From contig NZ_AP017470.1 of NCBI RefSeq assembly GCF_016592575.1, positions 2,242,501-2,306,500 of the forward strand: a stretch of DNA of 64,000 nt. Direction: 5' to 3'. Below are positions 1-64,000 of the stretch, piece by piece. The translations under genes and the position numbers were made by a program. The first letter of the stretch is position 1. Each line of letters opens with the position of its first letter. This stretch comes from Thermotomaculum hydrothermale. GTDB lineage: Bacteria; Acidobacteriota; Holophagae; Thermotomaculales; Thermotomaculaceae. Below the pieces are notes generated by a model. It had not been told where the DNA came from. It was given only the letters and a program-made list of their open reading frames with translations, and searched no databases.

Positions 1-728
1 ATGATATAACCAACACCTAACATTGCAGGTGAAGCATTTGGTGATTTTAAAAGCATCCCCCCGCCGAATTTCTTTGACATTAATGATTTACCGTTTGTTG
101 TTAAAAAGTTTATGGCAGATGTTTTAAAGTGAATAAACTTTGAAAAGCTGTCTTTAAAAAGTGCAAGCCCGCCAACGGGGTTTTTGATAAATTCAAGAAA
201 AGCAGCAAAGAGTATTGAACCAAAAACATACTTTGCACCGCTTGCCCCACCCTGTCCTGCTTTAACGATTTCTGCGCATGCAACTGATTCAGGAAAGGGA
301 AGGGTTTTGTCTTCAACAAGCACTTTTCTTAAAAATGATACAAATAAAACGCCTAAAACACCGCCTAAAAGCATTAAAACTGTGGATTCAAAATAGTGTA
401 AATGGCTCCACAACGGCTTTCCAGTTGCAGGGTCTTTTGCAATAAGAAATGCAGGGATTGTAAATATTGCACCTGCAACAAGGGCCTCTCCAACAGCGGC
501 TGTTGTTCTGAATATGTTTTCTTCAAGAACAGAGCCTTTAAGCCCCTTTAACACAGCCATTGCCATAACTGCAGCCGGGAAGGTCGCGGCAACTGTAAGC
601 CCCACCTTTAATCCTAAATACGCGTTTGCGGCTCCAAGAACAACCGCAAAGATAGCACCGAAGAATACTGCTCTAAAGGTAAATTCTTTCAAATCTGTCT
701 TTTCGGGAACAAACGGTTTGTGTTCCAA
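1..728 (-). CDS. OPT-superfamily oligopeptide transporter (3' part cut off by window edge)
   Basis: The reading frame is open from a TTG at 728 to the window edge, giving 242 residues of the N-terminus. TTG is chosen because AAGGAGG (734-740, minus strand) lies 5 nt upstream and no in-frame ATG precedes the conserved region. Residues 20-60 carry the hallmark of the prokaryotic OPT family, a first membrane helix followed by AANAYLGLKVGLTVAATFPA, and a second conserved stretch (LPFPESVACAEIVKAG) follows near residue 130. These multi-spanning proteins take up oligopeptides or metal-chelate peptides by proton coupling. The full protein should be about 600 residues or more. It lies 11 nt after the cpaF stop, so it is probably the last visible gene of a crotonase-cpaF-OPT transcript. 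The substrate cannot be told from sequence. Confidence 0.85.
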   Translation of the reverse strand, partial: MEHKPFVPEKTDLKEFTFRAVFFGAIFAVVLGAANAYLGLKVGLTVAATFPAAVMAMAVLKGLKGSVLEENIFRTTAAVGEALVAGAIFTIPAFLIAKDPATGKPLWSHLHYFESTVLMLLGGVLGVLFVSFLRKVLVEDKTLPFPESVACAEIVKAGQGGASGAKYVFGSILFAAFLEFIKNPVGGLALFKDSFSKFIHFKTSAINFLTTNGKSLMSKKFGGGMLLKSPNASPAMLGVGYI

Positions 729-739
729 AACAACCTCCT

Positions 740-2173
740 TTATTTTATAGAATCAAGGAAACTTCCTTTCTTAACAAATCCAGCCTTTCTTGCCTCTTCA
801 AGAAATGTTGGCTTATTTCCAGTAAACTTTAATTCCCCAAAAACCTTTCCGTTTTCGTCTTTTCCTGTTCTTTCAAACACAAATATATGTTGCAGGTTAT
901 AACTCATATCTGGTTTTAAATCCATAACTTCTGAGATAAAGTTTACCTTTCTTGAACCGTCTTCAAACCTCTTGGTGTGAACTATTATATTTATAGCTGA
1001 TGAAATCTGCTCCCTTATTGCCTTTAACGGCAGTTGAATACCGCTTTGCAATGTTGTATTTTCAAGCCTTGAAAGGGTGTCAAAAGGGGAGTTTGAGTGA
1101 ATTGTTGACATTGAGCCGCCGTGCCCTGTGTTCATTGCCTGAAGCAAGTCAAAAGCCTCTCCCCCTCTAATTTCGCCTATTACAATTCTGTCAGGCCTCA
1201 TTCTCAATGTTGAGTGAAGCAAATCCCTTATTGTAACCTCTCCCCTTCCCTTTTTATCGGCAGGCTTTGCCTCCATTCTTAAAATATGCTCTTTCTGCAA
1301 TTGCAACTCAGCAGTATCCTCAATTACTATAATCCTCTCATTGTCTGGAATAAGAGATGAGAGAACATTCAAAAGTGTTGTTTTACCTGAACCTGTACCG
1401 CCTGAAACTATGACATTCTGCTTCATTAAAATACAGAGTTCAATAAAATCTATTGCATCCTGAGTGATAGCGCCAAAGTTAATCAAATCCTGCAAGGTTA
1501 ATGCTTTTTTGGAAAATTTTCTTATTGAAACATAGGTGCCTGTCAATGCGCATGGTGGAATAACAGCGGCCACACGGGAGCCATCGTCAAGCCTTGCATC
1601 AAGCCTTGGGTTTATTTCGCTTACCTCTTTCCCTAAAGCCCTTGCTATATTTTTAACTGCAGCGACAAGCGCTTTTTCGCTTGCGAATTTTTTGTCTGTC
1701 TTTTCAATCTTTCCCTTTCTCTCAATATAAATCTTGTCGTGTCCGTTTATCATAATTTCAGAAATAGAAGCGTCTTCAAGAAAATCGTTTATGGGGGCTA
1801 AAAAAGGTCTAACATAGGCAAAGGGGTCAAACTTAAACTCAACCTGCTCTTCTTCAACAGGTGCTTCTGTTTTAAAATCCTCACCAACAATGGAAATCAC
1901 AAAATCTCCAATCTGCACACTGTCCCCAAAGGATAAATCAGCGCTTCTTTCCACTTTCTCGTTGTTGAAAAGAATTCCATTTGTGCTTTTCAAGTCTTCA
2001 ATTGTTATCTTTTCTCCCCTGACCATAACCCTTGCATGTCTTGAGGAAACCTTCGGGCTGTTTAAAACAACCTCATTTGATGAAGACCTTCCAATAAAGA
2101 AGATAGGCTGATTTAAACTCTTAACCCATTCCTTATTGTTTGAAAGGTCTTTAATTAAAACTTTAAACCCCAT
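740..2173 (-). CDS. cpaF: FHA-domain CpaF/TadA-type secretion ATPase
   Basis: A 477-residue protein with two parts. Residues about 24-75 form a forkhead-associated (phosphothreonine-binding) domain with the GRSSSNEV, SSRHA and STNG motifs. From about 118 onward it is a CpaF-type hexameric ATPase: Walker A GGTGSGKTT at 258-266, Walker B region with IVIEDTAEL, and the Asp/His boxes around GEIRGGEAFDLLQAMNTGHGGSMSTIHSN. CpaF/TadA powers Flp (Tad) pilus or related type II/IV secretion on the cytoplasmic face. No other tad gene (pilin, prepilin peptidase, TadB/C, RcpA) is near, which is unusual. It starts at ATG with a G-rich ribosome site and lies 22 nt after the crotonase gene. The FHA fusion suggests control by Ser/Thr phosphorylation (inference). 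Confidence 0.9.
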   Translation of the reverse strand: MGFKVLIKDLSNNKEWVKSLNQPIFFIGRSSSNEVVLNSPKVSSRHARVMVRGEKITIEDLKSTNGILFNNEKVERSADLSFGDSVQIGDFVISIVGEDFKTEAPVEEEQVEFKFDPFAYVRPFLAPINDFLEDASISEIMINGHDKIYIERKGKIEKTDKKFASEKALVAAVKNIARALGKEVSEINPRLDARLDDGSRVAAVIPPCALTGTYVSIRKFSKKALTLQDLINFGAITQDAIDFIELCILMKQNVIVSGGTGSGKTTLLNVLSSLIPDNERIIVIEDTAELQLQKEHILRMEAKPADKKGRGEVTIRDLLHSTLRMRPDRIVIGEIRGGEAFDLLQAMNTGHGGSMSTIHSNSPFDTLSRLENTTLQSGIQLPLKAIREQISSAINIIVHTKRFEDGSRKVNFISEVMDLKPDMSYNLQHIFVFERTGKDENGKVFGELKFTGNKPTFLEEARKAGFVKKGSFLDSIK

Positions 2174-2195
2174 AGACGCCCCCGAAAATTTTTAA

Positions 2196-2975
2196 TTATT
2201 TGCCCTTAAACTTTGCCTCCCTCTTTTCAAGGAATGCGCTAACCCCTTCCTTTGCATCTTCAGTTGCGAAACATAAGCCAAATAGGTTGGATTCAAGTGC
2301 GCAGGCCTTTTCAAACGGCATTTCTTTTCCTTCCATAATTGCCTTTTTGCAGTAGTAAACTGCAATTGGTGAATTTTTCTGGATATCCTTTATTGATTTA
2401 ATCGCTTCATCAACAAGGTTTTCTTCAACAATCCTATCAACAATTCCTATCTTTAAAGCCTCTTCGGCACTTACCATTCTTCCAGTCATGCAAATTTCCA
2501 TAGCCTTGCTGTGCCCAATAAGCCTTGTAAGTCTTTGAGTGCCTGCATAACCCGGTATAAGCCCCAACTTAACCTCAGGTTGTCCAACCTTTGCATTGGG
2601 AGAAGCGTATCTAAATGTGCAGCTCATAGCAAGTTCAAGCCCTCCACCTAATGCAAAGCCGTTTATTGCCGCAATTGAAGGGAATGGCAAATCTTCAATC
2701 TTCTTGAAAATACTCTGACCCCATTCACTCTGCTTCCTTGCCTCTTCAGGTGTTTTCCCCTGAAATTCAGATATATCAGCCCCTGCAACAAAAGACTTCT
2801 CCCCTGCACCAGTAATTACAAGCCCTAATGTGTTTTCCTTTGTTTTAATAAAATCAATTGCCCTGTCAAGTTCGGTTAAAACAGTGTGGTTTAATGCGTT
2901 TAAAACCTTTGGCCTGTTTATTGTTAAGACAAAAATTCCGTCTCTTTCTTCAAGTAAAATAGTTTCAAACTCCAT
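2196..2975 (-). CDS. Enoyl-CoA hydratase/isomerase (crotonase family)
   Basis: 259 residues, full length for the family. The oxyanion-hole segment FVAGADISEF is at 62-71. Two glutamates that match the catalytic pair of rat crotonase (Glu144/Glu164) are present at Glu114 (GGLELAM) and Glu134 (GQPEV), with the same 20-residue spacing, followed by the conserved GTQRLTRLIG. This supports syn-hydration of 2-enoyl-CoA in beta-oxidation or butanoyl/crotonyl-CoA metabolism. Start ATG has GGAGG upstream. It heads the minus-strand group crotonase-cpaF-OPT. It could supply the hydratase step that is missing from the acyl-CoA operon at 17-24 kb, but that is only inference. Confidence 0.9.
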   Translation of the reverse strand: MEFETILLEERDGIFVLTINRPKVLNALNHTVLTELDRAIDFIKTKENTLGLVITGAGEKSFVAGADISEFQGKTPEEARKQSEWGQSIFKKIEDLPFPSIAAINGFALGGGLELAMSCTFRYASPNAKVGQPEVKLGLIPGYAGTQRLTRLIGHSKAMEICMTGRMVSAEEALKIGIVDRIVEENLVDEAIKSIKDIQKNSPIAVYYCKKAIMEGKEMPFEKACALESNLFGLCFATEDAKEGVSAFLEKREAKFKGK

Positions 2976-3004
2976 AACCCCTCCTTTAAATTTTGATTAT
3001 TTTC

Positions 3005-3010
3005 ATTATA
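3005..3010 (-). promoter_or_regulatory. Extended -10 promoter of the crotonase operon
   Basis: On the minus strand TATAAT is preceded by TGT, giving an extended -10 (TGnTATAAT), 30 nt before the crotonase start codon. No good -35 is visible. Confidence 0.55.
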
Positions 3011-3112
3011 ACAAAACTTTTTTGCGTAAAATACAATATGTTAAAGCCTTTTTTACTTTTTTTAATTAAAAGGTAAAATATAAACGGTAAAAGTAATATA
3101 CAGGGAGTTGAA

Positions 3113-4066
3113 ATGGAATACAAACCGTCTTTTTTGTTTAGAAATGGATATATAAGCACAATTTACCCAACATACTTTAGAAAGGTTGAAGGAGTAAATT
3201 ACAGAAGAGAAAAGATTGACACCTTTGACGATGACTTCCTTCTTCTTGACTGGTCTGAAGTAAGCGACAATAAAGATTACCTTGCAATAATCTCTCACGG
3301 CCTTGAAGGTAAGTCAGACAGGGCTTATGTCAGGGGAATGGCAAAGGCTTTTAACTCAATAGGGGTAAATGCACTTGCATGGAATTTCAGAGGTTGCGGC
3401 GGCGAGCCAAACAAAAAACCTCAAATGTACCACAGCTGCAAGATTGAGGATTTAGAGTGCGTTATAAAGCATGCAATAGAAAAGGGATATAAAAATATTG
3501 TCCTTGTCGGCTTTTCAATGGGCGGAAATTTAAGCCTTTACTATGCAGGAAAAATGGGGGACAAGATTTTGCCACAGGTAAAAGGGGTTATAGCCTTTTC
3601 AGTCCCCCTTGACATCAGAGATGTTTCAGAAACTCTTGCAAAGCCAAGAAACAAAATCTTTATGAAAAGGTTTTTGAAAATGCTTAGGGAAAAGATTGAG
3701 GTAAAATCAAAGATGTTTCCGAAAATTGTTTCCATTGAAGGATATGAAAAGATAAAGGATTTTAAAGACTTTGACGACAGGTACACAGCCCCCCTTCACG
3801 GATTTAAAAACGCATACCATTACTGGGAAACATGCTCATCAAAGCAATACCTTGAAAATATTAAAATCCCCACCCTAATTGTAAATGCCCAAAATGACCC
3901 ATTTTTAGGTGATAAGTGCTATCCAGAAGAGGTTAAGAATAAGAATATTACCCTTCTTTACCCGAAATACGGGGGGCATGTTGGCTTTGTTTTAAAGAGA
4001 AAAGACGGCCTATACTGGTCTGAATTGACTGCAATAGATTTTTTCAAAGAGAAAATAAGGAAGTAG
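3113..4066 (+). CDS. Alpha/beta hydrolase, YheT/AB-hydrolase-4 type
   Basis: 317 residues. The family signature SHGLEGKSDRAYVRGMA (61-77) and WNFRGCGGEPN (90-100) match the YheT/ABHD1-3 group. The nucleophile elbow GFSMGG puts the catalytic Ser at 135; the acid lies in NAQNDPFLG and the His in GGHVGF near the C-terminus, so the triad is complete. These enzymes are esterases or lipases whose bacterial substrates are poorly known. Start ATG has GGGAG upstream. The gene is monocistronic-looking, divergent from the crotonase gene, with 116 nt of empty sequence before the next gene. Confidence 0.85.
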   Translation: MEYKPSFLFRNGYISTIYPTYFRKVEGVNYRREKIDTFDDDFLLLDWSEVSDNKDYLAIISHGLEGKSDRAYVRGMAKAFNSIGVNALAWNFRGCGGEPNKKPQMYHSCKIEDLECVIKHAIEKGYKNIVLVGFSMGGNLSLYYAGKMGDKILPQVKGVIAFSVPLDIRDVSETLAKPRNKIFMKRFLKMLREKIEVKSKMFPKIVSIEGYEKIKDFKDFDDRYTAPLHGFKNAYHYWETCSSKQYLENIKIPTLIVNAQNDPFLGDKCYPEEVKNKNITLLYPKYGGHVGFVLKRKDGLYWSELTAIDFFKEKIRK

Positions 4067-4170
4067 AAAAAAGGGAATAATCTGTGCTTTTTTACTTTAA
4101 AAATGAATTTAGGTCAACTTTTTTCAGGACGAGATAAGACAACCCAATACCCTTAACCTTTCTTTTGTTA

Positions 4171-4176
4171 TATAAT
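4171..4176 (+). promoter_or_regulatory. TATAAT placed 6 nt before the epimerase start (leaderless type)
   Basis: TATAAT at 4171-4176 is followed by only TAAACT and then the ATG at 4183. There is no Shine-Dalgarno. Transcription would be expected to start at or next to the A of ATG, giving a leaderless mRNA. No clear -35 is seen. Confidence 0.5.
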
Positions 4177-4182
4177 TAAACT

Positions 4183-5037
4183 ATGAAAAGGATTGCTATT
4201 ACAGGGTCAACAGGGTTTGTTGCATCTTACCTTATTCCGTTTTTGAAAGAAAAGGGGTATGAAATTATCCCTGTTGTGAGAGGGGATTTTGAGGATTTAA
4301 ACAAACTTAAAGAAAAGCTTGAAAAAGCGGATATTGTGGTCAACCTTGCAGGTGCGCCTATTGTGAAAAGGTGGAGTAAAAGATATAAAAAGGAACTTTA
4401 TTCAAGCAGGGTTGATTTAACAAAAAAGATTGTTGAAACCTTAAATGATTTGAACAAATTTCCTGAATGTTCTATCTCTGCATCTGCTGTTGGGGTTTAT
4501 CCTGATTTTAAAGAGTGTACTGAAAATTGCACTGATTTAAGAGAGGATTTTTTAGGCAAACTTTGCAACGACTGGGAAGGTGAGGCTTTTAAGTTAAAGG
4601 GTAAATCAAGGGTTGTTGTTTTAAGGATAGGGGTTGTTATTGGCAAAAACGGGGGGATTATTAAAAAGGTATCCATTCCCTTTAAGCTTGGGTTAGGCGG
4701 GAAGTTGGGAAGCGGAAAGCAGGGGTTTTCCTGGATTCACATTGAGGATTTAATCAATGTAATACTCTTTGCTATTGAAAATAAAAAGGTTGAAGGGGTT
4801 GTAAATGCCGTCTCTCCTGAACCTGTCAACAATATTGAGTTTACAAAGACTCTTTCAAGGGTTTTAAAAAAGCTTGCAATTTTCCCTGTGCCCGCTTTTG
4901 CTTTAAGGCTTTTATTTGGCGAGGGGGCAGGTATTTTGCTTGAAGGGCAGAGGGTTATACCTGAAAAACTGATAAATTACGGCTTTGAGTTTAAATTCCC
5001 TGATTTAGAGTTGGCTTTAAAGCAGGTTTTTTCATGA
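4183..5037 (+). CDS. TIGR01777-type NAD(P)-dependent epimerase (YfcH/SDR39U1-like)
   Basis: 284 residues. The N-terminus ITGSTGFVASYLIPFL is a variant of the dinucleotide-binding TGxTGxxG motif; the second loop has VNLAGAPIVKRWSKRYKKEL, and GVYPDF takes the place of the usual GYYG. The C-terminal segment (VNAVSPEPVNNIEFTKTLSRVL, then FALRLLFGEGAGILLEGQRVIPEKL) is typical of the TIGR01777/YfcH family, whose physiological substrate is unknown; it is sometimes linked to cell division. The start has no ribosome site and a -10 box directly upstream. Its TGA overlaps the ATG of the recombinase gene by 4 nt, so the two are translationally coupled. Confidence 0.85.
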   Translation: MKRIAITGSTGFVASYLIPFLKEKGYEIIPVVRGDFEDLNKLKEKLEKADIVVNLAGAPIVKRWSKRYKKELYSSRVDLTKKIVETLNDLNKFPECSISASAVGVYPDFKECTENCTDLREDFLGKLCNDWEGEAFKLKGKSRVVVLRIGVVIGKNGGIIKKVSIPFKLGLGGKLGSGKQGFSWIHIEDLINVILFAIENKKVEGVVNAVSPEPVNNIEFTKTLSRVLKKLAIFPVPAFALRLLFGEGAGILLEGQRVIPEKLINYGFEFKFPDLELALKQVFS

Positions 5038-5942
5038 GGGATTTTAAGTTTTATTCGCAGGCTTTCCTTGATTACCTTTTAAAAGAGAAGAATTACTCAA
5101 TCAACACAATTATTGCATACAAGGAAGACCTTGAGTTGTTTGAGGATTTTTTAAACCTGTTTAACCTTAAAGTGGAAAATGTGGAAAAAGAAGATGTTAG
5201 AATGTTTGTTTCTTACCTTTCAAGGAAAAATTTTGAGAAGAATACAATTGCAAGAAAAATAAGCGCTTTAAAATCCTTTTTTTCTTTTTTGAAAAACAGG
5301 AAGTTTATTAAGAAAAATCCTGCTGCCCTTGTTTCTTCACCAAAGAGGGGAAAGGTATTGCCGTCTTTTATGACTGAAGAAGAGGTTGAGAAGCTTTTTG
5401 ATTCCCTTCCTTCTCCTGATGACTTTAAGTCTGCAAGGGATGTTGCAATAATGGAGCTTTTCTATGCCACAGGCTTGAGGGTTTCTGAGTTAGCAAACTT
5501 AAAGATGAGGGATATTGATATTCAAAATCAGATTGTAAGGGTTTTTGGAAAGGGGGGTAAGGAGAGGATTGTCCCCTTTGGAATTCCTGCAAAAGAGGCT
5601 CTTTTAAGGTATTTTAAGTTTAGAAGAGAGCATTTAATTGAAAAGAAAAACCTTACTGAAGAGTTTGTTTTCCTCAATGTTAGAGACGGTAAGCACATTA
5701 CAGATAGGGGGATAAAGTTTGTTGTAACTAATATGCTTAAAAAAATATCCTCAATGAAGAAGCTTTCAGTGCACTCTTTAAGGCACACATTTGCCACACA
5801 TTTGCTGAATAAGGGGGCTGATTTAAGGGCTATTCAGGAGTTGTTGGGCCATGCTTCGTTATCCACAACTCAAAGATACACTCACCTTTCAATTGATAAG
5901 TTGATTGATATTTACAGAAACTCTCATCCGGACGAAAAGTGA
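5034..5942 (+). CDS. xer: Tyrosine recombinase, XerC/XerD family
   Basis: 302 residues, the usual length of a chromosomal Xer. An N-terminal SAM-like core-binding domain (about 5-90) precedes the catalytic domain. All catalytic residues are seen: Arg149 in ATGLRVSEL, Lys173 in GKGGKER, His247 and Arg250 in HSLRHTFATHLL, His273 in LGHAS, and the nucleophile Tyr282. It would resolve chromosome dimers at dif during division. No other Xer gene is in the window, so XerC and XerD cannot be told apart; a single-recombinase XerH/XerA-like role is possible. No integron, phage or dif site is seen beside it, so it looks like a housekeeping gene. Confidence 0.9.
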   Translation: MRDFKFYSQAFLDYLLKEKNYSINTIIAYKEDLELFEDFLNLFNLKVENVEKEDVRMFVSYLSRKNFEKNTIARKISALKSFFSFLKNRKFIKKNPAALVSSPKRGKVLPSFMTEEEVEKLFDSLPSPDDFKSARDVAIMELFYATGLRVSELANLKMRDIDIQNQIVRVFGKGGKERIVPFGIPAKEALLRYFKFRREHLIEKKNLTEEFVFLNVRDGKHITDRGIKFVVTNMLKKISSMKKLSVHSLRHTFATHLLNKGADLRAIQELLGHASLSTTQRYTHLSIDKLIDIYRNSHPDEK

Positions 5943-6024
5943 AAAATTTAAGGTTTCTCCTTATTTACCAATAAATTTTTTATGCTAAAATGTTTTCAAC
6001 AAAATAAATAAAAAGGGGTGTTAA

Positions 6025-6480
6025 GTGAAACTGACTCCATTTTTAAATGAAGAAAAGATTATAATTGATTTTAAAGCAAAAAATAAGCTCAATTTTTTTT
6101 CAAAGTGTGCTGATTTAATAGTCAAACACCACCCTGATTTTGACAGGGAAGAGGTGCTTGAACTTTTTTTAAAGAGGGAAGAGACAATGTCAACCGGTAT
6201 TGGCAATGGTGTTGCTATTCCGCACATTGTTTACGGAAAGTGCAGGGCGCATGAGATTTATTTTTTCAAACTTGGTGACCCTATTGATTTTAATTCCCTT
6301 GACGGAAAGCCTGTAAGTTTGCTTTTTGTTGTAATAGGGAATGCGGCTAAAAGTAATCTGGTTCATTTGCAGATTCTTGCAAAGCTTGCAAGGTTGTTGA
6401 AGAAGGATGATTTTGTAAACAAATTGAAGAATGTTCAAAAACCTGAAGAAGTTATGGAGATAATTAGAGAGTATGAGTGA
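6025..6480 (+). CDS. PTS EIIA type-2-like regulatory protein
   Basis: 151 residues from a GTG start with AAAAGGGG upstream. The fold is that of fructose/mannitol EIIA (PtsN-like): DREEVLELFLKREETMSTGIGNGVAIPH places the phospho-accepting His at 67, and HLQILAKLARLLKKDDFVNKL follows. No EIIB, EIIC, HPr or EI gene is near. The gene overlaps by 8 nt with a PII-like gene and heads an operon of two antiporter-like membrane proteins. EIIA-like domains are known to be coupled to cation/proton antiporters in some lineages, so a regulatory rather than sugar-transport role is inferred, with phosphorylation of His67 as input. Confidence 0.85.
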   Translation: MKLTPFLNEEKIIIDFKAKNKLNFFSKCADLIVKHHPDFDREEVLELFLKREETMSTGIGNGVAIPHIVYGKCRAHEIYFFKLGDPIDFNSLDGKPVSLLFVVIGNAAKSNLVHLQILAKLARLLKKDDFVNKLKNVQKPEEVMEIIREYE

Positions 6481-6814
6481 TGCAAAGTTGCTTGTTTGTA
6501 TAATTGAAAAAGAGGAAAAGCTTGAAGAGGTTTTAGAAGGCCTTGTTGAAATTGGGATAACAGGTGCTTCTATCCTTGATGTAAGGGGTATGTTTGAATT
6601 TCTTGCTGACGAAATCCCCATTTTTGCAGGTTTTAGAAACCTTATTGAAGACAAAAATCCCACAAATAAAATGATTATTTCAGTAATTAAAGACGACAAT
6701 TTGCTGAAAGAGGCTATGGATACAATAGAAGAGATTTACGGCTCTTTCTCTAACCCCAACACAGGTATTATGTTTTCTCTCAATATAGGAAATTTAAGAG
6801 GATTGAAGTTGTAA
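6473..6814 (+). CDS. PII-like small signalling protein
   Basis: 113 residues. The order beta-alpha-beta (KLLVCIIEKEEKLEEVLEGLVEIGITGASILDVRG), a loop of about 25 residues, then beta-alpha-beta (KMIISVIKDDNLLKEAMDTIEEIYG) matches the ferredoxin-like repeat of the PII superfamily, with the loop at 40-63 in T-loop position. It lacks the canonical PII Tyr-uridylylation motif and ends in a short tail (GIMFSLNIGNLRGLKL). PII-like proteins bind nucleotides and often control a neighbouring transporter. ATG overlaps the EIIA stop, and the next gene begins directly after its stop, so it is embedded in the antiporter operon. The family call is from fold pattern only. Confidence 0.65.
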   Translation: MSDAKLLVCIIEKEEKLEEVLEGLVEIGITGASILDVRGMFEFLADEIPIFAGFRNLIEDKNPTNKMIISVIKDDNLLKEAMDTIEEIYGSFSNPNTGIMFSLNIGNLRGLKL

Positions 6815-7870
6815 ATGCTTTCTGAAATTTTAATAGTATGTGCAATAATTCTCTCCTATTTTGGAATTGGTTTTGTATTTAACAAAAGGAGAATGTCTCC
6901 TTTTTTAGGGCTTGAGTTTCTTTTAATTGGGATTCTCTTTTCCCTGTTAGATATTGAAAAAAACAGTTTTTTGCCTATACTCCCTCCATTTTTAGGGGCA
7001 TTCGGACTATTAATGGGGGTTCAGGTTAAAGCAAAGGATTTGAAAGGTTTAAGCAGGGATTTTTATGTTAAGGTTTTTTCCTATTCCCTAATCGTCTTTT
7101 TCTTTCTTTTTATTGTTTTTGTCTCCTTTTTTTCAAAAGGGGAAGCTGCGGTTTTAGCGTCTATTTTCACTTTGGGAAGTTATAAGGTAATGGCAACATT
7201 TATCCCTGATAGAAAGAAAGAAGACAGGGAAAAGCTTTTTTTTGCTGCTTTTTTGCCTTTTGTTTGTATTTTAATTTACTTTTTTTCCAATTTTGTAAAC
7301 TTTAATCCTTCCGTCACAAAGTGGTTTTTCCTGCTTTTGTTTTTATTTGCAGTACTTTCAAGGCTTGTTTTTGCAGTGTTTGAAGGGGAGTCCCTGTTGG
7401 TTTTAGGTTTAATAGGCATTATCCTTTTCTTTTCTGAACTGGCATATATTAAGGGGGTTTCTCCGTTTCTTTCAATGTTTTTCCTTGGCTTTTATCTTGC
7501 AAATTACTGCAAAAAAGGTGATGAGTTATTTTCAATTTTAATTAGCGATGAAAAGCAGCTTTACACCATTTTCCTTATTTTTTTAGGTTTTGTATCAGGG
7601 CTTAAATTTAACTTGCCTGTTTTTAAAATTGGCTTTGTGATTTTTGTTGCAGTAGTCCTTGTTAAGTTCCTGTTTTTTCTGTTAAAAAAAGAGTCTTTTG
7701 TGCTTTACCTTTCCCCAGGCGCATTTGGGGTGGTTTTGCTTTCAGATTGCTGGCTTATTTCAGGGCATAAACAGGGAGATTTAATTTTGTCTTCATCAAT
7801 TGTGGTAGTCGTTCTTTTGCAGGTTTTTTCAATGCTTTACTTAAAGAGGGTTTATGCGGGAAAAGATTAA
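6815..7870 (+). CDS. Cation/proton antiporter-like membrane protein (divergent)
   Basis: 351 residues, strongly hydrophobic, with about 10-12 membrane helices. It resembles a CPA2-type exchanger in layout (LILPPFLGAFGLLMGVQVKAKDLKG after three helices) but lacks the clear paired acidic residue motif in the core helices seen in typical antiporters. It starts immediately after the PII-like stop and overlaps the next antiporter gene by 17 nt. It may be a partner subunit of that protein, or a degenerate paralogue acting as regulator. Substrate unknown. Confidence 0.65.
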   Translation: MLSEILIVCAIILSYFGIGFVFNKRRMSPFLGLEFLLIGILFSLLDIEKNSFLPILPPFLGAFGLLMGVQVKAKDLKGLSRDFYVKVFSYSLIVFFFLFIVFVSFFSKGEAAVLASIFTLGSYKVMATFIPDRKKEDREKLFFAAFLPFVCILIYFFSNFVNFNPSVTKWFFLLLFLFAVLSRLVFAVFEGESLLVLGLIGIILFFSELAYIKGVSPFLSMFFLGFYLANYCKKGDELFSILISDEKQLYTIFLIFLGFVSGLKFNLPVFKIGFVIFVAVVLVKFLFFLLKKESFVLYLSPGAFGVVLLSDCWLISGHKQGDLILSSSIVVVVLLQVFSMLYLKRVYAGKD

Positions 7871-9164
7871 GATCTTTAAAGTGCTTGCAGTTTTAATTGT
7901 TTTTTCAATTTGCTTTTACTACTTTAAGGAAGCAAAGGAGGTCTTTTACTTCTCAGACATTGTTTCCCCTTACTTTTCTTTGGGTTTTCTTATAATTTCT
8001 GCCTTGCTTTTAGGGGTTGTTGCAAATGAGTTGGGGCTTCCCTCTCTTACAGGCTATTTAATTGCAGGAATGGTTTTCGGGCCTCAGGTTTTTAATTTTA
8101 TTAACAATAGCGATATAAAAACCCTTGAATTGATAAATTCAATTGCTTTAAGTTTTATAGCTATTTCAGCAGGGGGGGAGTTAAAATTAGAAAGCCTGAA
8201 GAAAAATGTAAAACCGATTGGTTATATTACAGTAATTCAATCAATCTTTGTGCTTGCGGGAATTTTTGTTATATTTTATTCCTTAGGCAGAGCTGGGTTT
8301 TTGATAAAAAATATGAATTCTACATCATTGCTCTTTTTCTCTATTTTTTTAGGGGTTATTGCAGTTGCAAAGTCTCCTGCTTCAACAATAGCCATAATTA
8401 ACGAATATAAGGCAAAGGGGACATTTACCGATATTGTTCTTGGGATAACAATGATAAAGGATGTGGTTGTGCTTTTAATGTTTTCTGTTGCATTTGCTTT
8501 TGCAAGAAATGCAATTAGCGGGGTTGAACTTTCGGCAAAATTCTTTCTATCAATTTTTTCTCACATTTTTATCTCCGGTGTTGCAGGGGTGATTTTCGGT
8601 TTTTTAATGATTGTTTTTTTCAAGTATGTTGCAAAGGAGATAGGAATATTTGTTGTGCTTGCATCTTTTATCTCTTATAAATTTGCATCAATTGTCGGGC
8701 TTGAAAATATGTTTATGTGTATGGTTGCAGGGTTTGTTGTTCAGAACTTTTCAAAGCAGGGCTCTGTTTTGATTGATGCAATTGAGGGAAGCCACCTCCC
8801 TGTTTATGTGATTTTCTTTTCAATTGCAGGTGCTGGGCTTGATTTTTCTTCCCTTAAATCGTACTGGGTAATTGTCCTATTGTTTGTTGTTTTAAGGCTA
8901 ATTTTGATTTACTGGACGACATACTTTGGTGCTGCTGTTTCTAAAACAGTTGAAAGTGTGAAAAAATACGCATGGACAGGGTTTATTACAAATGCAGGGC
9001 TTACTTTAAGTATGGTAATCCTTATTGATAAGGAGTTTAAAGATTTTGGCTCAATTCTTAAAGCAATTGTTATTTCTGTAATTGCTGTAAATCAAATTAT
9101 TGGCCCCATACTATTTAAAATAGGTATTGAAAAATCAGGGGAAGCAACAAAGTTGAATCAGTAG
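7854..9164 (+). CDS. CPA2-family Na+(K+)/H+ antiporter
   Basis: 436 residues, about 13 membrane helices. The conserved CPA2 opening is present (LGFLIISALLLGVVANELGLPSLTGYLIAGMVFGPQVFNF at about 42-80), then FIAISAGGELKLESLKK, and a helix with VIAVAKSPASTIAIINEYKAKG in the position of the ion-binding core. It should exchange Na+ or K+ for protons at the inner membrane. It is the last gene of the EIIA-PII-antiporter operon and overlaps the upstream antiporter-like gene. Its end overlaps the convergent TSUP gene by 7 nt. The start ATG was kept because an overlap of 17 nt is normal in this genome. Confidence 0.85.
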   Translation: MREKIKIFKVLAVLIVFSICFYYFKEAKEVFYFSDIVSPYFSLGFLIISALLLGVVANELGLPSLTGYLIAGMVFGPQVFNFINNSDIKTLELINSIALSFIAISAGGELKLESLKKNVKPIGYITVIQSIFVLAGIFVIFYSLGRAGFLIKNMNSTSLLFFSIFLGVIAVAKSPASTIAIINEYKAKGTFTDIVLGITMIKDVVVLLMFSVAFAFARNAISGVELSAKFFLSIFSHIFISGVAGVIFGFLMIVFFKYVAKEIGIFVVLASFISYKFASIVGLENMFMCMVAGFVVQNFSKQGSVLIDAIEGSHLPVYVIFFSIAGAGLDFSSLKSYWVIVLLFVVLRLILIYWTTYFGAAVSKTVESVKKYAWTGFITNAGLTLSMVILIDKEFKDFGSILKAIVISVIAVNQIIGPILFKIGIEKSGEATKLNQ

Positions 9165-9889
9165 AGCATTAGTTTTAAGGCCATTATTGTAATTGCTATC
9201 AGAATAAGGGCTTTAATATACTTCTCGCCTTTTTCAACTGCAAGTTTTGCCCCTAAATAACCGCCTATCCCCTGCCCTGTTGCAACAACAGCGGCAACAG
9301 ACCAGTTAATCTTTCCCTTGTATGCAAATATAGCAATTGCAACAATTGTGTATGTGGCAATAATAAAGGTTTTTACAGCATTTGTTTTTACTAAGTCGTA
9401 ACCTGTGGCAAGCTTTATCCCGGCAATAAGCAACAGCCCCACTCCAGCCTGAATAAATCCGCCGTAAAAGCCAATTAGAAGGAAGATAAAAAAAACAATT
9501 GGATAGCTTTTGATTTTGTAGTTAAACCTTTTCTTTTTATTGTTTGAGAAAATTGAAACAATGACGAAAATTATCATAAAAATTGAAATTATTTTCTTAA
9601 ATTGATTGTCAGGCAAAATACTTGAATAGTATGCACCTATTATGCTTCCTAAAATAGCGGGGATTACAAGTTTAATATTTGTTTCAAAATCCCATACATT
9701 CCTTTTTTTAAATGAGTAAACCCCAAGCCAGTTTTGAATAAGCAGTGAGATTCTGTTTGTGCCGTTTGCCACTGTTGGGGGGAGGCCGTAAAAGATTAAA
9801 AGCGGAAGCATAACGAATGAACCGCCTGCCGCAGATATGTTAAATATTCCAGCCACTATTGCCACAAGGAAAAGCAAAAATAAAGTCAT
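9158..9889 (-). CDS. TSUP-family (TauE/SafE) anion exporter
   Basis: 243 residues with about 8 membrane helices and the family repeats: AAGGSFVMLPLLIFYGLPPTVANGTNRISLLIQNWLG at the N-terminus and GGFIQAGVGLLLIAGIKLATGYDLVKTNAVKTFI in the second half. TSUP proteins move sulfite, sulfoacetate or related organic anions across the inner membrane. The start ATG follows GAGGGTAGG. It is divergent from the metal-efflux permease gene (137 nt between them) and convergent with the antiporter. Its substrate is not indicated by any neighbour. Confidence 0.85.
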   Translation of the reverse strand: MTLFLLFLVAIVAGIFNISAAGGSFVMLPLLIFYGLPPTVANGTNRISLLIQNWLGVYSFKKRNVWDFETNIKLVIPAILGSIIGAYYSSILPDNQFKKIISIFMIIFVIVSIFSNNKKKRFNYKIKSYPIVFFIFLLIGFYGGFIQAGVGLLLIAGIKLATGYDLVKTNAVKTFIIATYTIVAIAIFAYKGKINWSVAAVVATGQGIGGYLGAKLAVEKGEKYIKALILIAITIMALKLMLY

Positions 9890-9966
9890 CCTACCCTCAA
9901 ATATTTTTTAAGCGTCTCACTTCAAAATACTCTTTTTTATAGCATAAAAAAAGGGAGCGATAAATC

Positions 9967-9996
9967 TTTACAAAAAAGTAATATTTATGATATAAA
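9967..9996 (+). promoter_or_regulatory. Promoter of the metal permease with palindromic -35 region
   Basis: TTTACA (9967-9972), an 18-nt spacer and TATAAA (9991-9996, preceded by TGA) form a promoter. The 14-bp palindrome TTACAAAAAAGTAA (9968-9981) covers the -35. The identical 14-mer covers the -35 of the rrf2-suf promoter (39505-39518). Confidence 0.5.
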
Positions 9997-10026
9997 AGTA
10001 TTTAGAAGGATTTATTGGAGGTTTTT

Positions 10027-11415
10027 ATGGCTTTAATAATAGATTTTATTCAAAATTTTGCCAGAGAATTTATATACCTTACCCTTGAAATGGGTATTTA
10101 TCTCTTAATTGGTTTTCTTGTTGCAGGAATAATTCACGCTTTTTTGCCTGATGGCTTTGTATCAAAACATGTGGGTAAAAAAGGGTTCTGGTCTTCTTTT
10201 AAATCTGCTATGTTTGGAGTTCCCCTTCCTTTATGTTCTTGCGGAGTTGTCCCTACAGCACTTTCCCTTAAAAAATCAAAAGCATCAAACGGGGCTGTGG
10301 TTTCTTTTCTTATTTCTACTCCCCAAACTGGAATTGACAGTATTGCGGCAACATACAGCCTTTTAGGAAGTGCCTTTGCTTTTTTCAGGGTTATTGTTGC
10401 ATTTATTACAGGGGTAATTGGTGGTTTTATAACTGATTTGTTTGTTAGAGGGGAAGAATATAACCCTGAAATAGTAGAAGAGAATCCATGCGGGTGTGGC
10501 TCAGAAGAAACCTCATGCTGTTCTACTGAGAATCATATTGCAGATGATGCTTGCGGTTGCGAAGAGGATAATTGTGAATGTGAGGAAGACAGCTGCGGTT
10601 GCAATAGTGAAAATGATAAATCGCATTACACTTTTTTAGAAAAGGTTAAAGAGGTTTTTAGATACGGTTTTGGTGAATTGCTTGAATCAATTGCAAAGTG
10701 GCTTGTTCTTGGCCTGGTGATTGGTGCTTTGATTTCTGTAATTGTGCCTGATAACTTTTTTTCTCTATACCTTTCAAATAGGTTTTTAACCTATCTTTTA
10801 ATACTCGCAGTTTCAGTGCCTGTCTATATTTGTGCAACAGGCTCTATTCCAATAGCCAGCTCTTTGATTTTAAAAGGGGTGAGCCCTGGCGCAGCATTTG
10901 TTTTTCTAATGGCAGGGCCTGCCACAAACTCAGTTACTTTTACCGTGCTTTTAAAAACAATAGGGAAAAAATCAACCTTAATTTACATTTTTACAATTAT
11001 AATGGGTGCTGTTGTTGGCGGATTGATAATTGATTTTTACTTTATTGATTTAATGCTGAGGCAGATTGCCGCAAACCATTCAGCGCAGACTATGTCAATT
11101 GTCAAAATTGTTGGTGGGATAATTTTTGCTATTTTGCTGATTTTTGCATTGATTCCGAAAAAGAAAGACTCATGCGGTTGCGAGGTTGATTTAGAAGAAG
11201 AAAGGCTTGAACAAAAATTTGAGCCTAAGGTTTTCAAAGTAAAAGGGATGACATGTAATCACTGTAAAATAAATGTTTCAAGAATTGTGGAAAGTATTAA
11301 GGGGATAAAAAACTACTCTATAAACCTTGAGGCAGGTGAACTTGTTGTTGAGGGTGAATTTGATTTGACAGTTTTGAAAGAGTCTCTTGAAGAATATGGG
11401 TATTCAATAAAATAA
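10027..11415 (+). CDS. SO_0444-family Cu/Zn efflux permease with C-terminal HMA domain
   Basis: 462 residues from the ATG at 10027; GGAGG (10017-10021) sits 5 nt upstream, so a TTG at 10015 that overlaps the ribosome site is rejected. The membrane core carries PLPLCSCGVVPTALSLKKS and SFLISTPQTGIDS, and a second repeat with CATGSIPIASSL and GPATNSVTFTVL, as in the DUF318/ArsP-like permeases annotated as SO_0444 Cu/Zn exporters. A cytoplasmic linker at about 150-200 is very rich in Cys and acidic residues. Residues 402-462 form a heavy-metal-associated domain with CNHC (Cys410, Cys413). It likely senses and exports a soft metal or metalloid. The 3' end overlaps an antisense gene by 103 nt. Confidence 0.88.
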   Translation: MALIIDFIQNFAREFIYLTLEMGIYLLIGFLVAGIIHAFLPDGFVSKHVGKKGFWSSFKSAMFGVPLPLCSCGVVPTALSLKKSKASNGAVVSFLISTPQTGIDSIAATYSLLGSAFAFFRVIVAFITGVIGGFITDLFVRGEEYNPEIVEENPCGCGSEETSCCSTENHIADDACGCEEDNCECEEDSCGCNSENDKSHYTFLEKVKEVFRYGFGELLESIAKWLVLGLVIGALISVIVPDNFFSLYLSNRFLTYLLILAVSVPVYICATGSIPIASSLILKGVSPGAAFVFLMAGPATNSVTFTVLLKTIGKKSTLIYIFTIIMGAVVGGLIIDFYFIDLMLRQIAANHSAQTMSIVKIVGGIIFAILLIFALIPKKKDSCGCEVDLEEERLEQKFEPKVFKVKGMTCNHCKINVSRIVESIKGIKNYSINLEAGELVVEGEFDLTVLKESLEEYGYSIK

Positions 11416-11684
11416 TATCGGCTTGACTGAATTTTGCTTTCAATTCTTGCATGGCAGGTATTGCAAATTTCATATTTTAATGAAATAAAGTATTTTGAAC
11501 ATATTAAGCATTTCTTTATAAAAAGGGTTACCATAACCCCTGTAATACCGTAAATAAAGATAATTGCGGATAAAATCACCCCTATAATGTTTATTTCAGT
11601 TTGAGTGGTGAAATAGGAGAGTGAAAAAAGAATTAAAGAGAGTGAGATGTTGATTCCATAATAGTTTAACTTAAGTCTTCTCAT
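11313..11684 (-). CDS. Small two-helix membrane protein with zinc-ribbon-like CxxC pair
   Basis: 123 residues of unknown family. Two hydrophobic helices (about 11-27 and 33-55) are followed by CLICSKYF and CNTCHAR, a CxxC-x(10-15)-CxxC arrangement that could bind zinc. GGAG lies 7 nt before the ATG, which supports translation. The last 35 residues are encoded antisense to the HMA domain of the permease gene, and are Ser/Thr-rich and probably non-conserved. The overlap is long (103 nt), so a shorter original product that lost its stop codon is possible. Function unknown; the metal-binding neighbourhood is suggestive only. Confidence 0.55.
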   Translation of the reverse strand: MRRLKLNYYGINISLSLILFSLSYFTTQTEINIIGVILSAIIFIYGITGVMVTLFIKKCLICSKYFISLKYEICNTCHARIESKIQSSRYYFIEYPYSSRDSFKTVKSNSPSTTSSPASRFIE

Positions 11685-11896
11685 AAGCTACTCCTGACTT
11701 TAATTTTTAAAAAATTAGTAAAAAAGTAAAGGGACAAATTCGGACAAATTGCGACATTTTGCATTTTTCCCCTTCCATTTGTTAAATTAACGGTTTTTTA
11801 TGATTAAAATGACAAAATAAAAAAATTGCGGGAGAACAATTTGGAGAATAAAGCCCAAAAGTCTTTGTTTCCTCGTTTGCTTTTTCTTTTTTTTAA

Positions 11897-11902
11897 TATA
11901 AA
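11897..11902 (+). promoter_or_regulatory. TATAAA placed 8 nt before the GTG of the DUF2065 gene
   Basis: TATAAA at 11897-11902, then 8 nt and GTG at 11911, with no Shine-Dalgarno. This is the same layout as upstream of the epimerase gene and suggests a leaderless or near-leaderless transcript for the hut operon. Confidence 0.45.
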
Positions 11903-11910
11903 ATTCATTT

Positions 11911-12102
11911 GTGAAGCTATTTTTGATGGTTTTAGGGTTTACAATTTTGATTGAAGGGTGCATGCCTTTTTTTACACCTAAATTGTACAAAAAATTCACT
12001 GCTGAGATTTCTCAGGCAGATGAGAAAATATTGCGTATATTGGGTTTTGTTGCAATTATTATAGGTCTTTTAATTCTATACTATGCTAAGGGGAGGCTAT
12101 GA
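11911..12102 (+). CDS. DUF2065 (YjeT-like) small inner-membrane protein
   Basis: 63 residues, GTG start. Two hydrophobic helices (about 3-18 and 44-58) enclose a hydrophilic segment PKLYKKFTAEISQADEKILRILGF, which matches the DUF2065/YjeT family (about 65 residues in proteobacteria, often near hflC-purA). Function unknown. Its stop overlaps the hutH start (ATGA), so it is the first gene of the hut operon here, an unusual setting. The antisense ORF across it is a shadow. Confidence 0.75.
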   Translation: MKLFLMVLGFTILIEGCMPFFTPKLYKKFTAEISQADEKILRILGFVAIIIGLLILYYAKGRL

Positions 12103-13628
12103 GAGAGGTTGTTTTAACAGGAAATGATTTAAATTTGAGAGATTTAATAGATATTGGGTTTAAAAAAGCAAAGGTTGTTTTAAGCAAAGAGGCAAGGGAA
12201 AAGGTGAAAAGAGGAAGGGCTGTTGTTGATAAGATTGTTGAAGAAAACAGGGTTGTCTATGGGGTTACAACAGGTTTTGGTCAGTTTGCAAGTGTTGTTA
12301 TCCCTCAAAAGGATGTGGAAGAGTTGCAGTACAACCTTATTCGCTCCCATGCCGCTGGCGTTGGAGATTACCTGCCGGAAGAAATAGCAAGGATGCTAAT
12401 GGCTTTAAGGGCAAATGTGCTTGCAAAGGGAAGAAGCGGTATATCTCTTGAAACACTTGAACTTTTAATTGAAATGATAAATAGAGGGGTATATCCCTTA
12501 ATCCCTGAAAAAGGCTCTGTCGGTGCAAGTGGAGATTTGGCACCTTTGGCTCACCTTGCTCTTGTTCTCATAGGAGAAGGTAAAGCAAGAATTGAAGATG
12601 TTGAGGGTACAGGAGAAGAGATTTTAAAAATTGTGGGATTAAAACCTGTGAGATTGAGGGCAAAAGAGGGGCTTGCACTAATAAACGGCACTCAGGTTAT
12701 GACAGCAATAGGAGCACTTGCACTGTACAAAGCAAAGAATTTGATTAAACACGCAGATTTAATAGGTGCGTTGTCTTTAGAGGCATTAAAGGGAACAAAG
12801 ACAGCATTTGACGAGAGGATTCACAGAGAGAGGCTTTACAAGGGACAGAGGGATAGCGCAAAAAACTTATGGAATTTGCTTCAGGATAGCGAGATTATGG
12901 AATCACATAAAAACTGCGGGAAGGTGCAGGATGCATACTCATTAAGGTGTATGCCTCAGGTTCACGGCCCAGTAAGGGATACTGTTGAATATGTTGAGAA
13001 GATGCTTGAAATTGAAATGAATTCTGCAACCGACAACCCAATGGTTTTTGAAGAACAGAATGAATTGATTTCAGGGGGAAATTTTCACGGAGAATCTGTT
13101 GCCTTTTTAATGGATTTTTTAAAGATTGCGGTTGCTGAACTTGGAAACATAAGCGAAAGAAGAATTGAAAGGCTTGTAAATCCAGCATTAAGCGAACTTC
13201 CTGCATTTTTGGTTGAACAGGGGGGATTAAACTCAGGCTTTATGCTTGCCCATGTAACTGCAGCAGCACTTGTATCTGAAAACAAGGTTTTGTGCCACCC
13301 TGCAAGCGTTGATTCAATTCCAACCTCTGCAAACAAGGAAGACCATGTTTCAATGGGAACAATTGCTGCGAGAAAGGCTTTAGAAGTTGTTAACAATGTT
13401 GAAAATATTTTGTCAATTGAGTTGATGGCTGCGTGCCAGGGGCTTGAGTTTTTAAAGCCTTTAAAACCTGCAAAAGCCTTAATCCCTGTTTATCAAAAGG
13501 TAAGGGAAAACATTGCGCCGTGGGATAAGGACAGGTATATGGCAGATGACATAGAAAAGGCAAGGAAACTTGTTGAAAGCCGTGCGCTTTTAGATATTGT
13601 TGAAAAACAAATTGGAAAATTAAATTAA
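12099..13628 (+). CDS. hutH: Histidine ammonia-lyase
   Basis: 509 residues, full length. The Ala-Ser-Gly triad that cyclises into the MIO electrophile is at 143-145 within [17 protein letters not shown]. Other family blocks are [11 protein letters not shown] (54-64), [13 protein letters not shown], and the SATDNPMVF segment. The enzyme deaminates L-histidine to urocanate, the first step of histidine catabolism, in the cytoplasm. Start ATG has GGGAGG upstream and overlaps the DUF2065 stop by 4 nt. hutU follows after 10 nt. hutI and a formiminoglutamate enzyme are not in the window. Confidence 0.97.
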
Positions 13629-13638
13629 GGGGGATAGT

Positions 13639-15288
13639 ATGACAAGAATAATCCATCCGCCGACAGGCACAAAGTTAACTTGTAAAAACTGGCAGATAGA
13701 GGCTGCATACAGAATGATTCAGCACAACCTTGACCCTGACAATGCAGAAAAGCCGGAAGAGTTAATCGTTTACGGGGGAACAGGAAAGGCTGCAAGAAAT
13801 TGGGAATGCTTTGACGCAATTTTAAGAAGCCTTGAATCTTTAAATCCCGACGAAACCTTGCTTGTTCAAAGTGGTAAACCTGTAGGTATTGCTAAAACCC
13901 ACGAAGATGCACCAAGGGTTTTAATTGCCAACTCAAACCTTGTGCCTAACTGGGCAAACTGGGATTACTTCCACGAGTTAGAGAAAAAAGGTTTAATTAT
14001 GTACGGCCAGATGACAGCAGGCTCGTGGATTTACATAGGCACTCAGGGTATTTTGCAGGGTACTTATGAAACCTTTGCAGCCGCTGCAAAGAAGCACTTT
14101 AACTCAGACTTAACAGGGAAATTTGTTTTAACCGCAGGGTTAGGCGGAATGGGTGGAGCACAGCCTTTGGCTGCAACATTTAACGGTGCTGCATGCCTTG
14201 TTGTTGAGGTTGACCCACACAGGATTAAAAGGAGACTTGAAACAGCATACCTTGACGAAATGGAAACAGATTTAGATAAAGCACTTGAAAAGGTTTTAAA
14301 GGCTAAGGAAGAAAAAAGACCCCTTTCTGTTGGATTGTTGGGAAATGCTGCAGATATTTTTCCTGAACTTTTAAAGAGGGGAATTATCCCTGATGTTGTT
14401 ACAGACCAGACTTCAGCCCACGATGAATTAAACGGCTATGTGCCGGCAGGTATTCCCTATGAAGAAGCACTTGAATTGAGAGAAAAAGACCCGAAAAAGT
14501 ACATAGAGATGTCCTATGAGTCAATGTACAAACACTGTGAGGCAATGGTTGGTTTTCAGAAAAAAGGCTCTGTTGTTTTTGACTATGGAAACAACTTAAG
14601 GGGACAGGCATATAAGGCTGGTTTGAAAGATGCATTTGCATTTCCAGGATTTGTTCCAGCATACATAAGACCTCTTTTTTGCGAAGGTAAAGGCCCTTTC
14701 AGATGGGTTGCATTAAGCGGAGACCCTGAAGATATTTATACAACTGACAGGGAACTTTTAAAACTATTTCCTGAAAATGAACAGTTAAAACGCTGGATTG
14801 AAATGGCACAAAAGAAGGTAAAATTTCAGGCACTTCCTGCAAGGATTTGCTGGTTAGGGTACGGAGAAAGGGATAAAGCAGGCTTATTGTTCAACGATTT
14901 GGTTAAATCAGGCAAGGTTAAAGCACCAATTGTAATTGGAAGAGACCACCTTGACACTGGAAGCGTTGCCTCACCTTACAGGGAAACAGAGTCAATGAAA
15001 GACGGCTCAGACGCAATTGCAGACTGGCCTATTTTAAACGCTTTGTTAAACACTGCATCAGGTGCAACATGGGTTTCATTCCACCATGGAGGCGGGGTTG
15101 GAATAGGTTACTCTCTCCATGCAGGACAGGTAATAGTTGCAGATGGTACCGATGCTGCTGCAAGAAGGCTTGAAAGGGTTTTGACCAACGACCCGTTAAC
15201 AGGGATTTTCAGGCATGTTGATGCAGGGTATGAGGAGGCAATAGAGGTTGCAAAGAAAAAGGGTTGCAAAATACCTATGATGAAATAA
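13639..15288 (+). CDS. hutU: Urocanate hydratase
   Basis: 549 residues, the normal length. The NAD-binding segment [21 protein letters not shown] is near 165-185, followed by [15 protein letters not shown]. The cysteine in [13 protein letters not shown] (Cys404) corresponds to the active-site Cys410 of the Pseudomonas enzyme. It converts urocanate to 4-imidazolone-5-propionate with tightly bound NAD+. Start ATG follows AAGGGGG. It is co-transcribed with hutH. Nothing is missing. Confidence 0.97.
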
Positions 15289-15342
15289 AATGAATACTTG
15301 CGCTTGAATAAGCAGCGTGGATAAACATAAAACGGAGGAAAT

Positions 15343-16599
15343 ATGGAGAATTACAAAGTTAAAGACATAAACCTTGCAGAGCAGGGAAGGAAAAAGATTG
15401 ATTGGGCAGAATCAAGAATGCCTGTTTTAATGTATTTAAGGGATAAGTACAGCAAGACCCAGCCTTTAAAGGGCTATAAAATTGCAGGTTGCCTACATGT
15501 TACAAAGGAGACTGCTGTTTTAGTTGAAACTTTAAGGGCAGCAGGTGCTGAAGTTGCCTGGAGTGGATGCAACCCACTTTCAACACAGGACGATGTTGCG
15601 GCAGCCCTTGCAGCAAACGGAATTTCAATCTATGCTTGGCATGGAATGAATGTTGAGGAGTTTTACTGGGCAATTGATAAAACCCTTGAAATAGACCCGA
15701 ATTTAACACTTGATGACGGTGCAGACTTAATATTCACCATTCACAATAAACACCCTGAAAAGGCTAAGAATGTAATCGGTGGCACAGAGGAGACAACAAC
15801 AGGTGTTCATAGGTTAAGGGCTATGGCAAAGGCTGGGAAACTATTGTATCCGGTTTTTGCTGTAAACGATGCTGAAACAAAGTGGGATTTTGACAATGTT
15901 TACGGCACTGGCCAATCCACAATTGACGGGATTTTAAGGGCAACCAATGTTTTAATTGCAGGCAAAACAGTTGTTGTTGCAGGTTACGGCCACTGCGGGA
16001 AGGGCGTTGCAATGAGGGCTAAAGGCCTTGGTGCAAATGTAATTGTAACCGAGGTAAAACCCACAGCCGCTTTAAAGGCAACCTTGGAGGGCTTCAGGGT
16101 AATGCCTATGGATGAGGCTGCAAAACTTGGCGATATATTTGTTACAGCGACAGGGGTTAAAGACATAATTGTTAAGAGGCACTTTGAATCAATGAAAGAC
16201 GGTGCAATTGTCTGCAATACAGGCCATTACGACTGTGAAATAAATATTCCAGACCTTGAAAGCCTTGCAGTTGATAAAAAAGAAATCAGGCCAAACAATG
16301 AAATGTACACTTTAAAAGACGGAAGAAGGATTTTTCTCCTTGCAAAGGGAAGACTGGTTAACCTTGCTTCTGCTGAAGGCCACCCATCAGAGGTTATGGA
16401 TATGTCATTTGCAAACCAGTTTCTTGCAATGATAAGGCTTACTGAAACAGGAAAAGACCTTGAAAACAATGTTTACCTCCTTCCGGAAGAGCAGGATCAG
16501 GAGATTGCAAGAATCAAGCTTGAAACTATGGGATTTAAGATTGATGAATTAACCCCTGAGCAGATTGAGTATATAAACGATTACTCACAGGGAACTTAA
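15343..16599 (+). CDS. ahcY: S-adenosylhomocysteine hydrolase
   Basis: 418 residues, matching the shorter form found in archaea and thermophilic bacteria that lacks the insertion of the 430-470 residue form. The NAD-binding loop is VVVAGYGHCGKGVAMRAKGLGA (about 210-230), a His variant of the GYGxxGKG motif. NGHYD-like and TVVDNRY-like blocks appear as CNTGHYDCEI and in ASAEGHPSEVMDMSFANQ. It splits S-adenosylhomocysteine to adenosine and homocysteine in the methyl cycle. GGAGG precedes the ATG; the gap after hutU is 54 nt. No SAH or SAM riboswitch fits in that gap. Its place behind hutHU is unusual. Confidence 0.95.
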   Translation: MENYKVKDINLAEQGRKKIDWAESRMPVLMYLRDKYSKTQPLKGYKIAGCLHVTKETAVLVETLRAAGAEVAWSGCNPLSTQDDVAAALAANGISIYAWHGMNVEEFYWAIDKTLEIDPNLTLDDGADLIFTIHNKHPEKAKNVIGGTEETTTGVHRLRAMAKAGKLLYPVFAVNDAETKWDFDNVYGTGQSTIDGILRATNVLIAGKTVVVAGYGHCGKGVAMRAKGLGANVIVTEVKPTAALKATLEGFRVMPMDEAAKLGDIFVTATGVKDIIVKRHFESMKDGAIVCNTGHYDCEINIPDLESLAVDKKEIRPNNEMYTLKDGRRIFLLAKGRLVNLASAEGHPSEVMDMSFANQFLAMIRLTETGKDLENNVYLLPEEQDQEIARIKLETMGFKIDELTPEQIEYINDYSQGT

Positions 16600-16613
16600 T
16601 TTTAATTTTTTCT

Positions 16614-16641
16614 TTGAATTTTTTGCTAACTGTGGTATAAA
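16614..16641 (+). promoter_or_regulatory. rpmB promoter
   Basis: TTGAAT (16614-16619), a 16-nt spacer and TATAAA (16636-16641), 35 nt before the rpmB start. Confidence 0.55.
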
Positions 16642-16676
16642 GTTAAGGCTAAAAAATTACGACGAAGGAGAACGCC

Positions 16677-16871
16677 ATGTCAAGAGTTTGTGAAATATGC
16701 GGCAAAAAGCCAATGGTTGGAAACAATGTTTCCCATGCACATAACTTAACAAAGAGAAGATTTCTTCCGAATATTCAGAAAATAAGAGTTGTTGACGAAA
16801 ACGGAAATGTAAGAAGAATGAAGGTTTGCACATCCTGCATCCAGGCAGGCAAGGTTAAAAAGCCTATCTAA
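16677..16871 (+). CDS. rpmB: Ribosomal protein bL28 (zinc-binding form)
   Basis: 64 residues. CEICGKKP at the N-terminus with [18 protein letters not shown] and the C-terminal [12 protein letters not shown] are the L28 signature. Both CxxC pairs are kept (Cys5/Cys8 and the pair near 53-56), so this is the C+ form that holds zinc. Start ATG follows AAGGAGAA. The gene has its own promoter and a strong terminator, so it is monocistronic. Confidence 0.96.
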
Positions 16872-16895
16872 GAAGTCTAAAACTAAATTAGATAC

Positions 16896-16922
16896 AAGGC
16901 GGGATTTATCCCGCCTTTTTTA
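16896..16922 (+). terminator. Rho-independent terminator of rpmB
   Basis: A 9-bp stem (AAGGCGGGA with TCCCGCCTT) and 4-nt loop at 16896-16917, followed by a T-rich run. Confidence 0.92.
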
Positions 16923-17107
16923 TTTTCTATTTAAAATTTCATCAAAATTTTTTTAATCCCTTTAAATTTATCAGAGTTGATTTTTTAAATTATATGCTTT
17001 CCTGTTTTTAAAAATTAAAAGGATTGAAAACTTTTTAATTTGTTGCAATAAGCAGGGATTTAATAGAATTTGCTTTTTTAAATTTCTCTTAAGTTTTATT
17101 TTTTTTG
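16923..17107. other. AT-rich intergenic stretch
   Basis: Together with the terminator and the tetR promoter this makes a 357-nt gap between rpmB and tetR. In this part I see no ORF, RNA gene or convincing structure. Confidence 0.6.
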
Positions 17108-17177
17108 TTGACAGTGAGGAAAAAAGAAGTAAAAATAAAAACCAAACAGTCGGTTTTTAAACTAATTGGTTGGTTTT
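17108..17177 (+). promoter_or_regulatory. tetR-operon promoter with inverted-repeat operator candidate
   Basis: TTGACA (17108-17113) is followed at about 17 nt by an A-rich -10 (around 17130-17136). Just downstream, AAACC-8 nt-GGTTT (17139-17156, containing ACCAAACAGTCGGT) and then TTGGTTGGTTTTTT (17166-17179) form imperfect inverted repeats around the expected transcription start. This is a typical place for autoregulation by the TetR protein encoded next. Confidence 0.5.
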
Positions 17178-17228
17178 TTGAAAAAAATTGTTGAAGAATT
17201 TTCCTCAATATTGTTTTTTGGAGGTTTT

Positions 17229-17827
17229 ATGGGGTAAATAAAGCAATTCAATCAATAAGAATTCCTCAAATTGTTGAGGCAGCGTCGCAGATTATTGCCG
17301 AAAAGGGGATAAAGGAAACCACCCTTGATGCTGTTGCTAAAAAGGCAGGGCTTTCAAAGGGTGGGCTTATCCATTATTTCCCCACTAAAAAGGCTTTGAT
17401 TGAAACGGTTGTAAAAGAGTTTTTTAACAGGATTTTCCAGAAGGGAAAGGAGTTGAGGGATTCCCTTCAAGACCCTTATGAGCAGTTAACTTCATTTGTC
17501 TGGATATACGATAGGGAAGACCCGGATTATTTCACAGGTTACAGAATGTTTTTTGAGATTATGGCAATAGCCTCTATGGATGAAGGTTATAGAGAGGTTT
17601 TTCATCAATGGGTTAACGGCTGGGTTGAGTTGCTTGAAGCCTCAATTGAAAAAGGGATTAAAAGCGGTGATTTCAAGGTTAAAGATGCAAAAGAGGCAGC
17701 AAAGACAATTTCTGCGGTCTATCAGGGGGTTGCTTCAAGGTGGTTTTTAGACCCTGACAATCATTCTGATGAATGGGCAAAGGAAACGGTTAAAAACCTT
17801 ATTAAATTTATTGTCTCAAAAGATTAA
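17229..17827 (+). CDS. TetR-family regulator with apparent start-proximal frameshift
   Basis: A complete TetR HTH is encoded in one frame from about 17240: IPQIVEAASQIIAEKGIKE, TTLDAVAKKAGLSKGGLIHYFPTKKALIE, followed by a helical ligand-binding domain of about 140 residues. This frame has no ATG, GTG, TTG or CTG before 17396, which lies after the HTH. A good ribosome site (TTGGAGG, 17218-17224) and ATG at 17229 exist, but that frame reads Met-Gly-stop. One extra G in the GGGG at 17231-17234 would join them (Met-Gly-Val-Asn-Lys-Ala-Ile-Gln). So it is either a sequencing slip, a mutation, a slippery site or a non-canonical start. It likely represses the acyl-CoA operon that follows after 15 nt. 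Confidence 0.75.
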
Positions 17828-17842
17828 AAACAGGGAGGGGAT

Positions 17843-18238
17843 ATGTCGGTTTTTGAATCAACAGAAAAGATGTATGAGGTTTTAGGTGAATTGTTTGAAA
17901 CATTGCTTGCCCATGAAACTGTTGGGGAGAAGTTTAAACAGCAGAATGTAACCATCAGGTTTATTATGAGTGAACCTAAGGGGGAAATATGGCTTTTGCC
18001 TGAAGGCAAAGTTTTTTGTGGAGTGCCTGAGGGAAGGAAGGAAGACATCTCTATGACATTAAGCGGGGATACTGCCCATAAATTCTGGTTAAAGCAGATT
18101 ACAATGCCTGTTGCCCTTGCAAAGGGTTTGATTAAGGCAAAGGGACCTCTCCCAAAGGTTTTAAAGTTATTGCCCCTTCTTAACCCTGCTTACGAGGCTT
18201 ACCCTGAAATTGCAAAAAAACACGGATTGCAGATTTAG
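17843..18238 (+). CDS. SCP2 sterol-binding-fold protein
   Basis: 131 residues. The pattern NVTIRFIMSEPKGEIWLLPEGKVFCGVPEGRKEDISMTLSGDTAHKFWLKQI is that of the SCP2 sterol-transfer domain (beta-strands, then DITMTxSxDxxxxxLxG-like segment), followed by a helical stretch with KAKGPLPKVLKLLPLLNPAYEAYPEIAKKHG. SCP2 folds bind fatty acyl-CoA or other hydrophobic ligands. GGAGGGG precedes the ATG. It lies between tetR and the DUF2148 pair, and suggests that the operon handles a bulky hydrophobic acyl-CoA (inference). Confidence 0.75.
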   Translation: MSVFESTEKMYEVLGELFETLLAHETVGEKFKQQNVTIRFIMSEPKGEIWLLPEGKVFCGVPEGRKEDISMTLSGDTAHKFWLKQITMPVALAKGLIKAKGPLPKVLKLLPLLNPAYEAYPEIAKKHGLQI

Positions 18239-18246
18239 GGGGAGTT

Positions 18247-18927
18247 ATGGCAAAGGAAAGGCCTATTAAGCAGTTTGAAATGGATAGAAAAGAGGCTGCA
18301 CGGATAGCCGCAAGGCTTCTCCTTGCATCAGGCACCACAAGCCCGAGGGTTGGCGGTGTTGGAGAGTGCACCTTTCACATTATAGAGGATGAGTGCGATA
18401 TTGAGGATATATGCAAAAAGGTTGAGGAGATTGCAGAGAATAATGAGGCCTGGAATTTTTTTGAAAGAGATGCGGAGATGATGAGGGATGCTGACGCTTT
18501 GATAATTATAACCTCTCTCCGCTCTTTAACCGACCCGTCTGATATTAACTGCAATATGTGCGGGTATTTAACCTGTGAGTATATGGAAGAAAGGGAGAAG
18601 TTGAATAAAGAAGACAAATCAGTTGCCTTTACAGGCCCTTTATGCACATTCAGGGCTGCAAATGTGGCCTATGCTTTAAACGGGGTTATCTCCCTTGCAA
18701 GGGAACTTGGGATAGATTTTGGAGTTTTCTGGTCTGCTGGCCTTGCTGCTTTAAGAATGGGGCTTTTGCCTAAAACAACAGGCTTTGCTGTTGGGGTGGC
18801 AATAAGCATAACTGAAAAATCTCCATTCAGGGATATCCCCCTTGATTATCACAAATATAATGACAGGACTATGAGGGACAGGATTATTAGCAGGCTGTGG
18901 CCTCAATTTCGTTCAATCTATTCTTAA
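18247..18927 (+). CDS. DUF2148 ferredoxin-like protein, copy 1
   Basis: 226 residues. Four cysteines arranged Cys102-x2-Cys105-x4-Cys110 (NCNMCGYLTC) and Cys133 (GPLCTF) form the DUF2148 signature, expected to bind one [4Fe-4S] cluster. The rest is an alpha/beta protein with an Ala/Gly-rich helix region (FRAANVAYALNGVISLARELGID) and a final segment (SPFRDIPLDYHKYNDR) that has a counterpart in the next gene. It has no signal peptide. Role unknown; the operon suggests electron transfer to or from acyl-CoA redox enzymes (inference). GGGGGAG precedes the ATG; 10 nt separate it from copy 2. Confidence 0.8.
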   Translation: MAKERPIKQFEMDRKEAARIAARLLLASGTTSPRVGGVGECTFHIIEDECDIEDICKKVEEIAENNEAWNFFERDAEMMRDADALIIITSLRSLTDPSDINCNMCGYLTCEYMEEREKLNKEDKSVAFTGPLCTFRAANVAYALNGVISLARELGIDFGVFWSAGLAALRMGLLPKTTGFAVGVAISITEKSPFRDIPLDYHKYNDRTMRDRIISRLWPQFRSIYS

Positions 18928-18937
18928 GGGGGCGCTT

Positions 18938-19585
18938 ATGGCAAAGAAAGATTTGCAAGAGCTTGTAAAAGCAGGGCTTGAAAGGGCTGTTGAATTAATG
19001 GCGCTGGCTGCAAATAATGCATGGCACTTTGGAGGGAAACACTCACTTGAAATTGTTATGCTTGACGATGAAGAGTTGGAAGAGATGGCAAATTATGCCC
19101 TCTCCCTCGGGGATATGTCTCCCCTTGCTGCAAGGGATGGCAGGTTTGCCCTGGAGTTGATGAAAGAGCCTTACGCTGTTTTGATTTTAGGAGACAATAG
19201 AAAGTCTCCTTTTAATTACAATTGCGGTGCGTGTGGATTTAGAACATGCGCTGAATTGAATAAGGCTGAAACTGTTGAATCTTTAACATCAAATGGACCT
19301 GCCTGTATTTTTAAAACATTGAATTTAAATATGGCTGCAAATGCTGCCGCTGCAATGGCCTGGAGATTGGGGCTTCATTGCAGGGTGTTTTCCACCCTTG
19401 CCTTTGCTGCCAAGGCTTTAGGCTATATTGAATCAGACATAGTTGTTGGGGTTGCTGTTAGCGCAGCAAAGCAAGACCCATTCTTTGACAGGCACAGATA
19501 CTGGACAAAGGAAGAATGGGAAAAGATTTTTAACCGAGAATTTCCAACATTTAACAGGGGATTTATAGGGGCTGTGGAGGAATAA
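18938..19585 (+). CDS. DUF2148 ferredoxin-like protein, copy 2
   Basis: 215 residues, a diverged paralogue of the previous gene. Cysteines are Cys96-x2-Cys99-x4-Cys104 (NCGACGFRTC) and Cys123 (GPACIF), the same motif with an 18-residue instead of 22-residue gap to the last Cys. The C-terminal parts align (VVGVAVSAAKQDPFFDRHRYW with VGVAISITEKSPFRDIPLDY). Tandem paralogues suggest a heterodimer. Function unknown. It lies 4 nt before the acyl-CoA ligase gene. Confidence 0.8.
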   Translation: MAKKDLQELVKAGLERAVELMALAANNAWHFGGKHSLEIVMLDDEELEEMANYALSLGDMSPLAARDGRFALELMKEPYAVLILGDNRKSPFNYNCGACGFRTCAELNKAETVESLTSNGPACIFKTLNLNMAANAAAAMAWRLGLHCRVFSTLAFAAKALGYIESDIVVGVAVSAAKQDPFFDRHRYWTKEEWEKIFNREFPTFNRGFIGAVEE

Positions 19586-19589
19586 TGCT

Positions 19590-21188
19590 ATGGCAAAATC
19601 TCATTTAAATCAGGTTATAACCTCTCATTTGATTGAGTATCAGGCAGACAGATTCCCTGAAAAAGAGATACTTGTTTTTGAAAGGGGGGAATACGGAGAA
19701 GATGTTTTTACCTATGGTAATTTGCATATAAAAGGAAACAGGCTTGCAAGGTATTTGGTTGAGAAGGGGATTAAAGAAGGGGATACTGTTGCTGTTTTTA
19801 TGTACAACAGGCCTGAAACAGTATTCTCCTTTATTGCAACTTCAACCATAGGGGCTATTGCCGTGCCTATTGACCCTCGTTCAAGGGGGGAGAGACTTGA
19901 ATACTTTTTCAATTTCACAGAGGCAAAGGGGATTATTCTTTCAGGGGAAACTCTAAATGCCTTTAACGAAGTGAAAGATAGGATAAAAAACTTAAATTTT
20001 GTTGCCTATGCCCCTCAAAGAGATTTTCCTGTGGAAATTGAAAATGATTACGACAATTTAGGTGAAATACTGGAAGAAAACTTGCCTGTTGTTGAACAAA
20101 AGATTTTTGATGTAAACAAAATAGCGCAGATTATCTTTACTTCCGGCACAACCGGAAATCCCAAAGGGGTTATTATAAGGCATCAGAGAATAGGGCTTTA
20201 CAATATATTAAGGCAACTTGCCTGGAAGTATAAAAAAGATGATGTGCTTTATACAGGCCTTTCCCTTTCCCACGCAAATGCTCAGGCTGTCACACTATTT
20301 CCCGCACTTTACGGAGGGATAAAGGCTGTGTTTTCCCCTAAATTTACAAAGTCAAGAATATGGGATATTTGCAGAAAGTACAATTGCACAACCTTTTCTC
20401 TTTTAGGTGGAATGGCTGCCGGGATTTTCAACGAGCCTGAAAGGGAAGATGATTCAGACAACCCTGTTAAAGTTGTTGTAAGTGCTGGAATGCCAAAGGC
20501 AATATGGAGGGCATTTGAAGAAAGGTTTAATGTTAAGGTTCACGAATGGTACGGCTCTGCTGAAGGCGGTTTTGCACATAACCCACCGGGCAAAGGCCCT
20601 ATAGGGAGTTTTGGAAAGCCCCTTCCTGGTATTATGGAGTTTAAGGTTGTTGATGAAAATGGAAACAAATTAGGGCCAAACAAGATTGGGGAATTGATAA
20701 TAAGGAATTTGCGGGGAGAGACAAAGGTTGAGTATTTAAAAAACCCTGAAGCATCGGCACAAAAGGTTAGAAATGGCTGGATGTACACTGGAGATATGGT
20801 TCATTACGATGAAAAAGGCTGGTTTTACTTTGATTTTAGAAAGGGGACAGAGTTAAGAAGGGCTGGAGATTTTGTTCAGCCTGAATACCTTGAGGCTGTA
20901 ATAGGAAGGCACAAAGACATTTCAGAGGTTTGTGTAATCGGGATTCCTGCGGAAAGTGGTGCTCCCGGGGAAAGCGATATAGTTGCTGTAATAAAGTTGT
21001 TTGATGGTGTTTCTCCTGATGCTGAAGCAATTTTTGAATACTGCAAACAAAACCTTGAATCAAACTTTATGCCGCTTTACTTGTGGTTTGTTGATGAAAT
21101 TCCTAAAACACCATCGGAAAAATTTTTAAAGAGGGTGCTTGTTGAGAGATTTAGCCCTGATTTAAACGAGGTTTACAGGAAAAATTAG
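19590..21188 (+). CDS. AMP-forming acyl-CoA ligase (ANL family)
   Basis: 532 residues. The P-loop-like motif FTSGTTGNPKGV is at 183-194; YGSAEGGF, the YTGDMVHYDEKGWFYFDFR core with Arg, and a C-terminal SEKFLKRVL that supplies the catalytic Lys are all present. This is closest in look to the crotonobetaine/carnitine-CoA and medium/long-chain acid ligases. It activates a carboxylic acid with ATP and CoA, the expected entry step of the operon. Start ATG at 19590 is used; an ATG at 19585 is out of frame. GGAGG lies upstream. The natural acid is unknown. Confidence 0.9.
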   Translation: MAKSHLNQVITSHLIEYQADRFPEKEILVFERGEYGEDVFTYGNLHIKGNRLARYLVEKGIKEGDTVAVFMYNRPETVFSFIATSTIGAIAVPIDPRSRGERLEYFFNFTEAKGIILSGETLNAFNEVKDRIKNLNFVAYAPQRDFPVEIENDYDNLGEILEENLPVVEQKIFDVNKIAQIIFTSGTTGNPKGVIIRHQRIGLYNILRQLAWKYKKDDVLYTGLSLSHANAQAVTLFPALYGGIKAVFSPKFTKSRIWDICRKYNCTTFSLLGGMAAGIFNEPEREDDSDNPVKVVVSAGMPKAIWRAFEERFNVKVHEWYGSAEGGFAHNPPGKGPIGSFGKPLPGIMEFKVVDENGNKLGPNKIGELIIRNLRGETKVEYLKNPEASAQKVRNGWMYTGDMVHYDEKGWFYFDFRKGTELRRAGDFVQPEYLEAVIGRHKDISEVCVIGIPAESGAPGESDIVAVIKLFDGVSPDAEAIFEYCKQNLESNFMPLYLWFVDEIPKTPSEKFLKRVLVERFSPDLNEVYRKN

Positions 21189-21196
21189 GAGGGGTC

Positions 21197-22432
21197 ATGT
21201 CATATCTTGAATTGAATATAGATTTGACAGAAGAGCAGGAGGTGTTAAAGAAAGAGGTTCACAAATTTGCTGTTGAGGTTTTAAGGCCTGCGGCTATAAA
21301 ACTTGACAAAATGACACCTGAAGAGGTTATTGCAGAAAACTCAATTTACTGGGATGTAATGAAAAAAATGTATGAATTAGGCTATCACACAGTACACACC
21401 CCTGATGAATATGGGGGAATGGCGCTTGACCCGATTTCTCAGCACATTTTCTGGGAAGAATTGGCGTATGGAAGTGTTGGTTTTGCCGTTTCTTTAGGGG
21501 TAAGTTTATTTGCTCCCTTTATGGCGTCAATGCTTGCAGACGATTTTATTGTGGAAAAAATTATAAAGCCGTTTGCTTCCTGTAAAGACGCCTCAATTGT
21601 TGGATGCTGGGCAATAACAGAGCCAAATCACGGAAGCGATACCTTGACTCCGGGGATGGAGCATTTTAGAAATCCAGATGTTATTCAGGAGGTAAAGGCT
21701 GTTAAAAAGGGGGATAGGTGGGTGTTAAACGGTCAGAAGTCTGCATGGGTTTCAAATGGGCCAATTGCAACGCAGGCATTGCTATTTGTGAATATTGATA
21801 AATCAATGGGAATGGCTGGGGGAGGAATCTGTATCTGTGATTTAACCCAGAAGGGTGTTCAAAAGGGTAAGCCTCTTGACAAATTGGGGCAGAGGGAATT
21901 GCCACAGGGGGAGATTTACTTTGAAGATGCAGAAGTGCCAGAAGAGTTGATGATTGTTGACCCTGAGAGTTATGAGGTAATGACTGAGATTGTAATTGCT
22001 GAAGCCAACATGCACATGGGGGCATTTTTCACCGGCCTGGCACAGGCAGCGTACGACCTTGCGTTACAGTATGCAACAGAGAGAAAGCAGGGAGGAAGGT
22101 ATCTCATAGAGCATCAGGATATTAAGAAAAAACTTTTCCACATGTTTACAAAGGTTGAAACTGCAAGGGCATACTCCCGTGCAGTTATGAATTACAATTT
22201 AAACTTTGCACCACCTGTTGCAAAGTTTAGCCTCTCTTCAAAGGTTTATTGCACCCAGGCTGCTTTTGAGGTTTGCAATGACGCTATACAGATTTTCGGA
22301 GGTTACGGCTTAACAAAAGAGTATGAGATTGAAAAGTTATTCAGGGACGCAAGGGCAGGGTTAATTGAAGATGGTTCAAACGATACCCTTGCAATAAGCG
22401 GGGGAAATATGATTGCAAAGGAGGTATTTTAG
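21197..22432 (+). CDS. Acyl-CoA dehydrogenase
   Basis: 411 residues. N-terminal helical domain, then the FAD-binding middle region VGCWAITEPNHGSDT and GQKSAWVSNG, and a C-terminal helical domain with ATERKQGGRYLIEHQDIKKKL and IQIFGGYGLTKEYEIEKLFRDARAGLIEDGSNDTL. The last motif is where the family has its substrate contacts and, in some members, the base. It oxidises an acyl-CoA to the 2-enoyl-CoA with FAD. No ETF genes are nearby; the DUF2148 proteins might serve as acceptor (inference). AGGAGGGG precedes the ATG. Its TAG shares one base with the next GTG. Confidence 0.93.
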   Translation: MSYLELNIDLTEEQEVLKKEVHKFAVEVLRPAAIKLDKMTPEEVIAENSIYWDVMKKMYELGYHTVHTPDEYGGMALDPISQHIFWEELAYGSVGFAVSLGVSLFAPFMASMLADDFIVEKIIKPFASCKDASIVGCWAITEPNHGSDTLTPGMEHFRNPDVIQEVKAVKKGDRWVLNGQKSAWVSNGPIATQALLFVNIDKSMGMAGGGICICDLTQKGVQKGKPLDKLGQRELPQGEIYFEDAEVPEELMIVDPESYEVMTEIVIAEANMHMGAFFTGLAQAAYDLALQYATERKQGGRYLIEHQDIKKKLFHMFTKVETARAYSRAVMNYNLNFAPPVAKFSLSSKVYCTQAAFEVCNDAIQIFGGYGLTKEYEIEKLFRDARAGLIEDGSNDTLAISGGNMIAKEVF

Positions 22433-23670
22433 TGGACGCTTATATTATTGGAAGCGGAATGATAAAGTTTGGAAAATACCCAGATAAAACTGTAAGAACA
22501 ATGGCAATTGAGGCTATTCAATTTGCTTTAGATGACGCTGGTTTAGACAAAAAGGATATTGAATACGCATTTTTTTCAAATACTTTCTGGGGGATGTTTT
22601 CAAATCAGCACTCAATTAAGGGTGAGGTTGTTTTTCGCTCTTTTGGGATAGGTGATATCCCTGTTGTGAATGTTGAAAACGCCTGTGCAGGTGCGTCAAC
22701 CGCCTTACACATGGCGTATCTCACTGTCTTAAGCGGTGCATGTGATGTGGCAATTGCAGTAGGTTCTGAAAAAATCACATCAGAGGATAAAATGAAATCC
22801 CTTTCTGTCTATGCCTCATGTATGGATATGGAAAACTTTAAAACCCACATGAAAGAGGTTTTAATGCTTCAGCAGACATTTAAAAACCTTGTTATACCTC
22901 ATGAGGCGCAAAACCTTAACAAAGGCCGTTCAGTTTTTATGGATGTTTACGCTGTGGGGGCAAGGTGGCACATGGATAGATACGGCTCAACTCAAAAACA
23001 ACTTGCGGTTATTGCTGCAAAAAACCACTGGCATTCTTCAATGAATCCCCTTGCCCAGTATCAAATTCCTATGACTCCTGAAATGGTTTTAAACGATGAA
23101 GTTGTTGTTTGGCCTTTGACACGCTCAATGTGTGCCCCTGTTGGAGACGGGGCTGCTGCGGCAATTGTTGTTTCTGAAAGGTTTTTAAAAAAGCATGGAA
23201 AACAGAGGGCAATTAGAATTTGTGCCTCAGTTTTAGGGCAGGGAAGGGATAGAAATATAGATGACGAAGATTTAGGCAAGAGGTTGGGCAAAAAGGCGTA
23301 TGAAAAAGCAGGAATTAGCCCTGAAGACATTGATGTTGCCGAACTTCACGACGCAACAGCATACGGAGAGTTGCATCAAAGCGAAAATTTAGGCTTCTGT
23401 AAGGAGGGAGAAGGTGGGATTATTGCAGAGAGGGGAGAAACAAAATTAGGGGGGAGAATCCCTATAAATACAAGCGGGGGGCTTGAATCAAGGGGGCATC
23501 CAATTGGTGCAAGCGGATTAGCGCAGATTCACGAGATTGTCTTGCAGTTAAGGGGAGAGGCAGGGAAAAGGCAGGTTGAAAATGCAAAAATTGGGCTTGC
23601 TCAAAATGGAGGAGGAAACATAGGGCTTGAAGAGGCTGTAATGGGAATAACAATTCTGGAGAAGGCGTAA
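22432..23670 (+). CDS. SCP-x-type thiolase
   Basis: 412 residues from GTG at 22432, which overlaps the previous stop by 1 nt. The active Cys85 is in NVENACAGAST; HDATAYGELHQSE supplies the active-site His block and SRGHPIGASG the second His, as in the SCP-x/lipid-transfer thiolase subfamily rather than classical FadA/AtoB. It cleaves 3-ketoacyl-CoA with CoA. SCP-x thiolases usually act on branched or sterol-side-chain acyl-CoAs and in eukaryotes are fused to an SCP2 domain; here an SCP2 protein is a separate gene in the same operon. Confidence 0.9.
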   Translation: MDAYIIGSGMIKFGKYPDKTVRTMAIEAIQFALDDAGLDKKDIEYAFFSNTFWGMFSNQHSIKGEVVFRSFGIGDIPVVNVENACAGASTALHMAYLTVLSGACDVAIAVGSEKITSEDKMKSLSVYASCMDMENFKTHMKEVLMLQQTFKNLVIPHEAQNLNKGRSVFMDVYAVGARWHMDRYGSTQKQLAVIAAKNHWHSSMNPLAQYQIPMTPEMVLNDEVVVWPLTRSMCAPVGDGAAAAIVVSERFLKKHGKQRAIRICASVLGQGRDRNIDDEDLGKRLGKKAYEKAGISPEDIDVAELHDATAYGELHQSENLGFCKEGEGGIIAERGETKLGGRIPINTSGGLESRGHPIGASGLAQIHEIVLQLRGEAGKRQVENAKIGLAQNGGGNIGLEEAVMGITILEKA

Positions 23671-24410
23671 TGAAAACAATTCTTATTACAGGTGTTTCTT
23701 CAGGAATTGGAAGGGCAACAGCAAAACTCTTTCTTGAAAATAACTGGAGGGTTGTGGGGCTTGATATTAGCCCCTCTCCTTCAGATTTAAAGGATAAAAT
23801 TCTTTTTTTTCAATGCAATGTGGTAAATAGAGGGGAAGTTTTAAAGGTTTTTAAGGCATTAAGAAGAGAGAATATTTTTATTGACGCATTGTTTAGTTCA
23901 GCAGGGATTTTGAGGATGGGTAAGTTTGAAGAGATTGATTTGAAAGAACATATAGCGGAGATTGACATAAACTTTAAGGGAGTTGTAAATTGTATTTTTA
24001 TTTTTAAGCCTTTGTTGAAGAGAGGGAGTGCTATTGTTAATATGTCTTCCCTTTCAGCATTGTATGGCACTCCTGAACTTGCTGTTTATTCTGCAACAAA
24101 GAGTGCTGTAAAGTCTTTAACTGAAAGTTTGAATATAGAGTTTGAAAAGTATGGGGTTTATGTTTGCGATGTAATTGTTGACTATGTTAAAACCCCTATG
24201 GTTTTAAATGCAAAAAATATTGCAACAAGCGTAAGAAGGTTGGGAGTAACAATTACCCCTGAAAAGGTGGCAAACACAGTTTTTTATGCTGTAGACAAAG
24301 GCAAAAGGGTTCACCATTATGTTGGATTAAAAGCAAAGGCATTAAACTTCCTTGCTAAACTTTTTCCTTTTATGTCGCGCTTTTTAGCAAGGTTGCTCGC
24401 GTTTAAGTGA
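23670..24410 (+). CDS. Short-chain dehydrogenase/reductase
   Basis: 246 residues. Classical SDR: TGVSSGIG cofactor loop (8-15), SSAG at 76-79, catalytic Ser126 or Ser127, Tyr140 and Lys144 (YSATK). The ending contains a possible amphipathic helix (LNFLAKLFPFMSRFLARLLAF), which may bring it to the membrane. It is the last gene of the operon; ATG overlaps the thiolase stop by 1 nt. A 3-hydroxyacyl-CoA or alcohol dehydrogenase role fits the pathway, but the substrate is not known. Confidence 0.88.
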   Translation: MKTILITGVSSGIGRATAKLFLENNWRVVGLDISPSPSDLKDKILFFQCNVVNRGEVLKVFKALRRENIFIDALFSSAGILRMGKFEEIDLKEHIAEIDINFKGVVNCIFIFKPLLKRGSAIVNMSSLSALYGTPELAVYSATKSAVKSLTESLNIEFEKYGVYVCDVIVDYVKTPMVLNAKNIATSVRRLGVTITPEKVANTVFYAVDKGKRVHHYVGLKAKALNFLAKLFPFMSRFLARLLAFK

Positions 24411-24459
24411 ATGATTGTTAATTGTAGATTTTTTTATGCTTTTTGAGTATTCACAAAAA

Positions 24460-24513
24460 GCGTGTATCCGAGAAATTATGTTGTTTTATCCATTGCTTTC
24501 CAGGGATACACGC
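24460..24513. repeat. 10-bp perfect inverted repeat between convergent genes
   Basis: GCGTGTATCC (24460-24469) and GGATACACGC (24504-24513) are exact reverse complements, separated by 34 nt and flanked by A-rich and T-containing ends. It lies between the convergent SDR and katG genes, and is GC-richer than its surroundings. It could be a bidirectional terminator or a mobile or protein-binding site; no T-run follows closely. Confidence 0.6.
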
Positions 24514-24582
24514 CTTTGGTGATATTAAATAATTACAAAGTGCTGGAATTTTTTGTAAACTTTAACTCTTTGCAAGTTTTTA

Positions 24583-26766
24583 TTATTTTATTTTTAAATC
24601 AAATCTGTCAAGATTCATAACCTTGTCCCATGCTTTAATAAAGTCATTAACAAATTTTTCTTTTGCGTCGTCAGATGCATAGACTTCCGATACAGCCCTT
24701 AATTCGTCGTGGTGTCCGAAAATCAGGTCTGTCCTTGTTGCTTTCCACTTTAATTCCCCGCTTTTTCTATCATAGCCGTCAAATGTGTAACGGTAATCGT
24801 CAGCTGCTTTCCATTCAATTCCCATATCAAGCAAATTGATAAAGAAGTCGTTAGTGAGAGTTTCAGGTTTATTGGTTAAAATCCCGTATTTTTGGTATTT
24901 GTAAACAGCTCCTAAAACCCTTAACCCGCCTATTAAAATCACGGTTTCCGGGACTGTCAAAGTTAAAAGATTTGCCTTGTCTACTAAGAAGTACTCAGGT
25001 GTTGTGTAAATATCTTCTTCGGAAAACCTCTCCGGATATTTTAGATAATTTCTAAACCCGTCTGCGTACGGCTCAATGGCCTTGTAAAATCCTACTTCTA
25101 TCTGTTCCTGATTGGCGTCAACCCTGCCAGGGGTGAAGGGAACATTAACTTCAAAGCCCGCTTTTTTGGCTGCTAATTCTATTGCGCCGCACCCGCCTAA
25201 AACTATTAAATCTGCTATTGATACCCTTTTTTTGTATCCAGCTTTCTTTTGTTCTTGATTAAATTCTGTTTGAATTCTTTCGTAAATAGAAATAATTTGT
25301 GACAATTTGTCAGGGTGATTTACTTCCCATTCATTTAAAGGATAAAGCCTGATTCTTGCTCCGTTTGCCCCGCCTCTTCTATCAGAGTTTCTAAAAGTAG
25401 ATGCTGAAGACCATGCGGTATAAACAAGTTGAGAAATGTTTAACCCTGAATTCAGGATTTTTTCTTTTAATTTTTTTATATCTTTTTCCTCGATGGATTC
25501 AAAATCTTTTTCAGGAAGAGGGTCCTGCCAGATAGAGGTTTCTTCGGGAACATATTTTCCTATGTAGCATGTTTTAGGTCCCATATCCCTGTGGGTTAAT
25601 TTGAACCATGCTTTAGCAAAAGCCTTTTCAAACTCTTCCGGTTTTTCAAGAAACCTTCTGGCTATTTTTGCATATTCTTCGTCATACCTTAAAGCAAGGT
25701 CGGCAGTGAGCATTCTTGGTTTGTGTTTTTTGTTTGGGTCATGTGCATCTGGAATAATTTCAGGAGCATCCTTGGCTACCCACTGGGCTTTTCCCGCAGG
25801 GCTGGTCTCTATTTCCCACTCATATTCAAACATAAACTTAAGATAGGGTATTCCGAACCTTGTAGGGGTAGATGACCATGTTAATTCAAACCCTGAAGTA
25901 AAGGTGTCTGAGCCTTTGCCGCTTTTATGTTTAAACTTCCAGCCTAACCCCTGCTGCTCTATTGGTGAGAAACTCGGGTCGGGACCAAGTTTGTTTTCGG
26001 ATGCTGCACCATGGCATTTTCCGAATGCGTGCCCTCCTGCAATTAAGGCAACAGTGTCTTCGTCGTTCATGCCCATTCTTGCAAAAGACATTCTTATCTC
26101 TTTTGCAGATGCTTTTGGATCTGGTACTCCTCCAGGACCCGCCGGATTAACATAGATTAAGCCCATTTCTGTTGCTGCATAGGGTTTGTCAAGCAACCCT
26201 TCATTCATTCTTTCGGAAGTAAGCATCTCTTCTTCAGGTCCCCAATCAGGGCTCTCATCCGGTTCAAAGATGTCTTCCCTGCCTAATGCAAAGCCATAAA
26301 TTTTGACTCCCATGTCTTCAAGTGCAACTGTTCCTGCTAAAATTATTAAATCAGCCCATGAAAGCTTTTTTCCGTATTTTTTCTTAATCGGCCACAGCAA
26401 TCTGAGTGCTTTGTCAAGCCCTATGTTGTCAGGCCAATTTATTCTTGGGGGGAATCTTAAACTGCCGTCTTTTGCCCCGCCTCTACCGTCATACATTCTA
26501 TAACTTCCAGCACTATGCCACGCAAGTCTGATAAAGAGAGGTCCGTAATGTCCAAAATCTGCAGGCCACCAATCCTGTGATTTTCTCATTAATTCTTTTA
26601 AATCTTTTATTACCGCATCAATATCAAGAGTTTTAACTTCTTTTAAATAGTTGTAATCAATGCCGTATGGATTGGAATTTGGACAATCCTGTCTAAGGAT
26701 TTTAAGGTTTAGCCTATTAGGCCACCAGTCTGTAATCCATCTCTTTCTTGAATTTTTTTCTTTCAT
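24583..26766 (-). CDS. katG: Catalase-peroxidase
   Basis: 727 residues, both halves of the duplicated peroxidase fold. Distal residues Arg80, Trp83 and His84 lie in [13 protein letters not shown]; the Met-Tyr-Trp adduct can form from Trp83, Tyr205 (IYVNPAGP) and Met231; proximal His246 is in [12 protein letters not shown]; the mobile-Arg loop THRDMGP is present. The YVNPEGP motif reads YVNPAGP. It removes hydrogen peroxide in the cytoplasm using heme. There is no signal peptide. AGGAGG precedes the ATG and the gene has its own promoter, so it is monocistronic. No OxyR or PerR gene is adjacent. Confidence 0.96.
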
Positions 26767-26784
26767 ATAACACCTCCTGTTAAT

Positions 26785-26838
26785 AATATAGTCTAAAAAT
26801 TTTATTAGTCAATAAATTTTTTTATCTAAAAATTTTTA
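26785..26838 (-). promoter_or_regulatory. katG promoter with a 12-bp direct repeat
   Basis: On the minus strand TTGACT (26807-26812), a 16-nt spacer and TATATT (26785-26790). The plus-strand 12-mer TCTAAAAATTTT occurs at 26792-26803 in the spacer and again at 26825-26836 upstream of the -35, 33 bp (about three helical turns) apart, a possible regulator site. Confidence 0.6.
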
Positions 26839-27193
26839 TCTTTTAAAATAGAGACTTTGTCTGTTTTCCGAGGTGTAACTTTTAAGTCTGATAAAAAAGA
26901 TTTCAGGCAAAGAGATGGTTTTTTCTAATATTAGTAAAGCTTGTTTTTGAATAATTATTTTGCCCCAACTTTCCTGGCTTTCAAGCCAATTTAAGCATTG
27001 ATTATATTTTCCCCTTTTTGTAAAAATAAGAGTTATTTGTTAATAATATGTTGCAAAGGCTAAAAAAAGTCAAACTTATTTTTATAGAAAAAAGAAAAAG
27101 AAGAAGATTTTTAATAAGAAAGAAACTTTCTTCTCCTGTAAAAGCCGTTTCTTTTTTCTTTGTTAGTTAACAAAACTTGTTGTGTTTAAATGA
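26839..27193. other. Intergenic stretch between ugd and katG
   Basis: About 355 nt with no ORF or RNA gene that I can support. It contains a small stem (TGGCTT-TC-AAGCCA, 26975-26988) and an AT-only 7-bp hairpin (27116-27132), neither with a T-run, so no terminator for ugd is called. Confidence 0.6.
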
Positions 27194-28525
27194 TTAACCT
27201 TGAATTACAGGCTTTCTTCCTATTGAGAAGTAGTTAAAGCCTAATTCTTTCATTTGTTCAGGCTTGTAGATGTTCCTCCCGTCAAATATTGTATTTCCTG
27301 CCATTAGTTTCTTTATTAACTCAAAATCTGGTTTTCTAAACTCCATCCACTCTGTAACAACAATCAATGCGTCTGCGTCCTGTAATGCTCCGTATTGTTT
27401 AGGACAATAGGTGATTTCTTCGTTTATTCCAAGCCTTGAAAACACCTTTTTTGCATTCTCCATTGCAACAGGGTCGTAAGCCTGAATCTTTGCCCCCTTT
27501 TCAACAAGGCCTTTTATAATGTCAATTGCAGGTGCTTCCCTCATATCGTCTGTGTTTGGTTTAAATGACAATCCCCAGATTGCAAATGTTTTGCCTTTGA
27601 TATCCCCTTTGAAAAAGTTTGTTACCCTGTCAACCATTATTTTTCTCTGCTCTTTATTTAGCCTTTCAACAGCATCAATAATGCTTAATTTGTGCCCGTA
27701 CTCTTCCCCAGTTTTTAAGATAGCTTTTACATCCTTTGGAAAGCAGGAGCCGCCGTAACCAACCCCCGGAAAGAGGAATGCAAGCCCTATTCTTGAATCT
27801 GTGCCTATTCCAATTCTTACCTTTTCAATGTCTGCGCCAACCTTTTCAGCTAAGTTTGCAAGGTCGTTCATAAAGGAAATTCTTGTTGCAAGCATTGAGT
27901 TTGCAGCATACTTTGTCAATTCTGCACTAACATTGTCCATTAGAATAATTCTCTCTTTCTTCCTGACAAATGGTGAGTATAAATCAACCATTATCTTTCT
28001 TGCCTTTTCGCTGTTTGTGCCTATTACAATCCTGTCTGGTTTAAGAAAGTCCTGAACAGCGGCACCTTCTTTTAAAAATTCAGGGTTTGAGACAACATCA
28101 AATGGGTGATTTGTTATCTTTTCAACCTCTTTTCTCACCTTTTCAGCAGTTCCAACAGGCACTGTTGATTTGTTTACAATTATTTTATAACCGTTCATGT
28201 GTTTTGCAATATCCCTTGCTGCCTGCAATACATAGGATAAATCTGCCGAACCGTCCTCTCCCTCAGGTGTTCCCACTGCAATAAAGATAATATCGCTTTT
28301 TTCAACTCCCTCTTTTATTTCAGTGGTAAAGAAAAGCCTCTCCTTTTCAACATTTTTTAAAACAATTTCCTGTAATCCAGGTTCGTAAATTGGAATTATC
28401 CCCTTTTTAAGCTTTTCTATCTTTTCTTTATCTATATCAACGCAGATTACAGTATTTCCGCTGTCGGCAAAGCATGCTCCCGCAACAAGGCCTACATAGC
28501 CTGTTCCAATTACACAAACTTTCAT
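27194..28525 (-). CDS. ugd: UDP-glucose 6-dehydrogenase
   Basis: 443 residues. N-terminal Rossmann motif GTGYVGLVAG (7-16), conserved NKSTVPVGT (118-126), SNPEFLKEG, and the catalytic Cys261 in GYGGSCFPKD. It oxidises UDP-glucose twice to UDP-glucuronate for cell-surface polysaccharides. GGAGG precedes the ATG. The gene follows the Omp85 gene by 68 nt on the same strand. No glycosyltransferases are near. It could also use UDP-N-acetyl sugars, but the motifs fit Ugd. Confidence 0.95.
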   Translation of the reverse strand: MKVCVIGTGYVGLVAGACFADSGNTVICVDIDKEKIEKLKKGIIPIYEPGLQEIVLKNVEKERLFFTTEIKEGVEKSDIIFIAVGTPEGEDGSADLSYVLQAARDIAKHMNGYKIIVNKSTVPVGTAEKVRKEVEKITNHPFDVVSNPEFLKEGAAVQDFLKPDRIVIGTNSEKARKIMVDLYSPFVRKKERIILMDNVSAELTKYAANSMLATRISFMNDLANLAEKVGADIEKVRIGIGTDSRIGLAFLFPGVGYGGSCFPKDVKAILKTGEEYGHKLSIIDAVERLNKEQRKIMVDRVTNFFKGDIKGKTFAIWGLSFKPNTDDMREAPAIDIIKGLVEKGAKIQAYDPVAMENAKKVFSRLGINEEITYCPKQYGALQDADALIVVTEWMEFRKPDFELIKKLMAGNTIFDGRNIYKPEQMKELGFNYFSIGRKPVIQG

Positions 28526-28593
28526 AACTCCTCCTCAAAAAATGTGCAATTGAGATTATATCAAACTTTATTGTTTTATAAAGATTTAAGGTT

Positions 28594-31122
28594 TTAGAAG
28601 GTTGTTCCAAGGGAGAATACAATTTTGTAATTTGATGGAAATGTATCTTTGTCAAGGTTGTGAGCAAGTTGTATTTTAATAGGTCCAACAGGTGTTTTGA
28701 CTGTCAACCCTATGCCTGCATCCTTTATGCAGGAAGAAAATGAGAAGTCAGATGAATCTTCCCACACATTTCCAATGTCTGCAAAGATAGATAGGTAGTA
28801 TATATTTTTAATGTGGTATTTATATTCTCCGCTGAATACAAAGAGGAAGTGCCCACCCTTTGAGACGCCTGTTGAAAATTGAGGCCCGGCTTTTTCAAAT
28901 GAGGATATCCTTAAATTGGTTGACCCACCTGTAAAAAATCTCTGTGGGATAGGCACCTGATAGCCGTTTTTAGTGAATATTTTGCCTATATTTGTTATAA
29001 ATTCAAGGTTTTTAAAGTAAAATCCTGTTTTTATGTTTGCTTTGAAAAAGAATTCATCGTCAGTTAATGAGTATGCAGGGAAAAGGTTTGCCCTGATAAA
29101 ATATCCTTTTGTCGGGAAAAGAATATCGTTTCTCCTATCATAGAGTAAGTTGCTTCTAAATCCTATTGTGTAATCAGGCTGCAACTCTTTTTCTATTTCT
29201 TCAAATGGAACTCTTACATTTGTTAAATTGTTTTTTGTAAATTCAATTGATTCAACAAACCTTAACCTTGAAAAAATGTCTCCTCTGTAACTTAATGAAA
29301 AACCAAACCTTGAAAACTTGTAATCGTCTTTGTCTTCAAGTGTGAAGTAAACAGAAGAAAGAAAATGCTTTTCCCCGCTTATTGTAAAATATCCCTGCCT
29401 TCTCTTTGAGGAAATTCTAAAAATTGTTGTTCCTGTAAGGAAGGTGTTAAAAAGGTATCTTTTCTTTATTTTTGCGGTGAAACGCAACCCTTCATCTGAA
29501 TTAATTCCAATTGCATAGGAGAATGAATAAAGCCTGTTTTCTTTTACTTTTACAAGCAAGACAGCCTGATTGTCTTTTTGTTTAACAAGATTTAATTCAA
29601 CCTTGTTAAACAAACCTGTAAACTCAAGCCTGTTTTTGAAATCTTCCATACATGATTTGCAGATTAAAGCACCCTGTTTGAATGATGCAAATTTAAGAAT
29701 ATGCTCTCTTTTTATTTTTTGGCTTCCAAGGATAACAATGTCTTTTAGAAAAATTTTTTCACCAGCATTAATTATGATATTTACAGGTATTTTCTCATTA
29801 GATGGTTTTTCAATTTTTATGTTGACCTGAGGGTCAAAGTAGCCCTCTCCGTTCAGGTATGATTTTAAAATTGAAAGCGTATTAAAAATTTTTTCTTTTA
29901 CAAATATTTCATTCTCTTTGATTAACATTGATTTTAATTTTTCAGGGATTGGTATATCAGAATTCCAGGTAATTTTGCCTATTTTATACCTTTTCCCCTG
30001 GTAAACCTTTACAATTAATGTTTTGTCTATTTCATTGTAGTCAAATTTTATAGAAGGTTTAAGGTATCCTTTTTTTACAAGTTGTTCGCTTAACTCGGAG
30101 TAAATATCGCTTTTTGTTAATTTATTGAAATTTAAGATTTTTTTTGTAAGTTTTAAAGGGATATCCGATTCTATTTTTATCTTTTCAATTTTTTTCTTTG
30201 TCGGGTTTTCTATTTCGCAAAACAGATATTTTTTATTAATTTCAACCTTTATTTGGGGGTTGCAATAGCCTTCTTTTAATGCCTGAAAATACAGGTTTTT
30301 TTCGGTAAGTTTTATTGTGGAATCATTTATTTTTCCGCTTTTTAAAAAAGCACAGGTTCCTTCAATTCTATCTGTCTCTATATTTAGATTTTTTGATTTA
30401 ATTTCAAATTTGGTTCCTTTGTCAATATTTACCTCAAGATAAACATTGTGATTTACTATATGTTCTTTAAAAGCGATATTTGAGTTTAAATAATGATTTT
30501 TTCTTAAATAAAATTTTAATTTTTTTATTCCGTGAAGGAACAATTCTTTGTTATATATATCTTTTTCCTTTATTTTTATGAATTTTTTATAAAGTTTTTT
30601 ATTGTTTGTTTTAATAGATGCGACTATTAAAGGTTTGCCGCTTTCAATATGTATTTCTGGGTAAACAATATTGTCTTTTTCTGTTATTTTATAGTCTATT
30701 TTTACATCAGGGTAACCTAATTCCTTAATCTTTTCTTTTAGTTTTTGAACAAAGTTTTCAAGTTCTTCCTGTCTGAATACCTTTCCTAACGGGTAAAATT
30801 CACTGTAAAATTTTTTTAATCTTCTCTTTTTAATTCCAATTTTTCCTTTTGTCTTTATTTCTCCAAAGTACTTTGCAGGGATTGCTTCAATTTTTACAAT
30901 CACACCGTCTTTTTCTTCCTCTGTTTTAACAATGACATTGTAAAACAGCCCTGTTTTGTATAGGTTTACTATTGTTTGTTTTATTAGTGACGGGGAAATC
31001 TTTTCTCCCTTGTTTATTGGCACAAGTGGGAGAAGGGAAGGCTGGTTAAAATCTATCTTTTTAACAATTTGCGCGTGAAGGTTAAAGAATATGAAAAATG
31101 CTAAAACAACTATTTTTTTCAT
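28594..31122 (-). CDS. Omp85-superfamily outer-membrane assembly protein (BamA/TamA-like)
   Basis: 842 residues from the ATG at 31122, which begins a signal peptide (MKKIVVLAFFIFFNLHA). The N-terminal half (about 25-500) has several POTRA-like repeats of the type GxxF-x-VxVxxEExxxGVxVxIE; the C-terminal half is a predicted beta-barrel ending in Phe. FPTKGYFIRANL and TGGSTNLRISSF match barrel motifs, but the usual (V/I)RG(F/Y) of loop 6 reads LRISSF, keeping only Arg. It would insert or export outer-membrane proteins. A -10 box 6 nt upstream and no ribosome site suggest leaderless translation; an earlier TTG at 31140 also lacks a convincing ribosome site. Confidence 0.85.
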   Translation of the reverse strand: MKKIVVLAFFIFFNLHAQIVKKIDFNQPSLLPLVPINKGEKISPSLIKQTIVNLYKTGLFYNVIVKTEEEKDGVIVKIEAIPAKYFGEIKTKGKIGIKKRRLKKFYSEFYPLGKVFRQEELENFVQKLKEKIKELGYPDVKIDYKITEKDNIVYPEIHIESGKPLIVASIKTNNKKLYKKFIKIKEKDIYNKELFLHGIKKLKFYLRKNHYLNSNIAFKEHIVNHNVYLEVNIDKGTKFEIKSKNLNIETDRIEGTCAFLKSGKINDSTIKLTEKNLYFQALKEGYCNPQIKVEINKKYLFCEIENPTKKKIEKIKIESDIPLKLTKKILNFNKLTKSDIYSELSEQLVKKGYLKPSIKFDYNEIDKTLIVKVYQGKRYKIGKITWNSDIPIPEKLKSMLIKENEIFVKEKIFNTLSILKSYLNGEGYFDPQVNIKIEKPSNEKIPVNIIINAGEKIFLKDIVILGSQKIKREHILKFASFKQGALICKSCMEDFKNRLEFTGLFNKVELNLVKQKDNQAVLLVKVKENRLYSFSYAIGINSDEGLRFTAKIKKRYLFNTFLTGTTIFRISSKRRQGYFTISGEKHFLSSVYFTLEDKDDYKFSRFGFSLSYRGDIFSRLRFVESIEFTKNNLTNVRVPFEEIEKELQPDYTIGFRSNLLYDRRNDILFPTKGYFIRANLFPAYSLTDDEFFFKANIKTGFYFKNLEFITNIGKIFTKNGYQVPIPQRFFTGGSTNLRISSFEKAGPQFSTGVSKGGHFLFVFSGEYKYHIKNIYYLSIFADIGNVWEDSSDFSFSSCIKDAGIGLTVKTPVGPIKIQLAHNLDKDTFPSNYKIVFSLGTTF

Positions 31123-31128
31123 GTGAAA

Positions 31129-31137
31129 ATTATAGCA
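31129..31137 (-). promoter_or_regulatory. Extended -10 placed 6 nt before the Omp85 start
   Basis: Minus strand TGC-TATAAT, then 6 nt and ATG at 31122. No Shine-Dalgarno. Likely an internal promoter for a leaderless transcript. Confidence 0.5.
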
Positions 31138-31142
31138 CAAAC

Positions 31143-31586
31143 CTATTCTTCTTTACTTAGAGATAAAGCCTCATTTAAATGTTTTTTAAAGAGAAAAACA
31201 GGCTGGAAACCTGTTACTGTTTTTATTATTTTATGCTCCTTGTTTACAAAGAAAATTGCAGGCACTCCCTTTACCCTGAATGTGGCAGCAAGTTGAGAGG
31301 GGGATGGCAAATCCTTCCCTAACGGGAGTTTGTTATCAACATTTAATTTAATCGGAATAAAGTTTTTATTTATTATTTCGGAAATTTCTCTGTTGTTTAA
31401 AGTGGATTTTTCCATCATTTTGCAGTACATACATGATGTTGAATAAAAGAAAAACATTATAGGCTTATCTGACTCTTCCTGTTCTAACAGAGCATTTGAG
31501 AATTCTCGCCACTTAACCCTTTCGATATTTGAGCAGGATGTGAGGAGTAGAAGGATAAAAAGTAGTGCTCCATATTTTTTTAGCAC
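31143..31586 (-). CDS. Thioredoxin-fold lipoprotein
   Basis: 147 residues, GTG start with AAGGAG upstream. A signal peptide ends in the lipobox LLTSC (Cys18), so the protein is lipid-anchored outside the inner membrane. The thioredoxin-like region has CMYC (Cys52, Cys55) in YSTSCMYCKMM, then FIPIKLNVD and the cis-Pro block VKGVPAIFFVN. It is probably a thiol reductase or disulfide carrier of the Thioredoxin_7/SoxW-like type. The start overlaps the TPR-gene stop by 1 nt. Confidence 0.85.
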   Translation of the reverse strand: MLKKYGALLFILLLLTSCSNIERVKWREFSNALLEQEESDKPIMFFFYSTSCMYCKMMEKSTLNNREISEIINKNFIPIKLNVDNKLPLGKDLPSPSQLAATFRVKGVPAIFFVNKEHKIIKTVTGFQPVFLFKKHLNEALSLSKEE

Positions 31587-32299
31587 TAATATCTCCTTTT
31601 AAACCTTGCAAATTTTGGGGGCTGCTGTTGAATAACAGGCATTTTGTCAAGCATAAACTGATACCACATTTCTCCATATGCCTTCATTTTCATAGGCCTT
31701 CTATTTTGCAAAGCCTTTAAGTTGGCAAGAAGCCTTTCATCACCTGGTATCTTTTTCAATCCCCTGTTTATTATCTCAATTGCTTTTTCCCTTTTCCCAA
31801 TTTTGTTCATACAGTATGCATATAAAGCCCATATTAAACTCTCTTTTGATGCAGATTTAACCGCTATTTCAAATGTCTCTTGCATTTTGTCGTACTGTTT
31901 TTTCTTGTAGTAAATCACGGCAAGCATTCCCTTGGCAATGTAATGGGTTGCAATACCTTTCTTCAGGTACGGGAAAGCGTTGTCATAGTCTTTTTTATAA
32001 TAGTAAAGAACACCAATCTGTGCATCTAACTGTGATTTTACAAAAGGGTGTCTCCACCTGTACTTATACCCTTCCTTCAATACCTCAATTGCCCCGTCAA
32101 GATTTTTCTTCATTGCAAGTTTGTTTGCCTTTTCAACTATTGCTGTTAATGTTGCAGCCATTTTCTTTGATAAAACATAAAATACAGCAACACCTGCCAT
32201 AAGGCCTGCAATAATGTCAATTACATAATGAACATTTAAAAGGTATAATCCCAACCCTAAATCTATTGCAACGAGAATGCTTATCAGTATATTAACCAT
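31586..32299 (-). CDS. Membrane-anchored TPR protein
   Basis: 237 residues. Two N-terminal hydrophobic helices (about 3-20 and 26-44) precede TPR-like repeats (ANKLAMKKNLDGAIEVLKEGYKYRWRHP, LGVLYYYKKDYDNAFPYLKKGI, MLAVIYYKKKQYDKMQETFEIAVK, KIGKREKAIEIINRGLKKIPGDERL). The tail is basic. GGAGAAG precedes the ATG. It heads the TPR-thioredoxin-Omp85 group, so a role in envelope biogenesis is inferred; the family has no known function. Confidence 0.75.
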   Translation of the reverse strand: MVNILISILVAIDLGLGLYLLNVHYVIDIIAGLMAGVAVFYVLSKKMAATLTAIVEKANKLAMKKNLDGAIEVLKEGYKYRWRHPFVKSQLDAQIGVLYYYKKDYDNAFPYLKKGIATHYIAKGMLAVIYYKKKQYDKMQETFEIAVKSASKESLIWALYAYCMNKIGKREKAIEIINRGLKKIPGDERLLANLKALQNRRPMKMKAYGEMWYQFMLDKMPVIQQQPPKFARFKRRY

Positions 32300-32432
32300 T
32301 GTCTTCTCCTTTTTGTAAAATTATCAATGCTCTCACAGGATTGAAATTATACAATATTTTCCCTTATTTTTACAGAATGCAATTGAAGGAATAGTTGTTT
32401 TTGCTAAAATTTAATGAGTTTGGAGTTTAATT

Positions 32433-33650
32433 ATGGTTGTTTTGAAAAGTATAAACAATGCAAAGATTTTGTATCAAAAAATTTCAGAATCACCTGTTTT
32501 TGCCCTTTCTGTTTGTGTTAAGTGCGGTTCAAGGGATGAAAAAGAAAATGAGCACGGATTAACCCATTTCTTTGAACACATGGTGTTTAAAGGTACTGAA
32601 AAGAGAAGTGCTGAGGAAATATCAGCAGAGATTGAGGGTGTTGGCGGAGAGTTGGACGCATTTACCACAAGGGATAATTTGTGTTTCACATGCAAAATCC
32701 CTTCTGACCACTTTGACACAGCAATGGATGTTGTTTTTGATATGCTGTTAAATCCCCTCTTTAGGGAAGAGGATATTTTGCTTGAAAAGGGGGTTGTCAA
32801 GGAAGAGTTGAGAATGTCAAAGGAAAATCACGATGACAGCGGGGATGAATTGTTTATATCTTTAATTTATCCAGAAAAAGAGTTAGGTCGTTCTATTTTA
32901 GGAAATGAGAAGAGTATAGATTCTTTTTCTAAAGAGCAGTTGTTTAAGTATAAAGATACAAGGATTTCAGGGGAAAATCTTATTGTAAGTTGTGTGGGGA
33001 GTTTAGAAGAAAATGATTTTTTTAAGAAAATAGAGAATTATTTATCAGGATTGAATGTTTCAGGCTGTATCCCTTCTTCAGAGAAACAGCAGTTTAATAC
33101 TTTTGAAAAAAAGGTGAGAAGAGAGGGAATGGATGGAGTTAACCTTTACCTTGGTTTTGAGACCTTCCCGTCAAACGACAGAAACAGGTTTGCACTTTCT
33201 GTTTTAAACAATATCCTTGGGGATGGTATGAGTTCAAGGTTGTTTGTGAAGATAAGGGAAAAGAAAGGGTTAGCCTATTCAGTGTCTTCCTTTCCTGTTT
33301 ACCACAGAAACGAAGGTATGCTCTATATATTTGCTTCAACATCAAAGGGTAAAGAAGATAGTTTAAAGGAAGAAATTTTGAAAGAGTGTTTTTCCCTTGC
33401 TGAAACAATTACAGAAAATGAATTCGAAAGGGCTAAAAACCAGTTAAAGGGAAGTTTAAGCATGGGGCTTGAAACAGCATTGAGCAAGGCTATGTTTAAT
33501 GCTAAAAACACAATGGTTTATGGTAAGCCTTATTCCTTTGAAGAAGTGATTAAAATGATTGATAGTGTTGAGTTTAAACAGGTGAGGTCTTTAGCACAAG
33601 GTATTTTGAGAAAAGAAAAGATGGCATTGCTTCTTTACGGCAATTTTTAA
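32433..33650 (+). CDS. M16-family zinc peptidase
   Basis: 405 residues. The inverted zinc motif HFFEH (His45, Glu48, His49) lies in HGLTHFFEHMVFKGT, with the further acidic residue in the KGVVKEELRMS region. The C-terminal half has the family RxxxY-like segment GLAYSVSSFPVYHRNEGMLYIFAST. It is a single M16 unit like the mitochondrial processing peptidase beta-like bacterial enzymes (PqqL/YmxG type) that degrade peptides. Start ATG follows TTTGGAG. Its 3' end overlaps the convergent NlpC gene by 4 nt. Confidence 0.92.
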   Translation: MVVLKSINNAKILYQKISESPVFALSVCVKCGSRDEKENEHGLTHFFEHMVFKGTEKRSAEEISAEIEGVGGELDAFTTRDNLCFTCKIPSDHFDTAMDVVFDMLLNPLFREEDILLEKGVVKEELRMSKENHDDSGDELFISLIYPEKELGRSILGNEKSIDSFSKEQLFKYKDTRISGENLIVSCVGSLEENDFFKKIENYLSGLNVSGCIPSSEKQQFNTFEKKVRREGMDGVNLYLGFETFPSNDRNRFALSVLNNILGDGMSSRLFVKIREKKGLAYSVSSFPVYHRNEGMLYIFASTSKGKEDSLKEEILKECFSLAETITENEFERAKNQLKGSLSMGLETALSKAMFNAKNTMVYGKPYSFEEVIKMIDSVEFKQVRSLAQGILRKEKMALLLYGNF

Positions 33651-34108
33651 TATATTACCCTTCTTGCGTATTTAAAGTGCTTTTCCCAGTAATTTGTTTT
33701 TAGATAAACCTTAACAACCCCTTTTGTTGGGGATGCGTGAATCATTTCCCTGTTCCCCACATAAATTCCAACATGGTTTGGCCCGCCGAATATCTTTCCA
33801 ATCTTGAAAAATAGGATGTCCCCTTTTTTCAGTTTTTTGAATTTTAATTTGCCTGTTACCTTTTTACCAACTTTTTTTAGCTTTTTGGTTGTTGAGGGAA
33901 GGTTGTACCCTGCATGCTTGTAACAATAATAAACAAGCCCTGAGCAGTCAAAGGAATAGGGTCCTTTACCCCCTAATGCATATGGCTTTCCAATCTGCTT
34001 ATATGCTATTGCCACAACTACATTAGCAGGCTCATAAGTTGGTTTTTTATGGCAGGAGACAGAAAATAAAAAAACAAAAATTCCAAACGATATTAGAAAC
34101 CTTTTCAT
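33647..34108 (-). CDS. NlpC/P60 peptidoglycan endopeptidase lipoprotein
   Basis: 153 residues. Signal peptide with lipobox FSVSC (Cys19). The catalytic domain has Cys55 (FDCSGLVYYCY), His112 (NHVGIYVG) and the third polar residue His124 (MIHAS), the full NlpC/P60 triad. It should cut peptidoglycan stem peptides in the periplasm. The start has no ribosome site but an extended -10 box 6 nt upstream. Confidence 0.92.
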   Translation of the reverse strand: MKRFLISFGIFVFLFSVSCHKKPTYEPANVVVAIAYKQIGKPYALGGKGPYSFDCSGLVYYCYKHAGYNLPSTTKKLKKVGKKVTGKLKFKKLKKGDILFFKIGKIFGGPNHVGIYVGNREMIHASPTKGVVKVYLKTNYWEKHFKYARRVIY

Positions 34109-34114
34109 ATTTTT

Positions 34115-34123
34115 ATTTTAGCA
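34115..34123 (-). promoter_or_regulatory. Extended -10 placed 6 nt before the NlpC/P60 start
   Basis: Minus strand TGC-TAAAAT (34115-34123), then 6 nt and ATG at 34108; no Shine-Dalgarno. Same layout as the Omp85 gene. Confidence 0.5.
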
Positions 34124-34149
34124 GATTTTAAAAACTTAAATTAAATAAT

Positions 34150-34572
34150 TTATTTATTTTGCTTTAATGTGTTTTCAAGGGTTATCCATGGAAGAAGGGC
34201 GCACTTTATCCTCACCGGAAGCTTTCTAACTCCGCTTAAAGCCTGTAATTCAAAGATGTCTTTAAACTCATCTTCAGGCAACTCCCCTTTAAGGTATTTT
34301 TTTACCTTTTCAATAAATTCTTCAACCTCTTTAACATTCATTCCCTTAACCTTTTCAGACATTATTGAGCCTGACGCAGTGCATATTGCACACCCTTTTG
34401 TGCATACAGACAGGTCTTCTATTTTATCCCCTTCTATCTTGGCAATGACTTCAACCTTGTCTCCGCAGCTTGCATTGTGTCCCTTTTCTGAAATCCCTTC
34501 TATATCTTTGCAGTTTCTTGGATTTTTGTAATGGTCTAAAATGACTTCCTGATATATTGGGTCAATATTCAT
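34150..34572 (-). CDS. sufU: SufU-type Fe-S scaffold or sulfur-transfer protein
   Basis: 140 residues from ATG at 34572. An upstream in-frame ATG at 34593 is rejected because AAGGAGG lies between the two. Ligands typical of SufU/IscU are Cys36 and Asp38 (NASCGDK), Cys61 (KGCAICTASGS) and Cys124 (RIKCALLPW). In SUF systems with SufU it receives sulfur from SufS. The start overlaps the sufS stop by 4 nt. It is the last gene of the suf operon. Confidence 0.9.
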   Translation of the reverse strand: MNIDPIYQEVILDHYKNPRNCKDIEGISEKGHNASCGDKVEVIAKIEGDKIEDLSVCTKGCAICTASGSIMSEKVKGMNVKEVEEFIEKVKKYLKGELPEDEFKDIFELQALSGVRKLPVRIKCALLPWITLENTLKQNK

Positions 34573-35777
34573 AGTCTGAATACCTCCTTGCATTTTAAGA
34601 CAGCTTTGATAAGCCTTTCAACATCTTCCATATCATTGTAAAGGTAAAAGGTTGCCCTTGCAAAGGAATCCTGTCCTAAATATGTTATCAAAGGCTCTGC
34701 ACAGTGCATCCCTGCCCTTATACAGACATTGTCTTTAGCAAGTATTGTTGCTATGTCGTGGGGGTGTATGCCGTCAATTGTAAATGATACAATCCCGTTT
34801 GAAATATTTTCAGGGGCAAAAACATACACACCTTCAATCTCTCTAAGCCTTTTTATCGCCTCTTTTGCAAGCATTGTTTCATGCTCTTCTATTTTTTCAA
34901 GCCCTATTGATTCAAGGTATTCAATAGCCTTTAATAGCGAGATAACTGCGCCTATCGGTGGAGTGCCTGCTTCAAACTTGTTTGGAAGGGGGGCAAATGT
35001 TGTTTCTTCAATTGAAACACTCTCAATCATATCCCCACCGGTAAGGAAAGGTCTCATTTCTTCAAGCAATTCCCTTTTACCGTATAAAACCCCAACACCG
35101 TCAAAAGAGCAGAGTTTGTGGCCGGAGAATACAACAAAGTCAGGGTCAATTCCTAATTTAGAGAAATTTATTTTGTGGTGAGGCATGTACTGTGCACCGT
35201 CAAGAAGCACTTTTATCCCCTTTTCCTTTGCAATTTTGCACACCTCAACAAAGGGGGATATTGTGCCTAAAACATTTGAACACATTGTAAGGGCAATGAG
35301 TTTTGTCTTATCGGTTATGAGGTTTGTGATATTTTCTAAAGGCAAGGTAAGGTTTTCTTTATCAATATATGCTATTTTTAGTTTTATCCCCTTTTTTTTT
35401 GCAAGCATTTGCCAGGGGACAAAGTTTGCGTGATGCTCCATTATTGAAACAATTACCTCATCTCCCTCTTTTAATTTTTCACCGAAGGAGTATGCTACAA
35501 GGTTTATTGATTCAGTTGTGTTTTTGGTGAATATCACAGATTCCGGGTCTTTTACACCTAAAAATTGGGCAGTTTTCTCCCTTGCTTTATCGTAAAGAAC
35601 AGTTGTATCCCAACTTAATTTGTAAACTCCCCTGTGTATGTTTGCATAAGTTTTTCTGTAAAAGTCTGCAACAAAATCAATAACATAGGACGGCTTCTGT
35701 GCTGAAGCCCCACTGTCCAAAAAGCACAGTCCAGGATTTTCTCTGAAAATTGGAAAGTCTTTTTTTAAATCAAGCAT
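34569..35777 (-). CDS. sufS: Cysteine desulfurase SufS
   Basis: 402 residues. PLP lysine Lys221 (VFSGHKLCSFDGVGVLYG), active-site Cys359 (RAGMHCAEP), and the type II desulfurase blocks THANFVPWQ-like (EHHANFVPWQMLA) are present. It makes alanine and persulfide from cysteine for Fe-S assembly. It starts directly after the sufD stop with AAGGAG upstream. An A9 run in its coding sequence is in frame, which shows long homopolymers are not always miscounted here. Confidence 0.96.
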   Translation of the reverse strand: MLDLKKDFPIFRENPGLCFLDSGASAQKPSYVIDFVADFYRKTYANIHRGVYKLSWDTTVLYDKAREKTAQFLGVKDPESVIFTKNTTESINLVAYSFGEKLKEGDEVIVSIMEHHANFVPWQMLAKKKGIKLKIAYIDKENLTLPLENITNLITDKTKLIALTMCSNVLGTISPFVEVCKIAKEKGIKVLLDGAQYMPHHKINFSKLGIDPDFVVFSGHKLCSFDGVGVLYGKRELLEEMRPFLTGGDMIESVSIEETTFAPLPNKFEAGTPPIGAVISLLKAIEYLESIGLEKIEEHETMLAKEAIKRLREIEGVYVFAPENISNGIVSFTIDGIHPHDIATILAKDNVCIRAGMHCAEPLITYLGQDSFARATFYLYNDMEDVERLIKAVLKCKEVFRL

Positions 35778-36833
35778 TTACATTAACTCCTTAATCTTCC
35801 TGTGACAGAAGTCAAGGAAATATTTCTTGATTTTATTGTCCATGTTTTTAAAGAAGAAGTCAATGTATCCGTTTAAAATCATAGCCTTTGCTTCATCTTC
35901 TTCAATTCCCCTTGACTTTAAATAGAAGATTTGAGGTTCTTCAAAGGAGTGCATTGATGTTCCGTGTGAGCATTCAACATCAGGGTTTAAAATTTCAAGT
36001 TGCGGGTATGACACGCTGTAGCTTTCTTCTGAAAGAATTATGTTTCTTGCGCTCTGGAATGCTTTTGAATTCTTTGCCTTCTGGTCAATAAAGAGAAGCC
36101 CGTTTAAAATTGACTTTGCTTTATCCTGCACAATTGAGAGATTGTTTATCTCTGAGCTTGAATTTTTCCCGTAATGGAAAGCCTTAAACAGAGTGTCTGT
36201 AAAACTTGAATTGTTTAAAATGTTTGTTTGATACCTGTTGAATGATGCTCCCTTTTCAAGGTTGGCCATTGTTTCAATCCTTGTTGTTGAGTGTGCAAGT
36301 TGCAAAAGAAAAACGCTTGCTTTTGCGTTTTCAAGCAATTTGTGGTTTGTTCTGAAAAACATTAGAGAGTTTTCTTCGCCGTCTAAAATAACATTAAGCC
36401 TTAGCTCAGCGTCTTCCATAACCAAAAAGTTAAACAAAAGGTTTAAAAAAGAGTTTTCAAGTGGTTTGAAGAAGATAGTTAAAACAGTTTTGCAATTAGG
36501 TTTTACTGTGATATCAATCTGTCTTGAAAGTGTTTTTCCGCTTTCAAGGATAAAGTATTCGTTAATTGATTTTTCCTTTTCCTCAAACTGTACCTTTTCA
36601 AATTTCCCCTTTTCAAGAATAAGGTTTTTAAAAAAGTCTTTTTGATAGTCTATTTCATTGAAGAATTTTGAATACTTTTTATGCTCTATTTTTTCTGCAA
36701 GGTTTTTAAAAAAGTAAGTTTCATTATCAAATTCGTTGAAAGATAGTATTTCTTTTACTTTATCCTCTTTTAAATTAAAGTATCTCCAATCCTCATTTTG
36801 TTTTGTCGGGTAATTTTTTATTTCAACAGTCAT
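35778..36833 (-). CDS. sufD: Fe-S assembly protein SufD
   Basis: 351 residues. The divergent N-terminus (NEDWRYFNLK) and the conserved C-terminal SufBD core are seen, with PQLEILNPDVECSHGTSMHSFEEPQIFYLKSRGIEEDEAKAMILNGYIDFFF. This has the His/Cys region shared with SufB. It forms the SufBCD scaffold complex. AGGAGG precedes the ATG; the gap to sufB is 8 nt. The length is short relative to many SufD (about 420), through a reduced N-terminal half. Confidence 0.93.
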   Translation of the reverse strand: MTVEIKNYPTKQNEDWRYFNLKEDKVKEILSFNEFDNETYFFKNLAEKIEHKKYSKFFNEIDYQKDFFKNLILEKGKFEKVQFEEKEKSINEYFILESGKTLSRQIDITVKPNCKTVLTIFFKPLENSFLNLLFNFLVMEDAELRLNVILDGEENSLMFFRTNHKLLENAKASVFLLQLAHSTTRIETMANLEKGASFNRYQTNILNNSSFTDTLFKAFHYGKNSSSEINNLSIVQDKAKSILNGLLFIDQKAKNSKAFQSARNIILSEESYSVSYPQLEILNPDVECSHGTSMHSFEEPQIFYLKSRGIEEDEAKAMILNGYIDFFFKNMDNKIKKYFLDFCHRKIKELM

Positions 36834-36841
36834 CTTTCCTC

Positions 36842-38254
36842 CTAACCTATTGAGCCTTCCATCTCTAATGAGACTAACCTGTTAAACTCAACCGCGTATT
36901 CCATTGGCAATTCTTTTGTAAATGGCTCAAAGAAGCCGTTTATTATCATTGTGGAAGCCTCGTCTTCGCTTAACCCCCTTGACATAAGATAGAATAGCTG
37001 GTCTTCCTGAATTTTTGATACAGTAGCCTCGTGGGTGAGTTTTGTTGTTGGCTCGTAAACTTCCATTCTTGGGTATGTATCACTTCTTGCCTTGTCTCCA
37101 AAAATTAGGGCATCGCACCTAACATCACTTTTGCAATTTTTCATTCCCTTATTCACTTTAACCCAGCCTCTATAAGATGCCCTTCCTGTCCCTGTTGAGA
37201 TAGATTTTGAGACAATCCTTGATGTTGTATTAGGTGCAAGGTGAAAAGCCTTAGCTCCGCTATCCTGATGCTGTCCGTCACCTGCAAGGGCAACTGACAA
37301 AACCTCTGCATGAGCACCTTCCCCTTTAAGGAATATTGCAGGGTACTTCATTGTAAACTTTGCACCTATATTCCCGTCAACCCACTCAACGGTTGCGTTT
37401 TCATAGGCAACCGCCCTCTTTGTTACAAGGTTGTAAACATTGTTTGACCAGTTTTGAATGGTGGAATACCTTATTCTTGCCCCCTTTAATGCAATAACCT
37501 CAACAACGGCAGCGTGTAAAGAATCTGATGAATAAACAGGTGCTGAGCAGCCTTCAATATAGTGAACATCAGAGTCTTCGTCAGCAATAATTAAGGTTCT
37601 TTCAAACTGTCCCATATTCTGTGCGTTTATCCTGAAGTATGCCTGTAACGGTGTTTCAACCTTTACGCCTTTCGGCACATAGATAAAACTTCCCCCGGAC
37701 CACACAGCAGAGTTTAGTGCTGCAAATTTATTGTCATGAATAGGGATTACAGTGCCGAAGTACTTTTTCACCAATTCAGGGTACTCCTTTACTGCAGAGT
37801 CCATATCAAGGAATACAATGCCTAACTTTTCAAACTCTTTTTTTATTGAATGGTAAACAACCTCTGATTCGTATTGGGCAGTAACGCCGGCTAAGAATTT
37901 TCTCTCAACTTCCGGGATTCCAAGCTTGTCAAATGTTTCTTTTATCTCGTCTGGTACATCGTCCCAGGATTTTTCATGGTCTTTTTCAGGCTTTATGTAG
38001 TAGTGAATATTATCAAATTGAACTGTGTTTAATAACTCTGTATTCCCCCACCATGGCATAGGCATTTTTTTGAAAGCATTATAGGCTTTAAGCCTGAATT
38101 CAAGCATCCATTCAGGCTCTTTTTTAAACTCTGATATTGCCCTTACGATTTCTTCTGTAAGCCCCTTATCTGATTTGAATTTATAGTTTTCTTTTGTTTT
38201 AAAGCCGTATTTATACTCTTCACTTATGGATTTAATGTCTTTATTCTTATTCAT
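36842..38254 (-). CDS. sufB: Fe-S assembly protein SufB
   Basis: 470 residues, standard length. Conserved blocks include [18 protein letters not shown]-like ([15 protein letters not shown]), [54 protein letters not shown] and [28 protein letters not shown]. It is the cluster-building subunit of SufBCD. AGGAG precedes the ATG. Confidence 0.97.
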
Positions 38255-38267
38255 AATTCACTCCTGT

Positions 38268-39005
38268 TTAAGCGTTTGCCAAAACTGCGTCGTAACCGTT
38301 TTTCTCTATCTTTTCCGCTAAAGTTATATCCCCCTGTAAAGCAATTTTTCCATTGTTTAATACAAAAACATTGTCCACTTCAAGGAAGTTTAACAGTTTC
38401 TGATAATGGGTGATTAGAATGACAGTTGTCCCGTTTTCCTTTGCCTTTTTTATCCCTTCTCCAACAACTTTTAATGCGTCAACATCAAGGCCTGAATCAG
38501 GTTCGTCTAAAATTGCTAATTTAGGGTTGAAGAGAAGGAGTTGCAAAGTCTCAAGCTTTTTCTTTTCCCCTCCTGAAAATCCTTCATTTAAATACCTGTA
38601 TAGAAAAGATTTGTCAATCCCCAAAAAATCCATCCACTTTGTAAGGGATTTCTGAAATTCTGTATAGTCAATCTGGCCTTTTAGAGCTTTGTAAGATTGC
38701 TGTAAAAATTTAACAACAGTAACGCCAGGAACTTCAATCGGGTGCTGAAAACCTAAAAATATTCCCTGCTGTGCCCTTTTGTGCACAGGCAGGTCTAAAA
38801 TCTCAACCCCGTCTAAGAAAACCTCTCCACTAACCTTGTATTGAGGGTGTCCCATAATGGCATAGGCAAGAGTTGATTTCCCTATCCCGTTTTTGCCCAT
38901 AATGGTTGAAATTGTCCCCTTATCTATTGAAAGGTTTAGTCCATTAATAACTTTTTTATCCGCAATTGAAACATTTAAATCTTTAACCTCGAAAAACTTT
39001 TTCAT
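38268..39005 (-). CDS. sufC: Fe-S assembly ATPase SufC
   Basis: 245 residues from ATG at 39005, chosen because AAGGAG lies just upstream; an ATG at 39023 would precede the ribosome site. ABC ATPase motifs: Walker A GKNGIGKST, signature EGFSGGEKKK, Walker B LAILDEPDSGLD. It drives the SufBCD complex. The start lies 23 nt inside the 3' end of the rrf2 gene, so regulator and operon are translationally coupled. Confidence 0.96.
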   Translation of the reverse strand: MKKFFEVKDLNVSIADKKVINGLNLSIDKGTISTIMGKNGIGKSTLAYAIMGHPQYKVSGEVFLDGVEILDLPVHKRAQQGIFLGFQHPIEVPGVTVVKFLQQSYKALKGQIDYTEFQKSLTKWMDFLGIDKSFLYRYLNEGFSGGEKKKLETLQLLLFNPKLAILDEPDSGLDVDALKVVGEGIKKAKENGTTVILITHYQKLLNFLEVDNVFVLNNGKIALQGDITLAEKIEKNGYDAVLANA

Positions 39006-39474
39006 GGTTTCTCCTTTTCTCATAATATTGGTCTTTTATTTTTAATACTTTAGACATAATATCCTTTTCCCTGTTTGCCATTTCTTCAAGGGTTATACTT
39101 TGAGCAAGGTACTTAAAGTATTGGTGTGCTTCGTAAAAAACAGGCCTTATAGCACAATCAATAGAGTGTGTGCAATCTTCCCCCTCTTTTATATTAGGGC
39201 ATAAATCAATTTCAGTTTTATTAGGGGTTAAGGCGTTTAATACATCGTAAAGGGTTATATTTTTTTTGTCATCAGCAAGGAAATATCCTCCGGTTTTTCC
39301 TCTGATGGTTGATACAATCCCCGCTTTCCTCAGCATAAACAAAATCTTTCCCACATACCCAGTTTTCAACCCCTCAATCTTTGATATTTCAGAGGCGGTA
39401 AGTGTTTCTTTTCCGCTTTTTATAATTGTTAGCAAAATCTTTAATCCGTGTGTTTGTAATAATGATAGTTTCAT
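38983..39474 (-). CDS. Rrf2/IscR-type Fe-S regulator of the suf operon
   Basis: 163 residues from ATG at 39474 (GGGAGG 6 nt upstream; the TTG at 39489 overlaps the ribosome site). The winged HTH spans about 1-70 (TASEISKIEGLKTGYVGKILFMLRKAGIV then RGKTGGYFLADD). Three cysteines, Cys92, Cys101 and Cys107, in LCPNIKEGEDCTHSIDC match the [2Fe-2S] ligands of IscR/SufR. It heads rrf2-sufCBDSU and most likely autoregulates it in response to Fe-S supply, perhaps through the palindrome in its promoter. Confidence 0.92.
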   Translation of the reverse strand: MKLSLLQTHGLKILLTIIKSGKETLTASEISKIEGLKTGYVGKILFMLRKAGIVSTIRGKTGGYFLADDKKNITLYDVLNALTPNKTEIDLCPNIKEGEDCTHSIDCAIRPVFYEAHQYFKYLAQSITLEEMANREKDIMSKVLKIKDQYYEKRRNHEKVFRG

Positions 39475-39491
39475 ATCAACCTCCCGCAATA

Positions 39492-39520
39492 ATTATAATA
39501 ATTTTTACAAAAAAGTAAAA
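39492..39520 (-). promoter_or_regulatory. rrf2-suf promoter with 18-bp palindrome
   Basis: Minus strand TTTACT (39514-39519), 16-nt spacer and TATAAT (39492-39497). The palindrome TTTTAC-A6-GTAAAA (39503-39520) covers the -35. It shares a 14-bp core with the promoter at 9968-9981. Confidence 0.6.
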
Positions 39521-39725
39521 TAAAAAATATAAAATTTTATTAAAAAAGTAAGAAATGGATAAATATGTCTGGCAAAAAGGGTAAGAGATTACTTTTTGAA
39601 TTTATTAATTTTTGTTTTTTTCTTGTTTTTGTTAATCTTTTTCAACTTTTTTGAGTATACAATTCCCTTTTTTATTTATTTTTTTTAGTTATAATCAGAA
39701 TTGGAAGAAAAATTAGGAGTTTAAT

Positions 39726-40655
39726 ATGAGTATAAGGAACATAATAGTGAACTTAATGCCTTCACCTTTAGTAAAAGTTTTTGCAAGGCCATATGTTGCG
39801 GGGCAGGGAATAGATGCAGGGATAAATACGGCAAAAAAACTATGGGAAGAAAAAAAACTTCATTCAACCATTGATTTGTTAGGTGAGGAAATAAAGGAAA
39901 AAGAGGAAATTGAAAACAATGTGCAGATTTATTTTAATTTGCTTGACAAATTAGGGAAACAGGAATTTGCTTCAGTTTCACTTAAACCTACGCAATTAGG
40001 GGTTTACAGAGAAGGCGGTAAGATTTATGGGGTTGATTATTGTTATGAGAATATTGAAAAAATAATAAAAAAGGCAAAAGGTTACGGAATACACATTACT
40101 ATTGATATGGAGGACCACCCTTTTACAGATTTAACCCTTGATATGTTTAAATCGTTAAGGAATAAGTATGACAATGTGGGGACTGTATTGCAGTCAAGGC
40201 TTTTCAGGACAAAGCAGGATATTTTAAACCTTCCAACCGACAAAATGTGCAAGATTAGAACCTGTATTGGAATTTATAAAGAACCTCCGGAGGTTGCTTT
40301 ACAGGATAAAAGGCAGATGAAAGAAAAGCTTTTTGAGTACATGGTGCTTCTTCTTGAAAGAGGACATTACCCTGAAATTGCAACTCATGACGAGAAACTC
40401 ATTGAAAGGTGTATAGAATATCTTGATAAAAACAATGTTCCCAAGGATAGATACGAATTTCAGATGCTTATGGGAGTTCCAAGGGAAAAGATTCAAAGAA
40501 AGATTGTTGAAAGAGGCAATGTTATGAGGCTTTATGTGCCTTTTGCAGAAAAATGGAAGTATGCAATAGCCTACTGCAAAAGGAGGCTTGCTGCCAACCC
40601 TATGATGGGAGCATATGTTATAAAAAATCTTTTCGGGAAGACAACGGGAAGATAA
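39726..40655 (+). CDS. Proline dehydrogenase (monofunctional)
   Basis: 309 residues, the length of bacterial single-domain PRODH. TIM-barrel motifs are SVSLKPTQLG, HITIDMEDHPFTDLTLDMFK, VLQSRLFRT, EFQMLMGV and the substrate-binding MRLYVPFAEKWKYAIAYCKRRLAANP with its paired arginines. It oxidises proline to pyrroline-5-carboxylate with FAD, passing electrons to the quinone pool. TTAGGAG precedes the ATG; TATAAT lies about 30 nt upstream. The P5C dehydrogenase is not in the window. Confidence 0.92.
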   Translation: MSIRNIIVNLMPSPLVKVFARPYVAGQGIDAGINTAKKLWEEKKLHSTIDLLGEEIKEKEEIENNVQIYFNLLDKLGKQEFASVSLKPTQLGVYREGGKIYGVDYCYENIEKIIKKAKGYGIHITIDMEDHPFTDLTLDMFKSLRNKYDNVGTVLQSRLFRTKQDILNLPTDKMCKIRTCIGIYKEPPEVALQDKRQMKEKLFEYMVLLLERGHYPEIATHDEKLIERCIEYLDKNNVPKDRYEFQMLMGVPREKIQRKIVERGNVMRLYVPFAEKWKYAIAYCKRRLAANPMMGAYVIKNLFGKTTGR

Positions 40656-40657
40656 GT

Positions 40658-40663
40658 TATAAT
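40658..40663 (+). promoter_or_regulatory. TATAAT placed 7 nt before the NtrY-like kinase start
   Basis: TATAAT begins 2 nt after the proline dehydrogenase stop, and the ATG of the kinase gene is 7 nt further. No Shine-Dalgarno is present, so the kinase transcript may be leaderless and separate from the upstream gene. Confidence 0.5.
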
Positions 40664-40670
40664 TTAATAT

Positions 40671-42830
40671 ATGAAAAAGCGTTATTTTATTTTTGTTCTG
40701 TTTGCAATACTTTTAACCTATTTTTTCTATACCTATTTAAGGCATCATATATCCTTTTTTGATAAGCCTAATATTTTTCTAAATATATTAGGAATCATTA
40801 ATGTAATACTTGTATTAATTCTTCTTTTTATCCCAATCCGTAGAATAGTTAAACCATACTTTGAGGGAAAGAAGACTGGATTTTACACATTAAAGATAAG
40901 AACTAAGTTTATTATTATGTCAATAATTTTAGTTGTTGTTCCTTCAATGATAATTCTTTCGATGGCAACTGTAATAATTTACAAGATTATGAACACATGG
41001 CACAATCCTGATTTGCTTGATGTTTTAAAAGGTGCAGAGAAAATAGCAACAAGCTACCAGAGTGAAATAGCAAAAAACACAGCGCATTTTACAAAGGTTT
41101 TAGGTGATGAATTAACACCTGATTTGTTATCAAACAGGGAAAAGCTTATTGCTTACCTGGATAAATCGTTAGCAAAGTACGGGTTGTCCTCTGTTGAGGT
41201 TTACCAGAACAAGAACCTTATTGTAATGGTGAGAAATAAAAAAGAGCCGTTGAGAGAGTTAAAGGCAATTTCTATGAGATTTCCAAAAAAATTAGATGAA
41301 TTAAGTTTTTCCCAGATTGAGCAATTGCCGACAGGTATTTTTATCAGATTTGGCACAATTATTCCAGTAAGTGGGCTTGAAAAAAGGTACACAATAGTTG
41401 GCGGTAAATTGATTATTCAGAATATTTCTTCAGATTTGCATTTTATTGTAGGTAGATATAAAAGGTTTCAAGCTGTGCAGGAAGATATCTATTCCTTGAA
41501 ACTTTTTAATATTACCTCTCTTATTTTAATAGGGATAATGTCTATGTTTTCCGGGCTGTGGGCTGGGATTAAATTTACTGATATGCTTCTTGCAAACTTC
41601 AACAAACTGGTTTATGCCACTGAAAAGGTTGCCAATAATGAATTTGATTTCACCATTGAGGTAAAAGGAAGCGACGAGTTTGCAAAGCTTTTAGAATCTT
41701 TTAACAAAATGCTTGACGTATTAAGGACTCATGACCAGGAGATCAGGCTTAGGAGCATTGAACTTGAAACACTTAACAAGGTTTTAAAAGAAAAGAAAGA
41801 ATTTTTTGAAACAGTGCTTGATAACCTTCCTGTTGGGGTTATTGCTTTGAAAAATTACGGACAGGTGGTTTCTATTAATCTGTTTGCAAAAAAGCTTTTG
41901 AAAATAAAGGGTAAAGTCCATGAAGGAGTCCCTTTCCCTGCTGTAGCAAAGAATTCTGAAGCAGGTAGGTACATAGTGGAGGCATTGGAGGAAATGACAA
42001 AAAGTGGGGAGCATTTCCAGAAAAAACTTACCTCTTTCAATACCCTTGAGGGAGCAATAACTTCAGAGGTTAGTTTTATTCTAATGAAAGACCAGTATTC
42101 CAAAGAGGTTGGCTATCTGGTAATTATTGAAGATGTAACAGAACTTGAGCAGGCTCAAAAAATGATTGCATGGAAAGAGGCTGTTAGAAGAATTGTCCAT
42201 GAGCTTAAAAACCCGTTAACCCCTATTAAACTATCTGCTGAGAGGATTAAAAGAAGGGCAGAGGAAGATTCTCCAAATTTAAGAGAGATTGTTTTAGAAA
42301 GTTTGAAGCCAATGATTGAAGAGATTAATGCTATGCAATATTTAATAGAAAACTTCTCAAGGTATGCAAAGATGCCACCACCAGAACTTGAGCCGACAGA
42401 CATTAACCTTTTAATTGAAGACATTTTATCCCTTTACTCTTCTCTCCCAGGTAATATAAAAATTAAGAGAATGCTTGCAGAAAATCTTCCCCTGCTGAAT
42501 ATAGATAAAAAGTTGATGAAAAGGGCAATACTTAACATTGTAAAAAATGCAATAAATGCGGTTGAGGATGAAGGAGGGGGAACAATAACAATTAAAACAA
42601 TATATTTTGCTTCGGGCAGAAAGGTTAATATTGAGATTTCAGATACAGGAAAAGGCATACCTGACACTTTAAAGGAAAAGATTTTTATTCCCTACTTTTC
42701 CACCAAACCTAAAGGTGACGGTTTAGGCCTTGCAATTGTTAGAAATATAATCCAGGCACACAATGGACATGTGTTTGTCAAAAACAACTTCCCGCAAGGC
42801 ACCACTTTTGTTATTGAACTTCCAATTTAA
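40671..42830 (+). CDS. NtrY-like membrane sensor histidine kinase
   Basis: 719 residues. Three N-terminal hydrophobic helices (about 3-22, 29-50, 76-100), an extracytoplasmic sensor region to about 280, a helix near 285-300, a HAMP-like segment, a PAS domain (about 380-500), then HisKA with the phospho-acceptor His510 in RIVHELKNPLTPIKLSAERIKRR and a HATPase domain (NIVKNAINAV, DTGKGIPD, YFSTKPKGDGLGLAI). This order matches NtrY. No response regulator is adjacent, so it is an orphan; its partner must lie elsewhere. The link with proline catabolism is positional only. Confidence 0.88.
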   Translation: MKKRYFIFVLFAILLTYFFYTYLRHHISFFDKPNIFLNILGIINVILVLILLFIPIRRIVKPYFEGKKTGFYTLKIRTKFIIMSIILVVVPSMIILSMATVIIYKIMNTWHNPDLLDVLKGAEKIATSYQSEIAKNTAHFTKVLGDELTPDLLSNREKLIAYLDKSLAKYGLSSVEVYQNKNLIVMVRNKKEPLRELKAISMRFPKKLDELSFSQIEQLPTGIFIRFGTIIPVSGLEKRYTIVGGKLIIQNISSDLHFIVGRYKRFQAVQEDIYSLKLFNITSLILIGIMSMFSGLWAGIKFTDMLLANFNKLVYATEKVANNEFDFTIEVKGSDEFAKLLESFNKMLDVLRTHDQEIRLRSIELETLNKVLKEKKEFFETVLDNLPVGVIALKNYGQVVSINLFAKKLLKIKGKVHEGVPFPAVAKNSEAGRYIVEALEEMTKSGEHFQKKLTSFNTLEGAITSEVSFILMKDQYSKEVGYLVIIEDVTELEQAQKMIAWKEAVRRIVHELKNPLTPIKLSAERIKRRAEEDSPNLREIVLESLKPMIEEINAMQYLIENFSRYAKMPPPELEPTDINLLIEDILSLYSSLPGNIKIKRMLAENLPLLNIDKKLMKRAILNIVKNAINAVEDEGGGTITIKTIYFASGRKVNIEISDTGKGIPDTLKEKIFIPYFSTKPKGDGLGLAIVRNIIQAHNGHVFVKNNFPQGTTFVIELPI

Positions 42831-42832
42831 AA

Positions 42833-44185
42833 TTAAATTCTTGCAACACCTAAAAATACTGCGTGAAATACAGCTATGAGGACAAAGAAAACCTTTCTTG
42901 CTGTAATTGTATATTTGTTGTAGAAGGCATATTCTATTGAACTGTGGGGGCATGCAGTTAAGCAATCTCCACAGAGGGTACAGAAAAACCCCGCTTTCCC
43001 ATTTTTTACATTTTCTTTAGTTAAAGAGTTATACCTGCAGGCATAGGTGCATGCCATACAATTTGTGCAGGTATCCCTGTTTATTCTTATTCTAAATGGG
43101 TTTAGTTTCCCTAAGGTTGTTGTAATTATTCCAATTGGGCAATATGTTGTGCAGTGAACAAGTACTCCCAATTTTCTTGATACAAAAATCATTATGCCAA
43201 CCCCGATAATTCCAAATAACCCCCCTAAAACAGATGCAATTACCCAGTTTACCCCTAAAGACTTTAGAAGGTACGCCCCTAATGCTATTGCAATTAAAAT
43301 TGAGCCCTGAATAATTCTGTATTTAACAGAGAATGCTTTCGGAATTTTTGTTTTTCTCGCAAGGGTGTTGTCCCATGCTCCTATGTAACAAAGATAAGAA
43401 CACCATGCAGGTCCAACAAAAATTATTGTAACTATTAGAAGAATAGGCATAAAAAGGCCGTATCCCCTGTAAATGGGGCCCCCTACAATCATTGCAGGCA
43501 CAGGAAGGTGGAGTTTTCCAGTCATAAGAAATTTGTTTAACCCTAATAATCCCAAAATTAACTGGGAAAAAAATACTATAGAAAAGAATAACCATATTTT
43601 GCTTCTTATTCTATCAATCTTTTTAGAGTTGAAGAGTTTTTCACTTATAAATGCAGAGTAGGTCGCAAGCAGAAGTATTTCAATCCCGCCTGCACCTGGT
43701 AAAAACCTGTCAGCAAGAAGTATTTTTATCGGTGTTTTAATGCTTGCAATAAACAGAACTAAGGAAGTTAAAATAAATGCCCATGCTGACATAGATGCAG
43801 TGTTGGAATTTTGAGAGTATCTTTTCTTTAACCTTTCTGTTTTAAATACAAGCCCGGAGATTAGAGTCAAAATTGCAACAGTAACAAGAATAATAATCAT
43901 TCTTATAAAGGGCTGATGTATCTGTATTCTTACCATGGTTAGAATATATGTTGTTCTAATCCACTCAAAAAAGCCTAAAATAAGAAAAACTAAGGTTACC
44001 TTTTTTACCCATTCCCTTTTTGAAAAAAGAATTAAAGGAAAAAATAGGGTGAACAAAGTGAGGTTGGGAATATTGTGCCTTGAAAAGTGGGCAGCTAAAA
44101 TTACCATAGAGAGTATTACAGGAAAAACAACAAAGAAATTTTTAATTCTTTCTAAAATTTTAATTAATTTATTTGTTTCTTTCAT
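42833..44185 (-). CDS. Membrane polyferredoxin (NapH/NosR-C-terminal-like)
   Basis: 450 residues with about 10 membrane helices. The motif WCSYLCYIGAWDN in the middle and CTTYCPIGII are typical of the NapH/CcoG/NosR group (CxxxCP-type). Two [4Fe-4S] clusters are bound by Cys373/376/379/383 (CTNCMACTYAC) and Cys402/405/408/412 (CTLCGDCLTAC). Such proteins move electrons from the quinol pool to periplasmic or cytoplasmic acceptors. The gene is divergent from gltA across a region with an FNR-like site, and convergent with the kinase gene. Its redox partner is not in the window. Confidence 0.85.
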   Translation of the reverse strand: MKETNKLIKILERIKNFFVVFPVILSMVILAAHFSRHNIPNLTLFTLFFPLILFSKREWVKKVTLVFLILGFFEWIRTTYILTMVRIQIHQPFIRMIIILVTVAILTLISGLVFKTERLKKRYSQNSNTASMSAWAFILTSLVLFIASIKTPIKILLADRFLPGAGGIEILLLATYSAFISEKLFNSKKIDRIRSKIWLFFSIVFFSQLILGLLGLNKFLMTGKLHLPVPAMIVGGPIYRGYGLFMPILLIVTIIFVGPAWCSYLCYIGAWDNTLARKTKIPKAFSVKYRIIQGSILIAIALGAYLLKSLGVNWVIASVLGGLFGIIGVGIMIFVSRKLGVLVHCTTYCPIGIITTTLGKLNPFRIRINRDTCTNCMACTYACRYNSLTKENVKNGKAGFFCTLCGDCLTACPHSSIEYAFYNKYTITARKVFFVLIAVFHAVFLGVARI

Positions 44186-44243
44186 TTCGCATCCCCAAAT
44201 TTTTTTTCATTTATATTTTGTCACAAAAATTCAATATTTTTTG

Positions 44244-44275
44244 TTGATTTTTGTCAAAAATATTTTGGAAATATT
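44244..44275. promoter_or_regulatory. FNR/CRP-like box plus adjacent 17-bp palindrome
   Basis: TTGAT-TTTT-GTCAA (44244-44257) differs by one base from the FNR consensus TTGAT-N4-ATCAA. Next to it AATATTT-TGG-AAATATT (44259-44275) is a perfect palindrome. Both lie between the divergent polyferredoxin gene and gltA. Confidence 0.5.
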
Positions 44276-44290
44276 GTGAAATAAATCTTT

Positions 44291-44320
44291 TTGTTTGAAA
44301 TAAATTTTTTTTAGTATAAT
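44291..44320 (+). promoter_or_regulatory. gltA promoter
   Basis: TTGTTT (44291-44296), 18-nt spacer, TATAAT (44315-44320). It predicts a leader of about 60 nt with a proper ribosome site (GTGAGGTG). Confidence 0.55.
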
Positions 44321-44387
44321 TTTAGTGAACTAAGTGCGTCTGTAACAAAGGTATTAACCCCTTAAAAAACATAAAGTGAGGTGAAAC

Positions 44388-45692
44388 ATGTTATTAAAAG
44401 AAAAACTTTCTGCATTAATCCCTCAGGAGAGAGAAGCTTTAAAGGAAATCAAGGCTCTGGCAGACAAAAAGGTTGATGAAGTAAAATGCGGCCAGGTTAT
44501 AGGTGGAATGAGGGGATGCAAGGTTCTTGTATGTGATACTTCATACCTTGACCCCTATGAAGGAATCAGGTTCAGAGGTTACACAATTCCTGAAGTTCAA
44601 AAACTCCTTCCTAAACCAGGAGAAAACGATGAGCCGTATCCTCTTGGGCTCTGGTGGCTTCTTTTAACCGGTGAAATTCCAACAAAAGAAGAAGTTTTAA
44701 GCCTTGAAGAGGAATTTAAAAAATATGCTTACCTTCCCCAGTATGTAATTGATGTGTTAAGGGCAATGCCAGCCGATTCTCACCCAATGGCAATGTTCTC
44801 AACAGCAATTGTTGCAATGGAGAGGGAATCACAGTTTAGAAAGAGATACGATGAAGGAATGACCAAGGCTGAAATGTGGGAGCCTATGCTTGAAGATTCA
44901 ATCAGGTTGCTTGCAAGGCTTCCATTAATTGCAGCTTATATTTATAGAAGAAAATATAAAGAAGATGTTCATATCCCGGCTGACCCAAATGAAGACTGGG
45001 GTGGAAATTTTGCACACATGATGGGTGTTGAAAATCCAGAATATAAAAACCTTATGAGGCTTTACCTTATTCTTCACAGTGACCATGAAAGTGGAAATGT
45101 TTCTGCGCACACAGGTCATCTTGTAGCTTCCGCTCTTTCAGATGTTTACTATGCAATTTCAGCAGCAATGGACGGGCTTGCAGGTCCTCTCCATGGTCTT
45201 GCAAACCAGGAATGCTTGAAATGGATTCTCAATCTTATGGATCATTTCGGTGGAAGAACACCAACCAAAGAAGAAATTGAAAAATACGCATGGGATACTT
45301 TAAACAGCGGTAGGGTAATTCCAGGGTACGGACACGCTGTTTTGAGAAAAACAGACCCAAGGTATACTGCACAGAGAGAATTTGCTCTCAAATACCTGCC
45401 TGATGACCCAATCTTCAAGACAGTATCCAATATTTATGAAGTTGTTCCTGAAGTATTGAAGCAGCACGGTAAGGCTAAAAACCCATGGCCTAATGTTGAT
45501 GCTCACTCAGGTGTTCTCCAGTACTACTATGGCGTAAGAGAATTTGATTTCTACACTGTACTGTTTGGCGTTTCAAGAGCACTTGGAATTACCGCTCAGA
45601 TTATCTGGGATAGGGCTCTTGGTTATCCTATTGAAAGGCCAAAATCTGTTACAAGACAGATGTTTAAAGAGCTTGCAGAAAACGCAGAATAA
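44388..45692 (+). CDS. gltA: Citrate synthase, eukaryote-like (mitochondrial) type
   Basis: 434 residues. The blocks LILHSDHESGNVSAHTGHLVAS, AMDGLAGPLHGLANQE (His269) and VIPGYGHAVLRKTDPRY (His316) resemble mitochondrial citrate synthase more than the hexameric E. coli GltA, as known for Geobacter and some other lineages. It condenses oxaloacetate and acetyl-CoA. It has its own promoter and a strong terminator, so is monocistronic. The possible Fnr-type site upstream may link it to oxygen or redox state. Re-citrate synthase is excluded because the fold motifs are those of the Si type. Confidence 0.95.
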   Translation: MLLKEKLSALIPQEREALKEIKALADKKVDEVKCGQVIGGMRGCKVLVCDTSYLDPYEGIRFRGYTIPEVQKLLPKPGENDEPYPLGLWWLLLTGEIPTKEEVLSLEEEFKKYAYLPQYVIDVLRAMPADSHPMAMFSTAIVAMERESQFRKRYDEGMTKAEMWEPMLEDSIRLLARLPLIAAYIYRRKYKEDVHIPADPNEDWGGNFAHMMGVENPEYKNLMRLYLILHSDHESGNVSAHTGHLVASALSDVYYAISAAMDGLAGPLHGLANQECLKWILNLMDHFGGRTPTKEEIEKYAWDTLNSGRVIPGYGHAVLRKTDPRYTAQREFALKYLPDDPIFKTVSNIYEVVPEVLKQHGKAKNPWPNVDAHSGVLQYYYGVREFDFYTVLFGVSRALGITAQIIWDRALGYPIERPKSVTRQMFKELAENAE

Positions 45693-45719
45693 TAGTTTAA
45701 AATTTTTATTAAAATTTTC

Positions 45720-45746
45720 AGGCGGCTTTAAGCCGCCTTTTTTTAT
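45720..45746 (+). terminator. Rho-independent terminator of gltA
   Basis: AGGCGGC (45720-45726), 5-nt loop, GCCGCCT (45732-45738), then a run of seven T. Confidence 0.93.
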
Positions 45747-45846
45747 TGTCAAATTAGTTTAATTGTTGTCTGTATTTTTACTTGTTTAAATCACCATAAT
45801 TTACTTTTAAGTGTTTTTCAAATCTTTTATTAAAAAATAAAAAATA

Positions 45847-45875
45847 TTGACTTTTTATTGTTAACTTGTTAATGT
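45847..45875 (+). promoter_or_regulatory. Promoter of the pseudo-receiver gene
   Basis: TTGACT (45847-45852), 17-nt spacer, TAATGT (45870-45875), 27 nt before the start codon, which has AAAGGGG upstream. Confidence 0.55.
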
Positions 45876-45901
45876 TAAGAAAAAAGATAAAGGGGTTTAT
45901 T

Positions 45902-47509
45902 ATGAAAAATATTTTTGTTGTTGACCCGTCAATAATGATTCATAAAATTGTTGAATTAACTTTCAAAGATAGCCCTGAATATAATGTCAGGTTTTTCTCA
46001 AGTTATCCTTTAAATATTGATGAGGGGGAAAAAGCTGAATATATATTTATTACAATTGATTTACCGGGAATTGAGATTGAAGAAACTATAAAAGAGCTAA
46101 AAAGCAAATATAATTGCCCCCTAATTGCCATGGTTCCTAAATTTCTTGATTACAACAGAGATTCAATTGTTAACGCAGGGGCTGATGCTATTTTAGAGAA
46201 GCCTTTTACTTCAGATGAATTAAGAAACACCCTTGTATCTTTAAGTGAGTCAACCTCTTTAAAAGAGGAAACAATTGCTGAAATAGATTCCGAAACTTTT
46301 GAAGAAATAGGGAGTTTTGACGAAGATTTAACCCTTTCAGAAGAAGATTTGATGGATGTTGACAGGGAAATATTAGAGCAGGAAGTTTCCGGGGATGAGC
46401 TTATAATGGATGATTTTCAAGACGAGATAGATACCAAAGAATTACAGGGTGATGGTAACAAACAGGATGCTGAATTTGGTGAACTGGATTTTGATGAGCA
46501 AGAACTGGAGAGTGAACTTGATGCTGAGTTAGGTGAAGACATTGACAAAGAGTTGGATGAAGAACTTGAAGAGGTGGAATTCACCGAGGAAGAGCTTGAA
46601 AAAGACCTTGAATCTATGGATTTGTCTTCAATTGAGGAAGAAGCAGAGGAATTTGAAGAGGAAATGATAGAACAGGCTGAGATAGAGACAGGTGAAATTC
46701 ATGAAGCTGAAACTCAGAGGATTGAACCGGAACAGCTTGCCCAATTTAGAGAAATAGCAGAGGATTATAAAGGGGAAGAGACTGAAGAGGAAATGGAAGA
46801 AGTAAAAGGAGAAGAATTTGAAGATTTTGTGGAAGAAGTTGCTGAAGAAAATGTAGATGAAAAATTGGTCAAAGAAATTGATAATGAGGAACAAATAAAT
46901 ATTGATGAGGAGATTGAGCAACCGTCAGTCTCAGAAGAGACTGATTTAACAAGCGAAGAAAAAACATTAGACCTTGATTCTGCAATGGCAAGTAGTAGCG
47001 AGCAGGCTCAGGTTAAAGATATAGAAATGGAACCAACAAAGGTAGATGAGTTTGATAACTTTGTTGAAGAGGTTTCGGAAAAAACTGTAGATGAGAAGCT
47101 TGCAAAAGAAATTAAAAATGAAGAAGAAATAAATATTGAAGAAGAAATTGAACAATCATCAGCTTCAGAAGCATCTGATTTAATAAATAATGAAGACTTT
47201 TCCCATCCTACCCAATTTGACGAATCAGATATGATAGAAGCAGAAAAAAAAGAGCTTCATCATGATAGCGAACCTATAATGAAAGAAGTGATGGAGAAAA
47301 CGGAACCTGTTGTAGAAAGTGTTGTTGCTGAAGAAACAACTGCAAAGGGTTTAAGTTTAACTGAGGATGATATTAAGAGGATAGCAGAAGAGGTTGTAAA
47401 CAGGTTAAGCGATAGAATAATCAGGGAAATTGCATGGGAAGTTATTCCCCAGATTGCTGAAGACATAGTTTTGAGAAGAATAAAAGAACTTGAAAAAGAG
47501 ATAGAATAA
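45902..47509 (+). CDS. Pseudo-receiver protein with long acidic linker and conserved C-terminal helix
   Basis: 535 residues from ATG at 45902 (AAGGGG upstream; an earlier start at 45866 is rejected). Residues 1-117 follow the receiver (CheY-like) fold, MKNIFVVDPSIMIHKIV to ILEKPFTSDEL, but the phospho-Asp position at the end of strand 3 is Thr51 (FITIDLPGIE) and the N-terminal acid pair is reduced, so it should not be phosphorylated. Residues about 120-480 are extremely Glu/Asp-rich and contain a 50-residue repeat. The last 50 residues (LTEDDIKRIAEEVVNRLSDRIIREIAWEVIPQIAEDIV) form an amphipathic helix of a type I recall from deltaproteobacterial receiver-like proteins. It may be a polar scaffold (inference). 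The next gene lies 15 nt on. Confidence 0.7.
   Translation: MKNIFVVDPSIMIHKIVELTFKDSPEYNVRFFSSYPLNIDEGEKAEYIFITIDLPGIEIEETIKELKSKYNCPLIAMVPKFLDYNRDSIVNAGADAILEKPFTSDELRNTLVSLSESTSLKEETIAEIDSETFEEIGSFDEDLTLSEEDLMDVDREILEQEVSGDELIMDDFQDEIDTKELQGDGNKQDAEFGELDFDEQELESELDAELGEDIDKELDEELEEVEFTEEELEKDLESMDLSSIEEEAEEFEEEMIEQAEIETGEIHEAETQRIEPEQLAQFREIAEDYKGEETEEEMEEVKGEEFEDFVEEVAEENVDEKLVKEIDNEEQINIDEEIEQPSVSEETDLTSEEKTLDLDSAMASSSEQAQVKDIEMEPTKVDEFDNFVEEVSEKTVDEKLAKEIKNEEEINIEEEIEQSSASEASDLINNEDFSHPTQFDESDMIEAEKKELHHDSEPIMKEVMEKTEPVVESVVAEETTAKGLSLTEDDIKRIAEEVVNRLSDRIIREIAWEVIPQIAEDIVLRRIKELEKEIE
46814..47197 (+). repeat. Two-copy 50-residue protein repeat inside the acidic linker
   Basis: Residues 305-354 and 383-432 of the pseudo-receiver protein align without gaps with 33 of 50 identical positions (both start EF-x2-FVEEV and share VDEKL-x-KEI). 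Unit spacing is 78 residues. Confidence 0.8.
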
Positions 47510-47511
47510 GA

Positions 47512-47517
47512 TATATT
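47512..47517 (+). promoter_or_regulatory. TATATT placed 7 nt before the GTG of the transglycosylase gene
   Basis: TATATT, 7 nt, GTG at 47525, no Shine-Dalgarno. Weaker than the other cases because AT-rich sequence gives TATATT by chance. Confidence 0.35.
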
Positions 47518-47524
47518 AAAATTT

Positions 47525-49363
47525 GTGAAAAAAAGCAGTTTGATGTATAGCGGGATTAAAATTTTTGTATTTATTTCTCTTTTATTAGGTGTTTCCTGTG
47601 CCAATCCAAAGATTGAGATAAATCCCCCTGAAAATAAATTAAATGTAGAAAAAGAGGTTAATTCAGGTATAGAGAGTGCTCTTTATTACTATAAAACCGG
47701 AAAAATGTATTCTGAAATCGGCTATGTGGAGGACGCAAAAACATACTTTGATAAGGCTGTTGAGTTTGTTTATGAGCAACCTGACGAGGTTATAAATAAC
47801 CCAGAATTTAAGCAATTCAGGGAAGACCTAATTAATAAAATCCACTTTCAGGAGACAACTCTGCTTGCAAAAGGCGATGCCTATTCAGAGACAGAGCAAG
47901 ATAATGATGTTAAAGACGAGATTTTAAACGATGGAGATATTAAGCTATCTGGAGAAGAAGAGTTAAGCGAGAAAAAATTAATTGAAAGTTCGAAGGTAAC
48001 TTACTCTTTCCCTGTTGTTGTAAATGAAAAAGTGCTTGCGTTTATTAAGGCTTACTCCACAAAACTAAAGCCTGTTATTCAAGCAACTCTTGAGCGTTCT
48101 GGAAGGTATATAGATAGATACAAAGAGATTTTCAGGGAGCAGGGAGTACCGGAAGACCTTGCATATCTACCTATAATTGAAAGCGGATTTAAAATACATG
48201 CTCTTTCAAGGGCAAAAGCAAAAGGGATATGGCAATTTGTAAGAGGAACAGCAAGACTTGAGGGGTTAAGGGTTGACTGGTGGGTTGATGAAAGGTGTGA
48301 CCCTGAAAAATCTGCAATTGCTGCAGCAAAACACCTTAAAAAACTCTATGAACATTACAATGATTGGTATCTTGCCCTTGCGGCGTACAATGCTGGGCAG
48401 GGGAAGGTGGATAGGGCAATTAGAAGGGCTAAAACAAGGGATTTCTGGAAATTGGCAAAGCATAGATGGCTTTTAAGAAGGGAGACAAAAAATTATGTCC
48501 CGGCCTTTATAGCAGCACTAATAATTGCAAAAAACCCTGAAAAGTATGGTTTTACTGATTTAAATTATGAAAAACCCCTTGAATACGATACTGTGACAAT
48601 TGATTCCTGCACAGATTTAAGAGTGATAGCTAAACTTTGCAATACTTCTGTTAGAAAGATTCAGGAGCTTAACCCCCATTTAAGGAGATTAACCACTCCT
48701 ATAAGGGTTAAGAATTTTAAAATAAACATTCCAAAAGGGACGAAAGATAAATTTATCGCAGAATTCAGTAAACTCCCTCCAGAAAAGAGGGTGACTTTAA
48801 GGTATCACAGGATAAAGAGAGGGGAAACACTCTCTCAAATTGCAAGAAGGTATCAAACAAGCGTGTCTGCTATATGCAGGGCAAATGGAATAAGGAATAA
48901 AAGATTAATTAGAGCAGGTAAAACAATTGTTATCCCAATAGGCACCGGTCATGATTACTATGTTCCCAGAGTTAAAGATTTTACAGTTAAGTATAGAAGA
49001 AAGAGGTATCCCCGCGGTAAGAAATTTTATTATAGGGTAAGAAGAGGCGATTCCCTTTATAGAATTGCTCGCAAGTTTGATACTGACACAGAGAGTATAA
49101 AAAAATGGAACAAGCTTAAATCTAATCTTTTAAGGCCGGGGAAAAAACTTGTTGTTTATTATGGAATTTCTACAAAACGCAAAGAGTCTCATTCTTCCGT
49201 AAAAGATAAAATTCCCGAAGGTTTTTACCTTGTGAGGGAAGGGGATACAATTTATTCAATTTCAAGAAAATTTGGTTTAAGTGTTGCAAGGCTCAAAAAG
49301 ATAAACAACATAAAGTCAAATATAATAAGGCCGGGAGATTTATTAAAAGTTAAGGATATTTGA
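47525..49363 (+). CDS. MltD-like lytic transglycosylase lipoprotein with three LysM domains
   Basis: 612 residues, GTG start. A signal peptide ends in the lipobox LLGVSC. A Glu-rich stretch is followed by the SLT domain, with catalytic Glu219 in LPIIESGFKIHALSRAKAKGIWQF and the block ALAAYNAGQGKVDRAI. Three LysM repeats follow (RIKRGETLSQIARRYQTS, RVRRGDSLYRIARKFDTD, LVREGDTIYSISRKFGLS), binding peptidoglycan. It cleaves glycan strands to anhydro-muropeptides from the outer-membrane side. MltD proteins often have two LysM; here three. The end overlaps the comM start. Confidence 0.93.
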   Translation: MKKSSLMYSGIKIFVFISLLLGVSCANPKIEINPPENKLNVEKEVNSGIESALYYYKTGKMYSEIGYVEDAKTYFDKAVEFVYEQPDEVINNPEFKQFREDLINKIHFQETTLLAKGDAYSETEQDNDVKDEILNDGDIKLSGEEELSEKKLIESSKVTYSFPVVVNEKVLAFIKAYSTKLKPVIQATLERSGRYIDRYKEIFREQGVPEDLAYLPIIESGFKIHALSRAKAKGIWQFVRGTARLEGLRVDWWVDERCDPEKSAIAAAKHLKKLYEHYNDWYLALAAYNAGQGKVDRAIRRAKTRDFWKLAKHRWLLRRETKNYVPAFIAALIIAKNPEKYGFTDLNYEKPLEYDTVTIDSCTDLRVIAKLCNTSVRKIQELNPHLRRLTTPIRVKNFKINIPKGTKDKFIAEFSKLPPEKRVTLRYHRIKRGETLSQIARRYQTSVSAICRANGIRNKRLIRAGKTIVIPIGTGHDYYVPRVKDFTVKYRRKRYPRGKKFYYRVRRGDSLYRIARKFDTDTESIKKWNKLKSNLLRPGKKLVVYYGISTKRKESHSSVKDKIPEGFYLVREGDTIYSISRKFGLSVARLKKINNIKSNIIRPGDLLKVKDI

Positions 49364-50892
49364 TGGTTACAAAGGTTAAATCCGCCGATTTATCAGGAAT
49401 TTACGCTTATCCGGTAGATGTGGAAGTTGATTTGTCAGGTGGATTGCCATCCTTCAACATTGTTGGCTTGCCTGATGCATCAGTCAGGGAAAGCCGCGAC
49501 AGAATACGCTCTGCAATAAAAAACTCAAGGTTTGATTTCCCAAAATCAAGGATAACAGTTAACCTTGCCCCGGCAGACTTGAAAAAGGAAAGTTCAAGGC
49601 TTGATATTGCAATTGCCCTGGGAATGGTTATTGAGCAGGGGAAAATAAAGCCAGTTTTCCCCTTTGATAGATGCCTTTTTATAGGGGAATTGTCTTTAGA
49701 TGGGTCTGTTAGAGGGGTAAGCGGTGTATTAAGCACAGCATTATACTGTAAAGAAAACAGTCTTAAACTCTTTATCCCTTCAGAAAACTTTTGCGAGGCA
49801 AATTCGGTTAAAGGGATTGAAATTTACCCCTATTCATCGCTTCTTGATTTAATTGCTATTTTAACCGGGGAAAAGGAAAACTCTAATTTTGTTGAAGAGT
49901 GCACAGACCAGGAAGCAAAACAGGATTACGAGGTTTTACTTGAGGATATAAAAGGGCATATACAGCCTAAAAGAGCTTTGATAATAGCCTGTGCAGGAGG
50001 GCATAATATGCTTATGTATGGCCCACCTGGGAGTGGTAAAACAATGCTTGCCAAGGCTATACCTTCAATTCTTCCTGAAATGAATAATAGAGAGAGAATA
50101 GAGACAACAATGATTTATTCAGCAGGGGGAAGGCTTAGGGAGAAAGGGCTTATAAAGATAAGGCCTTTCAGAAGCCCGCATCATACAATATCCCATGTTG
50201 GCCTTGTAGGTGGCGGTGCAAAATTATTGCCTGGGGAAGTATCCTACGCCCACAACGGGGTTTTGTTTTTAGACGAATTCCCTGAATTTTCAAGGAAAAC
50301 ACTTGAAGTTTTAAGGCAGCCAATGGAGGATGGGGTTGTAACAATTACAAGGGCCACTGGCTCTGTTCAATTTCCTGCAAAGTTTATGCTTGTTGCAGCA
50401 ATGAACCCATGCCCCTGTGGGTATTACGGTTCAAAGGAGAGGGAGTGTATATGCACCCCTTCAAAGATTTTAAATTATAGAAGCAGAATTTCAGGCCCAA
50501 TTCTTGACAGGATAGATTTAATTGTAAATGTCCCTCAAATTCCTCTTGAAAAGATGAGAGAGGCTAATCTTGACAATTTAACCTCAAAAAAGGCAAGGGA
50601 AATGGTTTCAAAGGCTATGGAAATTCAATTTAAGAGAAACAATTGCTTAAACGCATACCTTAATTCAAAGAAGATAAAACAACTTTGTAAATTAGAAAGC
50701 GATGCGGAAGACCTGCTTTTAAGCGCAGGCAAGCAAAATTCATTTTCTTCAAGAACCTATACAAGGGTTTTGAAGTTAGCAAGAACAATTGCAGATTTAG
50801 AAGGCAACGAAAAAATAAAGGTTTTCCATATTGCTGAGGCTTTGCAGTTTAAACTCTCCGACTTTCTTTCGGAAAATATATCGTATGATTGA
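49363..50892 (+). CDS. comM: YifB/ComM Mg-chelatase-like AAA+ ATPase
   Basis: 509 residues from ATG at 49363 (1-nt overlap with the previous stop; a TTG at 49360 is not needed). N-terminal Lon-like domain (VDLSGGLPSFNIVGLPDASVRESRDRIRSAIKNS), AAA core with Walker A GPPGSGKTM from Gly220 and Walker B VLFLDEFPEF, and a zinc-like loop NPCPCGYYGSKERECICTP. ComM is a helicase that helps branch migration of transforming DNA. No other competence genes are in the window. Its stop overlaps the lipoate-ligase start by 8 nt. Confidence 0.93.
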   Translation: MVTKVKSADLSGIYAYPVDVEVDLSGGLPSFNIVGLPDASVRESRDRIRSAIKNSRFDFPKSRITVNLAPADLKKESSRLDIAIALGMVIEQGKIKPVFPFDRCLFIGELSLDGSVRGVSGVLSTALYCKENSLKLFIPSENFCEANSVKGIEIYPYSSLLDLIAILTGEKENSNFVEECTDQEAKQDYEVLLEDIKGHIQPKRALIIACAGGHNMLMYGPPGSGKTMLAKAIPSILPEMNNRERIETTMIYSAGGRLREKGLIKIRPFRSPHHTISHVGLVGGGAKLLPGEVSYAHNGVLFLDEFPEFSRKTLEVLRQPMEDGVVTITRATGSVQFPAKFMLVAAMNPCPCGYYGSKERECICTPSKILNYRSRISGPILDRIDLIVNVPQIPLEKMREANLDNLTSKKAREMVSKAMEIQFKRNNCLNAYLNSKKIKQLCKLESDAEDLLLSAGKQNSFSSRTYTRVLKLARTIADLEGNEKIKVFHIAEALQFKLSDFLSENISYD

Positions 50893-51610
50893 TTTAGAAT
50901 TTTACCCTTTTGAATACAATTCTCCACAAACAAATATGAAGATAGATGAATTTTTTTTAACAAAAAGCAAAGGATTTGTTTTCAGGCTTTACGGATGGAA
51001 GCCTTATGGAGTTTCTATTGGCTTTTCCCAGCAAAAAGAAAAGGTGTGCAATGTTTCTTACTGTGAAAAAAACAAGATAGATATTGTAAAAAGAATTACA
51101 GGTGGTGGTGCTGTTTACCACAAAAACGACATAACCTATATGATTTCATTCCCCCTTGAATTTTATAATGATAAAACCGTATTAGGCATCTATAGAAAAA
51201 ATGCTGAAATATTAATGAAAATATTTACATCTTTAGAATTAAACTGTCAATTTGCTGGAAAGGTTAAAAGAGAGCTGAGAAGGGAAGGGATGAAAAATGG
51301 AATTGCCTGTTTTCTCCTTCCTTCAGATTTTGAAATACTTGTTAACGGCAAAAAAATTGTGGGAAACGCTTTGAGGGTAGAAAAAAACAGGGTTTTGCAG
51401 CACGGTTCAATAGCCTTTGATTTTGATTATGAGGAGACTGCTATTGTTTTAAATACACAAAAAGAAAGATTAAAAAAAAGGGTAATTTCTTTAAAAGAGC
51501 TATTACCTTCTTTGACAATTCAGGATTATCAGGAAAAATGTATTGAATGCCTTAAGCAATTTGGTTTTCCATTGAATTTTAAAACCAATTGTTTGCCTTT
51601 TAAAGATTGA
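50885..51610 (+). CDS. Lipoate-protein ligase A family protein
   Basis: 241 residues from ATG at 50885, 8 nt inside comM; a start at 50831 deep inside comM is rejected. The BPL/LplA/LipB fold shows KRITGGGAVYHKNDITYMISFPLEF with the RRxTGGGAVYHD-like motif, then KIVGNALRVEKNRVLQHGSIAFDFD with the ligand Lys. It attaches lipoate or octanoate to carrier proteins such as E2 or GcvH. The C-terminal accessory domain of E. coli LplA is missing, so it could be an octanoyltransferase (LipM/LipL-like) instead. Confidence 0.85.
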   Translation: MIDLEFYPFEYNSPQTNMKIDEFFLTKSKGFVFRLYGWKPYGVSIGFSQQKEKVCNVSYCEKNKIDIVKRITGGGAVYHKNDITYMISFPLEFYNDKTVLGIYRKNAEILMKIFTSLELNCQFAGKVKRELRREGMKNGIACFLLPSDFEILVNGKKIVGNALRVEKNRVLQHGSIAFDFDYEETAIVLNTQKERLKKRVISLKELLPSLTIQDYQEKCIECLKQFGFPLNFKTNCLPFKD

Positions 51611-51652
51611 TTTTTTTGTTTAAAATAAATTGAATTAAACAAGGAGAGGGAA

Positions 51653-53188
51653 ATGAAAAGATACGCTTTAATTTCTGTTAGTGATAAAAACGGTATTGTT
51701 GATTTTGCAAAAAAGCTTGAAAATTTAGGCTTTGAAATAGTTTCAAGTGGGGGAACTTTTAAAGTGTTGAAAGATGCAGGGTTGAATCCCGTTAAGGTTT
51801 CTGATATTACAGGTTTCCCTGAAATACTTGACGGCAGGGTTAAAACCCTTCACCCAAAAATTCACGGTGGAATACTTGTAGATATGAGAAAAGAAAGCCA
51901 TAGAGAAGAGTTGAAAAAACACGGCATTAATAACTTTGAGATAGTCTGCGTTAACCTTTACCCATTTAAAGAAACAGTTAAAAAAACAGATGATGTTGAC
52001 GAGATTATTGAAAACATTGACATTGGCGGGCCAACCCTTTTAAGGGCTTCTGCAAAGAATTTTTACTCTGTTGCAGTTGTAGTTGACCCTGATGATTACT
52101 CAAAGGTTGTTGAGGAAATTGAGAAAAACGGTGAAGTGTCCCTTGATACAAGAAAGAAACTTGCATTAAAGGCTTTGTCCCATACAGCATCTTACGATAT
52201 TGCAATATCCTCTTTCTTTAATAGAATGCTTGAAAATAAATTTCCTGAGAGGTTGTTTCTTGAATACAACCTTGAGAACACATTGAGGTACGGGGAGAAC
52301 CCCCATCAGCAAGCTGCTTTTTACAGCGAGCCTGATTTTAGGAATGATGAATTGCCTGCTTTGAAAAAATTGCAGGGTAAGGAGTTATCATACAACAACT
52401 TAATGGATTCTGATGCTGCAATTGAAATGGTAAGGGAGTTTGATGAGCCTGCGTGCGTAATCGTAAAACATGCTAACCCCTGCGGGATAGGAAGGGATAA
52501 TGAATCTTTAAAAATTGCTTTTGAAAGGGCACACTCCACTGACCCGATGTCTGCCTTTGGGGGCATTATTGCTTTAAACAGAGAGGTTGACGGTGAGCTT
52601 GCCTCTCTGATTACTAAAAATTTTGTTGAGGTTGTAATTGCCCCTTCCTTTACAAAGGAAGCAAGGGGGATTTTTTCAAAAAAGAAGAATTTAAGGCTAA
52701 TCCAATTGCCCATTAACTCTGAAAAATACCCTTACTTCAACATAAAGAGAGTAAGGGGTGGAATACTTTTGCAGGATGCTGACACTATTGAAGAGGACAG
52801 AAGCAATTGGAATGTTGTAACAGAGGCAAAGCCTGATGAGGAGACATTTAAGGCTTTGGAGTTTGCATGGAAGGTTGTAAAGCATGTAAAATCAAATGCA
52901 ATTGTTTTCTGCAAGGAAAATGAAACTCTTGGTATTGGGGCAGGCCAGATGAGCAGGGTTGATTCAGTTAAAATTGCCGTGATGAAGGCAAATAAGGATT
53001 TAAACGGAAGTGTGCTTGCATCTGACGCCTTCTTTCCTTTTAGAGATAGCATAGACGAAGCTGCAAAAATAGGGGTAAAGGCTGTTATTCAGCCAGGCGG
53101 TTCAATTAGGGATAAAGAGGTAATTGAGGCTGCAAATGAGCATGGAATTGCTATGGTGTTTACCGGCATCAGGCACTTCAGGCATTAA
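51653..53188 (+). CDS. purH: Bifunctional AICAR transformylase / IMP cyclohydrolase
   Basis: 511 residues, full length. N-terminal MGS-like IMP cyclohydrolase ([33 protein letters not shown], then [14 protein letters not shown]), and the AICAR transformylase domain with [55 protein letters not shown]. It catalyses the last two steps of IMP synthesis. AAGGAGAGGG precedes the ATG. No other pur genes are near. Confidence 0.97.
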
Positions 53189-53199
53189 GGAGTTTTGTT

Positions 53200-53772
53200 A
53201 TGATGAGGCACATAAGCGATGTTGGGTGGATTGAAGTTATAACAGGCTGTATGTACAGCGGAAAAACAGAGGAGTTGATAAAAAGGTTGAGAAGAGCAAT
53301 TATTGCAAAGCAAAGTGTTAAGGTTTTTAAGCCAATGATTGATAACAGGTATTCTGAAGACAAGATTTCTTCCCATAACAGAAATATGTTAGAGGCTATT
53401 GTTGTTAGGCACTCAGACGAAATCCTTCCCCTTGTGGAAGAAAATGATGATGTTATAGGAATTGAGGAAGTGCAGTTTTTTGACGAAAAGATTATAGATG
53501 TTTGTAAATACCTTGCTGACAATGGCAAAAGGGTAATTGTTGCAGGGCTTGACCAGGATTACCTTGGCCAGCCTTTTGAAAATACAATGAGGCTTATGGC
53601 AGAAGCGGAATATGTTACAAAGTTGCTCGCGATATGTGTTAAGTGTGGAAACCTTGCAAATAGAACCCAGAGGACAGTAAAGAAGAAGGATAGAATTGTG
53701 GTTGGTTCAGTTGGGATGTATGAGGCAAGGTGCAGGAAGTGTTTTGACCCTGAATTGAAAAACGAAGGTTAA
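53200..53772 (+). CDS. tdk: Thymidine kinase (type II)
   Basis: 190 residues. P-loop ITGCMYSGKTEEL, Walker-B-like block GIEEVQFFD, lasso-loop region AGLDQDYLGQPFE, and zinc cysteines CVKCGNLANRTQR and CRKC. It phosphorylates thymidine. AAGGAG precedes the ATG (two ATGs in a row). It lies 11 nt after purH, and overlaps the convergent hydrolase gene by 4 nt. Confidence 0.95.
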   Translation: MMRHISDVGWIEVITGCMYSGKTEELIKRLRRAIIAKQSVKVFKPMIDNRYSEDKISSHNRNMLEAIVVRHSDEILPLVEENDDVIGIEEVQFFDEKIIDVCKYLADNGKRVIVAGLDQDYLGQPFENTMRLMAEAEYVTKLLAICVKCGNLANRTQRTVKKKDRIVVGSVGMYEARCRKCFDPELKNEG

Positions 53773-54572
53773 AATTCTATCTCCTTTAAGAAGTTTTTAA
53801 TAATTTCAATTGTTTTTTCAGGGCACTCTTCCTGAGGAACATGCCCGCAGTTTTCGATAATTTCAAGTCTTGAATTCTTTAAATCTTTCTCAAGTTTGTA
53901 AGCAGTTTTAATTGGGATAATTTTGTCTTTGTCTCCCCATATTATCAAGGATTTTGTATCAATCTCTTTTATCCCATTTACAAAACCTTCAATATTTCCC
54001 TTTAAAATCTGTCTTGCTGTTTTTATTGAGCAGTATCTATCCCTTATTGACTTTACCTTATACGCATTGACCACATCTTCAGTTACCTTATGGTAATTGT
54101 GCCACACCTCTTTCAGGGCATTCTTTGTTGCAACAGAGGGGGGAATTAAAATTGATAGAATTTCACTGATTACAGGCAGGGTTAAAATTTTCATAAAGGG
54201 GGGAAGTTCCTGAATGTACGCCATTGTGTCAATTAAGACAAGGCCTTTTAAATTTTCTTCAATTCCTCTCTTTTTGTATTCAAGGGCTATTCCCATTGCA
54301 AGCCCGCCACCGTACGAATTACCAACAATAACAAAATCCTTTAACCTATTTTCCTCTATAAATTTTAAGACATTTTCAAGGTGGTCAAAGAAGGAGTATT
54401 TGTTATCAAATGGTTTTGGGGATTTACCAAAGCCTTTTAAATTAATTGCTATGCATTTGTAACTTTTTGAAAATTCAGGCATTAAGTAGCGCCAGGTATA
54501 GGTGTTTACCCCAAAACCGTGAATAAAAAGAATGGTTTTTCCTTGTCCCATTGTTTCGCTGTAAAGTTTCAT
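53769..54572 (-). CDS. Alpha/beta hydrolase
   Basis: 267 residues. FIHGFGVNTYTWRYLMPEFSK supplies the oxyanion HG motif, the nucleophile Ser is in VGNSYGGGLAMG, the acid in IIWGDKDKIIP, and the His in ENCGHVPQEECPE. These blocks match the MhpC/BioH-like hydrolases. No signal peptide is present. Substrate unknown. GGGGG precedes the ATG. Confidence 0.88.
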   Translation of the reverse strand: MKLYSETMGQGKTILFIHGFGVNTYTWRYLMPEFSKSYKCIAINLKGFGKSPKPFDNKYSFFDHLENVLKFIEENRLKDFVIVGNSYGGGLAMGIALEYKKRGIEENLKGLVLIDTMAYIQELPPFMKILTLPVISEILSILIPPSVATKNALKEVWHNYHKVTEDVVNAYKVKSIRDRYCSIKTARQILKGNIEGFVNGIKEIDTKSLIIWGDKDKIIPIKTAYKLEKDLKNSRLEIIENCGHVPQEECPEKTIEIIKNFLKEIEF

Positions 54573-54603
54573 TTATTCCCCCTTTTAAGGGTTTTTTATC
54601 AGT

Positions 54604-55638
54604 TTAATCCTTTTTTGTTTTTGAGGCAAGCATTCCGCAGGCAGCTGATATGTCCTCTCCCTTTGATTTTCTTATAATAGCGTTAATTCCCCTGTCTGTA
54701 AGGATCTTTTGAAATTCCAGCACCTTCTTTTCTTCCGGTTTATCAAATTTGCTTCCTGGATATGGGTTAAAGGGTATGAGGTTTATTTTATACTTTATCC
54801 CCTTTAAAAGTTTGTAAACCCTTAAAGCATCCTCTTTCTTATCATTAAAATCTTTTAGAAGAACATACTCAAAGGTTATTCTATCCCTGTTTGAAAGGGG
54901 AAATTTTCTCAGGGTATCTATCAATTTTGATAAGGGATTTCCCTTTGTTACAGGCATTATTTCTTCTCTCTGTTTTTCTTTTGAGGCGTTTAACGATATT
55001 GCAAGCCTTACCTTTATTGGAAAATTTGCAAGTTTTTTTATCCCTTCAATCAAACCAGAGGTTGAAATTGTTATCCTTCTTGGCGACAAATCCATAAGGT
55101 TCTTGTCTGTCAGAATTTGTATAGCTTTAAAAACATTTTCTGTGTTGTGTAAAGGTTCCCCCATTCCCATAAATACAATGTTGAATTTCTTTTTTTCAGG
55201 TAAATTTGCGTATTTTTTAAGTAATAGCACCTGACTAACAATTTCAGAAGGTGTTAAGTTTCTGATAAACCCCATTGTGGCTGTTTTGCAGAATTTACAC
55301 CCCATTGCGCAACCAACCTGGGAGGATATGCAAAAGGTAACTTTCCCTTCATTCATAGGGATTAAAACTGATTCAATAAAAAGCCCGTCTCTTAGTTTGA
55401 AAACATACTTTGTTGTGCCATCCTTTGAAGTGTTTGCTCCAGCCTTTTCAATTGATAGAATCTCTACATTTCCCTTTAATTTTTCTCTGAATTGCTTTGA
55501 CAGGTTTGTCATATTGTCAAAATCAAATTCAGATTTTGTATAAACCCATTGTGCTATCTGTTTTATCCTGAAAGGCTTTTCTTCTGAAAAAAAGGGGTTT
55601 TCTTGTAATTCCTCAAAAGTGCAATCAGTTATTATCAT
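54604..55638 (-). CDS. rlmN: 23S rRNA (A2503)/tRNA (A37) C2-methyltransferase RlmN
   Basis: 344 residues. Radical SAM cluster cysteines Cys110, Cys114, Cys117 (GCAMGCKFC), the methyl-carrying Cys near 334 (AACGMLASK), and GMGEPLHN are all as in RlmN. It methylates adenosine 2503 of 23S rRNA. The start overlaps the small upstream gene by 14 nt and has no own ribosome site, so translation is coupled. Confidence 0.95.
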   Translation of the reverse strand: MIITDCTFEELQENPFFSEEKPFRIKQIAQWVYTKSEFDFDNMTNLSKQFREKLKGNVEILSIEKAGANTSKDGTTKYVFKLRDGLFIESVLIPMNEGKVTFCISSQVGCAMGCKFCKTATMGFIRNLTPSEIVSQVLLLKKYANLPEKKKFNIVFMGMGEPLHNTENVFKAIQILTDKNLMDLSPRRITISTSGLIEGIKKLANFPIKVRLAISLNASKEKQREEIMPVTKGNPLSKLIDTLRKFPLSNRDRITFEYVLLKDFNDKKEDALRVYKLLKGIKYKINLIPFNPYPGSKFDKPEEKKVLEFQKILTDRGINAIIRKSKGEDISAACGMLASKTKKD

Positions 55639-55888
55639 CTGGAATTTTTATTTTTAACTTTTTTAAAAATTCTCTATCTTTTGAATTTATTTTTGAAGCC
55701 ATCTTTGAGATTTTATCAAGTTGTTCGTCTTCTTCAATATCTTCAAAAGCATCCAGTGTAATTGATACATGGTAGCCTTTTTTTCTCAATTCATTAATTT
55801 TTTTCATTATTTCTTTGTCTTCTGCTATGTAATCAAGGATTAGTTCTCCCAATTCTTCAACCTTTTTCCAAATTTCTTCTGGAAGCAT
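55625..55888 (-). CDS. Small charged protein of unknown function
   Basis: 87 residues, no recognised family. Charged alpha-helical pattern (LPEEIWKKVEELGELILDYIAEDKEIMKKINELRKKGYHV) with an acidic middle (DAFEDIEEDEQ) and a basic tail. No cysteines, signal or membrane helix. It starts directly after the upstream stop and ends inside rlmN. Translation is supported by this tight packing and by composition like that of its neighbours. Confidence 0.6.
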   Translation of the reverse strand: MLPEEIWKKVEELGELILDYIAEDKEIMKKINELRKKGYHVSITLDAFEDIEEDEQLDKISKMASKINSKDREFLKKLKIKIPDDNN

Positions 55889-56311
55889 TTACAACCCCGC
55901 CTTTTTCAAAACATTCTTTTTAAGCATTTCGTATTCTTCTTTTGTGATAAGTTTTTTATCAAGCATATTTTTCAATCTTTCTAATTCCTTTTGCATTTCC
56001 TCAATAGAGATTGTTTTCTGTTCAGTATTGATATTTTCACCACTTGTTTTTTGTTTTGTTTTTTCCCTTGCTTCTGCTTCTTCAGGATTTTTGGGGATTC
56101 TTTCCCATATTTTTTCATAATCTTTCTCAAAGATTGCTTTGTTAAGGTATTTTGTCCAGACATCTTTCTTTATCTCAATTGCAGACTTATAAATTTTACC
56201 GTTTGCTTTAAAATAATTAACATGAAACCCCTCTTTCAGTATTCTTGCCCTGTCGTACCCTTTGTAACTGTAAAAAACAACAAGAGTTTCATTATCTTTA
56301 AACCAGAACAT
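55889..56311 (-). CDS. SHOCT-domain protein, probably the 3' part of a longer gene
   Basis: 140 residues. The last 30 (LERLKNMLDKKLITKEEYEMLKKNVLKKAGL) are a SHOCT domain, a short C-terminal helix pair found on many secreted or membrane proteins. The N-terminal part is a beta-rich region (FWFKDNETLVVFYSYKGYDRARILKEGFHVNYF). The ATG lacks a ribosome site. The same frame is open further upstream to about 56375 and would join the preceding secreted ORF if the A7 run there had one more A. So this is probably not an independent gene. Confidence 0.6.
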   Translation of the reverse strand: MFWFKDNETLVVFYSYKGYDRARILKEGFHVNYFKANGKIYKSAIEIKKDVWTKYLNKAIFEKDYEKIWERIPKNPEEAEAREKTKQKTSGENINTEQKTISIEEMQKELERLKNMLDKKLITKEEYEMLKKNVLKKAGL

Positions 56312-56355
56312 AAGTTTATCAATTTTTGTAAGTAAGTCTTTTTTATTTTTTGTAT

Positions 56356-56700
56356 CTAAATATTTTTTTGTTTTTCAATAACAACCATCTCGTTTTTACC
56401 TGCTTCAGCCATGTTTTTAACAAAGTCTTTTAAGATTTTCATAATTTCTTCATTGTTTAGCACAAGGAGAGGAATTTGTCTTTTGATTTTTATTGAGTGT
56501 AAAATTTTATTTGCCTGTTTTGGAGTTAGGGTTTGAGGGTGAGCGCATTCTCTTTTTGTTTTTATTCTGTAAACCTTTAAACTTACTTTTGTTTTAACTT
56601 TTGGAATAAATTCCTGTACAAAAGGATTATTTTTTAAATCATCACCTAAAATGGTTAATGGTAAGATAATCAGTAATGCAATAAGTATGCTTTTTTTCAT
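56356..56700 (-). CDS. Secreted protein of unknown function, apparently frameshifted
   Basis: 114 residues from ATG at 56700 (GGAGG 5 nt upstream; the TTG at 56715 overlaps the ribosome site). It begins with a signal peptide (MKKSILIALLIILPLTILGDD). The rest is unknown, with one Cys. The frame ends 10 nt after an A7 run (56363-56369 on the plus strand as T7). One more base would fuse it to the SHOCT ORF, giving a coherent secreted protein of about 275 residues with continuing beta-strands across the junction. Confidence 0.6.
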   Translation of the reverse strand: MKKSILIALLIILPLTILGDDLKNNPFVQEFIPKVKTKVSLKVYRIKTKRECAHPQTLTPKQANKILHSIKIKRQIPLLVLNNEEIMKILKDFVKNMAEAGKNEMVVIEKQKNI

Positions 56701-56791
56701 CTTTCCTCCTGTCAAAATGAGATTTTAACACAAGTTATGCTATAATGCATAAGAATTTAAAATACACTATATAGACGGTAAAAAAACGGTG

Positions 56792-58180
56792 ATGGTTGAT
56801 AAAATTAGAGAAATTGTAGAGTTTTTATCTTCTTTAATCTGGAATTTTCCTGAAAAAGCACCTATTATGGTTGTCCTTCTTTTAGGGGCAGGTGTTTATA
56901 TCACCCTTTACCTTGGGTTTATTCAGATTAGAAAATTCTGGCATTCATGGGAAGTGATATCCGGCAAATACGACAATCAGGAAGAAGAGGGAGATATTTC
57001 TCATTTTCAGGCATTGTCGGCTGCTTTAAGTGCTACAGTTGGAATAGGCAACATTGCAGGAGTGGCAACTGCCATTCATTATGGGGGACCAGGAGCATTG
57101 TTCTGGATGTGGATAACAGCAATTTTTGGTATGGCATTAAAGTATGCTGAGTGTACTTTATCGCTTTACTATAGAAAGGTTAACCCTGATGGCTCTGTTT
57201 CAGGGGGGCCAATGTATTACATTGAAAGAGGATTGGGGAAAAATTTTAAGCCTCTTGCAATACTTTTTGCCGCCTGTACGGTAATTTCATCTTTTGGTTC
57301 AGGGAATGCTGTTCAGGCTTTTACAGTTGCTGACCAGTTTAAGGCAGATTTTGGAATACCTCAGTATGTTACAGGGATAATTCTTGTTCTTATTGTCGGT
57401 TCTGTTATTTTAGGTGGTATTAAAAGGATAGGACAGGTGGCAAGTAAACTGGCACCCTTTATGGCTATTTTATATGTTTTGGCATCTGTTACTGCAATTG
57501 TTTTACATATAGATAAGGTTCCTGAAATGTTTAAGCTTATAATAACTTCGGCTTTTAATCCCCCTGCTGCTATTGGTGGATTTGCAGGCACAACTTTTCT
57601 ATATACCTTAATTTGGGGGGTAAAGAGGGGGATATTTTCAAACGAAGCGGGACAGGGTTCTGCGCCTATTGCCCATGCTGCTGCAAAAACAAAGGAAGCG
57701 GCAAGGGAAGGGACAGTTGCAATGATTGGCCCTTTTATTGATACCCTTGTAATATGCACAATGACAGGGCTTGTTATTATAATTTCCGGTGCATGGACTC
57801 ACATTGATGCATCAGGGGTAGCTTTAAACGGTTCTCCTTTAACAGCGAAGGCTTTTGAGTTATCCCTTTCTTCTTTATTGGGAAATTATGGTAGATACCT
57901 TGTGACTGTTTCTGTTTTTCTCTTTGGAATTTCAACAGCTATCAGCTGGTCGTATTATGGAGACAGGTCTATTCAATACTTATTTGGGGATAAAGCAATT
58001 CTTCCGTATAGGATAGTTTTTTTGATTATGCATTTTGTAGGAGCTATTTTTACCCTTGAAATTGTCTGGTCTTTTGGAGACCTTGCTTTAGGTTTAATGG
58101 CAATTCCAAACCTGATTGCTGTTGTCCTTCTTTCCCCAAAGGTTAAAGAAATAACAAAGGATTATTTTTCAAGGTATTGA
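56792..58180 (+). CDS. Sodium:alanine symporter (AGCS family)
   Basis: 462 residues, about 11 membrane helices. Typical AGCS blocks are FQALSAALSATVGIGNIAGVATAIHYGGPGALFWMW, VSGGPMYYIERGLGK, GVKRGIFSNEAGQGSAPIAHAAAKT and FGISTAISWSYYGDRSIQYLFG. It imports alanine or glycine with Na+. The ATG at 56792 is taken; an adjacent GTG also fits, and no clear ribosome site is seen. TATAAT lies 50 nt upstream. Its 3' end overlaps the convergent cyclase by 19 nt. Confidence 0.93.
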   Translation: MVDKIREIVEFLSSLIWNFPEKAPIMVVLLLGAGVYITLYLGFIQIRKFWHSWEVISGKYDNQEEEGDISHFQALSAALSATVGIGNIAGVATAIHYGGPGALFWMWITAIFGMALKYAECTLSLYYRKVNPDGSVSGGPMYYIERGLGKNFKPLAILFAACTVISSFGSGNAVQAFTVADQFKADFGIPQYVTGIILVLIVGSVILGGIKRIGQVASKLAPFMAILYVLASVTAIVLHIDKVPEMFKLIITSAFNPPAAIGGFAGTTFLYTLIWGVKRGIFSNEAGQGSAPIAHAAAKTKEAAREGTVAMIGPFIDTLVICTMTGLVIIISGAWTHIDASGVALNGSPLTAKAFELSLSSLLGNYGRYLVTVSVFLFGISTAISWSYYGDRSIQYLFGDKAILPYRIVFLIMHFVGAIFTLEIVWSFGDLALGLMAIPNLIAVVLLSPKVKEITKDYFSRY

Positions 58181-59856
58181 AAGTATGTTACAACCTTATT
58201 CTTCCCTGTTTCTTTCCCTAAGTATAAAGCTTTGTCTGCCTCCTGAAGCAGGGTTTCAAAGTTTTTTTGAGGAGTGAATTCAGTTACTCCAAAGGTTAAA
58301 GTAATCTTTATGGGGGTGTCAAAAACCACAAACTCTGTTTCTTCAATAGTTTTTCTTATTTTTTCACACACTTTTTTTGCGTTTTTCAGAGGTGTTGAGG
58401 GAAATACAAATATAAACTCTTCTCCGCCAAACCTTGCAACAATGTCAACCTTTCTTGTTAAATCCTGAAATGTTTTGGAGACAGCCATCAATACTATATC
58501 CCCTACCTGGTGGGAAAAGTTGTCATTAATTCTTTTAAAGTTGTCTAAGTCGCATATTGCAAAGGAAAATTTCTCTTTCTGCCTTATAGCCCTTGAAATT
58601 TCTCTTTCCAAAAATTCAAACAACCCCCTTCTGTTGGGGAGCCCTGTTAAATCATCTGTTTTTGAAACCTTTTCCACAGTTCCTATAAGCATTTCAAGAT
58701 TTTTGTTTTTTTGTTCTATCTCTTCTATTAGTTTTTGTCTATGCCATAAAAGCCAGAACAAAATTACTACGAAAATTATTACTACAGCAAGGGTGGTTTT
58801 ATGCAAAAAGAGAGATTTCTCTTGTATTTGAGAGCTTTTTTCAAGGGTTTTTAATTTCTTTTCCATTAATTTGCTTTTTTGCTTGCTTTCAAGTGCGGCA
58901 AGTTGTTCAATTAATTGCTTGCTAAACAATTCTCTTGAATTTTTTATAAATTCCATTGCACAATTATAGGCTTTCTCATAGTTTCCTGAGTTTGCATAGC
59001 AGTTTCCCATTAAAAGCAGGGTTTTTCTAATAGCATCTTTGTCGTTTATTTTCTTTGAAAGTTCTAAAGCCTTGTTAAATGAAGTAAGAGCTTCATTGCA
59101 CTTTTTCTGTGCTTTTTTTAATTTTCCTAACTTTATGTAATTGAATATTAACTGTCTTTTCCTGTTTCCTTTTAAACTGTATTCAATTGATTTGTTAATC
59201 AAGGAGATTGCTTTTTCAAAATCATGTTTGTCAATGTAGTAATCAGAAAGATTTGAATATACTATAGAAAGAGAGTAAAAATCGTTGGGATTGAAGTATT
59301 TTATTGCTTTTTTTGTATATTCAATGGCGCTATTTAAATCTCCTTTTTTTGCCAGACAGTCTCCTATATTGAGGTAGCACCCACCTATCCCTATTTTATA
59401 ACCTGTTTTTTTGTATATTTCCAGAGACTGTTTGTAGTAATGAATAGCTTTTTCGCAATTCACAAATTTTAAAATATTTCCAAGCATGGTTAGTAAATGT
59501 CCTTTGTGAATCAAAAGTTTTTTGTTTTTTTGTTTTTTGATAATAGAATCTATTTTTTCAATTGCAGTTTGATAAAAATTTATAGCATTTTTGTAATTAC
59601 TAAGATAATAATAGCAATCTCCTATTCTTCTCAAAATTCTAATGTAAAGTAAATTATCAGTTGAGCTGTTTTTCTCATAAATTGCTTTGCTTTTTAAGTA
59701 TTCTTCAAGTGCCTTTGAGTAGTTTTCGTTTGAATATAGTTTTTCCCCTTTATTAAAAAAAGACAAAGCTTCTTTTTTTGTTGTTTCTGTTGAAGTATAT
59801 GAAATTAAGCATGTTAATAATGTAAAAAAAATAAATATTAACTTATTTTTCATCAT
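58162..59856 (-). CDS. TPR-containing membrane diguanylate cyclase (GGDEF)
   Basis: 564 residues. A signal peptide is followed by about seven TPR-like repeats (residues 30-320), a coiled segment, one membrane helix (about 352-372), a short coiled coil and a GGDEF domain. The active site is GGEEF (477-481) with LTGLPNRRGL upstream, so the enzyme should make c-di-GMP. The inhibitory I-site RxxD (RKVD) sits 5 residues before it. The TPR part is extracytoplasmic and probably senses a protein or peptide (inference). GAGG precedes the ATG. Confidence 0.9.
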   Translation of the reverse strand: MMKNKLIFIFFTLLTCLISYTSTETTKKEALSFFNKGEKLYSNENYSKALEEYLKSKAIYEKNSSTDNLLYIRILRRIGDCYYYLSNYKNAINFYQTAIEKIDSIIKKQKNKKLLIHKGHLLTMLGNILKFVNCEKAIHYYKQSLEIYKKTGYKIGIGGCYLNIGDCLAKKGDLNSAIEYTKKAIKYFNPNDFYSLSIVYSNLSDYYIDKHDFEKAISLINKSIEYSLKGNRKRQLIFNYIKLGKLKKAQKKCNEALTSFNKALELSKKINDKDAIRKTLLLMGNCYANSGNYEKAYNCAMEFIKNSRELFSKQLIEQLAALESKQKSKLMEKKLKTLEKSSQIQEKSLFLHKTTLAVVIIFVVILFWLLWHRQKLIEEIEQKNKNLEMLIGTVEKVSKTDDLTGLPNRRGLFEFLEREISRAIRQKEKFSFAICDLDNFKRINDNFSHQVGDIVLMAVSKTFQDLTRKVDIVARFGGEEFIFVFPSTPLKNAKKVCEKIRKTIEETEFVVFDTPIKITLTFGVTEFTPQKNFETLLQEADKALYLGKETGKNKVVTYFQYLEK

Positions 59857-59935
59857 AATTTCCTCTTAATAATTATAATAACAGGGAAGTGATTTTGTTT
59901 CAAATAAAATTTATTGAATTTATTGTCTTTTACTA

Positions 59936-59941
59936 TATAAT
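59936..59941 (+). promoter_or_regulatory. TATAAT placed 10 nt before the queD start
   Basis: TATAAT at 59936-59941, 10 nt, ATG at 59952, no Shine-Dalgarno. It implies a leader of only a few nucleotides. Confidence 0.5.
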
Positions 59942-59951
59942 TTAAATCGCT

Positions 59952-60322
59952 ATGTATAGGGTAAGGGCAGAGACAGTATTTTCAACATCTCATTATTTAA
60001 ACGGTTATAACGGAAAGTGCGCAAACCTCCATGGCCACAATTGGAGAGTGGTTGTTGAAATTGAAGGGGAAAAATTAGATAAATTAGGGATGCTTGTTGA
60101 TTTTAAGGATTTAAAGTCAGCTATCAATGAGATTGCAGAGCAATTAGACCATGGTGTAATAAATAATCACCCTTATTTTAAAAACAACAATATAAATCCA
60201 ACTGCCGAAAATATTGCCTATTTTTTTATAAAAAGTTAAAAAACAGGTTTCACCCTAACAAAGTATCAAAGATAGAAGTTTACGAAACAGATAAGTATGT
60301 CGCAACCTACCTACCTGATTAA
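59952..60322 (+). CDS. queD: 6-carboxytetrahydropterin synthase QueD, frame broken in a T7 run
   Basis: The first frame codes 95 residues with the QueD active site: His14, Cys23, His27 and His29 (SHYL, KCANLHGHNW), and LDHGVINNHPYFKNNN. It stops at 60239 just after the block NPTAENIAYFF. Another frame then continues as YKKLKNRFHPNKVSKIEVYETDKYVATYLPD to 60322, the expected QueD C-terminus. One more T in the T7 at 60221-60227 joins them into about 123 residues. The queE start lies 26 nt inside the second part. Either a sequencing or real deletion, or slippage at the run. It acts in 7-deazaguanine (queuosine) synthesis. Confidence 0.8.
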
Positions 60323-60944
60323 TGAGATATTCTCCTCTATTGAAGGAGAGACTTCCTATCAGGGAATCCCCATGCTCTTTATCCGCTTTACAGGATGTAA
60401 TTTAAGGTGTGTTTACTGCGATACAAAGTATGCCTACGATGAAGGGAAAAGATTTTCTTTATCCAAGTTGCTTGAAATTATCAATAGTAATCCTTTTGAG
60501 TATGTTCATATAACAGGTGGTGAACCACTAATCCAGAAAGATTTGATTTTATTGCTTGGAAGTATAAAAGATAAAAAGATTATTATTGAAACAAATGGAA
60601 GTGTAAATATTAAGCCTTTCCTTTTAGAGAATACAATTTTAATTGTTGATATAAAAACCCCTAAAAGCGGAATGGAAGATAAAAACAACTATGTAAATTT
60701 AGATTTAATGAGAAAAACTGATGAATTGAAGTTTGTTATTGTTGACCAAAGCGATTATGAATGGGCAAAAACCCTCATAGATAGTCGTAATTTAATTGAT
60801 AAAGGCTATACAATTAACCTTTCACCTGCCATACCTTATTTAGAGCCTTCTTTGCTTGCAGAGTGGATTGTGCGAGATGGATTAAATGTAAGGTTTAACC
60901 TTCAGATCCACAAATTTATCTGGGGTGATAAAAGGGGTGTGTGA
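60297..60944 (+). CDS. queE: 7-carboxy-7-deazaguanine synthase QueE
   Basis: 215 residues. Radical SAM cluster CNLRCVYC (Cys34, Cys38, Cys41), N-terminal EIFSSIEGETSYQGIPMLFIRFTGC and HITGGEPLIQ are QueE signatures. It turns the QueD product into 7-carboxy-7-deazaguanine. The start lies inside the end of queD. QueC and QueF are not in the window. Confidence 0.95.
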   Translation: MSQPTYLINEIFSSIEGETSYQGIPMLFIRFTGCNLRCVYCDTKYAYDEGKRFSLSKLLEIINSNPFEYVHITGGEPLIQKDLILLLGSIKDKKIIIETNGSVNIKPFLLENTILIVDIKTPKSGMEDKNNYVNLDLMRKTDELKFVIVDQSDYEWAKTLIDSRNLIDKGYTINLSPAIPYLEPSLLAEWIVRDGLNVRFNLQIHKFIWGDKRGV

Positions 60945-61573
60945 TGAAAATAAGGGAGAAATTCAATGCTTTAAGCCATTTTGCAGGGAGTGTTTTTGCA
61001 ATTTATGGGCTTGCCGGGCTTATGGTTAAAAGCACAACTTTAGAGAAAAAGATTGCAACATTAATATTTAGTATTTCCATGTTTTCAATGTTTTTTTCAA
61101 GTGCCCTTTACCACTCTGTTAATGCTAACGATAAGGTAATAAAAACACTTAGGAAGTTAGACCATGTTATGATTGGTGTATTTATTGCCGGGACATATAC
61201 TCCTTTGTGTATGATTTCATTAAAGGAAAGTAAGGCTGGAATGATTTTTTTGATTGTTATATGGTCTTTAGCAATTGTTTCTGCAATACAGTCTTTTTTT
61301 TGGATTGATGCACCAAGATGGTTTTCAACAGGGATTTACCTTTTAATGGGTTGGGTGGCTATTTTCGGGATTAAATATGTGTATTATGCACTTTCATTTA
61401 AAGGATTTTTGTGGCTAATGATAGGTGGCACCTTTTATACAGTTGGGGCAATTATTTATGCCTTGAAAAAGCCAGATTTTGGAAAAATTTTAGGTTTTCA
61501 TGAGATATGGCACCTTTTTGTTTTAGCAGGGGCTATTTCTCATTATATAATGATATATAGTTATGTGTATTAA
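60944..61573 (+). CDS. Hemolysin III / YqfA-family membrane protein
   Basis: 209 residues, 7 membrane helices. Family motifs [55 protein letters not shown] and [15 protein letters not shown] carry the Ser, Asp and His residues that bind zinc in the PAQR/CREST superfamily. Function in bacteria is unclear. ATG at 60944 overlaps the queE stop by 1 nt; AAGGGG lies upstream. Confidence 0.92.
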
Positions 61574-61593
61574 TTGAAATTTTGGAGGATAAA

Positions 61594-62412
61594 GTGGACA
61601 ATAGTAAACTTGAAGAATTGAAAAAACTTGCAAAAAAGTTTAGAAGAGAAATTGTTGATATGGTTTATAAGGCACAAAGCGGCCATCCAGGAGGCTCTCT
61701 TTCAGTTATTGACATTTTAACTTACCTATTTTTCTATGAAATGGAATATCCCCTTGAAAACAGAAACAATTTTAATTCAGACAGGCTTGTTTTAAGCAAG
61801 GGGCACGCTACTCCAGCGTACTATGCCTGTCTTTCAGAAAAGGGTTTCTTTAAAAAGGAAGAGCTTGATAAGTTCAGACAGGTTGATTCTTTTTTACAGG
61901 GGCACCCTGAAAACCACTTTGTGCCTGGTGTTGATGTTACCACAGGCTCTTTAGGCCAGGGCTTTCCTCAGGCTGTTGGAATGGCTTTAGGGTATAAGCT
62001 TGATAAGTCAGAAAGGTTTGTATATGCAATTTTAGGTGACGGGGAATGTCAGGAGGGAATAATCTGGGAAGCGGCAATGGCGGCAGGTCATTACAAACTT
62101 GACAATTTAATTGCCTTTGTTGATTTTAATGGGTTACAGATTGATGGAGATGTTGAAAAGGTTATGAATGTAAAGCCTCTTGAAGATAAATTCAGGGCAT
62201 TTAACTGGCATGTGCAAACAATTGACGGGCATAACTTTGAGGAAATTGAAAAAGCTGTAAAAAATGCAAAAGAAACAATGGGAATTCCTTCCGTAATCGT
62301 GGCAAAAACGGTTAAGGGTAAAGGGGTTTCTTTTATGGAAAACAATTACAAATTTCACGGCAAGGCACCTAACGATGAAGAGTATAAGATTGCAATGAAG
62401 GAGTTAGCCTGA
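61594..62412 (+). CDS. Transketolase N-terminal subunit
   Basis: 272 residues from GTG at 61594 (GGAGG 5 nt upstream; the TTG at 61582 overlaps the ribosome site). It carries the thiamine-diphosphate domain: [53 protein letters not shown] and the ThDP motif GDGECQEG with NGLQIDG. It is one half of a two-gene transketolase of the pentose phosphate pathway. Its partner lies 620 nt downstream, with udk in between. Confidence 0.95.
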
Positions 62413-63032
62413 TGCATAACCTTCTTATAGGAATTGCAGGCGGTACAGGTTCAGGTAAAACCTCTTTTGCCCTTGAGATTATGAAGCATTTCCCAGAGGG
62501 GGATGTTGTTTTGGTTGACCAGGATTCATATTACAAAGATTTGTCTGACCTTCCCTTTGAGGAGAGAAAAAAGGTAAACTTTGATCATCCAGGTTCAGTT
62601 GATTTTGACAAGTTAATAGAAGATTTAAAAGCATTGAAAAACAATGTCCCTATAAAAAAGCCGGTTTATAACTTTGTTACCCACACAAGGGAAAAGGATA
62701 AGTTCACCACTGTTGTTCCTAAAAAGGTTATTATTCTTGAGGGGATAATGATTTTTGTTATACCTGAGTTGAGGGAATTGATAGATATTAAACTCTATGT
62801 TGACACTGATGCAGATGTAAGGGTTTTAAGGAGAATTGTTAGGGATATTAACGAAAGGGGAAGGGATTTAGACAATATAATAGAGCAGTATCTCAATCAG
62901 GTTAAACCAATGCACGAGGAGTTTGTTGAGCCTTCAAAAAGGTGGGCTGACCTGATAATCCCTGAAGGGGCTCACAATAGAGAGGCTATCAGGTTTGTTG
63001 TAAATAGAATAAAAACTTTGTTATCGGAGTGA
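62412..63032 (+). CDS. udk: Uridine kinase
   Basis: 206 residues. P-loop GGTGSGKT at 10-17, DQDSYYKDLSDLPFEERKKVNFDHPGSVDF, and RIVRDINERGRDLDNIIEQYLNQVKPMHEEFVEPSKRWADLIIPEG are Udk motifs. It makes UMP or CMP from the nucleoside. ATG overlaps the transketolase stop by 1 nt. It sits between the two transketolase halves. Confidence 0.94.
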   Translation: MHNLLIGIAGGTGSGKTSFALEIMKHFPEGDVVLVDQDSYYKDLSDLPFEERKKVNFDHPGSVDFDKLIEDLKALKNNVPIKKPVYNFVTHTREKDKFTTVVPKKVIILEGIMIFVIPELRELIDIKLYVDTDADVRVLRRIVRDINERGRDLDNIIEQYLNQVKPMHEEFVEPSKRWADLIIPEGAHNREAIRFVVNRIKTLLSE

Positions 63033-63035
63033 AAT

Positions 63036-63974
63036 ATGGAAAAAAAAGCAATGAGAGAAGGTTATGGTGAAACACTTGTAAAGTTAGGAAAAGAGAATGA
63101 GAATATTGTGGTTTTAGATGCCGACCTTTCAGGTTCTACCAAAACTGCAATGTTTGCAAAAGAGTTTCCTGAAAGGTTTTTCAATATGGGAATTGCAGAG
63201 CAGGATATGATTGCAACAGCTTCCGGGCTTGCTACAGTGGGCAAAATTCCATTTGCTTCTTCCTTTGCAATGTTTGCAACAGGAAGGGCGTGGGAAATAG
63301 TGAGGCAGGCTGTTTGCCTTGGAAATAAAAATGTAAAGATTTGTGCAACCCATGGTGGAATTACTGTGGGAGAAGACGGGGCAACCCATCAGGCTCTTGA
63401 AGATATTGCTTTAATGAGGGTTTTACCGAATATGTCAGTAATTGTTCCTGCAGATTACTATGAGGCAAAGAAGGCTGTTGAGTTTGCAGCAGAGTATAAA
63501 GGCCCTGTGTACATTAGAATGACAAGGTCTGCAACCCCTGTTATCTTTGATGAAAATTACTCTTTTGACTACGGGAAGGTTAGAGTTTTAAAAGAAGGCT
63601 CAGACATAACAGTTTTTGCATGTGGAGTTATGGTTGCTGAAAGTTTAAAGGCTGCTGAATTGCTTGAAGAAAAGGGTATTTCTGCAAAGGTTGTTAATGT
63701 TTCAACAATTAAGCCTATTGATGTTGAAGGAATTGTTAACGCTGTTTCAGATACAAAACTTGCTGTTACAGTTGAAGAGCACAATATAATAGGCGGTTTA
63801 GGTGGTGCAATTTCAGAGGTTTTAAGCGAAAATTACCCTGTAAAGATTAAGAGAATAGGAATGGAAGATAAATTTGGAAGGTCAGGAAAAGCTGGAGATT
63901 TGCTTGTTTACTTTGGCCTTGATGGAAATTCTATTGCTAAAAAAATTGAGGAGTTTTACAACAGCAATAAATGA
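63036..63974 (+). CDS. Transketolase C-terminal subunit
   Basis: 312 residues, with the pyrimidine-binding and C-terminal domains: GIAEQDMIATASGLATVGKIPFASSFAMFATGRAWE, THGGITVGEDGATHQALEDIALMR, and EEHNIIGGLGGAISEVLSE. It completes the enzyme encoded at 61594-62412. GGAG precedes the ATG; the gap to udk is 3 nt. Its stop overlaps the next ATG by 4 nt. Confidence 0.95.
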   Translation: MEKKAMREGYGETLVKLGKENENIVVLDADLSGSTKTAMFAKEFPERFFNMGIAEQDMIATASGLATVGKIPFASSFAMFATGRAWEIVRQAVCLGNKNVKICATHGGITVGEDGATHQALEDIALMRVLPNMSVIVPADYYEAKKAVEFAAEYKGPVYIRMTRSATPVIFDENYSFDYGKVRVLKEGSDITVFACGVMVAESLKAAELLEEKGISAKVVNVSTIKPIDVEGIVNAVSDTKLAVTVEEHNIIGGLGGAISEVLSENYPVKIKRIGMEDKFGRSGKAGDLLVYFGLDGNSIAKKIEEFYNSNK

Positions 63975-64000
63975 TTAAGTTTTACCATGTTTACAAGGCT
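63971..64000 (+). CDS. ftsE: Start of a likely FtsE cell-division ABC ATPase (cut by window edge)
   Basis: Ten codons from an ATG that overlaps the transketolase stop: MIKFYHVYKA. This matches the usual opening of FtsE (MIxFxxVxKxY). The rest is outside the window, so the call rests on ten residues. Confidence 0.4.
   Translation, partial: MIKFYHVYKA

Follow-up and report, generated by a model that had tools for sequence, protein, structure and literature searches.

An operon encoding an EIIA protein, a PII-like protein and two antiporter-fold membrane proteins in Thermotomaculum hydrothermale

Gene content of the operon

Positions 6025-9164 of the window (the whole stretch of 64,000 nucleotides that was analysed) are occupied by a compact operon of four genes, which encode an EIIA protein, a PII-like protein and two membrane proteins, here called CPAs and CPA (Table 1). 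When the ORF coordinates were checked, all four reading frames were found in the overlapping or abutting order described by the first-pass annotation: the EIIA and PII-like genes overlap by 8 bp, the CPAs gene starts directly at the end of the PII-like gene, and the CPAs and CPA genes overlap by 17 bp. The protein identities proposed there were likewise borne out by Pfam matches, profile comparison and predicted structures. The sequence TTTACC-16-TAAAAT with a TG extension is present at 5964-5991, where promoter-like matches are at chance level, as were all matches in the promoter and terminator scan of the region.

Table 1 Features of the operon and its upstream gap
Feature	Position	Strand	Description
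Gap upstream of EIIA, next to xerC-like gene	5943..6024	+	likely site of operon promoter
EIIA (PTS_EIIA_2 / PtsN-like)	6025..6480	+	151 aa, GTG start; PF00359 4.8e-36
PII-like protein	6473..6814	+	113 aa; PF00543 4.7e-6; AlphaFold2 model
CPAs, divergent antiporter-fold membrane protein	6815..7870	+	351 aa; without catalytic Asp
CPA, Na/H-exchanger-family antiporter	7854..9164	+	436 aa; PF00999 6.2e-26

EIIA, the PII-like protein and their conservation

EIIA matches PF00359 with a score of 124 bits (cut-off 27) and reaches 86.2 bits with the PtsN equivalog TIGR01419, which is below the NCBI cut-off of 138.7. Conserved positions among related EIIAs are R51, E52, T57, A64, P66 and H67. His67 (codon at 6223-6225) had been named as the phospho-acceptor, and indeed it is located at the phospho-acceptor position of EIIA and is kept in all 70 related proteins that cover this position. 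The supposed lack of any PTS partner holds true for the neighbourhood, but not for the genome. Searching the genome by family revealed EI, HPr, HPr kinase (HPrK) and a second EIIA (EIIA-Man), all encoded at about 765-769 kb, and the EIIA of the operon is therefore not orphaned. Since no PTS_EIIC was found in the genome search, this phosphorelay is probably regulatory.

The PII fold suggested for the second protein is predicted confidently. Its PF00543 score of 27.3 bits is slightly above the Pfam gathering cut-off of 25, and 66 of 72 family members match this profile at E ≤ 0.01. The AlphaFold2 model of the single chain (pLDDT 88.5, pTM 0.80) has the topology beta-alpha-beta-(two helices)-beta-alpha-beta and resembles known PII proteins, both in Foldseek (1hwu, 2.7e-6) and in VIA-align, where Z ranges from 11 to 12.6 for GlnK, GlnB and SbtB (2j9d_C: Z 12.6, 102 residues aligned, rmsd 5.2; 1hwu_E: Z 12.2, 81 residues aligned, rmsd 2.1). 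The T-loop-like region described earlier is PII-like in length, but it is predicted as two helices. Within this helical replacement lies the motif PIFAGFR (residues 49-55, positions 6617-6637), which is conserved across the family as PIFAG[LF]R. The profile used to scan for the family was built from 9 of the first 15 PII sequences, as all 15 were too diverse. Weak or false matches of the first PII search, i.e. two ribonucleotide reductase-like loci (L022/L023) and two with canonical PII (L024/L043), were left out of the set.

Nucleotide binding, which had been proposed as a second signal input besides the phosphorelay, did not find support in the family. Neither of the two PII signatures (PS00496 and PS00638) occurs in any of the 72 members. 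One describes the C-terminal region and includes the ATP-binding GDGK residues; a canonical PII control matches it. The other describes the uridylylation site of the T-loop and is a weak criterion, as the control PII also lacks it. Moreover, the equivalent of Lys90 is a lysine in 3 of 72 members and I, L or V in 64. Nucleotide binding is thus only putative, and the PII-like protein is a member of a distinct family.

The same features would also fit a PII-like protein that no longer senses a ligand and acts solely as a trimeric adaptor, recruiting EIIA to the membrane and leaving phosphorylation as the single input. Its fusion to EIIA in two genomes also fits such a role. However, solo relatives that occur without EIIA are located upstream of ATP-synthase operons, which indicates that the PII-like protein has a role of its own. 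Furthermore, SbtB and PstA are PII-like proteins outside the canonical family and nevertheless bind nucleotides, and SbtB nucleotide complexes are among the structure matches of the model. We consider a pure adaptor function rather unlikely.

A c-di-AMP receptor was considered as well because a diadenylate cyclase is encoded in the genome. The family profile gives no support for this identity: PstA / CdAMP_rec (PF06153) is not matched by the PII-like protein of the window and is matched by 1 of the 72 members (1.8e-4). A PII-like protein of Borrelia (PLoS Pathogens paper) turned out to be a DUF2179/YitT protein and is unrelated. No relatives of the PII-like protein were found on viral contigs.

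The gene order is kept in relatives. EIIA is adjacent to the PII-like gene in 66 of 88 family loci, and antiporter genes are found beside this pair in 35 of the 88. Three arrangements occur, namely EIIA-PII-CPAs-CPA (21 loci), CPAs-CPA-EIIA-PII (7 loci) and a convergent orientation of the two pairs (2 loci), so the linkage survives rearrangement. In two genomes, EIIA and the PII-like protein form a single polypeptide that is followed by CPAs and CPA. The gene set is present in many uncultured bacteria of several phyla. Judged from these sequence data, EIIA and the PII-like protein look like a functional pair that is tied to the antiporter pair.

It is conceivable, though, that the two form a general signalling pair with other targets and that the antiporters are neighbours by virtue of a shared regulon, without any binding. 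About 29 loci, some of them cut by contig ends, contain EIIA-PII without a CPA nearby, and the pair may therefore have other targets. In addition, the antiporter genes are unlinked from EIIA-PII in one family (G004, G020 and G047), although all four genes are present. The persistence of the linkage in three arrangements argues against this explanation, as does the presence of CPA/CPAs homologs in all 15 genomes with a strong PII-like match among 199 genomes of the phylum. Altogether 34 of the 199 possess such homologs, which gives a hypergeometric value of 1.4e-13 for the co-occurrence if relatedness is ignored. We hold a merely regulatory neighbourhood to be improbable and prefer a direct connection of the pair with the antiporters.

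The two antiporter-fold proteins

CPA matches PF00999 with 91.6 bits (cut-off 26.2), and its family profile matches NapA in the PDB (6.7e-11). Lys202-Asp203 (Asp203 codon at 8460-8462) is found at the position of the Asp-Asp pair of NapA, and D203, R348, N298, E109 and E184 are invariant in 32 of 32 CPA members. The protein ends at the membrane domain and has no cytosolic regulatory domain, whereas many relatives carry an RCK/KTN or Usp tail. Among the tested tails of long CPA frames, which consist of GT20, Usp and other domains, no EIIA fused to an antiporter was found.

CPAs, the divergent protein of the two, has no significant Pfam match alone, but its family profile aligns with that of CPA (hhalign probability 99.96%, E 3.2e-39). 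The predicted model (pLDDT 87.4) resembles Na+/H+ exchangers, with Z of about 25-27.6 to SOS1, NhaP and NapA (SOS1 8jd9_A: Z 27.6, 350 residues aligned, rmsd 4.5). The antiporter fold assigned to both proteins thus stands, while the designation CPA2-like reflects only a likeness at family level, as TIGR00932 (CPA2) scores 58.3 bits, below the NCBI cut-off of 238.3. According to model and alignment, CPAs is an antiporter-fold protein that has lost the catalytic Asp: it has LPF and no Asp at the position equivalent to D203. This loss is not uniform, since several relatives retain an Asp there or close by. The loss was overlooked when the set was interpreted as controlling one ion exchanger, which may instead be a pair of an active and an inactive subunit.

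Alternatively, CPA and CPAs could be two independent homodimeric transporters that do not form a heteromer, CPAs perhaps carrying another substrate. The relatives of solved structure are homodimers, some CPAs proteins retain an Asp near the site, and in the three genomes mentioned above CPA and CPAs are encoded at separate loci. However, CPAs and CPA occur in tandem, often overlapping, in most loci; these include loci from the many genomes in which both are present without a PII-like gene. The missing catalytic Asp of the CPAs in the window also argues against an independent transporter. Two separate transporters therefore appear somewhat unlikely, and we favor the heteromer.

Proposed mechanism and comparison with known systems

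With slight preference, we propose that the operon encodes a heteromeric cation/H+ antiporter, the cation probably being K+, which is controlled by the phosphorylation of EIIA and by the PII-like subunit and would serve osmotic and pH homeostasis. CPA would be the ion-moving subunit and CPAs, the paralog with the fold but without the catalytic Asp, would probably pair with it as the inactive subunit. Cytosolic control of the tail-less CPA would be supplied by two separate small proteins. His67 of EIIA could be phosphorylated by the EI-HPr system of the genome and report the PEP or carbon-energy state, while the PII-like protein, presumably a trimer, would touch its partner via the helical hairpin bearing PIFAG[LF]R and may sense a small ligand such as an adenine nucleotide or c-di-AMP. 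By analogy to PtsN-YcgO, unphosphorylated EIIA and the PII-like protein might keep the antiporter off until it is released by phosphorylation or ligand. The suggested role in K+ and osmotic homeostasis is drawn from distant genomic context outside the operon of the window: a homologous CPA is fused to a GT20 (trehalose-phosphate synthase) domain in 7 loci, and one locus (L138) combines CPAs-TrkA-TrkH-CPA. The proposal is weakened by the loci with EIIA-PII but no CPA nearby, by the many genomes in which CPA and CPAs occur without a PII-like gene, and by the CPAs relatives that retain the Asp.

A broader version, in which an active CPA subunit and a catalytically dead one form a heteromer that is gated jointly by phospho-EIIA and by an undescribed PII-like family with a helical T-loop, is possible but doubtful. 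In this two-input reading, the PII-like family would also act on the ATP synthases of other lineages and would regulate cation-coupled membrane machines in general. No description of the four-gene module was found in the literature searched, which included few subscription journals. K+ transport is known to be controlled by PTS-Ntr, and transporters are known to be controlled by PII proteins, but the targets are separate. Here, the genes for both switches accompany an antiporter pair in several phyla, and in some genomes the two switches are joined in one protein. The coupling of ion gradients to the energy or nutrient state could be studied in this well-delimited set of genes, which also draws attention to an assayable PII-like family and would allow one to test whether an inactive partner subunit can be part of a bacterial antiporter.

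Several known systems share parts of this design. The PII-like fold is common to the window protein and the c-di-AMP-binding PstA/DarA, whose family profile CdAMP_rec the window protein does not match; c-di-AMP is linked to K+ control. In GlnK-AmtB and SbtB-SbtA, a PII-fold protein is encoded beside the membrane transporter which it regulates by direct binding, and the gene set described here can be likened to these pairs. However, their targets are ammonium and bicarbonate transporters and not an antiporter pair, their T-loop is extended whereas that of the PII-like protein is predicted to be helical with PIFAG[LF]R, and their nucleotide sites are known whereas the PII-like protein has no nucleotide signature. 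KefB and KefC belong to the same superfamily of antiporters and likewise have small, separate control proteins, KefG and KefF. At its C-terminus, however, Kef carries a KTN domain through which glutathione adducts gate the protein, a tail that CPA lacks, and KefG/KefF belong to another family than EIIA and the PII-like protein (PMC7349511).

The closest comparison concerns PtsN (EIIA-Ntr), which belongs to the same Pfam family as the EIIA of the operon and likewise has a phospho-His. In E. coli, the K+/H+ antiporter YcgO is bound and inhibited by unphosphorylated PtsN (PMC11808508), and TrkA and KdpD are also regulated by PtsN (PMC13104625). PtsN thus controls monovalent cation transport by phosphorylation-dependent binding, as we propose for the EIIA of the operon. 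YcgO, however, is a CPA1 protein that itself contains putative RCK and CorC domains, whereas the antiporter pair of the window is tail-less, and PtsN of E. coli is unlinked and has no PII-like partner, whereas the EIIA described here is part of one gene set with the PII-like protein and the antiporters.

Layout and conservation of the gene set

The first-pass annotation placed four open reading frames in the window, and all four are present (Table). They are joined by an 8 bp overlap, an abutting junction and a 17 bp overlap, which suggests that they are translationally coupled. Since a xerC-like gene ends at 5942 and the TauE gene following the operon lies on the opposite strand, overlapping its last gene by 7 bp, the transcription unit probably consists of just these four genes. 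In Pfam, the first gene matches PTS_EIIA_2 (4.8e-36), the second P-II (4.7e-6, barely above the cut-off) and the fourth, encoding CPA, Na_H_Exchanger (6.2e-26); the third, encoding CPAs, has no significant Pfam match.

The gene order of the proposed control module is indeed kept in relatives. Searching 199 genomes of the phylum and a collection of 84,980 species revealed 88 distinct loci of the PII-like family, 66 of them with an adjacent EIIA gene on the same strand. The full set occurs in several arrangements: EIIA-PII-CPAs-CPA (21 loci, window included), CPAs-CPA-EIIA-PII (seven), EIIA-PII facing CPA-CPAs (two) and a fused EIIA-PII followed by CPAs-CPA (one further locus among the 88). CPAs alone follows EIIA-PII at three more loci, and in at least L045 and L121 the contig ends there. 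In genomes G190 and G202, a single ORF encodes both EIIA and the PII-like protein, with CPAs and CPA after it. This fusion is unlikely to be an artefact, because the G202 ORF opens at the EIIA start with an ATG of its own and is 68% identical to that of G190.

According to record titles, which may be wrong for single MAGs, loci with antiporter genes occur, among others, in Aminicenantes, Thermoanaerobaculales, Gemmatimonadales, Glassbacteria, Planctomycetota and a proteobacterial MAG, and the EIIA-PII pair alone extends further into KSB1, Calditrichota, Sumerlaeota, Spirochaetota and others. A genome-wide profile search of the phylum gave a strong PII-like match in 15 genomes from eight families, all of which are among the 34 genomes with CPA/CPAs homologues (hypergeometric 1.4e-13, ignoring relatedness). 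In G004, G020 and G047, EIIA-PII, CPA and CPAs are all present but each at a place of its own, so co-presence outlives linkage. Upstream of EIIA-PII, L095 and L119 each encode a CheX-like protein together with a membrane protein that has a zinc ribbon; L119 also encodes an apparent ClC channel still further upstream.

Coordinates of the operon, its neighbours and related loci (L, numbered loci from the family searches)
Feature	Location	Position
EIIA	window (+)	6025-6480
PII-like	window (+)	6473-6814
CPAs	window (+)	6815-7870
CPA	window (+)	7854-9164
Minus-strand TauE/SafE permease gene overlapping the operon end, then ArsP_1 permease with HMA domain and Cys-rich insert	window	9158-11415
CPA-GT20 fusion	L139	3356-6085
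CPA-GT20 fusion	L140	3144-5876
CPA-GT20 fusion	L141	3507-7055
CPA-GT20 fusion	L143	5086-7842
CPA-GT20 fusion	L144	3069-6953
CPA-GT20 fusion	L149	2567-5551
CPA-GT20 fusion	L150	2795-6430
TrkA/TrkH cluster	L138	1994-10594

The PII-like protein

The 113-residue protein is the sole P-II match in the genome, where canonical GlnB/GlnK was not found. Its AlphaFold2 model, built with 72 relatives (pLDDT 88.5, pTM 0.80), has the predicted order beta-alpha-beta-(helix 40-47, helix 49-57)-beta-alpha-beta. Every top Foldseek match is a PII or SbtB structure (from 2.7e-6 upwards), and VIA-align gives Z 11.3-12.6 against PII and SbtB chains (1hwu_E: Z 12.2, 81 residues, rmsd 2.1); thus the PII fold already assumed for this protein is also the predicted one. 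The T-loop-like region noted before occupies the same place in the PII fold, but it is predicted as two helices, whereas it is a flexible loop in PII. The second helix bears the family's most conserved motif, PIFAG (63 of 72 members), and P49, I50, F51, A52, G53 and R55 are each more than 90% conserved. Canonical ATP binding is doubtful, since all 72 members lack the C-terminal PII signature, which includes the ATP-contacting GDGK, and the Lys90 column, aligned to Aquifex PII, holds I/L/V in 64 and Lys in three; the protein might bind other ligands.

Solo PII-like genes lie directly upstream of F-type (L074, L086, L096, L102, L106) or V/A-type (L094, L099) ATP synthase operons, with hemL upstream in six of these seven loci. 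Because the PII-like gene is retained although the ATPase type varies between lineages, the family may be linked to cation-coupled machines in general. In another shared context (L068, L075), the gene adjoins an apgM-type phosphoglycerate mutase gene and a purine-pathway glutamine amidotransferase-like gene.

The antiporter pair

Judged by sequence, CPAs is a paralogue of CPA (family profiles, hhalign: E 3.2e-39, 395 columns). Its model (pLDDT 87.4) aligns 342-350 of 351 residues with SOS1, NhaP and NapA (Z 25-27.6, rmsd 4.5-5.2), which, together with the Pfam match of CPA, agrees with the earlier description of two antiporter-like membrane proteins, one of them divergent. By family profile, the closest solved structure to CPA is Thermus NapA (6.7e-11). 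CPA, whose C-terminus directly follows the membrane domain, has Lys202-Asp203 at the Asp-Asp pair of NapA. Asp203 is invariant in 32 relatives, as are R348, N298, E109 and E184, and the residue before it is Lys in 20, Met in eight and Asp in two. Opposite this Lys-Asp, the CPAs of the window has Leu-Pro-Phe; in other CPAs proteins, Ser, Asn or in some cases Asp is found close to that position, so the Asp is commonly, though not always, lost. A natural reading would be that CPAs serves as the inactive partner of an active CPA subunit.

CPAs-CPA homologue pairs without EIIA-PII are present in other genomes of the phylum. At seven loci without EIIA-PII, often beside a CPAs gene, CPA carries a fused glycosyltransferase-20 (GT20) domain, apparently forming an antiporter-osmolyte synthase; this domain, of the family of trehalose-6-phosphate synthase, was identified by Pfam at two of the loci and by BLAST at the other five. 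At L138, TrkA and TrkH are flanked by CPAs and CPA. The GT20 fusions and the Trk neighbours point to a role of the antiporter pair in osmotic and K+ homeostasis. The CPAs gene of L138 has an in-frame TAG, and its CPA comprises 1490 aa with a C-terminal AAA-like region.

Phosphorelay and comparison with known systems

The view of the operon EIIA as lacking a PTS partner could not be upheld when EI and HPr genes were looked for. The genome's single 2.317 Mb contig, of which the window covers 2,242,501-2,306,500, encodes both at about 763-770 kb, in the order lptB - rpoN - hpf - EIIA - hprK - EIIA-Man - HPr - EI (lptB, rpoN, hpf, hprK and EIIA-Man were named by reading the sequence, not by profile). 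This EIIA is the only EIIA-2 besides that of the operon, and HPr has the active-site motif GLHARAA. A search for the PTS_EIIC family found no such permease in the genome. The operon EIIA, which has the phospho-acceptor histidine, may thus plausibly receive phosphate from EI/HPr, and the relay is probably regulatory.

We propose that EIIA and the PII-like protein bind the antiporter pair, that EIIA would report the PEP/carbon state via its phosphorylation, and that the PII-like protein would add a ligand signal or act as an adaptor; the transported ion may be K+. In the literature searched, mostly outside subscription journals, we found no description of EIIA and PII combined with an antiporter pair, of this PII family with its predicted helical T-loop or of the putatively inactive paralogue. 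Regulation of K+ transporters by EIIA has been described, and so has that of transporters by PII proteins. In E. coli, unphosphorylated PtsN binds the antiporter YcgO and the interaction is weakened by phosphorylation (PMC11808508); by analogy, unphosphorylated EIIA might inhibit the antiporter. For KdpD of Pseudomonas putida, it is the phosphorylated form that is active (PMC13104625), so the sign of control could also be opposite to that of PtsN-YcgO.
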